Assembly: GCA_022749295.1 (NCBI GenBank)
Contig: CP062007.1
Location: 1,364,001-1,428,000, forward strand
DNA: 64,000 nucleotides
Direction of reading: 5' to 3'
Origin: Flavobacteriaceae bacterium GSB9
Lineage (GTDB): Bacteria; Bacteroidota; Bacteroidia; Flavobacteriales; Flavobacteriaceae
In this document: positions 1 to 64,000 of the stretch, piece by piece
Layout of the letters: every line of letters begins with the position of its first letter
Position numbering within the stretch: the first letter of the stretch is position 1
Notes under the pieces: model-generated
The model's input: only the letters and a program-made list of their open reading frames with translations
What the model was told of the DNA's origin: nothing
The model's database searches: none
Translations under genes and position numbers: made by a program

Positions 1-1086
1 CCCATTGGTATGGGATACGATTTTAAAGGCATTTATAATCTTTGGGAGAAAAACGTTAATTTGTTTAGCGGCGATAGCCGAAAGAATATTGAAGAAACCA
101 TTGAAATTTCAGATTTGGCCTCGCCAGAATTAGATGGCTTGGTTGGTGAAAAAGCTGCCAATACCTTAAGGGAAGAAATTGAATTGGTTGAAGGCATTTA
201 TCCTGATTTTAATAAAGATGAATATTTACATGGTAAGCAACAACCTGTGTTTTTTGGTTCGGCATTAAATAATTTTGGTGTTCGCGAACTTTTGGATTGT
301 TTTATTGAAATTGCACCAAAACCTAGGCCCAAGCAAAGTGAAGAGCGGTTGGTTGAACCCAACGAGGACAAATTTACCGGGTTTGTTTTTAAAATTCATG
401 CCAATATGGACCCCAACCATAGAGACCGCTTAGCCTTCATAAAAATAGTGTCCGGTAAGTTTGAGAGAAATAAACCATACTTGCACGTTAGACACAACAA
501 AAAACTAAAATTTTCGAGTCCCAATGCATTTTTTGCTGAAAAAAAGGAAATTGTTGATGTGTCCTACCCTGGTGACATTGTAGGCTTGCACGATACTGGT
601 AACTTTAAAATTGGCGACACTTTAACCGAGGGTGAAGAGATAAACTATAAAGGCATTCCTAGTTTTTCGCCAGAACATTTTAGATATATCAATAATGCCG
701 ATCCATTAAAGTCAAAACAACTCTACAAAGGTATTGACCAGTTAATGGACGAAGGTGTTGCGCAATTATTCACCCTTGATCTTAACGGTCGCAAAGTAAT
801 TGGTACGGTTGGCGCACTACAATATGAAGTGATTCAATACCGATTGGAGCACGAATACGGTGCCAAATGTACTTATGAAAACCTGAACGTTTATAAAGCT
901 TGTTGGATTGAAACCGAAGATGAAAAAAGTGAAGAATTTAAAGATTTTTTGAGGGTTAAACAACGTTTTTTGGCAAAAGACAAACGTGGGCAATTGGTGT
1001 TTTTGGCAGATTCGCCGTTTTCACTTCAAATGAGCCAACAAAAATACCCTAGTTTAAAATTTCATTTTGTATCAGAATTTGATTAA
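1..1086 (+). CDS. prfC: Peptide chain release factor 3, C-terminal part (5' end outside window)
   Basis: Class II release factor GTPase that recycles RF1/RF2 from the ribosome after peptide release. The reading frame is open from base 1 (PIG, then MGYDFKG), so the gene is cut by the window edge. About 361 residues remain of a usual ~530, and the P-loop and the first part of the G domain are missing. What is seen is the end of the G domain (GSALNNFGV, the G5 region, near residue 84), an EF-Tu-like beta-barrel domain II (FTGFVFKI onwards) and the RF3-specific C-terminal domain (IGTVGALQYEVIQYRL). The C-terminal QYEV region separates RF3 from EF-G. No odd features in the visible part. Confidence 0.95.
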   Translation, partial: PIGMGYDFKGIYNLWEKNVNLFSGDSRKNIEETIEISDLASPELDGLVGEKAANTLREEIELVEGIYPDFNKDEYLHGKQQPVFFGSALNNFGVRELLDCFIEIAPKPRPKQSEERLVEPNEDKFTGFVFKIHANMDPNHRDRLAFIKIVSGKFERNKPYLHVRHNKKLKFSSPNAFFAEKKEIVDVSYPGDIVGLHDTGNFKIGDTLTEGEEINYKGIPSFSPEHFRYINNADPLKSKQLYKGIDQLMDEGVAQLFTLDLNGRKVIGTVGALQYEVIQYRLEHEYGAKCTYENLNVYKACWIETEDEKSEEFKDFLRVKQRFLAKDKRGQLVFLADSPFSLQMSQQKYPSLKFHFVSEFD

Positions 1087-1215
1087 AACTAACCATAATT
1101 CATCTCATCTATACTTTTAACCATTTTTTAATTTTTGACCGATTTTTTTGATCTAAAACTTGAAGCTATTTTTAACTTGAAGTACCAACTAGATCGACCC
1201 CAAATTGATTTAACT

Positions 1216-1455
1216 ATGGAAATTAATGCTAAAGAGTTCAGTAATAAAGAAATTACTGTAACGTACGACCCCAGTCTCTGTTCGCTTTCCGGAAGATGTA
1301 TTAAAGACCTTTCTGAGGTTTTTATGAATTCGGTTATCCCTTGGGTAGATATCAATGACGCATCGCCCGATAGCATACAAAAGCAAGTAAACCGTTGTCC
1401 TTCTGGCGCTTTAAAATTTCATTTAAATAGAAAGTTAGAACACAGCGAACTCTAA
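1216..1455 (+). CDS. YjdI-like (4Fe-4S) mono-cluster protein
   Basis: Small protein of 79 residues resembling the YjdI / Fer4_19 family of predicted single Fe-S cluster proteins of unknown partner. The visible signature is CSLSGRC (C22, C28) and a C-terminal CPSGAL (C61), matching the family pattern CxxxxxC...CPSGAL. I chose the ATG at 1216. The open frame extends upstream to a TTG at 1135, but that 27-residue extension has no family counterpart. It stands alone after prfC and ends in a shared terminator hairpin. The family assignment is fairly secure; the redox role is inferred. Confidence 0.8.
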   Translation: MEINAKEFSNKEITVTYDPSLCSLSGRCIKDLSEVFMNSVIPWVDINDASPDSIQKQVNRCPSGALKFHLNRKLEHSEL

Positions 1456-1459
1456 GAAA

Positions 1460-1487
1460 AAAGTCCCTGTAAAAAAACAGAGACTTT
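1460..1487. terminator. Bidirectional terminator hairpin between convergent genes
   Basis: AAAGTC and GACTTT arms plus inner CTGT/ACAG, with one C-A mismatch and an A-rich loop. A-run on the left and T-run on the right. It lies between the plus-strand YjdI-like gene and the minus-strand DUF3467 gene, so it can serve both. Confidence 0.7.
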
Positions 1488-1494
1488 ATAACTT

Positions 1495-1812
1495 TTAAGC
1501 TTGGCCGGTTGGTCCAAAATTCAATGGTATTGGCGGTTGCTCGTAATCTTTAATTTCACCATGTGCATTTTCAAATCTAGCCACATTATCACCCAATGCT
1601 TTTAATAAACGCTTGGCGTGTTGTGGTGTCAATATTATTCTAGACTTTACTTTATTCTTGGGTACACCTGGCATGATATTTACAAAGTCAACAACAAATT
1701 CAGATACAGAATGGTTTATAATAGCTAAATTGGAATAGGTTCCCTCTGCTACTTTTTCATCCAACTCGATATTAATTTGTCCTTGTTTTTGTTTTTCTTT
1801 TTCGTCTGCCAT
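1495..1812 (-). CDS. DUF3467 domain protein
   Basis: A 105-residue protein of the DUF3467 family, which in Bacteroidota commonly sits directly downstream of rpoC. Its function is unknown. The N-terminus is short and charged (MADEKEKQKQGQ), followed by a compact alpha/beta domain with the family-typical segments EFVVDFVNIMPG and SRIILTPQHAKRLL. It has no membrane segment. It starts at the ATG ending at 1812, after the rpoC terminator, so it can be expressed separately or by read-through from rpoC. Conserved neighbourhood with RNA polymerase suggests, but does not show, a transcription-related role. Confidence 0.85.
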   Translation of the reverse strand: MADEKEKQKQGQINIELDEKVAEGTYSNLAIINHSVSEFVVDFVNIMPGVPKNKVKSRIILTPQHAKRLLKALGDNVARFENAHGEIKDYEQPPIPLNFGPTGQA

Positions 1813-1831
1813 GATTTTTATGGGTTATAAA

Positions 1832-1862
1832 AAATCAATCCCGCTTAGTGCGGGATTGATTT
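1832..1862 (-). terminator. Terminator after rpoC
   Basis: Perfect 13-bp stem AAATCAATCCCGC / GCGGGATTGATTT with a TTAGT loop. On the minus strand it is followed by T6 (A-run at 1829-1834). It lies between rpoC and the DUF3467 gene and ends the ribosomal protein/RNA polymerase operon. Confidence 0.9.
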
Positions 1863-1868
1863 TGTTCA

Positions 1869-4800
1869 TTAGTTATAATTTAACTCTTGTTTTACCTGCA
1901 TCATTTCATCAAACTCTTCTTTTGAGCCTACTATGATATCAGAATAACTTCTCATACCAGTACCTGCTGGGATTCTATGTCCAACAATTACATTTTCTTT
2001 TAGGCCTTCTAAAGTATCTACTTTACCAGCTACTGCTGCTTCATTAAGTACTTTAGTTGTTTCCTGGAACGATGCCGCAGAAATAAACGACTTAGTTTGT
2101 AACGACGCTCTTGTAATACCCTGCAATATTGGTGTTGCAGTTGCCGGTTTAGCATCTCTTGCTACAACAAGTTGTTTGTCTTCCCTACGTAAAATAGAGT
2201 TTTCATCTCTTAACTCACGTGGCGATATAATCTGTCCAGCTTTAAGGTTGTCAGAATCTCCAGCGTCCTCGACAACTTTCATTCCAAAAATATCGTCATT
2301 TTCCTTGATGAAATCAGCTTTATGCGCTAATTGATCTTCTAAGAAGATAGTGTCGCCCGAGTCGATAATTCTAACCTTACGCATCATCTGTCTTACAACA
2401 ACCTCAAAGTGTTTATCGTTAATTTTCACACCTTGCAAACGGTAAACTTCTTGTACTTCGTTTACTAAATATTGTTGTACTGCAGAAGGTCCTTTAATAT
2501 CAAGAATATCATTAGGTGTAATTGAACCATCAGAAAGTGGCATACCTGCTTTAACGTAATCATTTTCTTGAACAAGAATTTGATTTGAAAGTTTAACCAA
2601 GTACTTTTTGATTTCACCTAATTTAGACTCAACGATAATCTCTCTGTTACCACGTTTAATCTTACCGAACGATACCACACCATCAATCTCGCTAACAACA
2701 GCAGGGTTAGATGGATTACGTGCTTCGAACAACTCGGTTACACGAGGAAGACCACCAGTAATATCACCTGCTTTTGCAGACTTACGCGGTATCTTTACCA
2801 ATACTTTACCAACACTAATTTTCTCGTTATCATCAATCATTAAGTGAGAGCCAACCGGTAAGTTATACGAACGGATGGTTTCCCCTTTACTATCTTCGAT
2901 ATGAAGTGTCGGGATTAGTTTTTTGTTTCTGGATTCCGAAATTACTTTTTCTTGGAAACCTGTTTGCTCATCTATTTCCACTTGGTAGGTTACACCTTGC
3001 TCGATGTTTTCATATTTTACTTTACCAGCAAATTCTGAAATAATTACACCGTTATAAGGGTCCCAAGTACAAACAACATCGCCTTTAGATAATTCTTGAC
3101 CATTTTTAATGTGCAAGTTAGAACCATAAGGAATGTTATTATTACTTAAAACAATTCCTGTTTTCTTATCAACAAGTTTAAGCTCTGAGGTTCTAGAAAT
3201 AACAATATCTACTTCGTTTCCTTCAGAATCTTTTCCTTTAACTGTTTTTAGGTCTTCTATTTCGGCTACACCATCAAACTTAACAACCAACTTGTTGTCC
3301 TCTGAAATGTTTCCAGCAATACCACCCACGTGGAATGTACGCAGTGTAAGCTGTGTACCAGGCTCACCAATAGATTGAGCGGCAACCACACCTACAGCCT
3401 CTCCACGTTGTACCATTTTACCAGTAGCAAGGTTTCGACCATAACACTTAGCACAAATACCTTGTAAGGCTTCACAAGTTAAAGGTGAACGCACTTCCAC
3501 TCTTTCAAGTGGCGATTCTTGTATAGTCTTAGCTATTTTATCGTTAATTAACTCACCTGCAGAAACCAATAATTCGTCTGTTACAGGATTGTATACGTCG
3601 TTTAATGATACACGACCTACAATACGTTCTTGTAAGGTTTCAACAACTTCATCATTCTTCTTCAGTGGCTCAACTTCAACCCCCCTTAAGGTACCACAAT
3701 CTTCTGTATTGATAATTACATCTTGGGATACATCAACCAGACGACGCGTTAAGTAACCTGCATCGGCAGTTTTAAGTGCGGTATCGGCAAGACCTTTACG
3801 TGCACCGTGCGTTGAAATAAAGTACTCTAAAATTGAAAGCCCTTCTTTAAAGTTTGAAAGAATTGGGTTTTCAATAATCTCTCCACCACCGGCATTGGAT
3901 TTTTTTGGTTTTGCCATCAAACCACGCATACCAGTAAGCTGACGAATCTGTTCTTTAGATCCACGAGCACCGGAATCAAGCATCATAAACACCGAGTTAA
4001 AGCCTTGTTGGTCTTCACGAATACGTTTCATTGACAACTCGGTCAATTCAGCATTTGTCGAAGTCCAAATATCAATAACTTGGTTGTAACGCTCGTTATT
4101 AGTGATAAGTCCCATGTTATAGTTTCCAGTAATACCGTCAACCAATCCATTGGCTTTATCAATCATATCTTGCTTTTCAGGTGGAATAATAATATCACCT
4201 AAACTGAATGAAAGACCACCTTGGAAGGCGAATTTGAAACCTAAGGTTCTAATTGCATCCAAGAAATCTGCTGTTTCTGGAACCGAAGTTACCTTTAAAA
4301 TATCACCAATAATATCTCGTAATGATTTTTTGGTCAATACTTTGTTGATGAAACCTGCTGCTTGAGGTACATGTTGGTTAAACAACACGCGACCTACTGT
4401 AGTTTCAACAATCATTCGGTCTAACTTACCTTCCTCATTGATATCAAGCGTTCTTACTTTGATACCCGCATTCAAGTCTACTCTCTTCTCGTTAAAAGCA
4501 ATTTCTACTTCTTCAGGAGAATAGAACGTTAAACCTTCTCCTTTAATTGGTACTTCAGGTGTAGACTTACGCTCTTTAGTCATGTAGTAAAGGCCAAGCA
4601 CCATATCTTGGGAAGGAACCGTTACCGGCGAACCATTTGCTGGGTTTAAGATATTATGGGAAGCCAACATTAATAGCTGGCATTCCAAAATAGCTTCTGG
4701 TCCAAGTGGTAAGTGAACTGCCATCTGGTCACCATCGAAATCGGCATTAAATGCAGTACACACCAATGGGTGTAACTGAATCGCTTTCCCCTCGATTAAC

Positions 4801-6170
4801 TTAGGTTGGAAGGCTTGAATACCTAAACGGTGAAGCGTAGGAGCACGGTTTAGCAATACCGGATGCCCTTTAAGAACATTCTCCAAGATATCCCAAACCA
4901 CTGGCTCTCTTTTATCTATAATTTTCTTAGCAGATTTTACCGTTTTTACGATACCTCTTTCAATTAATTTTCTAATTACAAAAGGCTTATAAAGTTCGGC
5001 TGCCATGTTTTTTGGCAATCCGCATTCGTGTAATTTTAATTCTGGACCAACAACAATTACCGAACGAGCCGAATAATCAACACGTTTACCAAGTAAGTTT
5101 TGACGGAAACGCCCTTGCTTACCTTTTAATGAATCGGATAATGATTTTAATGGTCTATTAGAATCGGTTTTTACTGCAGATGATTTACGCGTGTTGTCAA
5201 ATAAAGAATCCACGGACTCCTGAAGCATACGTTTTTCGTTACGTAAAATTACTTCAGGTGCTTTAATTTCAACCAATCTCTTAAGACGATTGTTACGGAT
5301 AATTACACGACGGTATAAATCATTTAAATCTGAAGTCGCAAAACGACCACCATCAAGCGGCACTAACGGACGTAATTCTGGTGGAATGATTGGAATAACC
5401 TTCATAATCATCCACTCCGGACGATTTTCTCTATTTTGGTTAGATTCACGTAAAGCTTCAACAACTTGTAAACGTTTCAACGCTTCTGTTTTACGTTGTT
5501 TAGACGTTTCGGTATTGGCTTTATGGCGTAACTCGTACGACAATGATTCTAAATCTATTCTTCCCAATAATTCAATTAAACACTCAGCACCCATTTTAGC
5601 TAAGAACTTGTTAGGGTCTGAATCGTCTAAATATTGGTTGTCTTGTGGCAGTGACTCTAGAACATTCAAGTATTCCTCTTCGGTAAGGAAATCCATTTTT
5701 TGTAATGGTTCGCCTTCTTCATTTTTAGCAATACCAGGCTGGATGACTACGTAACGCTCGTAGTAAATAATCATATCCAACTTTTTGGATGGTAAGCCCA
5801 ATAAATATCCTATTTTGTTGGGTAAAGAGCGGAAGTACCAAATATGGGCAACAGGAACTACCAAATTAATGTGTCCTACCCTATCTCTACGTACTTTCTT
5901 TTCGGTTACCTCAACGCCACAACGGTCACAAACAATACCTTTATATCGAATTCTTTTATACTTACCACAGGCACATTCGTAATCCTTTACAGGACCAAAT
6001 ATACGCTCGCAAAACAAACCATCACGCTCTGGTTTGTGTGTACGGTAATTGATAGTCTCTGGTTTTAAAACTTCACCTCTAGACTCTGCCAAAATAGACT
6101 CTGGTGATGCTAGACCAATTGAGATTTTATTAAACCTCTTTACTGTATTTTTATCTTGTTTTCTTGCCAT
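1869..6170 (-). CDS. rpoC: DNA-directed RNA polymerase subunit beta'
   Basis: Largest subunit of RNA polymerase, 1433 residues, the usual length in Flavobacteriia. Visible motifs in order: the N-terminal zinc site with C66, C68, C81 and C84 (CACGK...CDRCG); the beta' lid/rudder region with [15 protein letters not shown] near 356-370; the catalytic Mg2+ motif NADFDGD at 475-481; the trigger-loop region ([12 protein letters not shown]); and the second zinc site ([13 protein letters not shown]). It follows rpoB with an 89-bp spacer and ends just before a strong terminator. No frameshift or odd residue seen. Confidence 0.99.
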
Positions 6171-6182
6171 TTTCTTAAGTTT

Positions 6183-6222
6183 TCAGTCTCAGTCTCAGTA
6201 TTCAGTATTTAGTATTTAGTTT
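6183..6222. repeat. Degenerate short tandem repeat in the rpoB-rpoC spacer
   Basis: The spacer between rpoB and rpoC holds six to seven copies of a 6-7 base unit that drifts from CAGTCT through CAGTATT to TAGTATT. The repeat ends about 12 bases from the rpoC start codon, so in mRNA it forms most of the rpoC leader. No promoter or terminator is visible in the spacer. Confidence 0.75.
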
Positions 6223-6259
6223 AAACTACTAGCTGGACACTGTAACTGTAAACTATATT

Positions 6260-9200
6260 TTACTCCTCTAACCTGATATCCAAACCTAAACCTTTCAATT
6301 CATGCATTAATACGTTGAAAGATTCTGGCAATCCTGGATCTGGCATTGGTTCACCTTTAACAATACTCTCATATGTTTTAGCTCGACCAATAACGTCATC
6401 GGATTTTACAGTTAAAATCTCACGTAAGGTACTTGATGCACCATAAGCCTCAAGTGCCCAAACTTCCATCTCACCAAAACGCTGACCTCCAAACTGGGCT
6501 TTACCTCCCAATGGTTGTTGTGTAATTAATGAGTAAGGTCCAATAGAACGTGCGTGCATTTTATCATCAACCATGTGTCCTAATTTCAGCATGTAAATCA
6601 CACCTACTGTTGCAGGTTGATCGAAACGCTCACCAGTTCCACCATCATAAAGATAGGTATGGCCATATCTTGGAATTCCAGCCTCATCAGTAAGGGCATT
6701 GATTTGATCGATATTAGCACCATCAAAAATAGGCGTAGCGTACTTACGACCTAATTTTTGCCCGGCCCAACCTAATACCGTTTCGTAAATCTGACCAATG
6801 TTCATACGCGATGGTACACCAAGTGGGTTCAATACAATATCAACTGGTGTTCCGTCTTCTAAGAAAGGCATATCTTCCTGACGAACAATACGGGCAACGA
6901 TACCTTTGTTACCGTGGCGTCCTGCCATTTTATCACCTACTTTAAGTTTACGTTTTTTAGCAATGTAAACTTTCGCTAATTTTATAATTCCAGATGGCAA
7001 TTCATCACCAACAGAAATGGTAAACTTTTCGCGGCGCAATGCCCCTTGTAAGTCGTTTTCCTTAATTTTATAATTGTGGATTAAATCGGCCACTAATTGA
7101 TTCGTATGGTCATCGGTAGTCCATTTTCCAGATACCAAGTGTGCATAGTCATCAACGGCATTTAACATTTTTAAAGTGAACTTTTTACCTTTTGGTAACA
7201 CCTCTTCACCTAAATCGTTAAAAATACCTTGCGCCGTTTTTCCGTTTACGATAGCAAAAAGTTTTTCAACTAAAATGTCTTTTAATTCATCAAACTTTCT
7301 GTCGTACTGTGCTTCAAGAGCTAAAATATCGTCTTTATCCTGCGCTCTTTTACGTTTATCTTTTACCGCTCTGGCGAATAATTTCTTCTCAATTACTACA
7401 CCATTTAATGAAGGCGACGCTTTTAACGATGCATCTTTTACATCACCAGCTTTATCACCAAAAATAGCACGTAATAATTTTTCTTCCGGTGTAGGATCAG
7501 ATTCTCCTTTAGGTGTAATCTTACCAATTAAGATATCACCAGGCTTCACTTCAGCACCAACGCGAATCATACCATGTTCATCTAAGTCTTTTGTGGCTTC
7601 TTCAGAAACATTAGGAATATCGTTAGTTAACTCTTCGTTACCAAGCTTGGTATCTCTAACCTCAAGTGAATATTCATCAATGTGAATTGACGTGAAAATA
7701 TCTTCGCGTACTACTTTTTCAGAAATTACAATCGCATCCTCAAAGTTATATCCTTTCCAAGGCATAAAGGCTACTTTCATATTTCTACCAAGCGCTAATT
7801 CGCCCTGTTGCGTAGCATAACCTTCACAAAGCACCTGGCCTTTTTTAACCTTATCGCCTTTTTTAACGATAGGCTTTAAGTTGATACTGGTACCTTGGTT
7901 GGTTTTTCTGAATTTCACCAATTGATAAGTTTTGATATCGGTATCGAAACTTACTTTAGCTTCATCTTCAGTACGGTCATATTTAATTTTGATTTCTTTT
8001 GAATCAACATACTCAACAACACCACTACCCTCTGCATTAACCAATACACGGGAATCTGACGCTACTTGACGCTCAAGTCCGGTACCTACAATTGGAGATT
8101 GCGGACGTAATAATGGAACCGCTTGACGCATCATGTTTGATCCCATCAATGCACGGTTCGCATCATCATGTTCCAAGAACGGAATTAATGACGCTGAAAT
8201 TGACGAAATCTGGTTTGGTGCCACATCTGTGTAATGAATCTCTTTAGGATCGATTACCGGGAAGTCACCTTCCATACGTGCAATTACTTTATCATGAAGA
8301 ATTTTACCGTCATCATCAACTTTAACAGTTGCTTGTGCAATTAGTTTTTCTTCCTCTTCCTCTGCACTTAAATATGTTGGTTCATTTTTAATATCTACAA
8401 CACCATCTTCTACTTTCCTGTAAGGTGTTTCAATGAATCCCATTGAATTCACTTTCGCATATACTGAAAGTGAAGAAATCAAACCAATGTTTGGCCCCTC
8501 AGGTGTTTCAATAGGACATAAACGTCCGTAGTGCGTGTAGTGAACGTCACGTACCTCGAAACCTGCTCTTTCTCTTGAAAGACCTCCAGGTCCAAGTGCT
8601 GATAAACGACGTTTATGAGTAATCTCGGCCAACGGATTGGTTTGATCCATAAACTGAGATAATTGATTCGTACCAAAGAACGAGTTGATTACAGAAGATA
8701 ATGTCTTCGCATTAATCAAATCGATTGGTGTAAACACCTCGTTATCACGAACGTTCATTCGCTCACGTATGGTACGTGCCATACGAGCTAAACCAACACC
8801 AAACTGAGAGGATAACTGCTCACCTACTGTACGTACACGACGGTTTGAAAGGTGATCAATATCATCAATTTCTGCTTTAGAGTTAATAAGCTCAATTAAG
8901 TATTTAATGATGGTAATGATATCTTCTTTGGTAAGCACTTGCTTATCCATTCCAATATCCAACTGTAATTTTTTGTTCATTCTATAACGACCTACTTCAC
9001 CTAAAGAATAACGTTGGTCACTAAAGAATAATTTATCTATAATACCACGTGCCGTTTCTTCATCTGGCGGCTCGGCATTACGTAATTGTCTATAAATATG
9101 CTCAACAGCCTCCTTTTCTGAGTTTGTTGGGTCTTTTTGAAGCGTGTTGTGAATAATCGCGTAATCACCTTGCTCGTTAGATTCCTTATGTAAAAGAATA

Positions 9201-10072
9201 GTTTTTACATCGGCATCAACGATTTCAAGAATGTTGTCTTTATCTAAAACCGTATCACGGTCCAATACAATTTCGTTACGCTCGATAGATACTACTTCAC
9301 CAGTATCTTCATCAACAAAATCTTCGTGCCATGTGTTAAGTACACGGGCCGCTAATTTTCTTCCTAAGTATTTTTTTAATCCAGTTTTTGATACTTTAAC
9401 TTCTTCGGCTAAATCAAAAATTTCTAAGATATCTTTATCACGCTCAAAACCAATAGCGCGGAAAAGCGTTGTAACCGGTAACTTTTTCTTTCTATCAATG
9501 TAAGCATACATTACCTGGTTAATATCTGTAGCAAACTCAATCCATGATCCTTTGAATGGAATAACCCTTGCTGAATATAATTTTGTTCCGTTAGCATGGA
9601 ACGATTGCCCGAAGAATACCCCTGGCGAACGGTGTAATTGCGATACCACTACGCGCTCGGCACCGTTAATAACAAAAGTACCGCTTGGCGTCATGTAAGG
9701 TATGGTTCCTAAGTACACATCTTGAACAATGGTTTCGAAATCCTCATGTTCAGGATCCGTACAGTACAACTTTAACCTTGCTTTTAGCGGAACGCTGTAA
9801 GTAAGTCCTCTTTCAATACACTCTTCAATGGCATATCTGGGTGGATCTACAAAGTAATCTAAGAATTCTAATACGAATTGATTACGTGAATCTGTAATTG
9901 GAAAGTTTTCCATGAAGGTGTTATAAAGCCCTTCATCACCTCTTTCTTCAGATTTAGTTTCTAATTGGAAAAAATCCTGGAAGGATTTAATCTGAATATC
10001 CAAAAAGTCGGGATATTCCGTTCTATTTACAATAGAGGAGAAGTTTAATCTTTCAGCTTGTGTTGATAACAT
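6260..10072 (-). CDS. rpoB: DNA-directed RNA polymerase subunit beta
   Basis: Second largest RNA polymerase subunit, 1270 residues. The start is set at the ATG ending at 10072; the frame also offers a TTG one codon upstream. The rifampicin-pocket region is present ([33 protein letters not shown]; read in pieces, QLSQFMDQ and [10 protein letters not shown]), as is the active-site segment [14 protein letters not shown] and the C-terminal [23 protein letters not shown] block ([17 protein letters not shown]). The rifampicin-cluster residues look wild type (Q, D, H, R and S in FMDQ...HKRRLSALG). It lies downstream of rplL across a structured 123-bp spacer. Confidence 0.99.
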
Positions 10073-10135
10073 CAATGGACGGAATTTTGATTAAAAAAAT
10101 AGTGAAAGCATATATAATTGTTATATACGCAAAAT

Positions 10136-10172
10136 GGTTTAGGTCTTAGAGATACCTCTCCAGACCTAAACC
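10136..10172 (-). promoter_or_regulatory. Long hairpin between rplL and rpoB (attenuator or RNase site)
   Basis: An 11-bp perfect stem GGTTTAGGTCT / AGACCTAAACC enclosing a second AGAG/CTCT stem, transcribed after rplL and before rpoB. On the minus strand it is followed by ATTTTG only, a weak T-run. A smaller AT hairpin, TATATAA-TTG-TTATATA, follows at 10111-10127. The position matches where enterobacteria carry an attenuator and an RNase III site that set the ratio of L7/L12 to RNA polymerase; that function is inferred here. Confidence 0.6.
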
Positions 10173-10195
10173 TTTAAGTTTTTGAGTTGTTAAGC

Positions 10196-10573
10196 TTACT
10201 TAAGCTCAACCTCAGCTCCAGCCTCTTCTAATTGAGCTTTAAGAGCTTCAGCTTCATCTTTAGCTACACCTTCTTTGATTGGAGATGGTGCTTCATCAAC
10301 TAAACCTTTAGCTTCTTTTAATCCTAATCCAGTTAATTCTTTAACTAATTTTACAACAGCTAATTTAGAACCACCTGGTGCTTTAAGGATTACATCAAAT
10401 TCAGTTTGCTCTTCACCAGCGTCGTCTCCACCGCCAGCAGGACCAGCAACTGCTACTGCTGCAGCTGCAGCAGGTTCGATGCCATACTCATCTTTTAATA
10501 TAGTTGCTAACTCGTTTACTTCTTTTACAGTAAGGTTAACTAATTGTTCTGCGAAATCTTTTAAATCTGCCAT
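10196..10573 (-). CDS. rplL: 50S ribosomal protein L7/L12 (bL12)
   Basis: Stalk protein of the large subunit, present in several copies through L10, that recruits translation GTPases. 125 residues. It has an N-terminal dimerisation domain (residues 1-35), an alanine-rich hinge ([16 protein letters not shown]) and the conserved C-terminal domain with [20 protein letters not shown] (seen as [20 protein letters not shown]). The hinge is followed by a short acidic stretch (DDAGEEQ). It lies 64 bp after rplJ. No Shine-Dalgarno precedes it. Confidence 0.98.
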
Positions 10574-10637
10574 TTTTCTACCGTTTTAATAAATTTTTGT
10601 AATAATATAATTGTAATAAAGTGCGTACTGCTTAATA

Positions 10638-11159
10638 CTATCCTTCTTTTTCAGATAGTGTTTTTATAAGTCCAGCTAATGTGCCTCCACCCGATTTAAG
10701 TGCAGAAACAACGTTTTTGGCTGGAGATTGTAATAATCCTACAATTTCTCCTAACAACTCGTCTTTAGATTTAATTTCAACTAAAGCATCCAATTGTTCG
10801 TCACCAATGTAAATAGCTTCCTCAATAAAAGCTCCTTTTAATAGAGGCTTTTCAGATTTTTTACGGAAGTTCTTTATCAACTTAGCTGGTGCATTACCTG
10901 TTTCGGAATACATTACCGTTGTATTTCCTTTCAAAACCGTTGGAAGTTCTTCAAACTCTTTGTCTGAAGCTTCCATAGCTTTAGCAAGCAATGTGTTTTT
11001 AACAACTGCCATTCTTACATTGGCCTTAAAAGCGGCACGACGTAAGTCTGAGGTTACTCCTGCATTTAATCCTGAAATATCGGTTAAATAAATATTTGCG
11101 CTTTCGGCTAATTCTGCAGTTAAGTCCTCAATTACTTGTGATTTTTCTTCTCTTGTCAT
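10638..11159 (-). CDS. rplJ: 50S ribosomal protein L10 (uL10)
   Basis: Base of the ribosomal stalk; binds 23S rRNA and L7/L12 dimers. 173 residues. The N-terminal half matches L10 (MTREEKSQVIEDL, FKANVRMAVVKNTLLAKA) and the C-terminal helix (VVSALKSGGGTLAGLIKTL) is the L12-binding segment. Only 20 bp separate it from rplA, so there is no room for the long L10 autoregulatory leader found in many bacteria. Any L10 control would have to act elsewhere. Confidence 0.98.
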   Translation of the reverse strand: MTREEKSQVIEDLTAELAESANIYLTDISGLNAGVTSDLRRAAFKANVRMAVVKNTLLAKAMEASDKEFEELPTVLKGNTTVMYSETGNAPAKLIKNFRKKSEKPLLKGAFIEEAIYIGDEQLDALVEIKSKDELLGEIVGLLQSPAKNVVSALKSGGGTLAGLIKTLSEKEG

Positions 11160-11179
11160 AATAAAAGTTTTAACTTAAA

Positions 11180-11869
11180 TTAACCAATTTTAGGATCAAC
11201 AGCTATACTGGGGCTCATGGTAGAAGACATGAAAATGCTCTTAACATAAACGCCTTTTGCAGTTGTTGGTTTTAATTTAATTAATGTTTGTAATAATTCA
11301 TTTGCGTTACCCGCAATTTTATCAGCACTGAAAGATGCTTTTCCAATAGCAGCGTGTACAATTCCGGTTTTATCAACTTTAAAGTCAATTTTACCAGCTT
11401 TTACTTCGCTAACTGCTTTTGCAACATCCATAGTTACTGTACCAGTCTTTGGGTTAGGCATTAAGCCACGAGGACCTAACACACGTCCTAAGGGACCTAA
11501 TTTACCCATTACACTTGGCATAGTAACGATAACATCAACGTCTGTCCAACCACCTTTAATTTTTTCAAGGTACTCATCTAAACCAACGTAATCTGCTCCA
11601 GCTTCTTTCGCTTCGGCTTCTTTATCTGGTGTTACTAATGCTAATACTTTCATGTCTTTACCAGTACCGTGAGGAAGTGAAACAACACCTCTAACCATTT
11701 GATTTGCTTTACGTGGATCTACGCCCAAACGTACAGCGATATCAACTGATGCATCAAACTTTGTATTGGTAATTTCTTTAACTAAGGCAGATGCTTCATC
11801 TAATGAATACACCTTTCCTTTTTCAATCTTCGCTAAAGCCTCTTTTTGCTTTCTTGTTAATCTTGCCAT
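11180..11869 (-). CDS. rplA: 50S ribosomal protein L1 (uL1)
   Basis: L1-stalk protein of the large subunit, 229 residues, normal length. Conserved segments include [39 protein letters not shown] (read around [17 protein letters not shown]) and the second RNA-binding surface near the C-terminus ([12 protein letters not shown]). It forms a tight pair with rplK, 19 bp apart, the arrangement in which L1 represses its own operon in other bacteria. Confidence 0.98.
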
Positions 11870-11888
11870 TTTTTAATGCTTTAATAGA

Positions 11889-12326
11889 TTAAGAAGGAAA
11901 TTTTCCTGTTACGGTTATTCCCATCGATCTTGCAGTACCAGCAACCATTTTCATAGCAGATCCTATTTCAAATGCATTTAAATCCTGCATTTTGTCTTCT
12001 GCTATGGCTTTGATTTGGTCCCAAGATACTTTAGCTACTTTTTTTCGGTTTGGTTCACCTGAACCTTTTTTCACCTTGGCCGCTTCTAATAATTGTACTG
12101 CAGCTGGAGGAGTTTTAATAACGAAGTCGAATGACTTGTCTTTATAAACAGAGATAACAACCGGTAATACTTTACCAGCTTTATCTTGGGTTCTCGCATT
12201 AAATTGCTTACAGAACTCCATAATGTTAACTCCAGCAGCACCTAAAGCGGGTCCAACCGGTGGCGACGGATTCGCAGCACCTCCCCGAACTTGTAACTTA
12301 ACTACTTTACCTAATTCTTTTGCCAT
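11889..12326 (-). CDS. rplK: 50S ribosomal protein L11 (uL11)
   Basis: Binds the GTPase-associated centre of 23S rRNA. 145 residues from the ATG ending at 12326. A longer frame begins ten codons upstream but adds a non-conserved [10 protein letters not shown] segment, so I used [12 protein letters not shown] as the start. The N-terminal proline-rich motif [17 protein letters not shown] and the C-terminal rRNA-binding domain (GTARSMGI) are intact. It lies 72 bp after nusG. Confidence 0.98.
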
Positions 12327-12398
12327 TTTTAATAATTTAATTTGATACGCTTTCAATTGGAAGCAAAAAACGCATCAATTTATATAGTGTAACAATTA

Positions 12399-12953
12399 TT
12401 ATACTTTTTCAACCTGCATATAACTCAACTCTAATGGTGTTTTTCTTCCAAAAATCTTAACCATTACTTCTAGTTTACGCTTTTCTTCATTTATTTTTTC
12501 GATAGTACCATCAAATCCATTGAATGGCCCGTCGATTACTTTAACCGTTTCTCCTTTTGTAAACGGAATAGCGACATTGGCAGTTTCTTCAACAGCAAGT
12601 TCATCTACTTTGCCTAACATTCTATTTACTTCAGATTGTCTTAAAGGCACTGGATCTCCTCCTTTTGTTTCACCAAGGAAACCAATAACATTGGTAACAG
12701 ACCTTATGATGTGCGGGACTTCTCCAGTTAAATTGGCTTGAATCATGATATAACCTGGAAAAAACACTTTTTCTTTGTGTATTTTTTTTCCGTTACGGAT
12801 TTGTATCACACGCTCGGTGGGCACTAGTACTTGGTCAACATAATCTTGCATCCCTAATCGAGCAATTTCATTCTCGATATAGGTTTTGATTTTATTTTCC
12901 TGACCACTAACAGCACGAACAACGTACCATTTTTTTTCACTTACTTCAGACAT
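12399..12953 (-). CDS. nusG: Transcription termination/antitermination factor NusG
   Basis: Binds RNA polymerase and couples it to the ribosome or Rho. 184 residues. The N-terminal NGN domain (KWYVVRAVSGQENKIK, VFFPGYIMIQ) is followed by a C-terminal KOW domain (FTKGETVKVIDGPFNGFDGTI). The NGN domain lacks the extra insert seen in some lineages. It follows secE by 28 bp, the nearly universal order. Confidence 0.98.
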   Translation of the reverse strand: MSEVSEKKWYVVRAVSGQENKIKTYIENEIARLGMQDYVDQVLVPTERVIQIRNGKKIHKEKVFFPGYIMIQANLTGEVPHIIRSVTNVIGFLGETKGGDPVPLRQSEVNRMLGKVDELAVEETANVAIPFTKGETVKVIDGPFNGFDGTIEKINEEKRKLEVMVKIFGRKTPLELSYMQVEKV

Positions 12954-12981
12954 AAATTTTTCTTTTTACTTTTAGTGATTT

Positions 12982-13176
12982 TTAACTAATCCATTGAAAG
13001 TAAGCTGCAATAACTTTACTGAAAACAGTATCTACGCCCCAAATAGCAAGAGAAAATATAATAGAAAATAAGGCAACTAAAACTGTTAAGCTTTGCCCCT
13101 CTGCCCAAGTAGGCCAAGTAACATTATTTTTTAGTTCTCCGAACGATTCTTTTATATAGTTTACAATTCCAGCCAT
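12982..13176 (-). CDS. secE: Preprotein translocase subunit SecE
   Basis: Short single-spanning SecE, 64 residues, part of the SecYEG translocon in the inner membrane. The conserved amphipathic segment (NYIKESFGELKNNVTWPTW) is followed by one hydrophobic helix (LTVLVALFSIIFSLAIWGVDTVF). It sits between tRNA-Trp and nusG, as in many bacteria. Confidence 0.96.
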   Translation of the reverse strand: MAGIVNYIKESFGELKNNVTWPTWAEGQSLTVLVALFSIIFSLAIWGVDTVFSKVIAAYFQWIS

Positions 13177-13224
13177 TTTATTTTTTATTTTATAAATTGA
13201 AAAACAACATTCAATTTATTATTG

Positions 13225-13297
13225 CACGGGTTGAGAGACTCGAACTCCCGACACCTGGTTTTGGAGACCAGTGCTCTACCAACTGAGCTAAACCCGT
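13225..13297 (-). tRNA. tRNA-Trp (CCA anticodon)
   Basis: Complete cloverleaf on the minus strand. Acceptor ACGGGTT pairs with AACCCGT, discriminator G; anticodon stem CTGGT/ACCAG encloses the loop CTCCAAA, giving anticodon CCA. T-arm GGGAGTTCGAGTCTC is intact. The terminal CCA is not fully encoded (CA after the discriminator). It lies between tuf and secE. Confidence 0.97.
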
Positions 13298-13362
13298 AAA
13301 TATAAGTCAAGGTATTCCGGATAAACGAAATACCTTAACTTTAATATTTATTCAATACTGTA

Positions 13363-14550
13363 TTAGTCTAGGATTTCAGTTACCTGACCTGCACCTACAG
13401 TTCTACCACCTTCACGGATTGCGAAACGTAAACCTACGTTCATTGCGATAGTGTTGATTAATTCAACAGTGATAGTTAAGTTATCTCCAGGCATAACCAT
13501 CTCAACTCCATCAGGAAGAGAAATGTTTCCTGTTACGTCAGTCGTACGAACATAGAACTGAGGACGGTAGTTGTTATGGAATGGCGTGTGACGTCCACCT
13601 TCTTCTTTTTTCAAGATATAAACCTCTGCTTTAAATTTAGCGTGAGGTGTTACAGAACCTGGTTTAGTAATAACCATACCTCTTGAAATTTGAGTTTTCT
13701 CGATACCTCTCAATAAGATACCAGCGTTATCACCAGCTTCTCCTCTGTCAAGAATTTGACGGAACATTTCAATACCAGTAATAGTAGAAGTTAACTTCTC
13801 TGCACCCATACCTACAATCTCTACAGGGTCACCTGTTTGAGCAACACCTGTTTCAATACGACCAGTTGCTACAGTACCACGACCAGTAATAGAGAATACA
13901 TCTTCGATAGGCATCAAGAAAGGCTTATCCATATCACGTACTGGCTCTTCAATCCAGCTATCACAAGCTTCCATCAATTCTAAAACTGTATCTACCCATT
14001 TTTGCTCACCGTTAAGTGCACCTAAAGCAGAACCAGAAACTACAGGACCGTTATCACCATCGTACTCATAGAAGTTCAATAAATCTCTAACTTCCATGTC
14101 TACTAATTCTAATAACTCCTCATCATCAACCATATCTACTTTGTTCAAGAAAACAACAATACGAGGAATACCTACTTGACGCCCTAAAAGGATGTGCTCA
14201 CGAGTTTGTGGCATAGGACCATCAGTAGCCGCTACCACTAAAATAGCACCGTCCATTTGAGCAGCACCAGTTACCATGTTCTTCACGTAATCGGCGTGAC
14301 CTGGACAGTCAACGTGCGCATAGTGACGATTTTGAGTTTGGTATTCTACGTGTGAAGTATTAATTGTAATACCTCTTTCTTTTTCTTCTGGTGCGTTATC
14401 AATTTGATCGAAAGATCTTGCTTCTGAGAAACCTGCATCAGCTAATACTTTAGTAATAGCAGCAGTTAAAGTTGTTTTACCGTGATCTACGTGTCCAATT
14501 GTACCAATATTTAAGTGTGGTTTTGAACGATCGAAAGTTGCCTTTGCCAT
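13363..14550 (-). CDS. tuf: Elongation factor Tu
   Basis: GTPase that brings aminoacyl-tRNA to the ribosome. 395 residues, full length. The P-loop [10 protein letters not shown] (from residue 18), G2 [13 protein letters not shown]3 DCPGHADY, G4 NKVDMVD and G5 region (GSALGAL) are all present, followed by domains II and III. It is embedded in the tRNA cluster in the same order as the tufB operon of enterobacteria. The leader has no Shine-Dalgarno (TTTTAAAAAC before ATG), a useful contrast to rpsU. Confidence 0.99.
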
Positions 14551-14625
14551 GTTTTTAAAATAATTTTAATCTTAGTTATATAATAATATTAGTGTATCCT
14601 AATTTTTTCAGTCCTTTAATTATAG

Positions 14626-14697
14626 AGCCAATGACGAGATTTGAACTCGTGACCTCTTCCTTACCAAGGAAACGCTCTACCCCTGAGCTACACCGGC
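14626..14697 (-). tRNA. tRNA-Thr (GGT anticodon)
   Basis: Minus-strand cloverleaf. Acceptor GCCGGTG pairs with CATTGGC, including two G-T wobbles; anticodon loop TTGGTAA gives GGT; T-arm GAGTTCAAATCTC. Discriminator T. It directly precedes tuf in the transcript. Confidence 0.96.
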
Positions 14698-14777
14698 GTT
14701 TTTTGGTTTAAGATTTCAAATTTACCTTGCATTTTCCACCTATAGCAAAAACCACAAAAAAATTTGAAACTAATTTG

Positions 14778-14850
14778 AGCGGGAGACCGGGTTCGAACCG
14801 GCGACATTCAGCTTGGAAGGCTGACGCTCTACCAACTGAGCTACTCCCGC
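14778..14850 (-). tRNA. tRNA-Gly (TCC anticodon)
   Basis: Minus-strand cloverleaf. Acceptor GCGGGAG/CTCCCGC, anticodon stem CAGC/GCTG around the loop CTTCCAA (anticodon TCC), T-arm CCGGTTCGAACCCGG. Discriminator T. Confidence 0.97.
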
Positions 14851-14876
14851 AATATTTAATTTTTAAAAGTTTAATG

Positions 14877-14959
14877 TGGGGAGAGCAGGATTCGAACCTG
14901 CGAAGTTAAAAAACAACAGATTTACAGTCTGTCCTCGTTGGCCGCTTGAGTATCTCCCC
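14877..14959 (-). tRNA. tRNA-Tyr (GTA anticodon)
   Basis: Class II tRNA of 83 bases with a long variable arm. Acceptor GGGGAGA/TCTCCCC, discriminator A, anticodon stem CAGA/TCTG around the loop CTGTAAA (anticodon GTA), T-arm GCAGGTTCGAATCCTGC. Confidence 0.97.
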
Positions 14960-14991
14960 AATTAACTTAATTCATATTTTTAAAGAACTTG

Positions 14992-15065
14992 AGCCGATAG
15001 AGGGACTCGAACCCACGACCTGCTGATTACAAATCAGCTGCTCTAGCCAGCTGAGCTATATCGGC
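14992..15065 (-). tRNA. tRNA-Thr (TGT anticodon)
   Basis: Minus-strand cloverleaf. Acceptor GCCGATA pairs with TATCGGC, anticodon stem GCTGA/TCAGC around the loop TTTGTAA (anticodon TGT), T-arm GTGGGTTCGAGTCCC. First gene of the tRNA-tuf transcript. Confidence 0.97.
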
Positions 15066-15086
15066 ATTTTTTATACTTTTTGAGCA

Positions 15087-15113
15087 TAAAAAAAAGCCCG
15101 TTATTTCTAACGG
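15087..15113 (-). terminator. Terminator hairpin after hpf
   Basis: Stem CCGTTA/TAACGG with a four-base loop, extended by flanking pairs, followed on the minus strand by GGGC and T8-9. It lies 55 bases after the hpf stop and 22 bases before the first tRNA. A promoter overlaps its upstream side. Confidence 0.75.
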
Positions 15114-15117
15114 ACTG

Positions 15118-15147
15118 CAAATGTATAGCTTTTTTATTTTATTCAAA
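15118..15147 (-). promoter_or_regulatory. Promoter of the tRNA-tuf operon
   Basis: On the minus strand TTTG (15147-15144), 18 bases, then TACATTTG (15125-15118): both boxes match the Bacteroidota housekeeping consensus TTTG-N18-20-TAnnTTTG. The expected start site falls at the upstream edge of the hpf terminator stem. It would drive tRNA-Thr to tuf and probably beyond. Confidence 0.7.
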
Positions 15148-15167
15148 ACATTTTTCGAGAAATTTTA

Positions 15168-15470
15168 CTATAAATGTGCTCTTAATTTTTCTTTTCGCTT
15201 TTTTAGCTGTCTTTCTAAAGACGCTACTGCCATATCGGTACCCTCTTCAAAACTTTTACACTGCTTTTTTACTACAAAACTATCACCCGGAACACTTACT
15301 CTGGCCTCAAAGATTTTATTTTCTTTTTGGCTGGTATTTTCAACCTTTAAAAATACATCTGATTTTATTACTTTATCGTAAAACATGTCTAATTTATCCA
15401 TTTTCTTTTGGATAAAGTTTATCAATTTCTGGTCTGCATTGAAATTCACTGATTGCGTGTTTACTTTCAT
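15168..15470 (-). CDS. hpf: Ribosome hibernation promoting factor, short form (HPF/RaiA family)
   Basis: Binds the 30S decoding channel and helps form inactive ribosomes in stationary phase. 100 residues with only the N-terminal S30AE domain (FNADQKLINFIQKKMDKLDMFY, read as KLINFIQKKMDKL), and no C-terminal dimerisation domain, so it is the short form. A basic C-terminal tail (RQLKKRKEKLRAHL) is present. It follows the xerC-like gene by 35 bp, and the rpsU-xerC-hpf grouping looks like an operon. Confidence 0.9.
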   Translation of the reverse strand: MKVNTQSVNFNADQKLINFIQKKMDKLDMFYDKVIKSDVFLKVENTSQKENKIFEARVSVPGDSFVVKKQCKSFEEGTDMAVASLERQLKKRKEKLRAHL

Positions 15471-15505
15471 ACTAATACTCTTTTTGGTTAGACAATATAT
15501 AAGGG

Positions 15506-16396
15506 TTATTTTTTACTTCTAGGGTGTGCTTTTACATGTACTTTTTTTAGTTCGGCTATGCTATTGTGTGTATAAACTTGAGTGGCAGCCAAACTTGCAT
15601 GCCCAAGAAGTTCTTTAACAGCATTTAAATCGGCACCTTGGTTGAGTAAGTGTGTTGCAAAAGAGTGCCTTAGTATGTGTGGACTCTTTTTCACTTTTGA
15701 AGATGCCAAACTAAAATAATCATTTATTATTCTGTACACAAGTGTTTCGTATATTTTAACGCCCTTTTTCGTTAAAAATAAATTATTTTCATCTGAAATA
15801 CTTGGCAAATTATTTCGGGTTTCCAAATAATTAAAAGCTGTTTTTACTACTGAATTCAATAACGGTACAATACGTTCTTTATTTCGTTTCCCTAAAACTT
15901 TTAACGTTTTGTTTTGAAGGTCTAAACTCGATAATTTGAGTTCTACCAATTCAATCCTACGGATGCCCGTTGAATAAAACAATTCAATGATAAACTTGTT
16001 ACGCACGCTTTCAAAATCATCACCAAAGTTTAGGTCGTCCAACACATTTTTAACTTCAGTTTCCGAAAACGGTACCTGTACTTTTTTACTGGTTTTTAAC
16101 GCCCTGTGTTTCGCCAAAGGGTTGTGGTTTATATCGCCCACTTTCAAAAGAAACTTATAGTAGGTGCTCAACGCCGATATCTTTCGGTTAACACTGCGGT
16201 TGCTCAAACCACCTTCTACCAATTTTACAATCCATGTTCTTATTTGCGGATAACTGACGTTTTGAATGGAGTTGGTTGCATATTCATTTTTTATAAATTC
16301 CGAAAACGCCTCGATATCGGCCTTGTAAGCCTTAACGGTTAAAGCCGAATAGTTTTTTTCTAACTTTAGGTAATCTGTAAATGGTTTTAAGGACAT
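15506..16396 (-). CDS. xerC: Tyrosine recombinase, XerC/XerD type
   Basis: Site-specific recombinase expected to act at dif to resolve chromosome dimers. 296 residues, the usual size of Xer proteins. The N-terminal SAM-like core-binding domain spans about residues 1-90. The catalytic domain shows the full set: R146 (GIRR), K170, H240 and R243 (HILRHSF), H266 (LLGHASL) and nucleophile Y275 (TQVYTHNS). Its place between rpsU and hpf, with no att sites or phage genes, argues for the chromosomal Xer role rather than an integrase. C versus D cannot be decided from sequence alone. Confidence 0.9.
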   Translation of the reverse strand: MSLKPFTDYLKLEKNYSALTVKAYKADIEAFSEFIKNEYATNSIQNVSYPQIRTWIVKLVEGGLSNRSVNRKISALSTYYKFLLKVGDINHNPLAKHRALKTSKKVQVPFSETEVKNVLDDLNFGDDFESVRNKFIIELFYSTGIRRIELVELKLSSLDLQNKTLKVLGKRNKERIVPLLNSVVKTAFNYLETRNNLPSISDENNLFLTKKGVKIYETLVYRIINDYFSLASSKVKKSPHILRHSFATHLLNQGADLNAVKELLGHASLAATQVYTHNSIAELKKVHVKAHPRSKK

Positions 16397-16483
16397 AGTA
16401 AGCGATAAAAGTTAAAGTTAAAAGTTTATAACCCAACATGCAACTTTTAATTTAAAACAACAGTGCGATGAAAAAAATAAGCA

Positions 16484-16510
16484 CAAAAAAATCCCGCACA
16501 AGGCGGGATT
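16484..16510 (-). terminator. Terminator after rpsU
   Basis: Stem AATCCCGC/GCGGGATT with an ACAAG loop, followed on the minus strand by T6-7. It separates rpsU from xerC, so bS21 can be made from its own short mRNA. Confidence 0.85.
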
Positions 16511-16535
16511 GAACTGATATTTTAAAGAAGCTACA

Positions 16536-16730
16536 CTATACTTCTTCTGCATCTCTTAATTGTTGGATGTACTGTGCTTTTTGAATTTGAGCTCTACGTA
16601 CAACGGAAGGCTTGTTAAACTGCTTGCGAGACTGCAACGCACGTTTTGTTCCGGTTCTATCGAACTTTCGCTTGTAACGCTTTAACGCTCTATCTATATT
16701 TTCTCCTTCTTTTACTGGTACTATTAACAT
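16536..16730 (-). CDS. rpsU: 30S ribosomal protein S21 (bS21)
   Basis: Small basic ribosomal protein, 64 residues (MLIVPVKEGENIDRALKRYK...RAQIQKAQYI). In Bacteroidota bS21, with bS18 and bS6, holds the 3' tail of 16S rRNA so that ribosomes ignore Shine-Dalgarno sequences. This gene has its own promoter, an exceptional Shine-Dalgarno and its own terminator, and so forms a monocistronic unit suited to autoregulation. Confidence 0.97.
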   Translation of the reverse strand: MLIVPVKEGENIDRALKRYKRKFDRTGTKRALQSRKQFNKPSVVRRAQIQKAQYIQQLRDAEEV

Positions 16731-16739
16731 AGTGTCTTA

Positions 16740-16750
16740 ACCTCCTCTCT
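16740..16750 (-). promoter_or_regulatory. Extended Shine-Dalgarno of rpsU
   Basis: The mRNA reads AGAGAGGAGGT, nine bases before the ATG. It could pair over 11 bases (one G-U) with the usual 16S tail ACCUCCUUUCU. The other leaders I checked here (tuf, rplA, rplJ, rplL, rpoB) have no such match. In Flavobacterium johnsoniae an extended rpsU Shine-Dalgarno mediates bS21 autoregulation by ribosomes that lack bS21. Confidence 0.9.
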
Positions 16751-16768
16751 TTTAGAATTTTCAGGCTG

Positions 16769-16798
16769 CAAATATAAAAACTAATTTGTTATCCGCAA
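16769..16798 (-). promoter_or_regulatory. Promoter of rpsU
   Basis: Minus strand TTG (16798-16796), 19 bases, TATATTTG (16776-16769): exact match to the Bacteroidota consensus, about 40 bases upstream of the start codon. Confidence 0.75.
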
Positions 16799-16836
16799 TT
16801 ATTTTTTAAAAAAAATGGAGGACTTAAAAACAGAAG

Positions 16837-16866
16837 TTGACTTGTAGAAAATTTCAGCTAAATTTG
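16837..16866 (+). promoter_or_regulatory. Promoter of the membrane protein gene at 16927
   Basis: TTG (16837), 19 bases, TAAATTTG (16859-16866), a consensus-like Bacteroidota promoter about 60 bases upstream of the start. It diverges from the rpsU promoter only 38 bases away. Confidence 0.65.
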
Positions 16867-16926
16867 TTTAATGTTGGATACAAACCATTAAAACTATGTA
16901 TCGCATAATTTGGTAGCTATTTGAAA

Positions 16927-17697
16927 ATGACAAATCGAAAAATCACATTTTATTCTCTTCTGCTTATCACCTACATGGTATTAGTAATTTTAATAGCTTG
17001 GTTTGGAATAATGTTTATGGGAGTTGCTGACTATGCTTTAGTTATAACTTTTGGAACAATAAATATGTGTATTGCACATTTCTATTTCAAAATTGAGTCT
17101 TTAAGAAGCGTGCTCATTGGATTTTTGATTTCTTCTCTAGGTTTGGTTGCTTCATATCTGCTATGGATGCCTATTTCCAATTTTAGTTTTGCAAATGATA
17201 TTATAGTTTTAGGTTTTACTAGTAATGCTATTTTTCAAACTCTGAGTTGGTTACTTGTAGAAAAATATATGGTTAAACAGAATCTGATAAAAACGATTGG
17301 ACTTTTTTTATCAATGACATTTCTAATGGTTATGTCTTTCAACTTACATGACTTTTGGAAATTCGAGAACTATTATAACTGGAACGAAAAAAAAGAAATA
17401 ATAATTAGAGTAACGGATTCAATAACTGGAATGCCTTTTGCTGGAGATTCGATTGAACTTTCAATAGAAAGGCAGCCTTTGTATGGTATAATGGCTAGTT
17501 CGACAATAAAAAAAACCATTACCGATAAAAATGGAAATTCCAAATTTGAAGTATATATTGGCCACCGCCATTTAGGAGATATTTGGAGAAATAAAAAATA
17601 CTCTGATTTTTTCGATTATTTTGAAATAGCCCCAGAGCAAATAGTTAAAAATGATACAATTGAAATTAAAACAACCGCAACAAATAGCTATGAGTAA
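16927..17697 (+). CDS. Hypothetical membrane protein with C-terminal Ig-like domain
   Basis: I do not recognise this 256-residue protein as a named family. The ATG at 16927 is preferred over a TTG two codons upstream. The N-terminal half has about four hydrophobic helices (residues roughly 8-30, 33-50, 58-82, 90-105, 118-137). The C-terminal part (from ~150) starts IIIRVTDSITGMPFAGDSIEL and includes TDKNGNSKFEVYIG, the look of a CarboxypepD_reg/CNA-B-like beta-sandwich that may face the periplasm. It is a single gene between rpsU and a convergent acyl-CoA dehydrogenase, in otherwise conserved surroundings, which suggests an acquired or lineage-specific gene. Confidence 0.6.
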   Translation: MTNRKITFYSLLLITYMVLVILIAWFGIMFMGVADYALVITFGTINMCIAHFYFKIESLRSVLIGFLISSLGLVASYLLWMPISNFSFANDIIVLGFTSNAIFQTLSWLLVEKYMVKQNLIKTIGLFLSMTFLMVMSFNLHDFWKFENYYNWNEKKEIIIRVTDSITGMPFAGDSIELSIERQPLYGIMASSTIKKTITDKNGNSKFEVYIGHRHLGDIWRNKKYSDFFDYFEIAPEQIVKNDTIEIKTTATNSYE

Positions 17698-17804
17698 TCG
17701 CTTGATACCGCCATTGCCTGCTTTTTAAGTCGTAACGGATTTCTATTTGTGAGGCTTACTAACCTAGCCCCTAAACAAAATCAAAAAAAACCTTAACACA
17801 AACC

Positions 17805-18971
17805 TTAAGTCGCTGGCTTATACGCTTTTTTATCTATAATTATTTTGGCTAGTATTTCGCGTAGTATTTCTGAAGTTCCACCTCCTATTGGTCCCAATCG
17901 GCTATCGCGGAACAGGCGTGCCATAGGATAATCTTCCATATAGCCATAACCTCCTAGAAATTGCAGGCATTGATAAATCACCTCATCGGCCATTTTGGTC
18001 GATTTCAGTTTAGACATCGTGGCTTCTTTTACCACATATTCGCCTCTGTCTAATCTATACGCCACCGAATAATTAAAAGCTTTACACACTTCCATTTCAG
18101 TATATAAATCTGAAACGGTATGACGCAATGCTTGAAACTTATCAATAGATTTACCAAAAGCATGGCGTTCGTTCATGTACTGCAAAGCATACTCTAAAGC
18201 ATACTCGGCACGAGCATGGGCGTTGATGCCCATAATTAAACGCTCTAAAGAAAAATGCTGCATAATATACGAAAAGCCTTTCCCCTCTTCGCCCATTAAG
18301 TTTTCGGCTGGTATTGTTACATCATCAAAGGCGATTTCGCCTGTATCGGAAGCGCGCCACCCCAATTTATCCAATTTCGTGGCCGAAACCCCTTTAGTAT
18401 CTCTATCAATCAAAAATATACTAATGCCCTTGTTGCCCAACTCTAGGTTTGTTTTAGCAGCAACGACCAAGTAATCGCTAACCACACCATTTGTAATAAA
18501 TGTTTTAGAACCATTTATTACATAGTTATTTCCCTCTTTTATAGCAGTTGTGCGCATACCAGCAACATCACTCCCGCCAAAAGGTTCAGTAATGCACAAA
18601 CATCCAACTTTATCGCCGGCTATACTTGGTACCAAATAGTTTTGCTTGATGGCTTCACTGCCTTCAGCGTTTAAATGCGTCATCGCTAAATACACATGAG
18701 CCCAAATAGCAGCCGCAAAACCACCAGAATTGATTTTTTGAAGTTCCTCGAGAAGGATAACGGTATAAAACAGATCTAAGTTAAGACCGCCGTAAGCCTC
18801 AGGGTAATTGATGCCAAAAAAGCCCATATCGCCAAATTTTTTCCAAATAGAACGGTCGATATTTCCGGTTTTCTCCCACGTTTCAATGTTGGGCACCACT
18901 TCTTTGGTTAAAAAATCTTGAAGGCTTTTTCTAAAAAGACCATGCTCTTCGGTGAAGTACATACTATTCAT
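17805..18971 (-). CDS. Acyl-CoA dehydrogenase (LCAD/isovaleryl-CoA dehydrogenase-like active site)
   Basis: FAD-dependent enzyme that oxidises acyl-CoA to trans-2-enoyl-CoA. 388 residues: N-terminal helical domain, middle beta domain with CITEPFGGSDV (near 126) and a C-terminal helical bundle. In MCAD/SCAD the catalytic Glu lies in the motif xEGTxEI; here that motif reads GPIGGGTSEI and lacks it. A Glu is present in FSLERLIM (E243), the place used by LCAD and isovaleryl-CoA dehydrogenase, so the enzyme is probably active with its base there. The start codon follows directly after the stop of the HhH gene, so the two are likely co-transcribed. Substrate unknown. Confidence 0.9.
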   Translation of the reverse strand: MNSMYFTEEHGLFRKSLQDFLTKEVVPNIETWEKTGNIDRSIWKKFGDMGFFGINYPEAYGGLNLDLFYTVILLEELQKINSGGFAAAIWAHVYLAMTHLNAEGSEAIKQNYLVPSIAGDKVGCLCITEPFGGSDVAGMRTTAIKEGNNYVINGSKTFITNGVVSDYLVVAAKTNLELGNKGISIFLIDRDTKGVSATKLDKLGWRASDTGEIAFDDVTIPAENLMGEEGKGFSYIMQHFSLERLIMGINAHARAEYALEYALQYMNERHAFGKSIDKFQALRHTVSDLYTEMEVCKAFNYSVAYRLDRGEYVVKEATMSKLKSTKMADEVIYQCLQFLGGYGYMEDYPMARLFRDSRLGPIGGGTSEILREILAKIIIDKKAYKPAT

Positions 18972-19847
18972 CTATTTTTCTTTTTCGAAGTGCAAATATA
19001 ATTCAATTATCTTGATTTTATCGGAAGGAAAGTTTTTTACTTTTTTTAATTCATCGAAGGATTTAAAGCCCTCACGCAGTTTCCGTTGTTCAACAATTTG
19101 AGCTGCTAAATCGTAATCGATATGCGGTACGGTAACCAATTGAGCGACCGAAGCTGTATTAAGGTCTATTTTTTCAACCGAAGCAGGTGTTTTTACCGTG
19201 AATTGTTCAGTTATTCTATCAATAACTTCAGGGCTCAGGCCGTATACATCTTGAAGCTGAACATCTGCAACAAAACCGCCCTTGTGTTTATTTCTAAATC
19301 TTACAATACGTTCTGAAAGCACTTCGCCAACACCATTTACCTTTTGAAGTTGTTGTGCCGTTGCAGTATTCAAATCCTGTTTTTGGACGTATGTTTTTGG
19401 TGTGCTTGGATAAGTTAAGGCTTTTGATTTTGGTTTCGGGTTGGTTACCCACTCCGGAAACTTAAAATAAGGCGATAGTACCGCCAATAAAGAATCTGAA
19501 ACTTGAGTGACCTCCTGAAATTGTTTCACAGAGTTTACCCATTGGCCTTGTTTTCTGAACGCTAACAACCTATCAATCTCTTCATTGCTCATCCCTAAAG
19601 CTGACCCTTTAAAATCGGTTATAAAATTAGGGTTAAACGGATAAATTTTTGGTCTGTTCGCTTCTATTTTGGCTTGCTTGAGCGAATCGATTTCTTTAAT
19701 ATATTTCGATAGCGTCTTTTGGTTTACCGGAATAGCTTTTGAAGGAAAATCGACAAAAAAATAAACACATTGTAAAATAATGATAAGCGCTAGTAATAAA
19801 AAAATCCCATTTCGCTGTTTTTTTGTAAACGTGAAATGGGATTTCAT
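18972..19847 (-). CDS. ComEA-like helix-hairpin-helix protein
   Basis: 291 residues. A short basic N-terminus and one hydrophobic helix (GIFLLLALIIILQCVYFFV, about 14-32) anchor it; three HhH regions follow, at about 75-130, 155-215 (DLNTATAQQLQKVNGVGEVL) and 225-285 (DLNTASVAQLVTVPHIDYDL). The DLNTA...GIG-type motifs are those of ComEA, which binds DNA in natural transformation. A DNA-binding envelope role is inferred. The first 15 codons contain a terminator-like hairpin (see separate entry). It lies 20 bases after the alanine symporter gene. Confidence 0.85.
   Translation of the reverse strand: MKSHFTFTKKQRNGIFLLLALIIILQCVYFFVDFPSKAIPVNQKTLSKYIKEIDSLKQAKIEANRPKIYPFNPNFITDFKGSALGMSNEEIDRLLAFRKQGQWVNSVKQFQEVTQVSDSLLAVLSPYFKFPEWVTNPKPKSKALTYPSTPKTYVQKQDLNTATAQQLQKVNGVGEVLSERIVRFRNKHKGGFVADVQLQDVYGLSPEVIDRITEQFTVKTPASVEKIDLNTASVAQLVTVPHIDYDLAAQIVEQRKLREGFKSFDELKKVKNFPSDKIKIIELYLHFEKEK
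19798..19844 (-). terminator. Terminator-like hairpin inside the first codons of the HhH gene
   Basis: Immediately after the ATG the minus strand reads AAATCCCATTTC, 19 bases, GAAATGGGATTT, then the T-run (seven T in all, counting those ending the stem). This is a perfect 12-bp stem with a U-tract, lying 24 to 70 bases after the stop of the upstream symporter gene. It probably terminates symporter transcripts while also coding for residues 2-17 of the next protein. Confidence 0.65.
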
Positions 19848-19867
19848 AGAAAGTATTTAGTTAGTTA

Positions 19868-21493
19868 CTACATGTGCTTTTTAAGGTCTTCGGCGCCTTC
19901 ATCCAAAGCTTCTTCCTTAACATTTATAGCATTGATATATCGTTTCAACTCTTTTGTAATAACGGGAGAAAGCATAACCACCCCTATAATATTGGGAACT
20001 ACCATGGCAAAAATCATGGCATCTGAAAAATCAATTACCGCGCCTAAACTAATTGAAGCTCCAATTACTATAAATAGCGAAAACAATATTTTGTAGATTA
20101 AATCTGAAACTTTTCCTCTTCCAAATAAATATACCCAACCTTGAATACCGTAATAAGACCAAGAAATCATGGTTGAAAAAGCAAACAGTATAACCGCAAT
20201 AGTCAATACGATTGAGAAATGTGGAATAACAGTATCAAAAGCAGTAACGGTAATCTCTACACCTTCTTTAATTGGCACGCCATATTCCATAAACTGACCA
20301 TCAAAATTAGTAATTACAATTACCAAAGCGGTCATAGTACAAATAAGAATAGTGTCAACAAAAGGGCCTATTAATGCCACAATACCCTCACTGGCAGGAT
20401 ATCTTGTTCTTACAGCCGAGTGGGCAATGGCAGCACTACCAACTCCAGCCTCGTTAGAAAAAGCACCTCTTCTAATACCTTGTATCATAACACCTACTAA
20501 TCCTCCAGCAATACCAAGTCCTGAAAATGCCCCTTCATAAATAAGTGCGAAAGCATCATCGATAAGCGAGAAATTAGCGCCTAATATTATAATACCAGCT
20601 AATACATAGATTACAGCCATAAACGGAACGATTTTTTCCGTAACCTTTGCTATACGTTTAATGCCGCCAATAATTACAACAGCAACCAAAGCAGCTAAAG
20701 CAATCCCAAAGTAAAGCCCTGAGTTTCCGTTGGTGTCCAATTCAAATAACTTAACAAATTGGGCAGCCGCTTGATTGGCCTGAAACATATTTCCGCCACC
20801 AAACGATCCTCCAACAACAAAAATTGAAAACAAGATAGCAAGCACTTTTCCAAGACCTCCCATCTTTTTCTCTTTCAACCCTTTTGTTAAGTAATACATA
20901 GGGCCTCCATAAATGGTTCCATCTTCGCCAACATCTCTATATTTAACTCCAAGAGTACACTCGGCAAATTTTGATGCCATCCCCAGAAAACCTGCAACTA
21001 TCATCCAAAATGTTGCTCCTGGTCCTCCGATAGACAATGCCACAGCAACTCCTGCAATATTACCAAGACCAACCGTTGCAGACAACGCCGCAGTTAATGC
21101 CTGAAAGTGAGACACCTCGCCATGAACACCTTCGTTCCTTACCGTTTCAATAAGGTCTTCGCCTTCGTTTGGTGTTGAATCGCCATACAAGGTATCGGCT
21201 CCATGCTCTTCAATATCCTCATATTTGCCCCGAGCTACTCGGATACCTGTTGTAAAGTGTCTTAAGTTAACAAACCTGAAATATATTGTAAAATAAGTAG
21301 CACCACCAATCAACACTATTAAAACCCAAGGGATTTTATAGGTCTCGGAAAAAGGAATTTCGTAAAAAATGGCGTCGACAAACCAACCTGTATAATCCTT
21401 AAAAATCTCGTCGATTTTTTCAGAAGTTGTTTGTTGTGCGTAGGTTAAAATTGGAAGTATTAAAGTAAAAATTGATAGAAGATATTTCTTCAT
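19868..21493 (-). CDS. Sodium:alanine symporter family protein (AGCS)
   Basis: Sodium-coupled amino acid carrier of the inner membrane, related to DagA/AlsT. 541 residues, with a hydrophobic N-terminal segment that may be a signal sequence (MKKYLLSIFTLILPILTYAQ), then about ten membrane helices. Family motifs: VSHFQALTAALSATVGLGNIAGV (read as ALSATVGLGNIAGVA), GGPGATFWMI and RRGAFSNEAGVGSAAIAH. The substrate is probably alanine or glycine. No Shine-Dalgarno and no clear promoter in the AT-rich 106-bp upstream gap. Confidence 0.93.
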   Translation of the reverse strand: MKKYLLSIFTLILPILTYAQQTTSEKIDEIFKDYTGWFVDAIFYEIPFSETYKIPWVLIVLIGGATYFTIYFRFVNLRHFTTGIRVARGKYEDIEEHGADTLYGDSTPNEGEDLIETVRNEGVHGEVSHFQALTAALSATVGLGNIAGVAVALSIGGPGATFWMIVAGFLGMASKFAECTLGVKYRDVGEDGTIYGGPMYYLTKGLKEKKMGGLGKVLAILFSIFVVGGSFGGGNMFQANQAAAQFVKLFELDTNGNSGLYFGIALAALVAVVIIGGIKRIAKVTEKIVPFMAVIYVLAGIIILGANFSLIDDAFALIYEGAFSGLGIAGGLVGVMIQGIRRGAFSNEAGVGSAAIAHSAVRTRYPASEGIVALIGPFVDTILICTMTALVIVITNFDGQFMEYGVPIKEGVEITVTAFDTVIPHFSIVLTIAVILFAFSTMISWSYYGIQGWVYLFGRGKVSDLIYKILFSLFIVIGASISLGAVIDFSDAMIFAMVVPNIIGVVMLSPVITKELKRYINAINVKEEALDEGAEDLKKHM

Positions 21494-21599
21494 AAAATGT
21501 TTTTTAATTAATTTTTATTTAAAAGATTTACGTTAAAAATCAGCAATATGCTAAAAAAAAATGGTTTTATAAAACTACTGCTGTTAAAATCGGCATTTA

Positions 21600-22619
21600 T
21601 CAATCAATGTTGTATTCGGAGTTTAGTGCCAATATTTGCTCTGGCCTACCTAAAACAATTATTTTAGAATTGGGTACCAAGCGTAATTCTGCTTCTGGGT
21701 TGACAATATACTCTCCATTTTCATTTTTAAAGCCTATCACGGTACAACCTGTTTTTTTTCGCAAGTCTAAATCCTTAATGGTTTTTAGTTCGTTGGTATT
21801 ATAAAGTTTTTCAACGGCGACTTCTTCAATGTTTATATTCGATTTGCCTACAATAGATAGATTATCAACAAACTCCATCAAACCAGGAACAACAACCAGT
21901 GAGGCCATGTGGTCGCCTCCTATTTTATCGGGCAAAATAACGTTGTTGGCTCCTGCAAATTTTAATTTTTCGTAGGACGACTCGTTTGATGCACGACTTA
22001 TAATGTTTATTGACTTGTTAAGTTGCCTGGCAGAAAGCACAACGAACAAATTATCGGCATCATTAGGGAGTGCTGAAATAAAGCACGAAGCACGATTAAC
22101 ACCAGCCATGGTTAACACCTCATCTTCATTGGCGTTTCCAATAACATATGGCACTCCATCAAGCTGTAGGCGCTCTTCCATCTCTTTATTTTTTTCGATA
22201 ACAACAAACTGTTTATTGTAAGCCCTTAGCTTGCTGGCCGCCTGTTTGCCATTTCTTCCATATCCGCAAATAACAATATGGTCGGTAAAACTATCAATAC
22301 GTCTTTGCATTTTTTTGTGCTTTAATTCTTCAATATCGTTTTTACTTAAAATATATTCGGTAATAATAGACAGTGCGTAACCCACGATAACCACACTAGC
22401 CAGAATTAAAAAAATAGTGAAAACTTTCGAGGTATCGTCAAGCGGAACCACTTCACCAAATCCAACTGTGGTCATGGTAATAACCGTCATGTAAAGCGCA
22501 TCTACCCAAGAATAACCTGAAATTATTTTATAGCCGGCAACGCCTATCAACAAAATAATCCCCAGAAGAAATACAGCGGTGTAGATTTTGGTTCTAAAGA
22601 ATCTAATAAGTGGGTTCAT
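21600..22619 (-). CDS. Two-helix potassium channel with RCK (TrkA) domains
   Basis: 339 residues. Two membrane helices (about 12-32 and 66-88) flank a pore loop with the K+ selectivity filter TTVGFGE (50-56; GFG in place of GYG). A cytoplasmic RCK domain follows with a Rossmann motif VICGYGRNGKQAA (116-128), then a TrkA-C domain to the end. The architecture is that of MthK-type ligand-gated K+ channels. It has a 5-bp gap to the PspC-like gene, so the two form an operon. Confidence 0.93.
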   Translation of the reverse strand: MNPLIRFFRTKIYTAVFLLGIILLIGVAGYKIISGYSWVDALYMTVITMTTVGFGEVVPLDDTSKVFTIFLILASVVIVGYALSIITEYILSKNDIEELKHKKMQRRIDSFTDHIVICGYGRNGKQAASKLRAYNKQFVVIEKNKEMEERLQLDGVPYVIGNANEDEVLTMAGVNRASCFISALPNDADNLFVVLSARQLNKSINIISRASNESSYEKLKFAGANNVILPDKIGGDHMASLVVVPGLMEFVDNLSIVGKSNINIEEVAVEKLYNTNELKTIKDLDLRKKTGCTVIGFKNENGEYIVNPEAELRLVPNSKIIVLGRPEQILALNSEYNID

Positions 22620-22624
22620 ACAGA

Positions 22625-22852
22625 TTACAGATCAAATACAGATGAGCGTTTTGTGTAAACCAAATCTTTTATGCGCATCCAAAAGGCCAAAAACAAATAC
22701 AAGGCAAAACCAAAACCCAACGTTACGAAGGTTAAATACATAAAGGATGTTCGTACCACCTTAGCCCGAATACCAAGCCTATCTGCAATACGTTGGCATA
22801 CGTAGTAACCGTGTTTTTGAAAAAACAATAAAGGTTTATATATGGTTTTCAT
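22625..22852 (-). CDS. PspC domain protein
   Basis: 75 residues with the PspC pattern: a short N-terminus, GYYVCQRIADRLGIRAKVVRTSF, then one membrane helix (LTFVTLGFGFALYLFLAFWM). Stress-linked PspC proteins act at the inner membrane in other bacteria. It is the upstream gene of the K+ channel, 5 bp apart, which suggests a shared membrane-stress or ion role (inference). Confidence 0.8.
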   Translation of the reverse strand: MKTIYKPLLFFQKHGYYVCQRIADRLGIRAKVVRTSFMYLTFVTLGFGFALYLFLAFWMRIKDLVYTKRSSVFDL

Positions 22853-22954
22853 TGGTTAACGTAATTCGACAATAACTATCTTCATTTAAACAAACCAAAA
22901 TATTATGTCTCTTTATGTATCGCAATTTAAGATTTAGTTTCTTCGTTTGAAAGT

Positions 22955-24226
22955 TTATTTGTTTAAAAGTTGATTGCCAATAGCACACCGTAAGCATTTA
23001 TTTTTGTCGCAATAGTTTGTTTTAAGTTGAATAAGTGCCTGGGAATCGAAAGCCGAGTCGCTAACCGGTTTCAGGCCATTAAAAGCATTGACAATACTGT
23101 TTTTCTCTGATTCTATAGCCATCGCAATTTTTATTATGCTCTCATCAACAGATTTGTCTATGTGTTTGGCGTAGCAAAATTTAAGTGGCAAAATGGTGTT
23201 GACAATTAACAAATCGACAAATGCTTTTGTCATTTTTTTTTCTGAAGCTTTTGATTGTTTTTCAAAAGTATAATGTATTTTCCAAAACACCGAAGTGGAT
23301 AATTTAAAGAGTGTATAAAAATCTTCCAAGGTTTTAGCCTCTACAACTTTCGAAAAAAGGTTGTGATGCGTATGGTACAAACTTGCCAACTGCGATAACC
23401 TAATGGTTGGAAAGTTAGGTGGTCGCAGCCTAAAAAACTGTACTTGAGCCACCTGGCTGTTTTTAAGTTTAAACTTCTGCTTTAAAAACCGGTACTCGTC
23501 CACCAAACTATTGTAATATACACCTTCGTGCTCTGTATCAAGCAAACCAGATTGCCCAAAAAATAACGCTTCCAAGGTTTTGATGTTAGATTGTGTTTTT
23601 CTAATAATTGAAAAATCAATGGACTGTGCCATACTCAAAAACGCTTCGCCATTAACTTTCAATCCAAAATTTTTAGCCAACATTACAAAAAGTACAGCTT
23701 CCCAATTATTCTTTGAAGTTTTTAGAAAGTCATTTATTTGATTTGATTTCCGTTCTAATCGTTCGAAAAACAAGCGTTCTTTCCAGTGATCCAACACAAA
23801 ATCATCAACCGAAGCAAAATCGTTCTCACAATTAATCCACCTATCTTGCTTTGAAAACAACCTTTCGTAGTTTTTCAACACTTCCATGTCGACAAAATCT
23901 TTTAACTGCAATGTGGATATTGGTGAATTATCTTTTCTGAACACCTCGGTATCGTGCTCCCAAACAACATGTAAAATCACATTGTCGTAAGCGGGGTCTT
24001 GCTCGTGGTTGTGCAAAAACCAATCGGACGATTTTACATGAATTTCTACATTACCCGCCCAAAGCTGATCGTTAATTTTTAACTGTGCATTGAAAAAATC
24101 GGGGCCCGAATTAAAATTATGTTGTCCATTGGAAACCAAAGCAATGTGTTCTCCCGCGGTTGTGCTAATATTGCTTATTTGAAATTTTCTGTGCTTCCAG
24201 ATATAATGTAAAAAATCTTCTTGCAT
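22955..24226 (-). CDS. DUF2851 family protein
   Basis: Cytosolic protein of 423 residues found across Bacteroidota, function unknown. I start at MQEDFLHYIWKHRKF, the conserved N-terminus; the longer frame adds 19 residues that overlap the divergent promoter. Family landmarks: GQHNFNSGPDFFNAQL, WAGNVEIHVKSSDWFLH, YDNVILHVVWEHD, and a C-terminal cysteine cluster CDKNKCLRCAIGNQLL that may bind metal. The first part resembles a nuclease-like alpha/beta fold, but I see no proven catalytic set. Confidence 0.88.
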   Translation of the reverse strand: MQEDFLHYIWKHRKFQISNISTTAGEHIALVSNGQHNFNSGPDFFNAQLKINDQLWAGNVEIHVKSSDWFLHNHEQDPAYDNVILHVVWEHDTEVFRKDNSPISTLQLKDFVDMEVLKNYERLFSKQDRWINCENDFASVDDFVLDHWKERLFFERLERKSNQINDFLKTSKNNWEAVLFVMLAKNFGLKVNGEAFLSMAQSIDFSIIRKTQSNIKTLEALFFGQSGLLDTEHEGVYYNSLVDEYRFLKQKFKLKNSQVAQVQFFRLRPPNFPTIRLSQLASLYHTHHNLFSKVVEAKTLEDFYTLFKLSTSVFWKIHYTFEKQSKASEKKMTKAFVDLLIVNTILPLKFCYAKHIDKSVDESIIKIAMAIESEKNSIVNAFNGLKPVSDSAFDSQALIQLKTNYCDKNKCLRCAIGNQLLNK

Positions 24227-24245
24227 ATTACTAAAATAGAAAATA

Positions 24246-24278
24246 TTGCGTGTTTTCGCTTTTACTTCAATAAATTTG
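24246..24278 (+). promoter_or_regulatory. Promoter of the DUF2721 gene
   Basis: TTG (24246), 22 bases, TAAATTTG (24271-24278), 14 bases before the ATG. The -7 box matches; the spacer is slightly long. Confidence 0.5.
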
Positions 24279-24292
24279 AACAAACTTTTAGC

Positions 24293-24688
24293 ATGGAACA
24301 GCTTACCTTAACTACACCAGCACTTTTATTCTCGGCTATTTCGTTAATTATGCTGGCCTATACCAACCGATTTATTGCATATGCTGCAGTAATTCGGGAT
24401 TTGCACGCCAAATATTTAAAGAAAAAAGACGAACGCTACATTAAACAAATTAGAAATTTAAAAAAACGTTTGTACTTAACGCGCAGTATGCAAATCGCAG
24501 GCATTAGCAGTTTGCTGTTGTGCGTACTTACTATGTTTTTAATTTATATTCAGCAACACGTGGTAGCCATTTGGGTGTTTGGTATAGCCTTAATCCTGCT
24601 TATCTTTTCACTGGCCTTACTCATAAGGGAAATCCAAATATCGGTAAAGGCTTTAGAGCATCATATTAGCGATATTGAAAACGGCTAG
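24293..24688 (+). CDS. DUF2721 membrane protein
   Basis: 131 residues. I start at MEQLTLTTPALLFSAISLIMLAY rather than 24 codons upstream, because the longer form overlaps the promoter and is not conserved. There are three hydrophobic helices: about 8-30, 70-90 and 94-115. Between helices 1 and 2 lies a basic cytoplasmic loop (RDLHAKYLKKKDERYIKQIRNLKKRL). DUF2721 proteins are small inner-membrane proteins of unknown function. Confidence 0.85.
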   Translation: MEQLTLTTPALLFSAISLIMLAYTNRFIAYAAVIRDLHAKYLKKKDERYIKQIRNLKKRLYLTRSMQIAGISSLLLCVLTMFLIYIQQHVVAIWVFGIALILLIFSLALLIREIQISVKALEHHISDIENG

Positions 24689-24764
24689 ACTTTTTCCCCC
24701 TCGACAGATTTGGGTTTGCGATAATTTGAAGGTTCTACACAAGCAGATGTTTACCCAGAAATTA

Positions 24765-25256
24765 TTATTTTATTCTTTCCTTCATAGTCTCAACAATGTT
24801 AAAGGCCGCTGGGCAAATAGCCACATTTTTTAAGGTTAGATTAGAAATTTGTTGAAATTTTTTCCGGTCAGTATGTGGAAATTCGCGACATGCTTTTGGG
24901 CGTACATCATAGATAGAACAATAATTATCAGCCCCCAAAAACGTACAAGGCACACTTTGCAGCACATAATCGTTTTCCTCATCAATACGCAAATACTGCT
25001 CGATAAATTGTTGGGGTTTCATTCTAAAAAATTTGGCTATGCGGGCAATATCCTTATCGGTAAATAACGGCCCCGTGGTTTTGCAGCAGTTCGCACACTC
25101 TAAACAGTCGGTGCGTTCAAATTCATTGTCGTGCAAGTCTTTCATAATGTAGTCCAAATCTTTGGGAGGCTTCTTTTTTAACTTCGCGAAGAATTTTTTG
25201 TTTTCGTTATGCTTATCTTTGGCGAGCTTTGGAAGGTTATTTATAAAATCTTGCAT
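24765..25256 (-). CDS. YkgJ family cysteine cluster protein
   Basis: 163 residues with the zinc- or iron-chelating YkgJ domain. The cysteines are C51, C54, C57 and C58 (CLECANCC), C104, C113 and C123 (YDVRPKACREFPH). The basic N-terminus (KDKHNENKKFFAKLKKKPP) precedes the metal-binding core. The biochemical role of the family is not settled. Convergent with DUF2721; the 76-bp gap between them holds no clear hairpin. Confidence 0.88.
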   Translation of the reverse strand: MQDFINNLPKLAKDKHNENKKFFAKLKKKPPKDLDYIMKDLHDNEFERTDCLECANCCKTTGPLFTDKDIARIAKFFRMKPQQFIEQYLRIDEENDYVLQSVPCTFLGADNYCSIYDVRPKACREFPHTDRKKFQQISNLTLKNVAICPAAFNIVETMKERIK

Positions 25257-25334
25257 GGCGTAAAAATAATACTTTCAGTTATTACGAAGGAAATATGACA
25301 GAAGTATCTTTTAAATTAAACTACAAATAAACAG

Positions 25335-25362
25335 ATTGCCACAACTTTTTAAGTCTGGCAAT
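25335..25362 (+). promoter_or_regulatory. Leader hairpin before the methyltransferase gene
   Basis: ATTGCCA and TGGCAAT arms enclose a smaller ACTT/AAGT stem, ending eight bases before the start codon at 25371. There is no T-run, so it looks like a 5'-UTR structure rather than a terminator. Function unknown. Confidence 0.45.
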
Positions 25363-25370
25363 GAAAATTT

Positions 25371-26090
25371 ATGAAAGACCTTTTTGGAAAAGCCCTGCTC
25401 GAGTACCACAACGGACATTACACCGAGGACATTATCACCTCAACCAGCATTTCTGATGACGATGTACTGCCACTAACCTATCTATTCCGTAGTTTTTCAG
25501 AAATGCCTAAAATTGAGCAAAAAGCTCTGAAACTATGTAAAGGTTTGGTTTTGGATGTGGGCTGTGGTGCCGGAAGCCACAGTTTGTTTTTACAGAAAAA
25601 AGGACTTAATGTAAAAGCCATCGATATTTCGGAAGGCGCTATTGAAGTAGCCAAAAACCGTGGTGTTTTAAATATTGAAAACATTTCTGTATTAGATGAA
25701 ACCGAAACTTTTGACACCATTTTACTCTTGATGAACGGCACAGGTATTTTTCAGGAACTCACGCAAGTTTCCAAATACTTGATGCATTTGAAAAGTTTGC
25801 TGAAAAGTGGCGGACAAATTTTAATCGATTCGTCCGACATAAAATACATGTACGAAGACGACGATGGCGGCTATTGGATGGATATGAATGCCAACTACTA
25901 TGGCGAACTCGATTATTTTTTAAGCTACAAGGGCGAAAAGGAAACTCCAATGAAATGGCTGTACCTTGATTTTGAAACCTTAAAAACAGCTTGCGAAACC
26001 GTTGGACTGAAATGTGAATTGGTTACTGAAGGCGAACATTTTGATTATTTGGCGCGATTAACCAGCATAGTTAGGAATCTCATTAACTAG
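25371..26090 (+). CDS. Class I SAM-dependent methyltransferase
   Basis: 239 residues. SAM-binding motif I LDVGCGAGSHS at 61-71, acidic end of strand 2 (AIDIS, near 84-88) and motif IV-like DTILLLMNGTGIF. The rest has the Rossmann-like fold of small-molecule methyltransferases. The substrate cannot be inferred from context, since neighbours are unrelated and on the other strand. Confidence 0.88.
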   Translation: MKDLFGKALLEYHNGHYTEDIITSTSISDDDVLPLTYLFRSFSEMPKIEQKALKLCKGLVLDVGCGAGSHSLFLQKKGLNVKAIDISEGAIEVAKNRGVLNIENISVLDETETFDTILLLMNGTGIFQELTQVSKYLMHLKSLLKSGGQILIDSSDIKYMYEDDDGGYWMDMNANYYGELDYFLSYKGEKETPMKWLYLDFETLKTACETVGLKCELVTEGEHFDYLARLTSIVRNLIN

Positions 26091-26106
26091 AACGTTTACA
26101 AAAAAT

Positions 26107-26132
26107 GGATTCCCGCCTGCGCGAGAATGACA
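26107..26132. repeat. REP-like palindrome (ATTCCCGCCTGCGCGAGAAT)
   Basis: Near-perfect inverted repeat with arms ATTCCCGC and GCGAGAAT (one mismatch) in the 44-bp gap between convergent genes. The sequence resembles the dispersed ATTCCCGCC...GCGGGAAT palindromes found in many bacteria; it may also act as a terminator. Confidence 0.5.
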
Positions 26133-26134
26133 AA

Positions 26135-26716
26135 CTACTTTAAAAATCGATAATGCCCAATAATTTTAAAATCAAACAAACAATCTTCCAAAACTTGACC
26201 ATTACCAATATTGTGAACAATTAAATAGCGTTTTCCATCACTTGATTTTTTGTTTACAACGATTCCTATATGCGTAATAGCTCCCCCAAGATTCCAAGCA
26301 ACTACATCGCCTGGTTTATAATCTTTAGCTTTATTCGTTATTTGCAGTTCAGCCTGTTGACGCTTAAAATAAGTCATTAAATTGGGGACGCGCCGGTGGT
26401 CAATATTCTTATCCGTCTTTTTTAGTCCCCATATTTTTGGATAGACCTTAAAATTGGATTTCATATCCTCATGAACTTCTTGCTGCAAATCAATTCCAAG
26501 TTTTCGGTAAGCCCTAATGATAACATCGGTACAAACCCCTTTATCGCTGGGTACATCTCCATTTGGATAGTCAATTTTAAAATAACTAGGATCGTATGTT
26601 ACCTTTTGGCTTGTAAGTTGCAAGGCTGCATCAGATAACGTTAATTGATTGGTAGCTGTTTGAGCGCAAACAACATTGAAACAAATCATGAAGCTGACTA
26701 AAAATAGCTTTTTCAT
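26135..26716 (-). CDS. DUF1287 family secreted protein (NlpC/P60-like fold)
   Basis: 193 residues with a signal peptide (MKKLFLVSFMICFNVVCAQT, cleavage likely after CAQ). The DUF1287 domain shows GVCTDVIIRAYRKLGIDLQ with a candidate catalytic Cys near residue 62, DKNIDHRRVPNLMTYFKR, and a His segment in GGAITHIGIVV. This Cys-His arrangement is that of NlpC/P60-related cell-wall hydrolases or amidases. A periplasmic role is expected; the substrate is unproven. Confidence 0.85.
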   Translation of the reverse strand: MKKLFLVSFMICFNVVCAQTATNQLTLSDAALQLTSQKVTYDPSYFKIDYPNGDVPSDKGVCTDVIIRAYRKLGIDLQQEVHEDMKSNFKVYPKIWGLKKTDKNIDHRRVPNLMTYFKRQQAELQITNKAKDYKPGDVVAWNLGGAITHIGIVVNKKSSDGKRYLIVHNIGNGQVLEDCLFDFKIIGHYRFLK

Positions 26717-26778
26717 AAAACCTACTTTAAATTAAACTTTCCAAGTGAGTGTGAGTTATTAGCTGAGACCCAAAACAA

Positions 26779-26800
26779 TACTTCGACTAAGCGCAGTAAG
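26779..26800. repeat. Dispersed repeat element (ACTTCGACT type)
   Basis: TACTTCGACTAAGCGCAGTAAG, with imperfect dyad symmetry, in the gap between the DUF1287 gene and the outer-membrane protein gene. A related copy, ACTTCGACTGCGCTCTGTGC, lies at 52896 before tmRNA. Confidence 0.45.
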
Positions 26801-26820
26801 ATGTTTTAGGGCGCCTCGCA

Positions 26821-28554
26821 TCAGAAATCAAACTTATAAGTAGCCCCCGCTAAAAACTGAATGCTCTGTACCGGGAAATTTTGCCACTTTTGGTAAGCCT
26901 TATCGGCAATATTATTTACTTTACCATAAACAGAAAACTGATCGTTAATATGATAGCCCACATGGGCATTGGCATCAAAATAACTGTCTAAAACGGTAGG
27001 CTCGAAAGTGTTTGGCGTTAAGGTTCCTTCTAATTCTAAAATATCCTTACGCTCGCCAATATAAAATATATTGGCTCCGGCGAACCAGTTTTCGTCAATT
27101 TGGTAATCGACAAACAACGACCCTTTAAAATCGGGCAGATTCCACGCCTCAGCTTCATCATCGGTATCATAGGCAAAATATTCAGCTTTCAATCCTAATT
27201 TAAAATTTCTGTTTACATCAGCATTAATCTCACCCGAAACACCAAAAGTATCGACATTATCATACACGATTCCGAAAGCGTTTCCATAGTCATAGTCGTT
27301 TTCAGGAAATACATCTTTTATCACATTAGTTTTATACAGGGCTTTGTTTCTATCGGAAATATATTTTCCGCTTACGTTGTAGCTCATGTTGCTGGACAGT
27401 TTTCCTTTTAACCCAACATAAGCATTGTATAACTGGTCGGTGGGCATAATAAACAATGTAGGCGATACAAATGGGTTTTCGTTGGCAAAATCGCGATACG
27501 AATTCTGGATTAAATCCCCCTGAATACCCCCATAGGCAATCAACACATCGTTTACCAAACGGTACGACGCCGTTATATTGGGATACACATAAAACTTACT
27601 TTCGCCAGAAGGACGGTCGTTTAAATATGCCAAAGAAACTCCCAAGTTAAGTGTTAAATCATCTTGCTTCAATTGGTAGGTTGGCGATAGGTTTACGGTA
27701 AAATTACCATATTCTAAAGGGGTATCAATTGTATAACTTCTATCGAATTCACCACCCAAATAGTCAATCTTTATTTCGGTTGAAATTTCTTCATAATTAA
27801 TGGGTACATCCACTTTTCCTTTAAGGACTAATCGGTTTTCGCCCGACCCTTGGTTGTCTCCAAATCGCCTAAACAAGAAACTTCCTGAATTAATGTAGGT
27901 GTCTTCAAACGAAATATCGCCTCCAAAATGTGCATCAAAAAACGAGTGCCCCGTATCTATATTATTAGCTTGGGCCTGAGTGATTTGAGATTGCGGAACA
28001 CCATACCAATTGTACATTTGGTGTTGAAAGCCTACTTCTGCATTCCACGATAAATACCGTAATCTACTAGAATAATTGACGTTGAGTTTTGAATCTGAAA
28101 AATTATTATCAAATTGAACGCCTTCAATATCACCCCCCGACGAATGGTGACTTACGTAACCGCCAACACTTTCATTCCGGCTTATGGCTTGGTTTAAATA
28201 CACTTCGCCCAAAATGGTGGTGTAACTGCCCAAGCCTAAACTAGCATAATTATCGTACAGTTTGATGGGTTTTGCCTTCTCAACAACAGCAGCCTTACCT
28301 TTCGCCGGTGTAAAAGTTGAGGCTACCGGAAATGAAAAAATATTATATTTCACTTCTTTTTTTGTTTCGGTGGTTTCGTCATCCAACGATGGCGTTTCCT
28401 TTACTTTAAATGCATCAGAAATAGTTGGCGTGTAAGGTTTAACCACATCAATCACTCCTGTATCTAAAGTGTCATTGGCTTTTCTTTGAGAAAAAGCGAA
28501 AACAGCATTCAATAAAAAAATGGTGACAATCGTATATTTGATTTGCTTTTGCAT
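26821..28554 (-). CDS. TonB-dependent-receptor-like outer membrane beta-barrel protein
   Basis: 577 residues from the ATG ending at 28554 (the frame also offers a TTG three codons upstream). Signal peptide (TIVTIFLLNAVFAFSQ), an acidic N-terminal stretch (DVVKPYTPTISDAFKVKE), then alternating amphipathic beta strands throughout, ending in an aromatic strand (IQFLAGATYKFDF), the outer-membrane-barrel signature. No plug domain is obvious, so it is probably a barrel related to, but not a true, TonB receptor. It is followed at its 5' side by the large TPR gene, with which it likely forms an operon. Ligand unknown. Confidence 0.8.
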   Translation of the reverse strand: MQKQIKYTIVTIFLLNAVFAFSQRKANDTLDTGVIDVVKPYTPTISDAFKVKETPSLDDETTETKKEVKYNIFSFPVASTFTPAKGKAAVVEKAKPIKLYDNYASLGLGSYTTILGEVYLNQAISRNESVGGYVSHHSSGGDIEGVQFDNNFSDSKLNVNYSSRLRYLSWNAEVGFQHQMYNWYGVPQSQITQAQANNIDTGHSFFDAHFGGDISFEDTYINSGSFLFRRFGDNQGSGENRLVLKGKVDVPINYEEISTEIKIDYLGGEFDRSYTIDTPLEYGNFTVNLSPTYQLKQDDLTLNLGVSLAYLNDRPSGESKFYVYPNITASYRLVNDVLIAYGGIQGDLIQNSYRDFANENPFVSPTLFIMPTDQLYNAYVGLKGKLSSNMSYNVSGKYISDRNKALYKTNVIKDVFPENDYDYGNAFGIVYDNVDTFGVSGEINADVNRNFKLGLKAEYFAYDTDDEAEAWNLPDFKGSLFVDYQIDENWFAGANIFYIGERKDILELEGTLTPNTFEPTVLDSYFDANAHVGYHINDQFSVYGKVNNIADKAYQKWQNFPVQSIQFLAGATYKFDF

Positions 28555-28677
28555 ATGTTTCAATTTATGATTTTGGGCTCCACGTTAATGGCTTTTGTCT
28601 TTGGTGTAATATGCCACTAAGTGTTAGCTTGCTCATATTTAATTTTAACCTTTAATATCTAATTTTACTTGTTAGAA

Positions 28678-31600
28678 CTAATCTTCTGTTTGAACCGATG
28701 AATTGGTTTTGGCCTCTTCGGCCTTTATTTTACTTAACTCGGTTTTGGCCTCATCCTGCACATCGTTGTAATCGGGAAAATTTTGGATAACGCTTTCAAG
28801 AATATAGGTTGCTTGGAACGCATCATTTAAGGCATAAAAATTCTTGGCCATTAATACCAATCCCTTTGCGCTGTAATATTTATACCCAGAAAAATCCTTT
28901 GCTAATTTTTGAATCGTTGTATTAGATGCTTCGTACCGCCCCTCTTTATTTTTAAAGTAGGCATTGTAGTAAAGCGCCTCTGCAGCAGTCTCTCCAATGG
29001 CCACTTTCTCTACTTCGGCATATGCTGTTTTTGCCTTTGGCTCATTCCCAGTTTTGATGGCTGACCGCGCAATGATAATGTGGGCATCACCTTTTATTTT
29101 ATTGTCTATTTTAGAATTGGCCAACACTTTTTCTGAATACTGAACAGCCTTAGCGTAATTTTCTTGCTGATAGTATGCTTTCATCATGTTAGACTGTGCA
29201 AAAACGACATGCTGCGGAAAATTGGCTTCCTGCTCTAACCTCATTAACAAAGGCATGGCTTTTTGCCAACTTTTTTTCTCCAGATAAAACTGAGACAGTT
29301 TTACTAAAGCCTCCTCTGTGTATTCACTCTGTGGAGCATCTACAATGTATTTGTAATGAGGTGACGCATTTTCAACCAATTCTTTTTTGTAGTATAACTG
29401 CGCCAAATAAAAATGGGCATTGAGTGCATGTAATCCATTGGGAAATTGGTTTAAATAGCCATTAAATTGTTTTATAGCCTTATCAGTATTGTTATCTAGG
29501 TACTGTTTTTCGGCAGCTTCGTAAGTAGTATCGTCTAAATCCTTATCGGTCACCTCTACATAGTCTAAAGTTTTTACCCAAGCCGCATAATCGTTAACAC
29601 GCCCCAAATCAATGTAAATTAAACGTGCCGTAGAAACCGCCTGAACGGCTTCTGGCGAACCTGCATAATCGCTTGCCACCTTTTTAAACTTGGTTAAAGC
29701 CTTTTCATTTTCGCTACCGTTATAGTAAACCAACCCTTGTCGCAACAAGGCTTTTGGCACAAATGAGCTCATTCTATACTCGCTTGCCAATTGGTCGTAA
29801 GCCCGCATGGCCTTTTGGGTTTCATTGGCCTTTACGTAAGAGTTCCCTAATTCGTATAAAGCATCATCACGTAATTTTGATTTCGGATAATCTGAAATAA
29901 ACTGTTCCAACTCATTAATTTTTTGTGATGGTTTTCCTGAATACCCCATACTTATCGCCTTTTGAAATGCTGGATAATCGGCCTCGATTTCGTTAAGCCT
30001 AATAGCATTTTGATATGCCGAAACTGCATTTTGGTACTGACTCGAAACAAAATAGGCATCACCCAAACGCAGGTATGCATCGTTTCTCCTTACATTATCG
30101 CCGCGTTTTTCTGAAATAAATTTACTGAAGTGCTCTATAGCGTTTCCATAATTCTTTATTTTAAAATAAGAGTACGCCAAATTATAATCTAAATTTTCAA
30201 ATTCTGGCGTTGTTGATGCTTCACTTTGTTGTTGATACTGCTTAAACCCTATTAATGCATCATCATAATTCGTTAGGTTATAATCGGTTTCTGCCTTCCA
30301 AAATGTGGCTCGCGCCGTGTAGGTGGCGTCCTGCTGCTCACTTAACGATTCATTAAAAAGCGTACCTGCTTTTATAAAATCGCCTTCGTTATAAAGTTCC
30401 AACCCTCTGTAAAATGCTACTTTTTGATAGGCGACCTTGTTTTCAAAACTTTTTTTGTTTTTGAGCAGTTCTAAGGCTTCCTTGTAGTTTTTAGAGGTGA
30501 TATAAGAATCTATCAATAGTGTTTCAACCTCTTCTTTGAAAGCCGTATTTGGATATTTTTCCAAATACCCAGCTAAAACCTGAGGTGCCGATTGGTATGG
30601 GTTACCAATTTCATAACTTATTTTTGCATAATTAAGCCACGCATCTTCCTGAATTTTTAAATCGAAATCCATTTGCGATGCATTACTAAACGCATTCAAT
30701 GCTTCTTGCTTTTTATCTAAATTGATGTAGCTTTCACCTAAATGGTAATAAGCATTTTGTGCAATGGCATTGGTGCCACCAACAATTTTATTGAATTCTG
30801 AAATGGCTTTTTCATAGTCTTTTTGTTTGTAATAAGCGTATCCCAACTGATAATAATCGGTGTTGTTCCATTTTCCGGTACGGTCTCTTGGTGCCTTTTT
30901 TCCTTTGTATGCCTTTAAAAACGGAATGGCCGCTTCATATTGTTCTAAATTGAAGTAACTCTCTCCTATAATCTTAGAAAGTTCAGAAACCTCATTGGCA
31001 TCACTTTTATCTAATTGCGCTTTTGCCAGTTCTATAGCTTTTTCAAAATTTCCTAATTTGAAATTTAAATCGGCTTGGTAATAGGATAGCTTTTCTTTGT
31101 AACGCTCTTGGTCACTCACTTGATCGAAATACGTATTTGCCTGTTCGTAATCATCGCCTTCGTAAGCCATAAAACCAATGTAATACTTAGCCTGCGAACC
31201 ATATTCTTTAGAACTTTCAACGCGGCTTAAATACTTTTGCGCATCCTTATATTGCTTTGTTGTAAACGCCGTATAACCGTTATTGAAATAAAACTTTTCC
31301 TTTTCCTTTCTACTCAGCCCATTTTCATCAACCTTATCGTACCATTTTCTAGCATAGGCATATTTTCCATTGGCAAAATAATAATCGGCCACATCAACAA
31401 AAGCTGTATTTGTTTTAGTACTGGTAGGGTATTCTTCTACAAACTCCTCAACCAATTGGTCTGCATTTTGTTGGTTTAAACGCACCGCACAATTGGCGAT
31501 ATAATAAGCACAATCTGATTGCAAATTGTTTTCGTTGGTCTGTTCCTTAACGTTCCTGAACAAAGTCTGTGCCGCTTGGTATTGCTGATTATTATAAAGC

Positions 31601-31716
31601 GAAAGTGCCTTTTGGTAATCAACGAGTTTACTGTTATAAATTGTCGATTTTTGTGCTAGTATGTGATAACTAAAACCAATGATTACCAAAAGTGATAGAA
31701 TATGTTTTTTAGCCAT
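28678..31716 (-). CDS. Large secreted TPR protein
   Basis: 1012 residues. Signal peptide (MAKKHILSLLVIIGFSYHILAQ), then TPR/Sel1-like tetratricopeptide repeats over nearly the whole length. Many units follow the consensus AxxxYNNQQYQAAxxxF, for example YYKQKDYEKAISEFNKI and YYQQENYAKAVQYSEKVL. The C-terminal tail is short and acidic. The protein is a probable periplasmic scaffold. It lies upstream of the outer-membrane barrel gene on the same strand (gap 123 bp), suggesting the two work together. Confidence 0.85.
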   Translation of the reverse strand: MAKKHILSLLVIIGFSYHILAQKSTIYNSKLVDYQKALSLYNNQQYQAAQTLFRNVKEQTNENNLQSDCAYYIANCAVRLNQQNADQLVEEFVEEYPTSTKTNTAFVDVADYYFANGKYAYARKWYDKVDENGLSRKEKEKFYFNNGYTAFTTKQYKDAQKYLSRVESSKEYGSQAKYYIGFMAYEGDDYEQANTYFDQVSDQERYKEKLSYYQADLNFKLGNFEKAIELAKAQLDKSDANEVSELSKIIGESYFNLEQYEAAIPFLKAYKGKKAPRDRTGKWNNTDYYQLGYAYYKQKDYEKAISEFNKIVGGTNAIAQNAYYHLGESYINLDKKQEALNAFSNASQMDFDLKIQEDAWLNYAKISYEIGNPYQSAPQVLAGYLEKYPNTAFKEEVETLLIDSYITSKNYKEALELLKNKKSFENKVAYQKVAFYRGLELYNEGDFIKAGTLFNESLSEQQDATYTARATFWKAETDYNLTNYDDALIGFKQYQQQSEASTTPEFENLDYNLAYSYFKIKNYGNAIEHFSKFISEKRGDNVRRNDAYLRLGDAYFVSSQYQNAVSAYQNAIRLNEIEADYPAFQKAISMGYSGKPSQKINELEQFISDYPKSKLRDDALYELGNSYVKANETQKAMRAYDQLASEYRMSSFVPKALLRQGLVYYNGSENEKALTKFKKVASDYAGSPEAVQAVSTARLIYIDLGRVNDYAAWVKTLDYVEVTDKDLDDTTYEAAEKQYLDNNTDKAIKQFNGYLNQFPNGLHALNAHFYLAQLYYKKELVENASPHYKYIVDAPQSEYTEEALVKLSQFYLEKKSWQKAMPLLMRLEQEANFPQHVVFAQSNMMKAYYQQENYAKAVQYSEKVLANSKIDNKIKGDAHIIIARSAIKTGNEPKAKTAYAEVEKVAIGETAAEALYYNAYFKNKEGRYEASNTTIQKLAKDFSGYKYYSAKGLVLMAKNFYALNDAFQATYILESVIQNFPDYNDVQDEAKTELSKIKAEEAKTNSSVQTED

Positions 31717-31912
31717 TAATGATTCGTTTTTTAATTAGGACCAAAGATAATTGAATTATGAACCCTATAACGAAATAATCATGCCATAATTATAAATCGA
31801 CAGATTAATTATGAATTCTTTTTAAAGAAATAAACCAAAGTTTTTAGCGTTAGTTTTATGGTTTAACAATTTAGTAATACATTTACAACCCTTTAAACAA
31901 ACGAACTGCCAT

Positions 31913-32596
31913 ATGCCAAAACCCATTTTAGAACTAAAAGAGGCCTCTATTTATCAAGGTGACAGTTTAGTACTTGCAAATGTTAACGTAGAAGTTAACA
32001 AAGGTGATTTTGTTTACCTAATCGGAAAAACGGGCACTGGTAAAAGTAGTTTTATGAAAACCCTGTATGGCGACTTGCCTTTAACCGAAGGCGAAGGCCA
32101 TATTGTAGATTTTGATTTAAAACATCTAAAGGAAAAGGATATTCCATTTTTAAGACGCAAGCTGGGTGTTGTTTTTCAAGATTTCAAACTACTGACCGAT
32201 AGAACCGTAAACGACAATTTGTTATTTGTTTTAAAAGCTACCGGCTGGAAGGACAAAGAAAAAATGAATACGCGTGTTGAAGAAGTGCTTACCAAAGTGG
32301 GGATGAAAACAAAAGGGTTTAAATTTCCACACGAATTGTCTGGCGGCGAACAACAGCGTATTGCCATTGCACGGGCTTTATTGAACAATCCCGAACTTAT
32401 TTTGGCCGATGAGCCAACGGGAAACCTTGACCCCCAAACCAGTATTGAGGTTATGGAGGTTTTACAGGACATCAACAAAAATGGAAACACCATACTTATG
32501 GCCACGCACGATTATGCCCTGCTTTTAAAATACCCCAGCAAAACGCTTAAATGCGACGACAACCAGGTTTATGAGGTGGTGCAAAGAAAAGCTTAA
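31913..32596 (+). CDS. ftsE: Cell division ATP-binding protein FtsE
   Basis: ABC ATPase of the FtsEX complex, which controls peptidoglycan hydrolases at the septum. 227 residues. Walker A GKTGTGKSS (near 38-46), Q-loop VVFQDFKLL, signature LSGGEQQR, Walker B LILADEPTGNLD and the H-loop ATHDYALL. The DFKLL after the Q-loop is typical of FtsE rather than LolD. No ftsX is adjacent. Confidence 0.92.
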   Translation: MPKPILELKEASIYQGDSLVLANVNVEVNKGDFVYLIGKTGTGKSSFMKTLYGDLPLTEGEGHIVDFDLKHLKEKDIPFLRRKLGVVFQDFKLLTDRTVNDNLLFVLKATGWKDKEKMNTRVEEVLTKVGMKTKGFKFPHELSGGEQQRIAIARALLNNPELILADEPTGNLDPQTSIEVMEVLQDINKNGNTILMATHDYALLLKYPSKTLKCDDNQVYEVVQRKA

Positions 32597-32741
32597 TTCA
32601 TTTACGGTTTATTGAAAAGTAAATTAAAAGCCATTGTGCCCAAAAAATATAATTTAAAAGTGAGCTATTTTTTTAGAAGAATTTACGCTGTTTATTTCTA
32701 TAATAAAAACAACATGAACTGTTTTAATAGCTACAAAAACA

Positions 32742-33638
32742 ATGCTCTCGATATTAATTCCTACATACAATTATAATATTTCAAATCTTGTCCAGGAAGT
32801 TCACCAACAAGTTTGCAAAGCTCATGTTGCATTTGAAATTATCTGTTTTGATGATGCATCAAGTATTTATACCGAACATAATAAAAGAACGATTGAATCT
32901 CTAGCACATTCCAGAATTATAATTTCAAAAGATAATGTGGGGCGGGTAAAAGCCAGGCAATCCTTATCTAATCAAGCAAAATTTAAATGGTTGCTGTTTT
33001 TAGATGCAGATGTAATTCCAAAATCAGATACTTTCATTACGGATTATATTAAAAACGCTACATCTCTAAACTACGATGTTTTTTTTGGTGGTTTCGCCTA
33101 TGCTTTAAACCTACAGAAAAAAGAAAGTACCCTTAGATGGAAGTATGGAAGAAAATTTGAGCAAGTTGATGCCAGCAAGAGAAACCAAAGTCCATATTCG
33201 GTAATTATATCGGCCAATTTTTTAATCAAAAAATCTATTTTCGATAAAATAAATTTAAATTTTATAAGAAAAAGTTATGGCATGGATAATCTTTTTGCGG
33301 CATATTTAAAAGAAAACAACGTAAAAGTTTTTCATTTAAACAACGAAGTTTACCACGTGGGCGTAGAAAGTAACAAGACTTATTTAAACAAAGTTGAGGA
33401 AGCCATAAATACTTTATTGTGGGCCTATAACCATGATAAAATGACGGCGCACGAAAACAAATTGTTACTGACATTCATCAAAATAAAAAAATGGAAGTTA
33501 AACCGTTTTACGGCTTTTTTGTATAGATTTCTTAAATTTCCAATAAAAAAGAATCTTCTTGGGACCAATCCTAACCTATATTTACTTCAATTTTATAAAT
33601 TGTTTTATATCTGCAACAAAGATTTAAATTACAAATAA
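32742..33638 (+). CDS. Family 2 glycosyltransferase
   Basis: 298 residues. GT-A fold with the nucleotide-sugar entry ILIPTYNYN (1-12), FDDASS and the metal-binding DAD motif (LFLDADVIP, near 87-95). The C-terminal part is basic. Donor and acceptor are unknown. It opens the low-GC envelope-glycan cluster and is followed 3 bp later by a second GT2. Confidence 0.88.
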   Translation: MLSILIPTYNYNISNLVQEVHQQVCKAHVAFEIICFDDASSIYTEHNKRTIESLAHSRIIISKDNVGRVKARQSLSNQAKFKWLLFLDADVIPKSDTFITDYIKNATSLNYDVFFGGFAYALNLQKKESTLRWKYGRKFEQVDASKRNQSPYSVIISANFLIKKSIFDKINLNFIRKSYGMDNLFAAYLKENNVKVFHLNNEVYHVGVESNKTYLNKVEEAINTLLWAYNHDKMTAHENKLLLTFIKIKKWKLNRFTAFLYRFLKFPIKKNLLGTNPNLYLLQFYKLFYICNKDLNYK

Positions 33639-33641
33639 ACC

Positions 33642-34565
33642 ATGTCGGCTCATCCTTTTTTTTCGGTAGTAATCCCACTCTACAATAAAGAAAAATATAT
33701 TGTAGCCACACTCAAAAGTGTAATTAACCAAACGTTTCAAAATTTTGAAGTTATTGTTGTTAATGATGGTTCTACTGATGACAGTTTGAAATTAGTTAAT
33801 TCATTTAATGATAAAAGAATAACAATCCTACAACAGAAAAACACGGGTTTATCCTCAGCCAGAAACGTTGGTATTAAACAAGCAAAAGCACGTTACATCG
33901 CTTTTTTAGATGCTGATGATTTATGGGCTTATGATTTTCTTGAAACTATGCAACTACTTATTTGCAAAAACAAAAATTATGGTGTTTTCTCTTGTCCTAC
34001 TAAAATTTTTTTTAACGATAAATCTTTAAACTTAAAACCAAGCCCCTACAAGGAAGAAGCAGTAAACTTAATATCCAATTATTTTAAATTTAAAAAAAAC
34101 CTGTTTGGTTTTAGCTCTGTGGTTATAAAGAAACAAATATTTGATGAAATTGGTTATTTTAAAACAAATATAAACTTTGGTGAAGAAGAAGATTTTAATA
34201 TTAGATGCTTTAAAAAAAAGGACTTGGTATTTTATGGCATTCCCAAAGCTTATTATAGAAAAGGCACTAGCGGCCAACTAACTTCTCCTAACAAAAGTAG
34301 CAACCGAATTATACCCGATTATGGATTGTATCTAAAGAACAACAAGAACAAAGATTTAGCAAAGTATATAGACTTTGTACACTATAAATTAGTTGTACTG
34401 TACAAAATGGAGAAAAACCACAAACTAGTTGATTTTTATAAAAACAAGATAGACACATCTAATTTATCGTTTCTACAAAAATTTAAATATTATTTACCTA
34501 CTAACTTGTTCTATATTTTAAAATCAACTTACATCTCACTTTCAAAAAAGTTTATCCATTTTTGA
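33642..34565 (+). CDS. Family 2 glycosyltransferase
   Basis: 307 residues. GT2 signatures SVVIPLYNKEKYI (near 7), VVNDGSTDDS and the metal-binding FLDADDLW. It lies immediately after the first GT2 gene and overlaps the convergent GT4 gene by 37 bp at their 3' ends. Likely builds an O-antigen or similar surface glycan; the sugar is unknown. Confidence 0.9.
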   Translation: MSAHPFFSVVIPLYNKEKYIVATLKSVINQTFQNFEVIVVNDGSTDDSLKLVNSFNDKRITILQQKNTGLSSARNVGIKQAKARYIAFLDADDLWAYDFLETMQLLICKNKNYGVFSCPTKIFFNDKSLNLKPSPYKEEAVNLISNYFKFKKNLFGFSSVVIKKQIFDEIGYFKTNINFGEEEDFNIRCFKKKDLVFYGIPKAYYRKGTSGQLTSPNKSSNRIIPDYGLYLKNNKNKDLAKYIDFVHYKLVVLYKMEKNHKLVDFYKNKIDTSNLSFLQKFKYYLPTNLFYILKSTYISLSKKFIHF

Positions 34566-35608
34566 ATTACTTTTTCTTCGGAAAATTTTTCAATTCCTTT
34601 ATTTAAGTTTTCTTTGATTTCTGCATAGAGTTTTTCATCTAGAAGCAATTTATTTAATGCCAAACTCAATTCTTCTTCATTTTGATCTTCAACCAATAAT
34701 CCATTAATACCGTGCTCAATAATTTCATTAGGGCCACTTTTGCAATTAAAAGCTATCACAGGCGTTTTTAGGGTCAAAGCTTCAAGTAAAACCATGGGAA
34801 AGCCTTCTTCCTTACTTGATAAAACCAATGCTTTGGCATTGTTTATCAAGGCCATTGGGTTTTTTCTAAAAGCAAATAATTTAATATATGGCTCCAATTT
34901 TAATTTAGCTATTAACCGCTGTAAATTCACTTTTTCAGGACCGTCACCCAGCAAAACTAGTTTAACATTTTCTTCAATTAATTTTGAGTTACTATAAGCC
35001 TTTATAAGTTTGTCAAACTGTTTTATCTTGTTAAATCTGCCAACTCCAATAATATAATTTCCAAGATTATTACTATCAGTGGCAGAATCAGCCAATAGTC
35101 CATCAAACTTCACAAAATTATAAATAGTTGTGCTTTTTATATTGAGCTGTTCTTGCAGTTTATCATTTATTGCATTGCATACAGCAACAAAAAAACTGCT
35201 TTTTACATGTGGTAAACGTGATAACCAAGGTAAACTTAAAAACGAAAAATAATATTCTAAATGATAGCTGTGCACACAATAAATAACCTTACTGTGCTGG
35301 AAAACAAGTTTAGAAAACAACAATTCTTTGAAAAAATTTGACCGTGTTCGGTGGTCAATTATAAAGTCAAACTGATTATCTTTAAAGTACTTTTTAAACT
35401 TAAAGAAAGCGCGCAGCTTTCCATATTTTGTTTTTACTTTTCCAAAATTATAAAGCTGGCCTTCAAATTTATAATCAATTTCATCCCTCATCGACACAAC
35501 ATGTATTTCGCAACCTCTCTTTTTTAAAGAAATAGACATGTTGGCCGCAACTTTCTCAGCCCCACCAGAACTCAAACTCCCTAAAAGCAAGCATATTTTT
35601 TTACTCAT
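34529..35608 (-). CDS. Family 4 glycosyltransferase
   Basis: 359 residues with the GT-B fold. The N-terminal domain begins ICLLLGSLSSGGAEKVAANMS, the loop typical of GT4. The C-terminal domain holds the catalytic-site motif with two Glu residues (EEGFPMVLLEAL, near 260) and IIGVGRFNKIKQF. It is the last gene of the minus-strand flippase/transferase operon (6 bp after the sulfatase-fold gene). Expected to act on the cytoplasmic face of the inner membrane. Confidence 0.9.
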   Translation of the reverse strand: MSKKICLLLGSLSSGGAEKVAANMSISLKKRGCEIHVVSMRDEIDYKFEGQLYNFGKVKTKYGKLRAFFKFKKYFKDNQFDFIIDHRTRSNFFKELLFSKLVFQHSKVIYCVHSYHLEYYFSFLSLPWLSRLPHVKSSFFVAVCNAINDKLQEQLNIKSTTIYNFVKFDGLLADSATDSNNLGNYIIGVGRFNKIKQFDKLIKAYSNSKLIEENVKLVLLGDGPEKVNLQRLIAKLKLEPYIKLFAFRKNPMALINNAKALVLSSKEEGFPMVLLEALTLKTPVIAFNCKSGPNEIIEHGINGLLVEDQNEEELSLALNKLLLDEKLYAEIKENLNKGIEKFSEEKVIQKWINFFESEM

Positions 35609-35614
35609 ATACGC

Positions 35615-37156
35615 TTAAAAACTATTATCAAAGTCAATTCCATTTACAATAATTCGTTTCCTTTTCTTGAAATTTTTGCTAAAAATACTTCTAGTAAAAT
35701 CCATGTCTTTATGCTTAACCCCAAATAAATGAGAAACACTTTCATAGATATGGTCTGTCATAAAAGCTCTTTTGCGCTTATACTGAAAAGCTTCAGGAAA
35801 ATCAAAAGTTTTAGATGTCCAAACGAAAAATGGTATTTCGAACATACTCTTCGTTAACCTTTGTTCATTACGTCCAAAAAAATCCGTACCCTCGTGATAA
35901 ACATTTTCGCCATGATCGGATAAATATAACAAGGTACTCTTTGTATTTGTATTTTCAAGTTCTTTAATTAATGTATAGACAATAAAATCGTTATATAGAA
36001 CGGCATTATCATATTGGTTTGTTAATTTATCTTCCTTATTGGACTTCTCATCACTTAAGAACTTGGCAAATGATTTTGGATATCTTTTTGAATAATTAAA
36101 ATGTGTGCCCAACAATTTAATAAAAATAACCTTCTTACCTGGTTCTTTTAAAATTTTACTGTAATCTGATAATACGACCTCATCTAAAATATTAGTATAC
36201 ACATCATCTTTATAGTTATAAAATTTATGGTCATAACAATATGATGCTATTTTATTTATTGCATTATCGTGATAACTAATTGGTCTTTGGTTAGCAAGCC
36301 AAAATGTTTTAAAGCCAGCATTATTAAAAACCTGTACCAAACTTGTAACCGTAGTTCTTGTATTAGTTTCATCTAAAGACGTAATCATTTTAGGTACTAC
36401 TTTCAGTGTGAATACATCTGTTGAAATTACATTATCATAAACAAATAGTCGATCTTCAATACTATTTAATAACGGTGTGGTTTCTCTGGAATAACCATAC
36501 AACTGCATATGTCGTCTTGTGGTCGATTCGCCCAAAACAAAAACCAAAACTTCGTTATTTGAGCTTACTTTTATATCTTCTTTGGATAGCTTAGAATTGA
36601 AATTGACGCTGTTTTGCAAATCAAAATATCCATAAACTCCTCGAACTGTATTATAATATGCGTTTTTTTCTATTAACCCCGTAAATTTCAATGCAGCAAT
36701 AATTCCCAAAAAAATGAATATGCCCAAGCCTTGTTTTACAAAATTTTTGTTTTCAAATTTTATTTTTTTGATTATTAAAAATGAAATCCCCATTAATATT
36801 AAAAACAAAATTATTTTGAAATTAATATATGAAGACACAAATTCACTAAGCTCACGTTGATTGGACTCTATTAACAAGAACATGTAAGATGATGTGAAGT
36901 TTGTAGAAATTGCTATGTACGATGTCGTCTCTAAAGCAATATAAAAAACATATAAAAAACACAAGGCATTTGTAAAAAAACGGCTTTTTAATATATTGCT
37001 GACCAGCAACAATACCAATGACATAAAAAACAAAAAATCTTCACAAAGATCACCTATTTCTACCACACTCCAATCAACAAAAAGTGCCAAGAACAAATAC
37101 TTTAATAATAGCGGGAGAAGTAAAATTACAAGACTTTTATACAGCTGGGATTTCAA
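35615..37156 (-). CDS. Phosphoethanolamine-transferase-like membrane enzyme (EptA/sulfatase fold)
   Basis: 513 residues. The first ~155 residues carry about five membrane helices; the rest is a periplasmic alkaline-phosphatase/sulfatase-fold domain. Metal and nucleophile sites are visible: GEST at 209-212 (Thr nucleophile), LGTH near 350 and SDHGE at 413-417. In EptA-type enzymes this domain moves phosphoethanolamine onto lipid A or core sugar. Here it may decorate the surface glycan made by the cluster. The start is a TTG overlapping the upstream stop (TTGA), with no ATG nearby. Confidence 0.85.
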   Translation of the reverse strand: MKSQLYKSLVILLLPLLLKYLFLALFVDWSVVEIGDLCEDFLFFMSLVLLLVSNILKSRFFTNALCFLYVFYIALETTSYIAISTNFTSSYMFLLIESNQRELSEFVSSYINFKIILFLILMGISFLIIKKIKFENKNFVKQGLGIFIFLGIIAALKFTGLIEKNAYYNTVRGVYGYFDLQNSVNFNSKLSKEDIKVSSNNEVLVFVLGESTTRRHMQLYGYSRETTPLLNSIEDRLFVYDNVISTDVFTLKVVPKMITSLDETNTRTTVTSLVQVFNNAGFKTFWLANQRPISYHDNAINKIASYCYDHKFYNYKDDVYTNILDEVVLSDYSKILKEPGKKVIFIKLLGTHFNYSKRYPKSFAKFLSDEKSNKEDKLTNQYDNAVLYNDFIVYTLIKELENTNTKSTLLYLSDHGENVYHEGTDFFGRNEQRLTKSMFEIPFFVWTSKTFDFPEAFQYKRKRAFMTDHIYESVSHLFGVKHKDMDFTRSIFSKNFKKRKRIIVNGIDFDNSF

Positions 37157-38436
37157 TGCTTTAAATATTTTTTTTGGTTAGTAAAAACAAATGTACATAC
37201 GGCTGCCAAATACAAAAACACACTGGTTAAATATGCATAAAAGATTCCGTTTAAGTTGTAGTTCGTTAAAAAATAGATGCTTAAAAAATAAAAAGAACCA
37301 TACAAAACAGTATCTGTAACAAAATATGGTAAAACCATTTTTTTTGCATGAAACTGATAGGCAAAAGAAAAAGCTATAATTTTTATAGAATCACCCAATA
37401 ACTGCAAATAAAAATACTGACTTAATTCCAGAAATTCATCTGTTAAAAATATTTTAATAATCACAAATCGCAAAAAATACAGCACTATAAACGAAACTAT
37501 TATCAGGGGAATTAACGATTTAAAATAACTTTTCATTAGACCTTTATAACCTCTAATAGTTTTATTCTCTGCTAGCTTTGGCAATAAATACAAAGTAAAC
37601 AGCGAAGAAAAAAACATCATATAAAACATTGATATTTTATTCATAGCCTCCCAGAACCCGGCTTGCTTGACGTCAATGGTATCAATTATAGCATTTCTTA
37701 TTAACAAATAGCATAAACTAATTAAAATTGAAGAATACATAGCCATTAAAAGATATGTAGAAATACTTTTGAAAAACTTAAACGAAATATCATGTAAGTG
37801 TTTTAGTGCTTCAAAAAGCAATTTTCTAACATCTCTAAATACCAAGGCCGTGATAAAACTCAAAGCCGGAATTAACAAACTTGCCAACAATGCGCCTTTT
37901 AAATCATAAATGTATATGAATATAAACGTCAAGAGAGCATTTATTATATGGGAAATGCTTACCAGAATGGCATACAAGTTATATTTCTGCATACCATTAA
38001 CCACATATACTACCAAAAAACTAAAAGAAATTAACGGTGATAAAATTGCTAAATACTTAAAAAGATATGCGAAATTCGAATCTTTCAGAGTATAAACTGC
38101 CAAGTTTTCTGAGAAGAAAATTAAAGGAATGGCAAACAAAGCACAAATAATAAAGTTTAAAGAAAATACATTTGTTACAATGGCATCCAACTTCTTTTTA
38201 TCTTCCTTACTCTCTGCTATGTATTTAATCACACCGCTTTGAAATCCCGTTGATGTTATTCCTAAAAAACCTTGTAATACATTTTTAAAATTTCCCACCA
38301 AAGCATAACCTGAAGGCCCTAAATAAATCGCTGTTACTTTTGAAACTATAAAAGAAGAAATAACCTTAAAAACTACAACAACACCATTATAGGATATCGT
38401 TTTATAAAGTTCATTATTTAATATTCTTTTTAACAA
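37153..38436 (-). CDS. O-antigen flippase (Wzx-like, MOP superfamily)
   Basis: 427 residues with about 12 membrane helices. Matches the O-antigen translocase family at IYLGPSGYALVGNFKNVL and QAGFWEAMNKIS. It would move lipid-linked repeat units across the inner membrane. Start codon TTG (no alternative ATG near), just after the upstream paralog. It shares the segment GPxGxALVGNxxN and the DAGFWEAMxxxS motif with the next gene, so the two are diverged paralogs. Confidence 0.88.
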   Translation of the reverse strand: MLKRILNNELYKTISYNGVVVVFKVISSFIVSKVTAIYLGPSGYALVGNFKNVLQGFLGITSTGFQSGVIKYIAESKEDKKKLDAIVTNVFSLNFIICALFAIPLIFFSENLAVYTLKDSNFAYLFKYLAILSPLISFSFLVVYVVNGMQKYNLYAILVSISHIINALLTFIFIYIYDLKGALLASLLIPALSFITALVFRDVRKLLFEALKHLHDISFKFFKSISTYLLMAMYSSILISLCYLLIRNAIIDTIDVKQAGFWEAMNKISMFYMMFFSSLFTLYLLPKLAENKTIRGYKGLMKSYFKSLIPLIIVSFIVLYFLRFVIIKIFLTDEFLELSQYFYLQLLGDSIKIIAFSFAYQFHAKKMVLPYFVTDTVLYGSFYFLSIYFLTNYNLNGIFYAYLTSVFLYLAAVCTFVFTNQKKYLKH

Positions 38437-38439
38437 CGC

Positions 38440-39741
38440 CTAATTTTTATCATTCTCAACTCCAAAAAGTGAACTTCCAAATATGAGAAGTATAATTCCA
38501 AAATACATTAAATAGCTTACAAAATGAGCAATAACAGCTCCCTCAACACCATTGACCAAATTAATAAAATAAACACTTGTAGCATACAGAATGATAACCA
38601 AAAAGGCCTCTGTTAGCACATAATGCCAAAACATTTTTTTAGCCAGAAATTGATACGCAATCACAATAGACAACACCTTAACAAAATCGCCTAAAAGCTG
38701 CCAAAGAAATAAATCTTCTACGGGTTCAAATTCATTGGTAAATACCGCCAAAACAATATAATGCTTTAAAAAGTAAATTATCAAGAGCCCTAAAAACAAC
38801 ACGGGCACAATAGTTTTATACAAGGTAAACACCTCTCTTTTAAACTCTCCTGTATTCTGAATTTCAGAAAAACGTGGCAATAAATACAAGGCCATTAACG
38901 AGCTTATAAACATGAGATAATATTTAGATACCCTAGTCATCGCCTCCCAAAAACCGGCATCTTTAAAGCCTATATTATCAATAATGTATGTTCGGATAGC
39001 GATGGCTACAAGCGGCAACAATACCGCCGAAAACAATGCCATCAACGAATAGGCTCCTAGTTTTTTAAACAAACTAAAACTAACATTATTTGCTTTTATA
39101 AGCGGTACCAAACTTCGCCGATTAATAATGCCTACAAGGGTTATCAAAAATATTAAAGATTCGGCTATGGCAACCGATATCAAAGCACCATCAATTTTAT
39201 TTTGATAGATTAAAAGAAGCGCAATAGACACACTCAACACCTGCCCAATAATATTAATTATTATGAGGATTTTATACTTTGAAAACCCATTCATTATGGC
39301 GAATGACAATATATTCAAAGCATAAAAAGGGATAACTATGGCAAATATTTGAATCACATATGCATAGTCGTTGTAAGTCGGAAATATGATGGTGTTAATC
39401 CATTCTGCCTTAAAATAACAGAAAAAAGAAACTAAAATGGTTAAAACAAAACCCACATAATACACCGTAGAAATAGTTCTGCTCAGTTCATATAGCCCAT
39501 CTTTAAATTCTGAAATGTATTTTACGGTACCTTTATAAAATCCTCCAGTAGCGATAGTTTGAAAAGCACTAACAAAATTTCTAAGATTACCTACTAAGGC
39601 CAATCCCACCGGACCAATAAAAACCGCGATGGCTTTTGAAGTTAAAATACCCGCAATGATTTTAGTAACTACCGATGCTATCTGCAAGGAAGCCATCTCA
39701 ACCAAAACCTTGCTATTTATGTAATCTATTAATCTTTTCAA
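38440..39741 (-). CDS. O-antigen flippase (Wzx-like), paralog
   Basis: 433 residues, about 12 membrane helices, with FIGPVGLALVGNLRN and DAGFWEAMTRVS as in the downstream gene. The frame starts with TTG at 39741; an internal ATG at codon 16 would remove a segment that aligns with the paralog, so TTG is preferred. It is the first gene of the operon. Two flippases in tandem are unusual for a single O-antigen. Confidence 0.87.
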   Translation of the reverse strand: MKRLIDYINSKVLVEMASLQIASVVTKIIAGILTSKAIAVFIGPVGLALVGNLRNFVSAFQTIATGGFYKGTVKYISEFKDGLYELSRTISTVYYVGFVLTILVSFFCYFKAEWINTIIFPTYNDYAYVIQIFAIVIPFYALNILSFAIMNGFSKYKILIIINIIGQVLSVSIALLLIYQNKIDGALISVAIAESLIFLITLVGIINRRSLVPLIKANNVSFSLFKKLGAYSLMALFSAVLLPLVAIAIRTYIIDNIGFKDAGFWEAMTRVSKYYLMFISSLMALYLLPRFSEIQNTGEFKREVFTLYKTIVPVLFLGLLIIYFLKHYIVLAVFTNEFEPVEDLFLWQLLGDFVKVLSIVIAYQFLAKKMFWHYVLTEAFLVIILYATSVYFINLVNGVEGAVIAHFVSYLMYFGIILLIFGSSLFGVENDKN

Positions 39742-39936
39742 TTAATCACAAAATTTAACCGGAGTTTATAGAATGTAATTCAAACGAAAAAAATGCTTAA
39801 AACTGATAAATTAAGCCTTTTATTATCGTAATTTCTTTTAATGAAATCAAATATACAAAATGATTTATCCTTTTAGATTTTGTTCGTCCAAAGGCCTACG
39901 ATACTCGAAGAACAACAAAGCTTCCTTATCAATAAA

Positions 39937-40164
39937 TTATTTTTTGAACAAGTAGTACAAATTAATACAAAGTATTGCTAAGTTGGTAATAATTATGGGT
40001 TTTGAAATAGGCTGAAGCGCAAGCCCGTAAAACACAAATAGTAAACACCCAAGGGCATTTACTATTCGTAATTTATAAACAGATTTCATCAAGAAAGAAA
40101 CCAAAACCGTAGCCATGGCGGCATAACCCAACCATTCTACCCACGGAATTCCTAAAAACGCCAT
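39937..40164 (-). CDS. Small three-helix membrane protein (SemiSWEET/YgjV-like)
   Basis: 75 residues with three hydrophobic helices (WLGYAAMATVLVSFLM, IVNALGCLLFVFYGL, PIIITNLAILCINLYYLF). The layout resembles SemiSWEET half-transporters and YgjV-type proteins, but I see no diagnostic sugar-binding residue, so transport is only a guess. It ends an operon with typA (1-bp gap). Confidence 0.6.
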   Translation of the reverse strand: MAFLGIPWVEWLGYAAMATVLVSFLMKSVYKLRIVNALGCLLFVFYGLALQPISKPIIITNLAILCINLYYLFKK

Positions 40165-40165
40165 G

Positions 40166-41965
40166 TTATATCGATTTGTTTCGCTTGCGGTCCACTTCTT
40201 TTAAATATATTTTACGAATGCGCAAGTGGTTAGGTGTCACCTCAACATATTCATCCTTTTGGATGTACTCTAAAGCTTCTTCCAACGAAAATTTTATGGC
40301 AGGTACAATTTTGGCTTTATCGTCGGCTCCGGCAGAACGTACGTTACTTAACTTTTTAGTTTTGGTAACGTTAACAGTCATGTCATCGCCACGCGAGTTT
40401 TCACCAATAACCTGTCCTTCGTAAATATCTTCTCCCGGATCGATAAAGAACTTACCGCGTTCTTGTAATTTATCAATAGAATATGGAATGGCTTGTCCGT
40501 TTTCCATAGAGACCAATGAACCATTTTGACGCTCTGGAATACCACCTTTTAATGGTTGATACTCTTTAAAACGGTGTGCCATAATAGCTTCACCAGCAGT
40601 AGCCGTGAGCAATTGGTTTCTTAAACCAATAATACCTCTTGACGGAATAACAAACTCGCAAACCATACGCTCACCTTTGGCTTCCATGCTTAACATTTCG
40701 CCTTTTCTCATGGTTACCATTTCTATGGCTTTACCCGAAACTTCTTCTGGCAAATCAATGGTCATTTCCTCTACAGGCTCACATTTCACTCCGTCAATCT
40801 CCTTGATGATTACTTGCGGTTGACCAATTTGAAGCTCATACCCCTCGCGACGCATGGTTTCAATTAGTACCGACAAGTGTAACACCCCACGACCAAATAC
40901 CATAAATTTATCGGCACTATCGGTTTCTTCAACACGTAAAGCCAAGTTTTTTTCCAATTCTTTGGTCAAACGCTCTTTAATGTGGCGCGAGGTTACATAT
41001 TTCCCATCCTTTCCAAAGAACGGCGAATCGTTAATGGTAAACAGCATACTCATGGTAGGCTCATCAATGGCAATGGTTTTCAAGCCTTCTGGGTTTTCCC
41101 AATCGGCAACGGTATCACCAATTTCAAAACCTTCCAAGCCCACAATGGCACATATATCTCCGGCTTTAACTTCATCAACTTTTATTCGGCCTAAACCTTC
41201 AAAAGTATGTAGCTCTTTTATTCTTGATTTTACAACACTACCATCTCTTTTAACCAATGAAATATTTTGTCCCACTTTTAATTCACCACGGGTTAATCGG
41301 CCAATAGCAATGCGTCCGGTAAATGAGGAGAAATCTAAAGAAGTAATCAACATTTGGGTTGTTCCTTCTTCTATTTTTGGCGAAGGAATGTGCTCAATAA
41401 CCATGTCTAAAAGCGGTTCGATATTCTCGGTTGGCTTTTGCCAATCTTCGCTCATCCAGTTGTTTTTTGCCGAACCATAAACCGTTGGAAAATCCAGCTG
41501 CCACTCTTCTGCCCCCAATTCAAACATTAAATCGAACACTTTCTCGTGTACCTCATCGGGTGTACAGTTTTCTTTGTCCACTTTATTGACTACCACGCAA
41601 GGTTTCAAACCTAAATCAATAGCTTTTTGAAGCACAAAACGGGTTTGTGGCATAGGCCCTTCAAAGGCATCAACTAAAAGCAAAACCCCATCGGCCATGT
41701 TTAAAACACGCTCTACTTCTCCTCCAAAATCGGCGTGACCTGGTGTATCGATAATATTAATTTTTGTTCCTTTATAGGTAACCGAAACGTTTTTTGAGGT
41801 AATGGTAATACCGCGTTCACGTTCCAAATCGTTGTTATCTAAAATTAAATCACCTGTGTTTTCGTTTTCACGAAACAACTGACAGTGATACATAATTTTA
41901 TCAACCAAGGTTGTCTTTCCGTGGTCAACGTGTGCAATAATTGCAATGTTTTTTATGTTAGCCAT
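40166..41965 (-). CDS. typA: Ribosome-associated GTPase TypA/BipA
   Basis: Translational GTPase needed for ribosome assembly and growth at low temperature or stress. 599 residues, full length. P-loop [10 protein letters not shown] (11-20), [10 protein letters not shown] (G2), [10 protein letters not shown] (G3), NKVDKENC (G4), GSAKNNW (G5); then domains II, III and the BipA-specific C-terminal domain with [14 protein letters not shown]. No Shine-Dalgarno; a small hairpin (GCCTT-TTTT-AAGGC, 41976-41989) lies in the leader. Confidence 0.97.
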
Positions 41966-41991
41966 ATTTTATAGTGCCTTTTTTAAGGCTG

Positions 41992-41999
41992 CAAAGGTA
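41992..41999 (-). promoter_or_regulatory. -7 box of the typA promoter
   Basis: Minus strand TACCTTTG fits the TAnnTTTG consensus, 27 bases before the typA start. No clear -33 TTG is present. Confidence 0.45.
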
Positions 42000-42107
42000 C
42001 GTGTTATTAGTTAAATATATGTTATATTTAAAGAGTATTATAATTTAAAATTCGTGTTTTCTTTAAATTTATAACAAACTGATTTTCAAACACCAAAGAT
42101 CAAAACC

Positions 42108-42470
42108 ATGTCGCCTTTAATCAACAAATACACCAATAGCATACCTTACCTCTATTTTATTGCAGCTTCAGCGTATTGGTTTACGGTAGTAAATAAAGCA
42201 GACAGCGCAACTGCTTATCCCATTTTATTGTTTGCCATTCCGTTTTTATGGCAAATTATAAAACCCAATAAAAAACTTAACTTTACTTTGGGCATTACCT
42301 TTGTTTGCATATCCTCATATCTTATTTTGGCTTTTTTATCCCATGTTTTAAAAATTATTTCGGTGTCCCATCCTTTCGGCCAAATTTCATTTTATAGCGT
42401 GCCGCTCCTTTTTGCCAATTTAATTATGGCCTTATGGATTATAAGAAATAGTTTAAAAGGATTTATTTAA
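42108..42470 (+). CDS. Hypothetical four-helix membrane protein
   Basis: 120 residues and four hydrophobic helices (about 15-30, 36-52, 60-82, 92-113). I do not recognise a family. Its N-terminus (MSPLINKYTNSIPYL) has no signal sequence. It is upstream of kdsA on the same strand, 31 bp away, but kdsA has its own promoter. Confidence 0.55.
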   Translation: MSPLINKYTNSIPYLYFIAASAYWFTVVNKADSATAYPILLFAIPFLWQIIKPNKKLNFTLGITFVCISSYLILAFLSHVLKIISVSHPFGQISFYSVPLLFANLIMALWIIRNSLKGFI

Positions 42471-42474
42471 TGTG

Positions 42475-42482
42475 TAACTTTG
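42475..42482 (+). promoter_or_regulatory. -7 box of the kdsA promoter
   Basis: TAACTTTG, TAnnTTTG type, 20 bases before the kdsA ATG and just after the stop of the upstream gene. No clear -33 box. Confidence 0.5.
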
Positions 42483-42501
42483 CGACTTAAATTTTATCTG
42501 A

Positions 42502-43320
42502 ATGAAACTTTCTGAAATTCCTAAATTAAAACACACCAATTCCAACAATTTCTTTTTATTGTGCGGCCCTTGCGCCATTGAAGGTGAAGATATGGCTTTA
42601 AGAATTGCCGAAAAAGTGGTTGAAATCACCAACAAATTGGAAATTCCTTATGTTTTTAAAGGAAGTTTTAAAAAAGCCAACCGAAGTAGAATAGACAGTT
42701 TTACCGGCATTGGCAACGAAAAAGCACTAAAAATTTTAAGGAAAGTTTCCGAAACTTTTGATATACCTACCGTTACAGACATACATGAGGTAAACGATGC
42801 ACAAATGGCTGCAGAGTATGTTGATGTGCTTCAAATCCCTGCATTTTTAGTTCGCCAAACCGATTTGGTGGTCGCTGCCGCGGAAACGGGCAAAGTGGTC
42901 AATCTAAAAAAAGGACAGTTTATGAGCCCCGAAGCCATGAAACATGCCGTACAAAAGGTAAAAGATTCTGGTAGCGATAAAGCTTGGATTACAGACCGCG
43001 GTACCATGTTTGGCTACCAAGATATGATTGTAGATTTTAGAGGCATACCTACTATGCGTGAATATGCACCAACAGTATTGGATGTTACCCACTCGCTTCA
43101 ACAACCCAACCAATCGGCCGGCGTTACGGGCGGACGCCCAGAAATGATTGAAACTATAGCTAGAGCTGGCGTGGTAAATAACGTTGATGGGTTATTTATC
43201 GAAACGCATTACGACCCTGCCAACGCTAAAAGCGATGGCGCCAATATGTTGCACTTGGACAATTTGGAAAAACTGCTCACCAATCTGGTAGCCATCAAGA
43301 AAACTGTAAATTCTCTTTAA
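42502..43320 (+). CDS. kdsA: 3-deoxy-8-phosphooctulonate synthase (KDO-8-P synthase)
   Basis: Condenses phosphoenolpyruvate and arabinose 5-phosphate to KDO-8-P for the lipid A inner core. 272 residues, TIM barrel. Motifs: LCGPCAIEGEDMA (near 20), FKGSFKKANRSR, TDIHE and the C-terminal NVDGLFIETHYDP. The LCGPCA segment carries the Cys that would bind metal in metal-dependent members. It lies away from other kds genes. Its stop is one base from the convergent DUF1801 stop. Confidence 0.96.
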   Translation: MKLSEIPKLKHTNSNNFFLLCGPCAIEGEDMALRIAEKVVEITNKLEIPYVFKGSFKKANRSRIDSFTGIGNEKALKILRKVSETFDIPTVTDIHEVNDAQMAAEYVDVLQIPAFLVRQTDLVVAAAETGKVVNLKKGQFMSPEAMKHAVQKVKDSGSDKAWITDRGTMFGYQDMIVDFRGIPTMREYAPTVLDVTHSLQQPNQSAGVTGGRPEMIETIARAGVVNNVDGLFIETHYDPANAKSDGANMLHLDNLEKLLTNLVAIKKTVNSL

Positions 43321-43321
43321 G

Positions 43322-43699
43322 TTAAACAAACCAAGCTTTTTTACTTTCTTTTATCAGCTTTGCCGAAGCATGTAATAGTTTTACAAAATCTTTTTGGTTT
43401 AAATCTTCCAAGCATTTAAGCTGAATAGAGCGTACTTGCTTTCTGTTATTGTCATTTCTTAAAACAGGAAAATCTTGTTCTAAAAGCACTCCTTGAACAA
43501 ATGCCACATCTACATAATCTTTCCCCTTTAAAATGTTTAAATAAACCATGGGTTTGTTTCCAATCCTATAAAACGGAATTTTATAACTGTAATACTCTTC
43601 TACTTCTGGTAAAGTACTCAATATAACACCACGGACATACAACATAATGGACTGAAAAGGCTCCTTTTGTCTAAGAAAATAGGCGTCAACAGGTTTCAC
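43322..43699 (-). CDS. DUF1801 family protein
   Basis: 125 residues. The start is a GTG (codon reads KPVDAYFLRQKEPFQ next), matching the usual N-terminus of the family. Family landmarks include IPFYRIGNKPMVYL and KDYVDVAFVQG. This YdhG/DUF1801 fold has unknown function. Convergent with kdsA, one base apart. Confidence 0.8.
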   Translation of the reverse strand: MKPVDAYFLRQKEPFQSIMLYVRGVILSTLPEVEEYYSYKIPFYRIGNKPMVYLNILKGKDYVDVAFVQGVLLEQDFPVLRNDNNRKQVRSIQLKCLEDLNQKDFVKLLHASAKLIKESKKAWFV

Positions 43700-43759
43700 T
43701 TGAAAATTTTATTTCAAACTTAATCAAAAAAATATCATTTAAATTAAAAATAATTTATT

Positions 43760-43778
43760 TACTTTGTATTTCAAAGTA
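43760..43778. promoter_or_regulatory. Operator-like palindrome, copy 1 (TACTTTG-N5-CAAAGTA)
   Basis: Perfect 7-bp arms TACTTTG and CAAAGTA around TATTT, followed by CTTTT so that AAAGTACTTT forms a second overlapping palindrome. It ends 7 bases before the first ATG of the operon at 43786 and overlaps a TTACTTTG -7-like box. A matching copy lies at 45788. Confidence 0.75.
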
Positions 43779-43785
43779 CTTTTAT

Positions 43786-44397
43786 ATGGAATCAAAAGAT
43801 TATTTAAAAGACATCAGCGAGATAAAGGATTTAATGAACAAATCATCACGCTTTATTTCATTAAGTGGCCTATCTGGTATTTTAGCTGGTGTTTATGCTC
43901 TTGTCGGCGCTTCAATTGCCTATTACATTGTAAGTAATTCAGTTCGGGGCTATTTAATTTTAGACGGACATGTTTTTACCATTTGCTTATTAATTTTAGG
44001 GATGGTTGCTCTTTTAAGCATTGCTACCGGAATTTACTTAACCACGCGCAAAGCGAAAAAAAATGGAGAAAAAGTATGGGACAGTTCGTCAAAAAGGTTG
44101 CTGATCAATTTTTTGATTCCTTTAATTACCGGAGGTATTTATATTTTAATCATTCTTAACCAGGAGCGATATGGTCACACTGCTGCCTTAATGCTAATTT
44201 TTTATGGTTTGGCCTTGATCAACGCCTCTAAATACAGCTTGGGAGACATTAAATATCTAGGTTTAACCGAAGTTGTTTTGGGGCTTATTTGCGGTTTTTT
44301 ACCCAGTTATGGTTTTTGGTTTTGGGTGTTGGGCTTTGGCATCATGCATATTATTTATGGTAGTTGGATGCATTTTAAATACGATAGAAAACAATAA
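43786..44397 (+). CDS. Six-helix membrane protein, first gene of the winged-helix operon
   Basis: 203 residues. A charged N-terminus (MESKDYLKDISEIKDLMNKS) precedes about six hydrophobic helices between residues 22 and 195, the last bearing WFWVLGFGIMHIIYGSW. I know the arrangement from Bacteroidota neighbourhoods with a small winged-helix protein but no function. It is the first gene after operator copy 1. A membrane sensor or effector of the regulator at 44704 is one possibility. Confidence 0.7.
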   Translation: MESKDYLKDISEIKDLMNKSSRFISLSGLSGILAGVYALVGASIAYYIVSNSVRGYLILDGHVFTICLLILGMVALLSIATGIYLTTRKAKKNGEKVWDSSSKRLLINFLIPLITGGIYILIILNQERYGHTAALMLIFYGLALINASKYSLGDIKYLGLTEVVLGLICGFLPSYGFWFWVLGFGIMHIIYGSWMHFKYDRKQ

Positions 44398-44406
44398 TTT
44401 AAAACC

Positions 44407-44697
44407 ATGAAAACACTGAACCGCAAGTTAATATTCATTATCTTTTTGCCACTTTTATTACTATGCGTACCCTTGATAGCCATGTTAATTTCGGACGAGG
44501 TTAATTGGACTTGGTTCGACTTCACTGTTGCCGGTCTACTATTATTCGGTTTTGGTGTAATTTTAGAATTAGCTTTAAGACACTTTAAACAAAAAAGAAA
44601 AAGGGTTGTCGCATTGATTGTTTTAACAATTATATTTTTGCTGATTTGGTTAGAACTCGCCGTCGGTATTTTTGGCACACCTCTAGCGGGAAGTTAA
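44407..44697 (+). CDS. Small membrane protein
   Basis: 96 residues with three hydrophobic helices (about 8-28, 38-56, 66-88). A basic loop, RHFKQKRKR, sits between the last two. No family recognised. It lies 9 bp after the preceding gene and 6 bp before the winged-helix gene. Confidence 0.65.
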   Translation: MKTLNRKLIFIIFLPLLLLCVPLIAMLISDEVNWTWFDFTVAGLLLFGFGVILELALRHFKQKRKRVVALIVLTIIFLLIWLELAVGIFGTPLAGS

Positions 44698-44703
44698 ACG
44701 TCT

Positions 44704-44997
44704 ATGAGCATTATAAACAATATAAATAAGTTATTTGACCATCGCATTAGATTGGGCATTATGTCTGTTTTAATGGTAAACGAATACGCAGATTTTAACA
44801 CCCTAAAGGAACTTTTAGGCGCTACCGATGGTAATTTGGCCAGCCATACCAAAGCGCTAGAAAAAGCAGAATATATTAAAGTTGAAAAACAGTTTATTGG
44901 CCGAAAACCGAATACAAGATACTCAACCACAAAACTTGGTGAAAAAAAATTTAAAAAGCATATTGAAGCTCTCGAAAAATTAATCAAGAAGTCTTAG
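44704..44997 (+). CDS. Winged-helix transcriptional regulator
   Basis: 97 residues, a single winged-helix domain of the ArsR/MarR-like type used in Bacteroidota. Recognition helix region: DGNLASHTKALEKAEYIKV (41-59), wing: GRKPNTRYSTTKLGEKKF. No ligand-binding extension. It is the likely binder of the palindromes at 43760 and 45788, being the only DNA-binding protein in either operon, and would then regulate both. Confidence 0.85.
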   Translation: MSIINNINKLFDHRIRLGIMSVLMVNEYADFNTLKELLGATDGNLASHTKALEKAEYIKVEKQFIGRKPNTRYSTTKLGEKKFKKHIEALEKLIKKS

Positions 44998-45002
44998 ATT
45001 AA

Positions 45003-45767
45003 ATGGAATATTTTGTAGATAAAGATTCTATAGTTAGAAAAATTTGGGGTAAAAGCGACACGGTTTTGTTAGTCTTTGCGGGCGCTTCGGCCGAATTTGC
45101 TTTAAATAAAGCGGTAGATTGGCTTTACTTTACAGGAAAATTGCCCAAAGATCCACTCGGGCGACTTTTTTCAACTGTAAATTATGCAAGAAGCATCGTG
45201 TTTTCTGAAAGTAAAACGGCACTAAAAACCATTGATAATATTACGGCCATACATGCCGCCATTGAAAATAAACGCGGTAAAGCCATTCCTGACTGGGCCT
45301 ATAAAGATGTGCTTTTCATGCTCATAGGCTATTCAATAAAATCGTTTGAAATTCTTGAAAGACCATTAACTCTTGAAGAAAAGCAAGACGTCTTACATGT
45401 GTTTAAAACAGTTGGCGAACGCATGGGGCTACAATCGATTCCGATAACTTACTCTAATTTTGAGATATCTCGAAAAAAACATTTAGAAAACAACCTATAC
45501 AACGGCGCTTTCACCAAAGACCTTTACAAACAATACAAAAAGCATTTAGGTTTTTTTAGGTATAACCTGCTAATTGAAAGCCAAATTCTGCTGCTACCCT
45601 ATCAAGCACGTACATTATTAAAATTCCGAAAACATTCTTTATTGAAACCATTAATTGCAGTATATAAAGTTTTTAGAAGTTTAAAATTAGATGGGGCCAT
45701 AAAGGAAGTGTTACTTCCTGCGGAATATAAAGACGATATTAAACGTTTAAACATCGTTTCAAAATAA
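45003..45767 (+). CDS. MpaB-like (DUF2236) oxygenase-family protein
   Basis: 254 residues matching the DUF2236/MpaB family, which includes fungal MpaB and latex-clearing protein. Visible: a membrane-facing N-terminal helix (VLLVFAGASAEFALNKAV), DPLGRLFSTVNYARSIVF and ITAIHAAIENKRGKAI. In heme-dependent members the segment about 20 residues later carries WVH with the proximal His; here that place reads FMLIGYSIKSF and has no His. Activity is therefore uncertain. It closes the first operon, 5 bp after the regulator. Confidence 0.75.
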   Translation: MEYFVDKDSIVRKIWGKSDTVLLVFAGASAEFALNKAVDWLYFTGKLPKDPLGRLFSTVNYARSIVFSESKTALKTIDNITAIHAAIENKRGKAIPDWAYKDVLFMLIGYSIKSFEILERPLTLEEKQDVLHVFKTVGERMGLQSIPITYSNFEISRKKHLENNLYNGAFTKDLYKQYKKHLGFFRYNLLIESQILLLPYQARTLLKFRKHSLLKPLIAVYKVFRSLKLDGAIKEVLLPAEYKDDIKRLNIVSK

Positions 45768-45787
45768 ATCAAAATTTTTTAATCTTT

Positions 45788-45806
45788 TACTTTGAAACGC
45801 AAAGTA
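45788..45806. promoter_or_regulatory. Operator-like palindrome, copy 2 (TACTTTG-N5-CAAAGTA)
   Basis: Same 7-bp arms as copy 1 with spacer AAACG, again followed by CTTT. It lies between the end of the MpaB-like gene and the ATG at 45823, over a TTACTTTG -7-like box. Confidence 0.75.
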
Positions 45807-45822
45807 CTTTAACAAAGCTATT

Positions 45823-47214
45823 ATGAAAAAAATATCATTAGGAATCGGAGCATTATTCTTTAGTTCATTGTTTTACGACAAAAGTATCGGGCTCAACTTA
45901 TTATTATTTAGCCTACTCACCTTAGTCATAATATTTGTAAACAATAAAAATAGCTTATACGATAGAAAAACCATTGCCTATTCTATCATTTACATTACTA
46001 CAGGAATAGCCGTTTTCTTCCACAATTCTATGCTTACCATAATCGCCAACATGGCTTCCTTTTTTACATTAATTGGCTTAGTAACCGAAAACAAATCATC
46101 AATCTACATCAATTGGTTAAATGGTTTATATAGTACTGTTGCTGGTTTATTTCACCGAAAATTTTCAGTAGACACAAAAAATGTGGCTGAAAAGAGCTAT
46201 CGAAATATCGACTACGTTCACCTTACCAAAATTATTGGCATTCCGTCAATTGTTGTTATACTTTTTGTAACGCTATACCGAAAAGGCAACCCCATGTTTA
46301 ACGCCCTAATTGAAAAAATTGATTTGGGTTTTATAAATATTCATTGGCTACTCATGACCGGTTTGGGCTACTACTTGTTTTCTAACATTCACCAACCCGT
46401 GCCCGTACAACCCACAACCAAAATTGATTTAGAAACGGGTAACACCTTATTTAAATCTAATACATTTTCAGAAACGGAACTAAAAAAAGAGAACCAATTA
46501 GGTACGGTTTTAATTGGTGTTTTAAACATTCTTATAATCACTTACCTCATTACCGAAATCACTTTTATATCTACCAACTTAGATTTGAGAGCTTCGATTT
46601 TTTCAGAACAGGTACACAATAGTATAAATGCGCTCATCACTTCAATTTTAATTGCCATTGTAATCTTACTTTTTGTCTTTAGAGGCGACCTGAATTTTTA
46701 TAGAGGCAATACAACATTGAAAAGATTGGCGTTTCTATGGATTATACTTAACACGCTTTTGGTAATTAGCATTGCCATTAAAAACGGTCAATATGTATAT
46801 TATTATGGGCTTACTTACAAGAGAATTGGTGTAATTATTTATTTAATCCTATCGCTTGTTGGACTCATAACCACATGGCTTAAAATAAACCAACTTAAAA
46901 ACATTTGGTTTTTATTACGGTTGAACGTAAAAGCTGCCTTTGTTGTATTTGTTGTATGTAGTATGGTCAATTGGGATTACCAGATAACAAAGTTGAACTT
47001 TAATTATGCTCAATCTATAGATTTTCAATACCTGATCAATCTTTCAGATAATAACACACTACTACTAAAAAAATTAGCCGATACAGGAACATTAAACGAG
47101 AAATCGACCGCTATGGTTGAAAGAAAATACAAAAGTTATATCAACAGGTTAAATAACCACTCTTGGCAAGAGCTGAAATACGACAATTTAATTATTAAAA
47201 ACATACTAAAGTGA
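45823..47214 (+). CDS. DUF4173 (DUF4153) polytopic membrane protein
   Basis: 463 residues with about 12 hydrophobic helices. The family landmark is the central and C-terminal part with TTLKRLAFLWIILNTLLV and NYAQSIDFQYLINLSDNNTLLLKKL. It has unknown function and often lies near small regulators. It is the first gene of the second operator-controlled operon and overlaps the next start codon. Confidence 0.8.
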   Translation: MKKISLGIGALFFSSLFYDKSIGLNLLLFSLLTLVIIFVNNKNSLYDRKTIAYSIIYITTGIAVFFHNSMLTIIANMASFFTLIGLVTENKSSIYINWLNGLYSTVAGLFHRKFSVDTKNVAEKSYRNIDYVHLTKIIGIPSIVVILFVTLYRKGNPMFNALIEKIDLGFINIHWLLMTGLGYYLFSNIHQPVPVQPTTKIDLETGNTLFKSNTFSETELKKENQLGTVLIGVLNILIITYLITEITFISTNLDLRASIFSEQVHNSINALITSILIAIVILLFVFRGDLNFYRGNTTLKRLAFLWIILNTLLVISIAIKNGQYVYYYGLTYKRIGVIIYLILSLVGLITTWLKINQLKNIWFLLRLNVKAAFVVFVVCSMVNWDYQITKLNFNYAQSIDFQYLINLSDNNTLLLKKLADTGTLNEKSTAMVERKYKSYINRLNNHSWQELKYDNLIIKNILK

Positions 47215-47531
47215 TTGTTTTACTCATTTTTCCGCTCATCATATTATGCCTGATACACTACGGAATACTCAGACTCAGCATTTCGTGCATCTATTGGGTA
47301 TCAAAAAACACCAATAATAAACAACAAGCCTTTAAGCTCTATTTTCCGTATTACATAATAAGCCTATCGTCACTTTCCTTTGTTGGTATTGTAACATGCC
47401 GTATGAATATCATCTCGATTTACTATTTCGCGCTATTATATATTTCAGCATTATTGATTTGGCGTTCTGACCTGAAGCACCACCATCGTAATCAAGAAAA
47501 TTTGAAACCAGCAAACACAACTAAACACTAA
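47211..47531 (+). CDS. Small membrane protein
   Basis: 106 residues, GTG start overlapping the preceding stop (GTGA), consistent with coupled translation. Three hydrophobic helices (about 2-22, 40-60, 64-84), then a charged tail (RSDLKHHHRNQENLK). No family recognised. Confidence 0.6.
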   Translation: MIVLLIFPLIILCLIHYGILRLSISCIYWVSKNTNNKQQAFKLYFPYYIISLSSLSFVGIVTCRMNIISIYYFALLYISALLIWRSDLKHHHRNQENLKPANTTKH

Positions 47532-47539
47532 AAAGTACC

Positions 47540-48055
47540 ATGAGTTATTTCGGCAGCGCAAAAATAAAGTCACTCAGAAAGCAACTCATAATCGTGCTTT
47601 TTAAATATTCAAAACAGATTTATACGCGCATGTTCAAAAACCATGAATCTTGGAATGTTACCAAAGTAGATTTACTGAAACTACCTGAGGACACCTTAGG
47701 AAGGCATTTAGGTGAATTTCTTAAAAAGAATGATTTTGAACTCATTCCTAAAGTAGAACGGCATGATTGCTACCACGTACTCTGTGGATACTCTACTAAG
47801 GTTGAAGACGAAATTGCCTTACAATGCCTTTGCTTCGGTAACGGAAAAAGAAGCTTATACCTTTATGTTGCTGTTATTTTGGGGGTTATCATTTTACCTG
47901 ATTACCTTGGTTATTACTTAAATTCCTATCGTATAGGAAAAAGAGCCAACACGTTTCACCATTACGATTACGAGAAGCTATTGCAAGTTTCAATTTACGA
48001 TTTTCGGTCTGTTATTTTTTCGTCTAAACAAATCGATCCCATAAAACCATTATAA
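47540..48055 (+). CDS. Coq4-like protein
   Basis: 171 residues. The segment LKLPEDTLGRHLGEFLKKND leads to H75-D76-x-x-H79-x11-E91, which is exactly the HDxxHx11E zinc-type motif of COQ4, the protein of ubiquinone synthesis. A hydrophobic segment (YLYVAVILGVIILPDYLGYYL) follows. Flavobacteriia make menaquinone, not ubiquinone, so the partner must differ. It lies between membrane-protein genes and is probably membrane-associated. Confidence 0.75.
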   Translation: MSYFGSAKIKSLRKQLIIVLFKYSKQIYTRMFKNHESWNVTKVDLLKLPEDTLGRHLGEFLKKNDFELIPKVERHDCYHVLCGYSTKVEDEIALQCLCFGNGKRSLYLYVAVILGVIILPDYLGYYLNSYRIGKRANTFHHYDYEKLLQVSIYDFRSVIFSSKQIDPIKPL

Positions 48056-48056
48056 A

Positions 48057-48695
48057 ATGATTAAAAACAAATATTTAAAAACACTCATTGCCCTAATACT
48101 GCTTGTTACAATTTACAGTATTGGCATTAACTTTTGGGTTACATTTAAAGCAAAAAACGCAACGTTTAATAGTATAGCTAATATACCACAAAACAATGTT
48201 GGATTAATTCTTGGGGGCAATAAATTTGCTGGGGCAAACAGAATAAATTTATACTATAAATATAGACTTGAAGCCGCTATAAAGCTATATAAATCTGGAA
48301 AGATAAAATACATTCTTGTTAGTGGCGACAATGGAAGAAAAGACTACGACGAACCTTCAAATTTTAAAAGAGATTTAATTAATAACGGTATTCCTGAGGA
48401 GAACATTTATCTCGATTATGCTGGTTTTTCAACCAAAGACTCTATGATAAGAGCTAAAAAAATATTCGGACTAACTGCATTTACCATTATTTCACAGAAG
48501 TTTCACAACGAGCGTGCACTGTACATTGCCAAACACTACCAGATAAAAGCCATAGCCTTTAACGCCAATGATGTTAGCGGCAAATACGGATTAAAAACAA
48601 AATTGAGAGAACTATTGGCTCGAACAAAAGCTTCAATAGATGTTACATTCAATGTCGGTCCCAAATTTTTAGGAAATAAAATAGAAATCCCATGA
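48057..48695 (+). CDS. SanA/YdcF-like (DUF218) membrane-anchored protein
   Basis: 212 residues. One N-terminal helix (LIALILLVTIYSIGINFWV) anchors a DUF218 domain: GLILGGNKF, RLEAAIKLYKSGKIKYILVSGDNG and the C-terminal FTIISQKFHNERALYIA. SanA-type proteins affect envelope permeability in enterobacteria; their enzymatic activity is unknown. It starts 1 bp after the Coq4-like gene. Confidence 0.85.
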   Translation: MIKNKYLKTLIALILLVTIYSIGINFWVTFKAKNATFNSIANIPQNNVGLILGGNKFAGANRINLYYKYRLEAAIKLYKSGKIKYILVSGDNGRKDYDEPSNFKRDLINNGIPEENIYLDYAGFSTKDSMIRAKKIFGLTAFTIISQKFHNERALYIAKHYQIKAIAFNANDVSGKYGLKTKLRELLARTKASIDVTFNVGPKFLGNKIEIP

Positions 48696-49066
48696 AATTA
48701 AAAGTCCACGCACATTATGTTTTTATAACATTATTACTTTTCACTATTGAAATCCTTATCGCCATGTATTTAAAAACAGGTTTTATAAGGCACACCTTTG
48801 GCGACTTTTTGGCAGTCATCCTTATTTATACCTTTTTTAAAAGTTTTCTAAAGATCAATTCTATTAAACTGGCATTAGCCACTTTACTATTTGCATATAG
48901 TATTGAGTTTCTTCAAATGATCAACGTATTGAAAATATTAGGCCTTGAGGATAATATAGCCGCAAAACTCATTTTAGGAAGTACGTTTCAATTTACAGAT
49001 TTAATCGCCTACTCTTTAGGTATCCTATGTGTTTTAATAATCGAATTTAAACTTCAAAAAACATGA
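48692..49066 (+). CDS. DUF2809 membrane protein
   Basis: 124 residues with four hydrophobic helices. DUF2809 landmarks: FIRHTFGDFLAVILIYTFFKSF and the polar pair in SIEFLQ, with QFTDLIAYSLGIL near the end. Function unknown. Overlaps the previous stop by 4 bp and the next start by 4 bp, so it is part of a tight operon. Confidence 0.8.
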   Translation: MKLKVHAHYVFITLLLFTIEILIAMYLKTGFIRHTFGDFLAVILIYTFFKSFLKINSIKLALATLLFAYSIEFLQMINVLKILGLEDNIAAKLILGSTFQFTDLIAYSLGILCVLIIEFKLQKT

Positions 49067-49725
49067 ACACTTTAAAACTATTTGTTTTGAGTAAATTCAA
49101 AACCATAACCATATTAACAGCAACCATGGGATTTAGCTTAGTGTTGCTAATGATAAGAATGAAAATAACGCATTCGTTTTTCTATTTATTTTTAGTGTGG
49201 AACTTGTTTTTAGCCGCCATACCCTTTGCCATTTCAAGCTATTTGGTGTGCCTCCCCAAACCGTCAAAACTAATATCACTGACTTGGTTTGGTGTATGGC
49301 TGCTTTTTTTACCTAATGCTCCCTACATGATTACAGATCTATTGCACATTAGCATTAGCGAAACCAAATACATTTGGCTTGATATTTTGGTTGTAAAGTC
49401 GTTTGCACTTTGTGGAGTTCTGTTATTTTACCTATCAATTCTTGATATGGGAAAAGTTTTTGCAATCTATTTTAAAAAGGCCGTTTTAGATTTTTGCCTA
49501 GTACTTATCGTCTTTCTTTCAAGTTTTGGTGTTTATTTGGGAAGATTTTTAAGATATAACTCTTGGGAAATTCTAACTAATCCGAAGCATTTGTTACTTG
49601 ACATTGCTAATATAACCATAAAACCAATAGCACATAATGAGGCTTGGTTGTTCACTTTATTTTTCGGGACATTTTTAGGCATTGGTTTTTGGGTCTTTAA
49701 AACACTTGCCTTAAGAGAAAACTAA
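49063..49725 (+). CDS. DUF1361 membrane protein
   Basis: 220 residues with about six hydrophobic helices. DUF1361 landmarks: WNLFLAAIPFAIS, LTWFGVWLLFLPNAPYMITDLLH and FGVYLGRFLRYNSWE. Function unknown. Last gene of the operon; convergent with the slipin gene after a 13-bp gap. Confidence 0.82.
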   Translation: MNTLKLFVLSKFKTITILTATMGFSLVLLMIRMKITHSFFYLFLVWNLFLAAIPFAISSYLVCLPKPSKLISLTWFGVWLLFLPNAPYMITDLLHISISETKYIWLDILVVKSFALCGVLLFYLSILDMGKVFAIYFKKAVLDFCLVLIVFLSSFGVYLGRFLRYNSWEILTNPKHLLLDIANITIKPIAHNEAWLFTLFFGTFLGIGFWVFKTLALREN

Positions 49726-49738
49726 ACAAAATTAGTGG

Positions 49739-50494
49739 TTAACCAACATCCTTTTTAGGTTTCTGAGGTAATACTTCTTCTGGGAAAGGGAATAAAATTG
49801 TGGAATTCTTTTCGGCTGCAATGTTAGAAAGAGTTTGATACAACCTCAATTTAATTGCCGAAGGAGACTGATCGATGAGCTTGCCAGCTTCCAACAACTT
49901 GCCAGCTGCTTGTTCTTCAGCCAAAGCCAAAATAATACGGGCACGTCTAGAACGCTCTGCCTCGGCTTGGTTTGCCATCATGCGTTTCATGTTTTCTGGT
50001 AACTGAATATCTTTAATCTTAACATCTATAATATCTATACCCCACTCTTTAGTTTCAACCTCTACAATTTTTTTAATGTTATTACCCATTTCCTCTCGTT
50101 TTGACAAAATGGTGTCCAATTCAACCTTACCACAAACATCGCGCAAAGCCGCCTGAGATAACTGGGTTATGGCAAACGAATATTCTTCAACTTCCAACAC
50201 CGCCATTTCTGGATCAACAACTTTAAAAAAAACCACACCATCAATACTACACGGTACGTTATCCTCGGTCATCACCTCTTGTGAAACTACATTTATGGTA
50301 ATAACCCTTATATCTACTATCTGTATGGTTTCTACTAGCGGAATAATCCATCTAAAACCAGGTTGTAGTGTACTAACATGTTTACCAAACCTAAACTTTA
50401 AAGCTCTTTTGTATTCAAAAATCACACGTATGCCCGATAACAGAAATACTACAACTACAACCGTAAAAATCAATGCAGGATTCATGATAAACAT
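49739..50494 (-). CDS. Slipin (stomatin/prohibitin-like SPFH protein)
   Basis: 251 residues. N-terminal membrane helix (ALIFTVVVVVFLLSGIRVIF) followed by an SPFH/Band 7 domain (RVIFEYKRALKFRFGKHV, QPGFRWIIPLVETI) and a coiled-coil tail rich in Ala/Glu/Arg (NQAEAERSRRARIILALAEEQAAGKLLEAG). Slipins organise membrane microdomains. The usual partner, an NfeD protein, is not in the window. Confidence 0.93.
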   Translation of the reverse strand: MFIMNPALIFTVVVVVFLLSGIRVIFEYKRALKFRFGKHVSTLQPGFRWIIPLVETIQIVDIRVITINVVSQEVMTEDNVPCSIDGVVFFKVVDPEMAVLEVEEYSFAITQLSQAALRDVCGKVELDTILSKREEMGNNIKKIVEVETKEWGIDIIDVKIKDIQLPENMKRMMANQAEAERSRRARIILALAEEQAAGKLLEAGKLIDQSPSAIKLRLYQTLSNIAAEKNSTILFPFPEEVLPQKPKKDVG

Positions 50495-50627
50495 CTTTTA
50501 ATTAACAACCTATAAATCAACAAATAAGTTAGTGATTTTTTAGAAATTATAAAAGGATATTAATTAAAATAAATAGGCTAGATATAAGCACTAAAACAAG
50601 GTATTTATTTTAAGGATAAAAGAAAGA

Positions 50628-51416
50628 TTATTTTTCCTTGCCCCTATTCTTTTCCTGTATTTTTCTAACGATTGAAGTGGCCGCCTTTCGTGTTACCAAT
50701 CTAGGTAATACCGCCAAAAATTTATTGAATTTTCCAGGAATAGCATATGTTTTACCTTTCAGCATGGAATTGTAACCGTACAAAGCCACTTCTTTGGCCG
50801 ATGCCATATTGAAAGTGATTTTATTATCGCTCGAATCTTCTGAAACAGTTTTTTGGAAATCGGTTTTAGTTGGCCCCGGACAAAGGGCAGTTACCGTAAC
50901 ACCTGTATCCTTAAGCTCGTTGGCAATAGCTTCAGAAAAAGACAACATATACCCTTTTGAAGCATAGTAAATGGCCATTAACGGCCCTGGTTGGAAAGCT
51001 GCCAATGAAGACATGTTTAATATTTTTCCCGAACCTCGTTTTACCATACCTTCTAAAACTAATTTTGTTAAATGTGTAGTTGTTAAAATATGAAGGTGCA
51101 ACATTTCAGACTCGCGCTCCCAATCGGTATCAACAAAAGATCCAAAAAGCCCAAAGCCCGCATTGTTGATGAGTACATCTATAGGCTCTCCGTTAACAGC
51201 CTCCATAATACTTTGTGCCACGCCTTTTCTACTTAAGTCTTCTTGTAGTGTGACAACTTCTATTTTATATTGGTTCTGAATTTTTTTTTGTACTTTTTTT
51301 AACCGGGTTATATCAATATCAACTAAAAACAATTTATAATTGTCTTGCGCTAACAGCAGAGCCAATTCGTACCCCAAACCAGATGCCGATCCTGTTACCA
51401 AAGCTCTTTTCGTCAT
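50628..51416 (-). CDS. Short-chain dehydrogenase/reductase
   Basis: 262 residues, Rossmann fold. NAD(P)-binding TGSASGLGYELA (8-19), NNAG (84-87), catalytic Ser in NMSSLAA (136-137), Tyr/Lys in IYYASKGY (Y150, K154). The tail is basic. It belongs to the DltE/short-chain family but has no defined substrate. It lies 27 bp after the dehydrogenase gene at 52652, likely an operon. Confidence 0.9.
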   Translation of the reverse strand: MTKRALVTGSASGLGYELALLLAQDNYKLFLVDIDITRLKKVQKKIQNQYKIEVVTLQEDLSRKGVAQSIMEAVNGEPIDVLINNAGFGLFGSFVDTDWERESEMLHLHILTTTHLTKLVLEGMVKRGSGKILNMSSLAAFQPGPLMAIYYASKGYMLSFSEAIANELKDTGVTVTALCPGPTKTDFQKTVSEDSSDNKITFNMASAKEVALYGYNSMLKGKTYAIPGKFNKFLAVLPRLVTRKAATSIVRKIQEKNRGKEK

Positions 51417-51443
51417 AAAATCAAATGGATTTAGGTTACAAAG

Positions 51444-52652
51444 TTATTCCTTTTCGTCAACAAAATCCTGCAAATACGAAAAACGTTTGGTTAGTTTCCC
51501 ATTTTCGGTAATTTTTGCACGCTGCAAAACACCGTTTTTATCACCATTAAAAAACGCAGGTATAACGTGTTTTAAAAACTGCTCGCCAAAGCCTTCGCTG
51601 GCGTCCTGAGGAAGTTCGCACGGTAAATTATCGACAGCCATTACGGCAATAGCACTTTCTGCTTTGTAATCTATTTCTTTTTCGGTTTGTGGATTGTATC
51701 CATAAATAGGCTCTGCGATAGTCGACGCCCGAAGTGTTGTAGCCACAGGGCCATCCACATCGCAACTGATATCAGCCACCACTTTTATTTTGAAGTCGGC
51801 AGACTTAACATCTTCACGCGTGTACAGGTACGGAGCGCCATCACCATAAAAATGCCCAGCAATATAAAAATCGGTTACTTTAGCAAAACGCATAAAATTG
51901 GAATCGTAGGCTTCTGGGTGATTAAAAAAATCGAAAACATCATTAATTATTTGCCCGTCTTTGCGCTTGTTGTAATCCAGAACATCAATTTTACAATATA
52001 CGGGCTCATTAAAATGTGCATTTAAATATTCTTCGACCGAAACCGATTTTATTCCCATCGCATCTAGCATTTCCTGGGCTCCGTTTGATACTTTGCCACT
52101 TCCAGTAAGTAAAATTTTAATAGTTGGAAGCTTTATTTCATTTAACTTTTCAATCAATGCCGCCTGGTTTGGCAATGGTCCGGCTTTTGGGAGTTGCCAA
52201 GAATTAAATTTGAGTCCCCAAGCCCTAAAACCATTGTAAGTACCCACTATGCCCGCATAACGCCCAAAACCAATTAGCCGAAAGCCATCGTTATTCACAA
52301 TGGTTTCGTGGTCGTAGAGTTCTATATATTTTTCCAAAACTGCTTGAAGCAGTTTACGGTTATACGGTTGTTTTTTTATCGTGTGCGAAAAGAAAAAGTA
52401 TTTTTTATTGGGAATTAAGGCTTCAATTGGAACTTCTTTTACGCCAATCATAACATCGCAATCTGAAACATCATTGGTAACCTCGAAACCGGCTGCTTTG
52501 TAAGCTTTATCAGAAAACACCCGAATATCAGAAGATTCTACCTTAAACTCTGCTTCTGGGAACTGTTTTTTGGCTTCAATAAGTTTTGATGGTGAAAACA
52601 CCACACGGCGATCTGGCGGCGTTTTACGTTCTTTTATTATGGCAAATTTCAT
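51444..52652 (-). CDS. Saccharopine/alanine dehydrogenase-like NAD(P) enzyme
   Basis: 402 residues starting at MKFAIIKERKTPPDRR, the conserved N-terminus of the AlaDh/PNT and LYS1 families (the longer frame adds seven residues without support). Domains: AlaDh_PNT_N (1-130), a nucleotide-binding domain with ILLTGSGKVSNGAQEML and the closing part (DISCDVDGPVATTLR). The DISCDVDG motif is characteristic of NAD+ saccharopine dehydrogenase (lysine-forming) and related enzymes. The exact substrate is not fixed. Confidence 0.82.
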   Translation of the reverse strand: MKFAIIKERKTPPDRRVVFSPSKLIEAKKQFPEAEFKVESSDIRVFSDKAYKAAGFEVTNDVSDCDVMIGVKEVPIEALIPNKKYFFFSHTIKKQPYNRKLLQAVLEKYIELYDHETIVNNDGFRLIGFGRYAGIVGTYNGFRAWGLKFNSWQLPKAGPLPNQAALIEKLNEIKLPTIKILLTGSGKVSNGAQEMLDAMGIKSVSVEEYLNAHFNEPVYCKIDVLDYNKRKDGQIINDVFDFFNHPEAYDSNFMRFAKVTDFYIAGHFYGDGAPYLYTREDVKSADFKIKVVADISCDVDGPVATTLRASTIAEPIYGYNPQTEKEIDYKAESAIAVMAVDNLPCELPQDASEGFGEQFLKHVIPAFFNGDKNGVLQRAKITENGKLTKRFSYLQDFVDEKE

Positions 52653-52864
52653 ATATTTTAGCTCAGTGCCCAAAAGGGCAAATATTTTATTTTATGTTAA
52701 GGCTACTTCAACAAAATACAATTCTTTTTCATTTAAGAGCAGTTTTTCGCCGTGTTGAAATATATTTTAACCTTTGAATTACTGACAATATGCATGTGTT
52801 TTAAAACTGGAATAATTATTGCTTTAAATTTACTGGGAATTAAAACGATTTACAAACTTTTTGA

Positions 52865-52872
52865 TACCTTTG
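52865..52872 (+). promoter_or_regulatory. -7 box upstream of tmRNA
   Basis: TACCTTTG matches TAnnTTTG. Transcription would start some 120 bases before the mature tmRNA. No -33 TTG at the expected distance. Confidence 0.45.
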
Positions 52873-52895
52873 CTGCCCGCGTTAAGGATTGAGGC

Positions 52896-52920
52896 ACTTC
52901 GACTGCGCTCTGTGCAGGCT
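52896..52920. repeat. Dispersed repeat element (ACTTCGACT type)
   Basis: ACTTCGACTGCGCTCTGTGC and flanks; related to the copy at 26779. Both lie in intergenic DNA and have partial dyad symmetry. Confidence 0.45.
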
Positions 52921-52995
52921 AATGTTGGAGCTTCTCGTAGAGAGCGATTGCTGAAAGCCTGCCCCAATAGGGGTAACGCTATTACTATTTTAATT

Positions 52996-53386
52996 GGGGT
53001 CGACTGGTTTTGACAGCGAGATTAATTAAACGGTAAGCACGTCGTGTAATGGTTTTGAGACACGTAAAAGGCTAGACCAAATTTTAAACGGCGAGAATAA
53101 CTACGCTTTAGCTGCGTAATCTGAATTATAGTAGGATTAGCCTCGGTACACAAGGTGTACAAGCTAAATGTCTCCGGAAAGCCTTGGTTAGTGGCGTTCC
53201 TTTTAGAGGCATCGTAAAAATTAACCAAGATTTGGCAGTGCTTTGATGCCATTTCGAGATTAAGAAGCTAAGTTGCAAGTGGGTTGTCTTTAACCAGCTT
53301 GCAATCGAAAAAACAAGAAAAGAATAAACGTGTAGAAAGCTCTTTGGTTACTTGTTTGGACGAGGGTTCGAATCCCTCCGACTCCA
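52996..53386 (+). ncRNA. ssrA: tmRNA (trans-translation rescue RNA)
   Basis: Rescues stalled ribosomes by adding a degradation tag. 391 bases. The 5' end GGGGTCGACTGG pairs with the 3' CGACTCC (acceptor GGGGTCG/CGACTCC, discriminator A), and the T-arm GAGGGTTCGAATCCCTC is intact. The tag frame runs from 53090 to 53119 and encodes GENNYALAA followed by TAA, a typical tag ending in ALAA. CCA is not encoded. A perfect terminator follows at 53401. Confidence 0.97.
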
Positions 53387-53400
53387 CGGAAAACTTAAAA

Positions 53401-53434
53401 AACCCGTATAGACTGACGCCTATACGGGTTTTTC
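53401..53434. terminator. Terminator after tmRNA
   Basis: Perfect 11-bp stem AACCCGTATAG / CTATACGGGTT with an 8-base loop and T-run. It also has an A-run on the left side, so it can act for the convergent minus-strand gene at 53456. Confidence 0.9.
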
Positions 53435-53455
53435 ATTATTAAGGAATTAAGTGGA

Positions 53456-53725
53456 CTAACTAACGCGTTGCTTATCTTTCATTTTTTCAAGCAACATTAA
53501 TTCGCGTTGAATCTCCTTTTTTCTTTCATTGAACTTTTTTACTTTTTCGTCTATCATCGCTTGATGAGCCAAACGTTTTTGACGTCTTAATTCTTTTTTT
53601 TCCTGTTCTTCCTTTTGCTTGCGTTTGTTCTTTAATTTTTCTTGGTAAACCGACAGATAAGAATATCCATACATGCTTAAAAACAAAAGTGCTATTATTC
53701 CTAAAATTACGTATCCGTTTTCCAT
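53456..53725 (-). CDS. Small membrane-anchored coiled-coil protein
   Basis: 89 residues starting at MENGYVILGIIALLFLSMYGYSYL; the longer frame adds a 19-residue piece that is not needed. One N-terminal membrane helix, then a highly charged helical tail (KLKNKRKQKEEQEKKELRRQKR) likely to form a coiled coil. No family recognised. Expressed alone; convergent with tmRNA. Confidence 0.65.
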   Translation of the reverse strand: MENGYVILGIIALLFLSMYGYSYLSVYQEKLKNKRKQKEEQEKKELRRQKRLAHQAMIDEKVKKFNERKKEIQRELMLLEKMKDKQRVS

Positions 53726-53936
53726 GTTTTTTAAAATTATTAATTTAAAAACTTTTATAACTGAAAATATGTTAAAAATCATTTAGATATTTTGCCATTA
53801 ATTAGTAAATGATAAATAAAATTAAGAAAAACATATTACCGTTAAAAATAAAAAAGGTGAATGACTAAAAAAGTAGTTAAACGTTATGCCCAACTACTTT
53901 TCGATTCTATTTTTTACTACCTAATTTATTGGAAAC

Positions 53937-54320
53937 TTACTGAGTAACATTAAAGCCTTTTTGCATCCAGTTTAGTATGCCACCTTGCAAATCGTATATA
54001 GTGGTAAAGCCCTGCTTTTTTAACTCGGCAACACTTTGGGCACTTCGTTTTCCTGAGCGGCAGTAAACATAAACGGGTTTTTCTTTGTTTAGAGCAATTA
54101 GATGTTCGGCAAAGTTTTCATCATAAAAATTAAAATTGACAGCTCCTTTAATGTGTAATTCATTATACTCTTTTGGAGTTCTAACGTCAATCAATTGAAT
54201 ATCCTCGTCCTGTTGAAGTACCACAGAAAGTTGTTCCGGCTCTATGAAACCTTTCTCGGAAACCGGTTGACAACTTACAACAAAAGCTATCAACAAAGCC
54301 ATTAAAGACGGGTATTTCAT
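53937..54320 (-). CDS. Rhodanese-like lipoprotein
   Basis: 127 residues. A lipoprotein signal with lipobox VVSC (C17) is followed by a single rhodanese domain; active-site loop YCRSGKRS with C87. The domain would face the periplasm or outer membrane. It is the second of two rhodanese genes in tandem (4 bp apart). Sulfur transfer is expected of the fold but the acceptor is unknown. Confidence 0.85.
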   Translation of the reverse strand: MKYPSLMALLIAFVVSCQPVSEKGFIEPEQLSVVLQQDEDIQLIDVRTPKEYNELHIKGAVNFNFYDENFAEHLIALNKEKPVYVYCRSGKRSAQSVAELKKQGFTTIYDLQGGILNWMQKGFNVTQ

Positions 54321-54324
54321 AGCC

Positions 54325-54642
54325 TTAATCTTTATCTACAACATCCCCGGTCCATTCCATCATACCGCCTTCTAAGTTGTATGCATTTTCGAAGCCCAAT
54401 TGTTCCATAATTTGGCAAGCCTTCCCACTTCGATTACCAGAACGACAGTACACGTAGTAATTTTTACTCTTGTCTAAATCTTCTATTTCGTCAATAAAAC
54501 CTTGACCTTTATAAATATCGATATGAATGGCTTTAGGGATAATTCCATCTGCAACCTCTTCATCTGTTCTTACATCTAAAATTACTGCGTTATCATCATT
54601 GGCCAATTGTTCGGCCCATTCTTCTTGCGTTAAATCTTCCAT
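54325..54642 (-). CDS. Cytosolic rhodanese-like protein
   Basis: 105 residues, single rhodanese domain without signal peptide. ILDVRTDEEV, active-site YCRSGNRSG with C66, and the C-terminal NLEGGMMEW. First gene of the pair; a -7 box lies upstream. Confidence 0.9.
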   Translation of the reverse strand: MEDLTQEEWAEQLANDDNAVILDVRTDEEVADGIIPKAIHIDIYKGQGFIDEIEDLDKSKNYYVYCRSGNRSGKACQIMEQLGFENAYNLEGGMMEWTGDVVDKD

Positions 54643-54667
54643 GAGTATTTATTAAAATTGTTTTTCA

Positions 54668-54675
54668 CAAAATTA
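54668..54675 (-). promoter_or_regulatory. -7 box of the rhodanese operon
   Basis: Minus strand TAATTTTG (TAnnTTTG type), 26 bases before the ATG of the cytosolic rhodanese. No -33 match seen. Confidence 0.4.
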
Positions 54676-54850
54676 GCACATCTGCTTCTATAGACGAAAA
54701 AAAACAGTGTGAATTACATTCGCAAAAATAAAAGGTTCAGCTATTAGGCTATGTAATTTTTGTTACTCCCACTAAAAATTAAATCGTTTTTTAAGCTTCA
54801 ATCATAAAACATCATTTTAATCGTTATTTTTGCGACAAATATTTTATCTT

Positions 54851-56998
54851 TTGAAAACAGCCATTCGTTTACCTTTATTATTCATTTTTAGTTTTGTTTT
54901 AACAGCGGTATGCCATTCTCAGGAAAAAAGAAAAATAGAGATTAAATACTCTGGCTTTTTAAATACGGATGAAGAGCGGTATCCTGGAGCAAAAATCCTA
55001 ACCCGCGATGATGCCCAGCAAGTCCATATTGAACATAACGGTGCGAACATGTGGTGCGATAAAGCCATACATTACACCAAAGAAAACTTTATTGAGGCCT
55101 ACGGAAATGTCAACATAAAACAAGGTGATACTATCAACATGACTGCTAAGTACGTTGAATACAGTGGTATTACCGAATTGGCCTTTGCTAGCGGCAATGT
55201 TGTTTTAACCGATCCCAACTCTACTATAACAACAGACACCTTATATTTTGACAAACTAAACGAACAGGCCTTTTACAAAAGCGGAGGCACCGTTGTTAAA
55301 GACACAACGGTTACAATAACGAGTAAAATAGGGCGCAATTACATGAACTTAAATAAGCTTAGGTTCGTTAAAGATGTGGTACTTGTAAGCAAGGAATCGA
55401 CTATAAAGTCTGATTATTTCGATTTTTATTCCGATACCGGTCATGCCTATCTTTTTGGACCATCAACAATAACCACCGAAGCCAGCAAAACGTACTGCGA
55501 AAAAGGGTTTTATGACACCGAAAACAATGTAGGTTATGCTATGAAAAATGCAAAAATAGACTACAACAACCGCATTATTGAAGGTGACAGTCTCTACTTT
55601 GATGATACTAAGAGCTTTGCTTCGGCCTCCAATAATATTAAAATCACAGATACGATTAACAACAGCATTGTAAAGGGGCATTATGCCGAGGTCTTTAAGG
55701 AAAAAGATTCGGTATTTATAACCAAGCGTGCCTTGGCTATTTCGGTTCAGGAAAACGATTCCATTTACATCCATGCCGATAAAATTATGGTAACAGGAAA
55801 ACCGGAAAACAGAATTATAAATGCCTATTATAAAGCCAAAATGTACAAATCAGATATGAGCGGAAAGGCAGACTCTATCTATTCCAACCAAAAAACTGGC
55901 GTTACAAAATTTATTAATATCCCCCGATTTTCAACAGGTGACAAATTCTCGGTTAAACGAAAACCTGTTTTATGGAACCTTGAAAACCAAATGACAGGCG
56001 ACACCATTCACCTTATTTCTAACAACGAAACCGAAAAAATCGATTCACTTCTTGTTTTCAACAATGCTTTTATTATCAGCCAAGATACTATAAGTAAAAC
56101 GGGGTACAACCAAATTAACGGTTTGCGCCTTGTAGGTTTGTTTAATGATGAAAACCAATTAAGGAAGGTCGATATCACCAAAAATGCGCAGTCTATTTTC
56201 TATGCCAGGAACGACAAACAGGAGCTTATTGGTATCGACAAAGCTAAATCTGGCAGTATTGAAATCCTATTTTCCAATGGCGGTATCGACGAATATTCAA
56301 GGTTTAACCAAGTAGATGGTAATTTGTACCCCGAATCAAAATATCCTAAAAACCAAAAACTGTTAAAAGGGTTTGATTGGCGCGAAGAAGAACGTCCCAA
56401 AAGTGTTGAAGATTTGTTTTTAGAAGATGTCCCCTACAACTTACCCGAAATAAAAGGTTTGGAAGATTATGTGCCCCAAGATGCCTTTTTCAACGAAGCT
56501 ATGATGGAACGTATTGAACAAGCCGGAAAAGCGGATTTGGAGAACAAGGCAGCGCGGAATGTACCTAAAAAAAGCGAAAAACCTAACAATTCACTTTTGT
56601 TCACCAGTGAATTTGATAATCCTAAATGGCACAAGCATCAACTAAACATAAAACCAAATACCGCGAAATCACCTAAAAACTCAATGTCGGCCGATAACAT
56701 TACAGGAACAGCTGATAAAGACGGACATATATTTCAAACCATTAAAGCAAATGGACGTTATCGGTTTTCGGTTTGGTTGAGAGGAAAGGGGAAAATTAGA
56801 ATTAGATTTCAAGAACATGGCGGAACATACAGGGTTTATGAAAATTTAGACGTTACTCTAACAAATGATTGGAAACAATACCAAATAATAGGCAACTATA
56901 TAAATAACGAACATTTAATGCGTTGCTTAATCAGCAGTATCCAAACAAATGACAACTTTTATATATGGGGTGCAGAATTAATTAAACTACCTAATTAA
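54851..56998 (+). CDS. OstA-like LPS-transport protein with C-terminal jelly-roll-like domain
   Basis: Periplasmic beta-jellyroll protein of the OstA/LptA superfamily. The frame is open from a TTG at 54830, but that codon lies in a TATTTTTG -7 box (54825-54832), so I set the start at the TTG at 54851, giving 715 residues. A signal sequence (LPLLFIFSFVLTAVCHSQ) is followed by OstA repeats (NGANMWCDKAIHY, ASGNVVLTDPNSTITTDTLYF) to about residue 580. The last ~130 residues differ: LLFTSEFDNPKWHKHQ, RYRFSVWLRGKG, LTNDWKQYQIIG and FYIWGAELIKL have the form of carbohydrate-binding or phage tail jelly-roll domains. Neighbours are envelope genes. Confidence 0.82.
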   Translation: MKTAIRLPLLFIFSFVLTAVCHSQEKRKIEIKYSGFLNTDEERYPGAKILTRDDAQQVHIEHNGANMWCDKAIHYTKENFIEAYGNVNIKQGDTINMTAKYVEYSGITELAFASGNVVLTDPNSTITTDTLYFDKLNEQAFYKSGGTVVKDTTVTITSKIGRNYMNLNKLRFVKDVVLVSKESTIKSDYFDFYSDTGHAYLFGPSTITTEASKTYCEKGFYDTENNVGYAMKNAKIDYNNRIIEGDSLYFDDTKSFASASNNIKITDTINNSIVKGHYAEVFKEKDSVFITKRALAISVQENDSIYIHADKIMVTGKPENRIINAYYKAKMYKSDMSGKADSIYSNQKTGVTKFINIPRFSTGDKFSVKRKPVLWNLENQMTGDTIHLISNNETEKIDSLLVFNNAFIISQDTISKTGYNQINGLRLVGLFNDENQLRKVDITKNAQSIFYARNDKQELIGIDKAKSGSIEILFSNGGIDEYSRFNQVDGNLYPESKYPKNQKLLKGFDWREEERPKSVEDLFLEDVPYNLPEIKGLEDYVPQDAFFNEAMMERIEQAGKADLENKAARNVPKKSEKPNNSLLFTSEFDNPKWHKHQLNIKPNTAKSPKNSMSADNITGTADKDGHIFQTIKANGRYRFSVWLRGKGKIRIRFQEHGGTYRVYENLDVTLTNDWKQYQIIGNYINNEHLMRCLISSIQTNDNFYIWGAELIKLPN

Positions 56999-58201
56999 AT
57001 GAAACCAGATTTCCTAAAATACCAAGCCCAAACCACACCCCACCCGCTGGCAATAGAAATCTCCCATGCCAAAGGTTCTTATATATACGACACTGCAAAT
57101 AAAGCCTATTTAGATTTTGTTGCCGGTGTGTCGGCCACGCCATTGGGGCATAACCACCCCAAAGTAATGTACGCCATAAAAAGGCAATTGGATAAGTACA
57201 TGCATGTTATGGTGTACGGCGAGTACATCCAGAAACCTGCTGTTGAGCTCACCAAACTTTTAGCAAAAAATTTAACTGCGCCATTAGAAAAAACCTATTT
57301 AACCAACTCTGGCACCGAGGCCATTGAAGGCGCTTTAAAACTAGCAAAACGAGCAACAGGAAGAAGCGAGATAATTGCAGCTAAAAATGCCTATCATGGT
57401 AACACCATGGGGTCGATGAGCGTTATGGGGTACGAGGAACGCAAACAGGCGTTTAGACCATTGCTCCCTGATGTAAGGTTTATCGGTTTTAATAACGATG
57501 AAGATATTGATTTAATTACCCCAAAAACAGCCTGTGTTATTTTAGAAACCATACAAGGTGGTGCCGGTTTTATTGAACCCGCAAATGATTACCTAAAAAA
57601 AGTGCAAGAACAATGCAATAAAGTGGGTGCCCTCTTTATTTTAGATGAAATACAACCTGGATTTGGGAGAACGGGCAAACTATTCGGTTTTGAGAACTAC
57701 AACTGCAAGCCCGATATTTTAGTGACTGGAAAGGCTTTGGGTGGCGGTATGCCCATAGGAGCCTTTACAGCATCAAGTCAACTTATGGATTTGTTGCAAG
57801 ACAAACCTAAGCTCGCCCATATTACAACCTTTGGCGGCCACCCGGTTATTGCCGCCTCTGCTCTCGCCACATTACAAGAAATAACCAATAGTAACATAAT
57901 GCAGGAGGCGCTCAAGAAAGAACAATTGTTCAGAAAACTTCTCGTTCACCCATTAATTAAAGAAATTAGAGGAAAAGGGCTCATGCTAGCTATCATTTTA
58001 CCTTCGGCCGAAATCACCAATCAAGTTATTTTGAAAAGTCAGGATGCCGGACTAGTCCTTTTTTGGTTGCTATTTGAAGCTAAGGCCGTAAGAATCACCC
58101 CGCCTTTAACCATTTCTAATGATGAAATCCAACAGGGTTGTGAAATTATTCTAGGTATTTTAAATGAATTAAAACAACAAAACAACAACACAAACAACTG
58201 A
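56999..58201 (+). CDS. Class III aminotransferase (acetylornithine-aminotransferase-like)
   Basis: PLP-dependent enzyme, 400 residues. PLP phosphate contact NSGTEAIEGALK (103-114), LDEIQPGFGRTG (D216) and the Schiff-base lysine in VTGKALGGG (K245). Resembles ArgD/ornithine aminotransferases, but no arginine genes are near; its substrate in this conserved block (OstA, TPR, DUF368, aroE) is not known. Starts with ATG directly after the OstA-like stop. Confidence 0.9.
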   Translation: MKPDFLKYQAQTTPHPLAIEISHAKGSYIYDTANKAYLDFVAGVSATPLGHNHPKVMYAIKRQLDKYMHVMVYGEYIQKPAVELTKLLAKNLTAPLEKTYLTNSGTEAIEGALKLAKRATGRSEIIAAKNAYHGNTMGSMSVMGYEERKQAFRPLLPDVRFIGFNNDEDIDLITPKTACVILETIQGGAGFIEPANDYLKKVQEQCNKVGALFILDEIQPGFGRTGKLFGFENYNCKPDILVTGKALGGGMPIGAFTASSQLMDLLQDKPKLAHITTFGGHPVIAASALATLQEITNSNIMQEALKKEQLFRKLLVHPLIKEIRGKGLMLAIILPSAEITNQVILKSQDAGLVLFWLLFEAKAVRITPPLTISNDEIQQGCEIILGILNELKQQNNNTNN

Positions 58202-58229
58202 TTTTCAGATAAAAACACACAAGACAAAC

Positions 58230-58259
58230 TTGCTTTTGGCACAAGTGTTGATTACTTTG
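58230..58259 (+). promoter_or_regulatory. Possible promoter of the TPR gene
   Basis: TTG (58230), 19 bases, TTACTTTG (58252-58259), one base from the -7 consensus, 80 bases before the start. Confidence 0.4.
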
Positions 58260-58339
58260 TTAAAAACATTTATCTAATTTCTAAGCAAAAAGAAAATAGA
58301 ACATTAAATTTATTCATGTAGAATCCCACAAATGTGCGT

Positions 58340-59728
58340 ATGGAGTTTAGTCATAACGACAACAACAATTTACCGCTTACCAAGTTTGAATCAATGTTAA
58401 AAACAAACCATGTTTTATTCTTTGATTCAGAAGAGTTTGAAAATATTATTCACCACTATTTGAACCAAGGGAAAATAGCTTTAGCAAAAAAAGCTATAAA
58501 ACTAGGTTTAGAACAACATCCTACCTCGGTAAACCTCAGGCTTTTTAAAGTAGAAGTTTTTGTTTTTGAAGATAAGTTCGACCAAGCAAACACACTACTA
58601 AATGAGCTTTACAGTATCGACCCGACGAATGAAGAAATCTACATTCAAAAAGCTAATATTTTTTCCAAACAAGACAATCACGCACGCGCTATAGAAGTGC
58701 TAAAAAAGGCTTTGACTCTAACTAATGATTTTGTGGATTTGTATTCTTTAATAGGTATGGAATACTTATTTCTCGACGAGTACGAAAATGCCAAACATTA
58801 TTTTATGAAATGCTTAGAGTCTGATATTGACGATTACTCAGCGCTATATAATGTGATTTATTGTTTCGATTTTTTAAATCAAAATGACGATGCCATTTCA
58901 TATCTTAATCTTTTTCTAGATAAAAACCCGTATTGTGAAGTTGCTTGGCATCAATTGGGCAAACAATACCTTGCTTTAAAAGACTACAAAAAAGCATTGG
59001 CAGCTTTCGATTTCGCTATTATATCAGACGATACTTTTGTAGGAGCCTATTTAGAACGTGGTAAAGTGCTGGAAAAACTAAAACGTTACGAAGACGCTAT
59101 AGAAAATTACGCCATAACTTTAAAATTAGATGATCCCACGTCATTTGCTCTTCTGCGAATTGGCCATTGCTACGAAAAACTAGGCAGCAACGAATTAGCT
59201 ATACAATATTACGACAGAACAGTACATGAAGACCCTTTGCTGGATAAAGGCTGGATTGCAATAACCAAATTCTATAAGAAAAAAGGCAACCCACAAAAAG
59301 CGCTTTATTACATAAACAAAGCTATAAATATTGATTCTGAAAATGTTTTGTATTGGAAGCTATATGCCCAGATTAATCACAGGTTAAATTATTACGAAGA
59401 GGCAGAACGCGGGTTCAAGAAAACACTAGAACTAGGAAATTACGAATTAAACACCTGGCTTTCTCGCGGTGATTTATTGATAAAATTAGGCGAACTAGAA
59501 GGTGCTATTTTTAATTTTGAACAAGCTCAAGATTTTTATACTGAAAATGCTGAAATTGAGTACCGCTTAGCCGGGGCATATTTCTCACTTAATCAAGATA
59601 ACAAAGGTATTTTCCACTTAAAAAATGCTTTAAAAATAAATGAAGATTATACTTTTATACTTGACGAACTCTTTCCAGATGTCATCAATAAAATCACTGT
59701 AAAAAACTTACTTAAAGCAAAACTTTAA
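58340..59728 (+). CDS. Tetratricopeptide repeat protein
   Basis: 462 residues. I use the ATG at 58340 (a GTG lies two codons upstream). No signal peptide, so cytosolic. Ten or more TPR units, such as YLFLDEYENAKHYFMKCLE and LERGKVLEKLKRYEDAIENY. Likely a scaffold; the partner is unknown. It lies just upstream of the DUF368 genes, which have a separate promoter box. Confidence 0.88.
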   Translation: MEFSHNDNNNLPLTKFESMLKTNHVLFFDSEEFENIIHHYLNQGKIALAKKAIKLGLEQHPTSVNLRLFKVEVFVFEDKFDQANTLLNELYSIDPTNEEIYIQKANIFSKQDNHARAIEVLKKALTLTNDFVDLYSLIGMEYLFLDEYENAKHYFMKCLESDIDDYSALYNVIYCFDFLNQNDDAISYLNLFLDKNPYCEVAWHQLGKQYLALKDYKKALAAFDFAIISDDTFVGAYLERGKVLEKLKRYEDAIENYAITLKLDDPTSFALLRIGHCYEKLGSNELAIQYYDRTVHEDPLLDKGWIAITKFYKKKGNPQKALYYINKAINIDSENVLYWKLYAQINHRLNYYEEAERGFKKTLELGNYELNTWLSRGDLLIKLGELEGAIFNFEQAQDFYTENAEIEYRLAGAYFSLNQDNKGIFHLKNALKINEDYTFILDELFPDVINKITVKNLLKAKL

Positions 59729-59750
59729 CTTACCGTTTCATTAAAATACA

Positions 59751-59758
59751 TACCTTTG
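59751..59758 (+). promoter_or_regulatory. -7 box of the DUF368 operon
   Basis: TACCTTTG (TAnnTTTG), 22 bases before the first DUF368 ATG. No clear -33. Confidence 0.45.
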
Positions 59759-59780
59759 GTTTTTTGCTAAAAAACCGAAC

Positions 59781-60698
59781 ATGCAAAGACGATTAATCGA
59801 CTATCTTATTATTTCATTAAAAGGTTTGGCCATGGGTGCTGCTGACGCCGTTCCCGGTGTTTCTGGAGGCACCATAGCTTTTATATCAGGTATTTATGAA
59901 GAGTTGATAACCACCATAAGCAATGTTAACGCATCGTTGTTTAAAACGCTCTTTAGAGATGGTATAAACTTATTCTGGAAACAGCTTAACGGTAACTTTT
60001 TGGTGGCATTGCTATTTGGAATCGTAGTTAGCTTTGTATCCTTTATGCGATTGGCCAAGTACTTATTAGAACATCACCCCATTTTAATCTGGTCTTTCTT
60101 TTTTGGTCTCATTGTGGCCAGCATCTATTTTGTAGGCAAACAGGTTACCAAATGGAATCTATCTAGTATAATCACCTTCATATTAGGAGCAGCCTTAGCA
60201 TTTTATATTAGCAAACTGCCAACACTGGCCACAAACGAAAATTCGTGGTTTTTATTTTTAGCAGGAGCTATAGCAATTTGCGCCATGATCTTACCTGGCA
60301 TTTCGGGTTCGTTTATACTCATTATCTTGGGTGCTTATAAAACTTTAAGTAATGCCATTCATGATTTTGACATAAAAAAGTTAATGATTTTTATAGCCGG
60401 AGCCGTACTCGGTTTGCTCAGTTTTAGCCATGTTTTAAAATGGCTTTTTAAACATTTTCACAATGCTACATTAGCCATTTTAACCGGGTTTATTTTTGGA
60501 TCTTTAAACCGAGTTTGGCCATGGAAAAATACTTTTACTTGGCACACTAATTCCAAAGGAGTAAAAACACCTTTGGTACAAGAAAGCATCTCTCCTTTAC
60601 AGTTTGAAGAGAATAACCAGTTACTTTTAGCTGTAATTTTAATGGTTTTTGGGTTTTTAACTATTTTTATCTTAGAAAGAATAGGTTCTAAAAAATAA
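59781..60698 (+). CDS. DUF368 protein, PopT-type undecaprenyl-phosphate translocase
   Basis: 305 residues, about eight hydrophobic helices with a reentrant-type loop. Family signature GAADAVPGVSGGTIAFISG (near 19-37) and the second copy of the motif PGISGSFILIILGAYK. Characterised DUF368 members (PopT) return undecaprenyl phosphate to the inner leaflet for reuse in wall and glycan synthesis. Transport of C55-P here is inferred from family. Tandem with a second copy. Confidence 0.88.
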   Translation: MQRRLIDYLIISLKGLAMGAADAVPGVSGGTIAFISGIYEELITTISNVNASLFKTLFRDGINLFWKQLNGNFLVALLFGIVVSFVSFMRLAKYLLEHHPILIWSFFFGLIVASIYFVGKQVTKWNLSSIITFILGAALAFYISKLPTLATNENSWFLFLAGAIAICAMILPGISGSFILIILGAYKTLSNAIHDFDIKKLMIFIAGAVLGLLSFSHVLKWLFKHFHNATLAILTGFIFGSLNRVWPWKNTFTWHTNSKGVKTPLVQESISPLQFEENNQLLLAVILMVFGFLTIFILERIGSKK

Positions 60699-60700
60699 AC

Positions 60701-61717
60701 ATGCAAAGCACCAGAACACTTAGTGACAAACTTTTTTTAATCCTAAAAGGATTGGGCATGGGTGCGGCAAATAAAGTACCCGGTGTTTCTGGTGGCGTAG
60801 TAGCCTTTGTTGCTGGTTTTTATGAGGAATTTATCTATTCATTGAAAAAAGTAAACGGCAAAGCCTTCAAACTTCTCATCAATGGCCGTTTTAAAAGTTT
60901 TTACAGATACATTAATGGCAGATTTTTGGGTTTGCTTTTCTTAGGCATGATAGTTAGTTATTTTAGTGTTTCCAAAATACTCGATTACCTTATAGAACAT
61001 TACGAACTTTATGTTTGGAGCGTATTTTTTGGTATGATAATAGGCTCTATTTATTATATAAACAAAGATTTTGAAGACTGGCGACTTAAAACATATATAG
61101 CCATGGCGATTGGAATTATTTTAGGCGCTAGTATTAGCTTTTTAAATCCTGCCAAAGAAAACGACAATTTATGGTTTGTTTTTTTCTGCGGAATTATAAG
61201 TGTTTCGGGCATGACACTTCCTGGATTTTCTGGATCATTCATTCTTATCCTTCTAGGAAATTACGTATTACTTTTGGTCGATTCGGTAAATGCTCTATAC
61301 GATACGTTTTCCGACATTTTTAAAGGCGATTTTAGCTTCACCGAAAACAGCGAACGGATAAGAATGCTTACCGTACTTGGGGTCTTCACTTTAGGGTCGG
61401 CAACTGGCCTCGTTACTTTTTCGCACTTGCTCAGCTACATATTAAAACACTATAAAAGCATAACACTAGCTTCCATTATTGGATTTATAATAGGATCGTT
61501 GGGTGTTGTTTGGCCATGGAAAAAAACCTTTTATAAAACTAGCAGTGATGGTAGTTTCATATTAGATTCAGCAGGCCAAAAAGTCATAAAAAACTACCAA
61601 CGCTATTTTCCAGAAGCCAGCACCGAAACACTCTATGCCATTGGTTTTATTCTTTTAGGCGTCGCTATAGTTTTGGCTTTGGAATGGTACGGACAAAAAA
61701 CAAGAAAAACAACATGA
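60701..61717 (+). CDS. DUF368 protein, PopT-type, paralog
   Basis: 338 residues with the same motifs (GAANKVPGVSGGVVAFVAG, PGFSGSFILILLGNY), starting 2 bp after the first copy. It has a longer loop in the middle (DTFSDIFKGDFSFTENSERIR). The two copies are clearly diverged. It overlaps the aroE start by 4 bp (ATGA). Confidence 0.88.
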   Translation: MQSTRTLSDKLFLILKGLGMGAANKVPGVSGGVVAFVAGFYEEFIYSLKKVNGKAFKLLINGRFKSFYRYINGRFLGLLFLGMIVSYFSVSKILDYLIEHYELYVWSVFFGMIIGSIYYINKDFEDWRLKTYIAMAIGIILGASISFLNPAKENDNLWFVFFCGIISVSGMTLPGFSGSFILILLGNYVLLLVDSVNALYDTFSDIFKGDFSFTENSERIRMLTVLGVFTLGSATGLVTFSHLLSYILKHYKSITLASIIGFIIGSLGVVWPWKKTFYKTSSDGSFILDSAGQKVIKNYQRYFPEASTETLYAIGFILLGVAIVLALEWYGQKTRKTT

Positions 61718-62454
61718 ACAAACTAGGACTTTTAGGAAGAAATATTTCATATTCATTTTCTAAATCTTACTTCAAAGATAAATTTGAAAATGAAGGCATC
61801 AATGATACTTCCTATGAAAATTTTGATATCGAAAACATCAATTTATTCCCATCTATAATTAAAAACACCAAAGGCTTAAAAGGGCTTAATGTAACCATAC
61901 CATACAAACAAGATGTGATGCCCTATCTAGATAAGATAAACAAAAAAGCTAAAGTTATTGGAGCAGTAAATACCATTAAAATAACTAAAAAAGGCAAATT
62001 GGTAGGTTACAATACCGATTGCTACGGGTTTAAAAAATCCCTAAAACCACTACTAAAAAAGCACCATAAAAAAGCGCTGATTTTAGGAACAGGTGGTGCC
62101 AGTAAAGCGGTCGCTTTTAGTCTGGACGAGTTGGGCATATCTTACCAATACGTATCGAGAAAACTGTCGGAAGGCATTGCTTTTAGCTACGATACTTTAA
62201 CCGAAGACGATATTAAAAACCATCAGATTATTGTCAACTGTTCGCCCGTTGGCACATTTCCAAATGTAGACAAATGCCCAAACATTCCTTATGGCGGAAT
62301 ATCGGATAACCATATTTTATACGATTTGATTTACAACCCTAGCGAGACGCTATTCTTAAGCAAAGGAAAGGAGAAAAACGCGACGATTATTAATGGCCTA
62401 GAAATGTTAAAATTACAGGCCGAAAAAGCATGGTCTATTTGGAACCTTTACTAA
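61714..62454 (+). CDS. aroE: Shikimate dehydrogenase
   Basis: Reduces 3-dehydroshikimate with NADPH in aromatic amino acid synthesis. 246 residues starting at MNKLGLLGRNISYSFS, which overlaps the DUF368 stop. Substrate-site residues: SYSFS (12-16), NVTIPYK with catalytic K65, and D102 in YNTDCYG. Nucleotide motif LGTGGASKAV (124-133). Confidence 0.95.
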   Translation: MNKLGLLGRNISYSFSKSYFKDKFENEGINDTSYENFDIENINLFPSIIKNTKGLKGLNVTIPYKQDVMPYLDKINKKAKVIGAVNTIKITKKGKLVGYNTDCYGFKKSLKPLLKKHHKKALILGTGGASKAVAFSLDELGISYQYVSRKLSEGIAFSYDTLTEDDIKNHQIIVNCSPVGTFPNVDKCPNIPYGGISDNHILYDLIYNPSETLFLSKGKEKNATIINGLEMLKLQAEKAWSIWNLY

Positions 62455-62559
62455 AACCCATTTAAAACAGTTAAAACTTTTTTAACTGCTTTGTAAATAC
62501 TTTACTTGTTAGTATCTTTAAGGTTCTTATATTGACTATGAACCTTAACATTTTTAAAA

Positions 62560-64000
62560 ATGTCTGATATTAATAAACCACAGGAAGAAGAAAGCGCTAA
62601 CAAAACCAATTCAAACGAAAATCCGAACGAATTAGACGCTAACAAAACAACCAACGAAACTTCAAAAGTAGATTCCCAATCGGCTAAAGACGATGGCGAA
62701 GTTTCAAAGGAGACGCCTGAAGAAGACACTGCCAGTTCGAACGACGATTCTTCTAATGAAGATGATAAAGTTATGGATGAAATTGACGAGTCAAATGCTG
62801 AAGATGCTGAAGATGAAGGCAACAAAGATAGACATACCATAGAATTTAAAGCCTACGACACCATGTCGTTAGAAGCCCTTGCCATTGAGTTGGAAAAACT
62901 TCTAAAAAATGAAAAAGTTCAGGCCATTCGCAACCATGTTAGTCAAATAAACTCAGAATTTAAAACAAAATTTCAAGCCCTTCTTGATGAGAAAAAAGAA
63001 GACTTTATCAACGATGGCGGTAACGAAATTGATTTTTTTTACTCATCACCTGTTCAAAAACGGTACAAAACGGCTTATAGAGAATACAGAAAAAAACTTA
63101 ATGAGCACTATCAAAATTTAGAAAAAAACCTAAAACAGAATCTAGCCGATAAGCTTGAAATTATTGAAGAATTAAAAGGGCTTATTAATGTTGAAGAAAA
63201 TATAAACACCACTTACAAACACTTCAAGGAACTTCAAGAACGTTGGAGAAATACGGGACCAATTCCACGTGACAAATACAATAACGCTTGGAACAGTTAC
63301 CACCACCACGTAGAAATGTTTTATGATTTTTTACACCTTAACCGCGACCTTCGTGATCTCGATTTTAAGCATAATTTAGAAAAGAAGTTACTCATTATAG
63401 AGCGTGCTGAAGAATTAGCAAAAGACGACAATATCATGCGTGCCTTTAGGGAGCTTCAAGAGTTGCACAAAATGTGGAAAGAAGAGCTGGGGCCCGTTGC
63501 CAGAGAACACAGAGAAGAAATCTGGGGGCGTTTTAAGGCTGCAACCAAAATTATTAACGATAAACGTCAACTTTACTACAAGGAAATAGACAAAATCTAC
63601 GAAAAAAACTTAGAGAAAAAGCTCGAAATTATTGACCAAATCAAGGCCGTAACCACCCAAGAAGGAAACACTCATGGGGCTTGGCAAAAAAAGATTCGAA
63701 CTATTGAAGGGCTAAGGGAAGATTTTTTTAATGCCGGAAAAGTCCCCATTAAAGTTAATGAAGACACTTGGGCAAAATTCAAAGAAGCCGTTAGGACCTT
63801 TAACCGAAAAAAGAATGCCTTTTACAAAGGATTAAAAAAAGAACAGTACAAAAATCTAGAATTAAAACTTGATTTAGTAAAAATTGCTGAAGACAACAAG
63901 GACAGCGAAGATTACGAGACGGTTACGCCTTTAATGAAAAAAATCCAAAGCGATTGGAAAAAAATAGGGCACGTACCACGTAAAGACAGCGACAAAATAT
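62560..64000 (+). CDS. DUF349 repeat protein, 5' part (3' end outside window)
   Basis: Open from the ATG at 62560 to the window end, about 480 residues. The N-terminus (residues 1-95) is acidic and rich in Asn, Ser, Asp and Glu, likely disordered. From about 100 onward come DUF349 repeats, each a helical pair with W(R/K)xxGPxxR-type motifs (ERWRNTGPIPRD, KMWKEELGPVAR, DWKKIGHVPRKD). Function unknown; predicted cytosolic. No clear promoter, but a TATCTTTA box lies at about 62512. Confidence 0.85.
   Translation, partial: MSDINKPQEEESANKTNSNENPNELDANKTTNETSKVDSQSAKDDGEVSKETPEEDTASSNDDSSNEDDKVMDEIDESNAEDAEDEGNKDRHTIEFKAYDTMSLEALAIELEKLLKNEKVQAIRNHVSQINSEFKTKFQALLDEKKEDFINDGGNEIDFFYSSPVQKRYKTAYREYRKKLNEHYQNLEKNLKQNLADKLEIIEELKGLINVEENINTTYKHFKELQERWRNTGPIPRDKYNNAWNSYHHHVEMFYDFLHLNRDLRDLDFKHNLEKKLLIIERAEELAKDDNIMRAFRELQELHKMWKEELGPVAREHREEIWGRFKAATKIINDKRQLYYKEIDKIYEKNLEKKLEIIDQIKAVTTQEGNTHGAWQKKIRTIEGLREDFFNAGKVPIKVNEDTWAKFKEAVRTFNRKKNAFYKGLKKEQYKNLELKLDLVKIAEDNKDSEDYETVTPLMKKIQSDWKKIGHVPRKDSDKI

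Follow-up and report, generated by a model that had tools for sequence, protein, structure and literature searches.

What does a relative of COQ4, a protein of ubiquinone synthesis, do in a bacterium expected to make menaquinone? The question is raised by a 64,000-nucleotide stretch of contig CP062007.1 of Flavobacteriaceae bacterium GSB9 (hereafter the window), in which a sequence-only reading had noticed the COQ4 metal motif in the translation of one open reading frame and had offered two alternatives: that the fold serves another prenyl-lipid, or that the organism has an unusual quinone step. We designate the protein Coq4L and consider in turn its family and fold, the quinone genotype of its hosts, and the operon in which it is encoded.

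Coq4L is a genuine Coq4-family protein, far beyond chance. A search with the Coq4 profile (PF05019), which had been proposed as a check, gave E 1.2e-8 and 35 bits against a curated cut-off of 22.9, the best stretch being residues 73-157, aligned with positions 124-213 of the 221 in the profile; no NCBIfam model matched at E up to 1. The metal-site residues H75, D76, H79 and E91 form the motif HDCYH-x11-E, so that the HDxxHx11E spacing claimed from the letters is borne out exactly. All four are invariant in the 28 rows of an alignment (A1) of the window protein and 27 homologues of 35-67% identity, from which L025 and L030, as the more divergent of 30 loci, were excluded. They are likewise invariant in 32 of 32 rows of a second, hand-picked set, which spans three phyla and takes in L025, L030 and Coq4 proteins of cyanobacteria and Sphingobium. 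A chance motif is ruled out by the Pfam match, the invariant ligands and the match to the Coq4 fold.

This fold, all-helical, is predicted by an AlphaFold2 model of Coq4L (mean pLDDT 92.2, pTM 0.86). Foldseek related the model to two Coq4-family entries, 6E12 and 3MSQ (E 1.7e-5 and 5.3e-5), beyond which no entry fell below E 1, and VIA-align superposed it on 6E12 with Z 13.6 (149 residues, 4.3 A) and on 3MSQ with Z 11.9 (142 residues, 3.6 A), the next-best entry reaching Z 2.9. The structural comparison returned the Coq4 fold, and not the different fold that had been named as something that would remove the puzzle. Phmmer and profile searches of the PDB also ranked 3MSQ and 6E12 (Nostoc, Coq4 family) at the top, though weakly; identity of Coq4L to these cyanobacterial proteins of the same fold, Npun02000094 and Alr8543, respectively, is 19-20%. 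Entry 6E12 holds oleate and Mg at the motif, and the first entry for Alr8543, now obsolete, is described as modeled with geranylgeranyl monophosphate (PMC9774615). With 171 residues Coq4L is shorter than the full-length Coq4 domain of about 220, and its segment before the HD is shortened, yet the 149 residues mentioned superpose on 6E12.

The shortening marks a clade. In a tree of 32 hand-picked rows, with one alphaproteobacterial and no eukaryotic COQ4 sequence, 22 of the 24 Bacteroidota proteins form one group (support 96/90) apart from the Coq4 proteins of cyanobacteria and Sphingobium; the two exceptions, L025 and L164, sit outside it on long branches, and the outer part of the tree is unsure. 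All 22 clade rows have 8 residues between the F66 and H75 columns, and 21 of them have GNG after the glutamate (ANG in L162), where the outside rows have other residues. The F66-to-H75 spacing is 23-32 in seven of the eight cyanobacterial and Sphingobium rows and 12 in the eighth. Judged from these sequences, Coq4L is a separate, mainly flavobacterial clade of the Coq4 fold. The LPEDTLG... segment of Coq4L corresponds in the alignment to LPxGTLG/PPDSLG in the cyanobacterial Coq4 proteins, and its description as adjoining the metal motif holds for the Coq4L clade, with its gap of 8, and not for COQ4 at large, the gap being mostly 23-32 in the cyanobacterial and Sphingobium rows. The plasmid-borne cyanobacterial relatives lie outside the clade and have the longer segment before the HD in 6 of 7 cases; the seven such loci that we viewed have no annotated CreD, DUF4153, DUF218, DUF2809 or DUF1361 gene nearby. 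A member of the clade with 47% identity to the window protein was also seen on the Aureibacter plasmid pAT2 (Cytophagales; L171, 7001-7459). None of the families of the operon described below is annotated beside it, and its neighbor is a DUF1801 gene; a DUF1801 gene also lies near the window locus, at 43322-43699.

By the genes searched, the genotype of the host is that of menaquinone and not of ubiquinone. MenA and MenD score over their cut-offs in the window's own genome, in agreement with the menaquinone organism that had been claimed, and profile searches of this genome brought neither UbiG nor the ubiquinone hydroxylases (Ubi-OHases) over cut-off, so the quinone puzzle stands. Across 12 hand-picked Coq4L genomes, the window's own included, neither UbiG nor the Ubi-OHases came over cut-off in any (0 of 12 for each), whereas MenA and MenD each did in 10; the remaining two genomes, which belong to other families of the class, have PF02621, a family of the futalosine route. 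Coq4L is thus compatible with either route to menaquinone. The quinone-route models were UbiG, Ubi-OHases, MenA, MenD and PF02621. Matches below threshold were obtained with the UbiG model in 12 of 12 genomes and with Ubi-OHases in 11 of 12; the control genomes gave matches in 14 of 14, over cut-off in 2 (UbiG) and 3 (Ubi-OHases). A hidden ubiquinone pathway was rejected on these counts, 0 of 12 genomes over cut-off with either model and subthreshold matches in all 14 controls as well. As the 12 genomes gave no sign of a ubiquinone pathway, the label “ubiquinone biosynthetic process” is probably mistaken across a large clade of bacteria.

That label is attached automatically in public records, which name such proteins “Coq4 family protein” (e.g., in Aureibacter, Bacteroidota, including the record of L171), and the COG “Ubiquinone biosynthesis protein Coq4” is listed for a Chryseobacterium genome (PMC10710014). 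Coq4L is a patchy but ordinary accessory gene: of 199 family genomes, 39 have a match to our own profile and 29 to the Pfam model, and our own profile detects it in 29 of 395 genomes across the phylum. One of the 39 (G122) apparently has only a 240-residue paralogue type, by score and frame length. The surprise that the sequence-only reading expressed at a Coq4 gene overlooked that the family is this common in the lineage and already annotated; the original puzzle is therefore modest, and what is new is the operon context.

This operon escaped the first reading, and it is the better clue. Coq4L is encoded within a run of genes on one strand (table 1), in which the spacings from the DUF4153 gene through those of the 106-aa protein, Coq4L, the DUF218 protein and DUF2809 to DUF1361 are -4, +8, +1, -4 and -4 nt; ORFs were called mechanically. 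The SanA model NF008092 matches the DUF218 protein of the window at E 1.7e-56 and 191 bits, far below its equivalog cut-off of 363. Over all DUF2809 ORFs, E72 and Q75 are kept in 84 of 84, D38 in 84 of 84 and D103 in 82 of 84, with two gaps. Among the Coq4L neighbors that received a name there is no men or ubi gene, many neighbors being without a name. Anti-phage defense was considered and rejected, as the PADLOC output was limited to a pair of weak Csa3 matches, both to the winged-helix protein. Just past the operon, on the opposite strand (49739-50494), lies a gene for a Band-7/SPFH protein, which BLAST found in 1 of 81 neighborhoods, its own; it is perhaps a local insertion.

Table 1. Genes of the Coq4L operon in the window; fractions refer to the 116 distinct Coq4L loci compared
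Feature	Position	Strand	Details
mem203, hydrophobic, 203 aa; conserved first gene of the locus	43786..44397	+	no Pfam match at E up to 10; 105/116 distinct loci
Small hydrophobic ORF, 96 aa, between mem203 and regulator	44407..44697	+	ORFs of similar size there in some other loci (size only)
Winged-helix regulator, PF13601 HTH_34	44704..44997	+	104 bits; 99/116 distinct loci
MpaB/rubber-oxygenase-like, PF09995; optional member	45003..45767	+	39 bits, cut-off 23; 26/116 distinct loci
DUF4153 protein, PF13687	45823..47214	+	110 bits; 71/116 distinct loci; CreD takes its place in other genomes
Small hydrophobic protein, 106 aa	47211..47531	+	no family over cut-off; 4-nt overlap with DUF4153 gene; 59/116 distinct loci
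Coq4L, Coq4-like protein	47540..48055	+	171 aa, ATG start; GNGK at 100-103
SanA-like DUF218 protein, PF02698	48057..48695	+	67 bits; begins 1 nt past the end of Coq4L; 72/116 distinct loci
DUF2809, PF10990, “Skillet” lipocone of PMC12419801	48692..49066	+	81 bits; ExxQ (E72, Q75), D38, D103; 82/116 distinct loci
DUF1361 protein, PF07099; last gene of the run	49063..49725	+	138 bits; 93/116 distinct loci

The comparison of neighborhoods began with 121 stretches, namely the window, the 80 best of 252 relatives confirmed in a contig scan, and 40 further stretches. L104 and L149 were dropped for want of an ORF labeled Coq4L, leaving 119, and three pairs proved to be the same places (L072/L150, L080/L133 and L098/L137), leaving 116 distinct loci. 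It should be noted that 32 of the best 80 loci are titled Winogradskyella, so that the totals lean to close relatives. The 36 more widely drawn loci that do not repeat the best 80 contain mem203 in 26, HTH_34 in 25, DUF1361 in 17, DUF4153 in 12, CreD in 12, DUF2809 in 8, the SanA-like protein in 7 and MpaB in 2; paralogues in unrelated settings (L148, L156, L163 and L164) are among these 36. The core reaches other families: L161 and L162 have the order mem203, HTH_34, Coq4L, CreD, in L162 with a 146-aa ORF before Coq4L. Six genomes of one genus (g128; L152, L153 and L165-L168) encode Coq4L with no mem203 or HTH_34 labeled in the stretch. In L152 a YaeF/YiiX-type amidase (Peptidase_C92; 7501-8175) precedes Coq4L, away from the regulator locus, and L153 also has a gene of about 224 aa there. 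On the same strand as Coq4L, 45 of the 116 distinct loci encode a further small hydrophobic protein, about 95-105 aa long, whose end reads ...NIPIA.LYY...; in 32 of them it is at most 300 nt from Coq4L (examples are L134, L146, L152, L153, L157-L160 and L165-L168), lying beside or overlapping Coq4L in the g128 genomes. Two examples of it have no Pfam match over cut-off, and it has no match in the window between 34001 and 60000.

CreD (PF06123) is present in 24 of the 116 distinct loci, and in the genomes with Coq4L, CreD and DUF4153 look like alternatives at the same locus. Among the 199 family genomes, 39 have Coq4L, 62 CreD and 39 DUF4153 over cut-off; for DUF4153, which is matched in 44 genomes, only these 39 are counted. 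Of the 39 Coq4L genomes, 32 have CreD or DUF4153 no farther than 3 kb from Coq4L (DUF4153 in 22, CreD in 10) and 7 have neither so close; the two occur together within that distance in 0 of 39 genomes and in the same locus in 0 of 119 loci. When a genome has both Coq4L and CreD, the two are within 0.5 kb in 10 of 11 cases; for Coq4L and DUF4153 the distance is within 3 kb in 22 of 25. Within the set of Coq4L genomes, DUF4153 passes its cut-off in 1 of the 11 that have CreD and in 24 of the 28 that lack it (p 1.5e-5, kinship ignored).

Over genomes, DUF4153 is associated with Coq4L (25 of 39 with it vs. 14 of 160 without, p 1.8e-12, kinship ignored), whereas the presence of CreD is not (11 of 39 vs. 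51 of 160, p 0.70, kinship ignored), and CreD as an obligate partner of Coq4L was rejected on the latter result. CreD loci without Coq4L exist: among hand-picked genomes lacking Coq4L, mem203 was found in 13 of 14 with CreD, 397 to 1249 nt from the CreD match and with space for a regulator, compared with one weak mem203 match in 8 genomes without CreD and Coq4L. Coq4L thus looks like an optional gene of a locus composed of mem203 plus CreD or DUF4153. CreD has no match in the window's genome, where DUF4153 might be its stand-in, and the other sampled genome of the window's genus (G159) is without matches to Coq4L, mem203, CreD and DUF4153.

Several of these neighbors have been studied or classified elsewhere. 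Loss of SanA in Escherichia coli is linked to lipid II availability (PMC13251401) and to raised peptidoglycan synthesis, and its paralogue ElyC is tied to sequestration of Und-P; the SanA domain is reported to be periplasmic, and sanA and elyC to be kept mostly in Enterobacterales (PMC12176290). Given this restricted distribution and the score of the window protein below the SanA cut-off, the transfer of SanA function is loose. Loss of CreD damages the envelope in Stenotrophomonas (PMC4689548). The likeness to the CreD envelope-integrity loci described there for Stenotrophomonas and others lies in the other family genomes in which CreD adjoins Coq4L; unlike those loci, the window has DUF4153 and a winged-helix gene, its genome gives no CreD match, and no CreBC gene is named at the locus. 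DUF2809 belongs to the lipocone superfamily, for which activity on phospholipid or polyisoprenoid lipid head groups is predicted, and is reported from operons that combine a 6TM protein and a wHTH regulator with isoprenoid or exopolysaccharide/ECA-type genes (PMC12419801). The window resembles the Skillet-DUF2809 operon of that study in the ExxQ motif, the HTH_34 regulator, the hydrophobic proteins and the DUF218 neighbor; a 6TM partner may be among its several hydrophobic proteins. Coq4, CreD, DUF1361 and DUF4153 were not found in the body text of that paper. A literature search by title and abstract for Coq4, CreD, DUF4153, DUF1361 and DUF2809 found no paper on Coq4 in such an operon.

COQ4 itself is, in vitro, a Zn-dependent C1 decarboxylase, and double mutants of its motif give no product (PMC7615680); oxidative decarboxylation by COQ4 is discussed in a review citing work in human cells (PMC11495197). 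Coq4L has in common with this eukaryotic protein of ubiquinone synthesis the PF05019 match, the HDxxHx11E motif and the Coq4 fold. It differs in its length of 171 aa, in its operon of envelope genes and in a genome where UbiG and the ubiquinone hydroxylases are not over cut-off.

Of the readings considered, we favor, tentatively and with some way to go before it could be called probable, that Coq4L is a metal and prenyl-lipid protein of the Coq4 fold reused in envelope homeostasis, outside quinone synthesis. It would be one product of a regulated envelope-homeostasis operon comprising the winged-helix regulator, DUF4153 or CreD, Coq4L, the SanA-like DUF218 protein, DUF2809 and DUF1361. Because fold and ligands are kept, it most likely binds a metal and a prenyl-like lipid; it would then process a membrane prenyl lipid, with the bound metal acting as a Lewis acid as in COQ4. 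The lipid we favor would come from the undecaprenyl carrier pool, as Und-P, lipid II or a derivative, in view of the link between SanA loss and lipid II availability and of the head-group activity predicted for lipocones such as DUF2809. A pathway shared with the SanA-like protein and DUF2809 is suggested by linkage, which is not proof, and the argument for a lipid carrier is weaker beyond the window's close relatives, given the 7 of 36 and 8 of 36 wider loci that have these two proteins. If an envelope role is true, COQ4 would be one branch of a wider family of prenyl-lipid metalloproteins, which bears on the mechanism of COQ4, and the flavobacterial operon would tie SanA-like proteins, CreD/DUF4153 and a lipocone, all poorly understood envelope proteins, into a testable unit.

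Coq4L could instead be a nonenzymatic, lipid-binding membrane scaffold for DUF4153, CreD and the small membrane proteins, its metal being structural, like the organizer proposed for yeast Coq4. The NIPIA.LYY protein, so close to Coq4L in 32 of 116 loci, suggests a membrane complex, and a structural role of Coq4 is discussed in PMC11495197. We regard this as rather unlikely, as the conservation of all four ligands throughout the 32 hand-picked rows, which span three phyla, is more than a scaffold seems to need, and COQ4 is an enzyme in vitro (PMC7615680).

It is unlikely, too, that Coq4L acts in envelope repair on a phospholipid or a fatty-acid derivative in place of a polyprenyl carrier. The oleate in 6E12 (PMC9774615) points in this direction but may be adventitious; a Coq4 gene on a Sphingobium plasmid lies amid genes for acyl-CoA dehydrogenase, acyl-CoA synthetase and P450, and the predicted targets of lipocones include phospholipid head groups (PMC12419801). 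The characterized member of the family, however, acts on prenyl lipids.

A hidden quinone step, in which Coq4L would decarboxylate or oxidize a menaquinone precursor or a minor quinone, is improbable: membership in the Coq4 family, the presence of menaquinone genes and the action of COQ4 on a prenylated aromatic acid (PMC7615680) speak for it, but Coq4L is found in only 39 of 199 family genomes, occurs with both menaquinone routes, and has no men or ubi gene among its named neighbors (many having no name). The same distribution, together with named neighbors that are envelope genes or uncharacterized membrane genes rather than men or ubi genes, means that of the two alternatives offered at the outset a fold serving another prenyl-lipid fits better than an unusual quinone step.

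The favored reading, an envelope role on a prenyl lipid, can be extended to a specific and quite speculative route. Lcp-type oxygenases cleave cis-polyisoprene, and the undecaprenyl chain is similar. The locus would, in this highly doubtful scheme, be an undescribed route for turnover or repair of the undecaprenyl carrier in flavobacteria, in which the head group is the target of DUF2809 or the SanA-like protein and the isoprenoid chain that of the MpaB/Lcp-type oxygenase, in loci that have one, and the prenyl acid or phosphate so formed is the substrate of Coq4L, acting as a metal-dependent decarboxylase or lyase. If true, Coq4L would be, as far as the literature was searched, the first known Coq4-fold enzyme outside quinone chemistry.

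Other Coq4 genes were encountered in settings of their own. The Sphingobium plasmid gene (L174, 4599-5396) is surrounded by genes for acyl-CoA dehydrogenases, an acyl-CoA synthetase, a nitronate monooxygenase and a P450, which is another non-quinone setting. A second Coq4 type, of 242-244 aa with an intact motif and a C-terminal extension, is encoded in L148 (6767-7501) and L156 (6715-7443) among small mixed genes. By ORF sizes these two loci had suggested a Coq4 paralogue in an aryl-polyene/flexirubin cluster, an idea dropped on inspection by eye, the ORFs being mixed small genes. The Coq4 gene of L148 is flanked on either side by identical copies of a 153-aa ORF.
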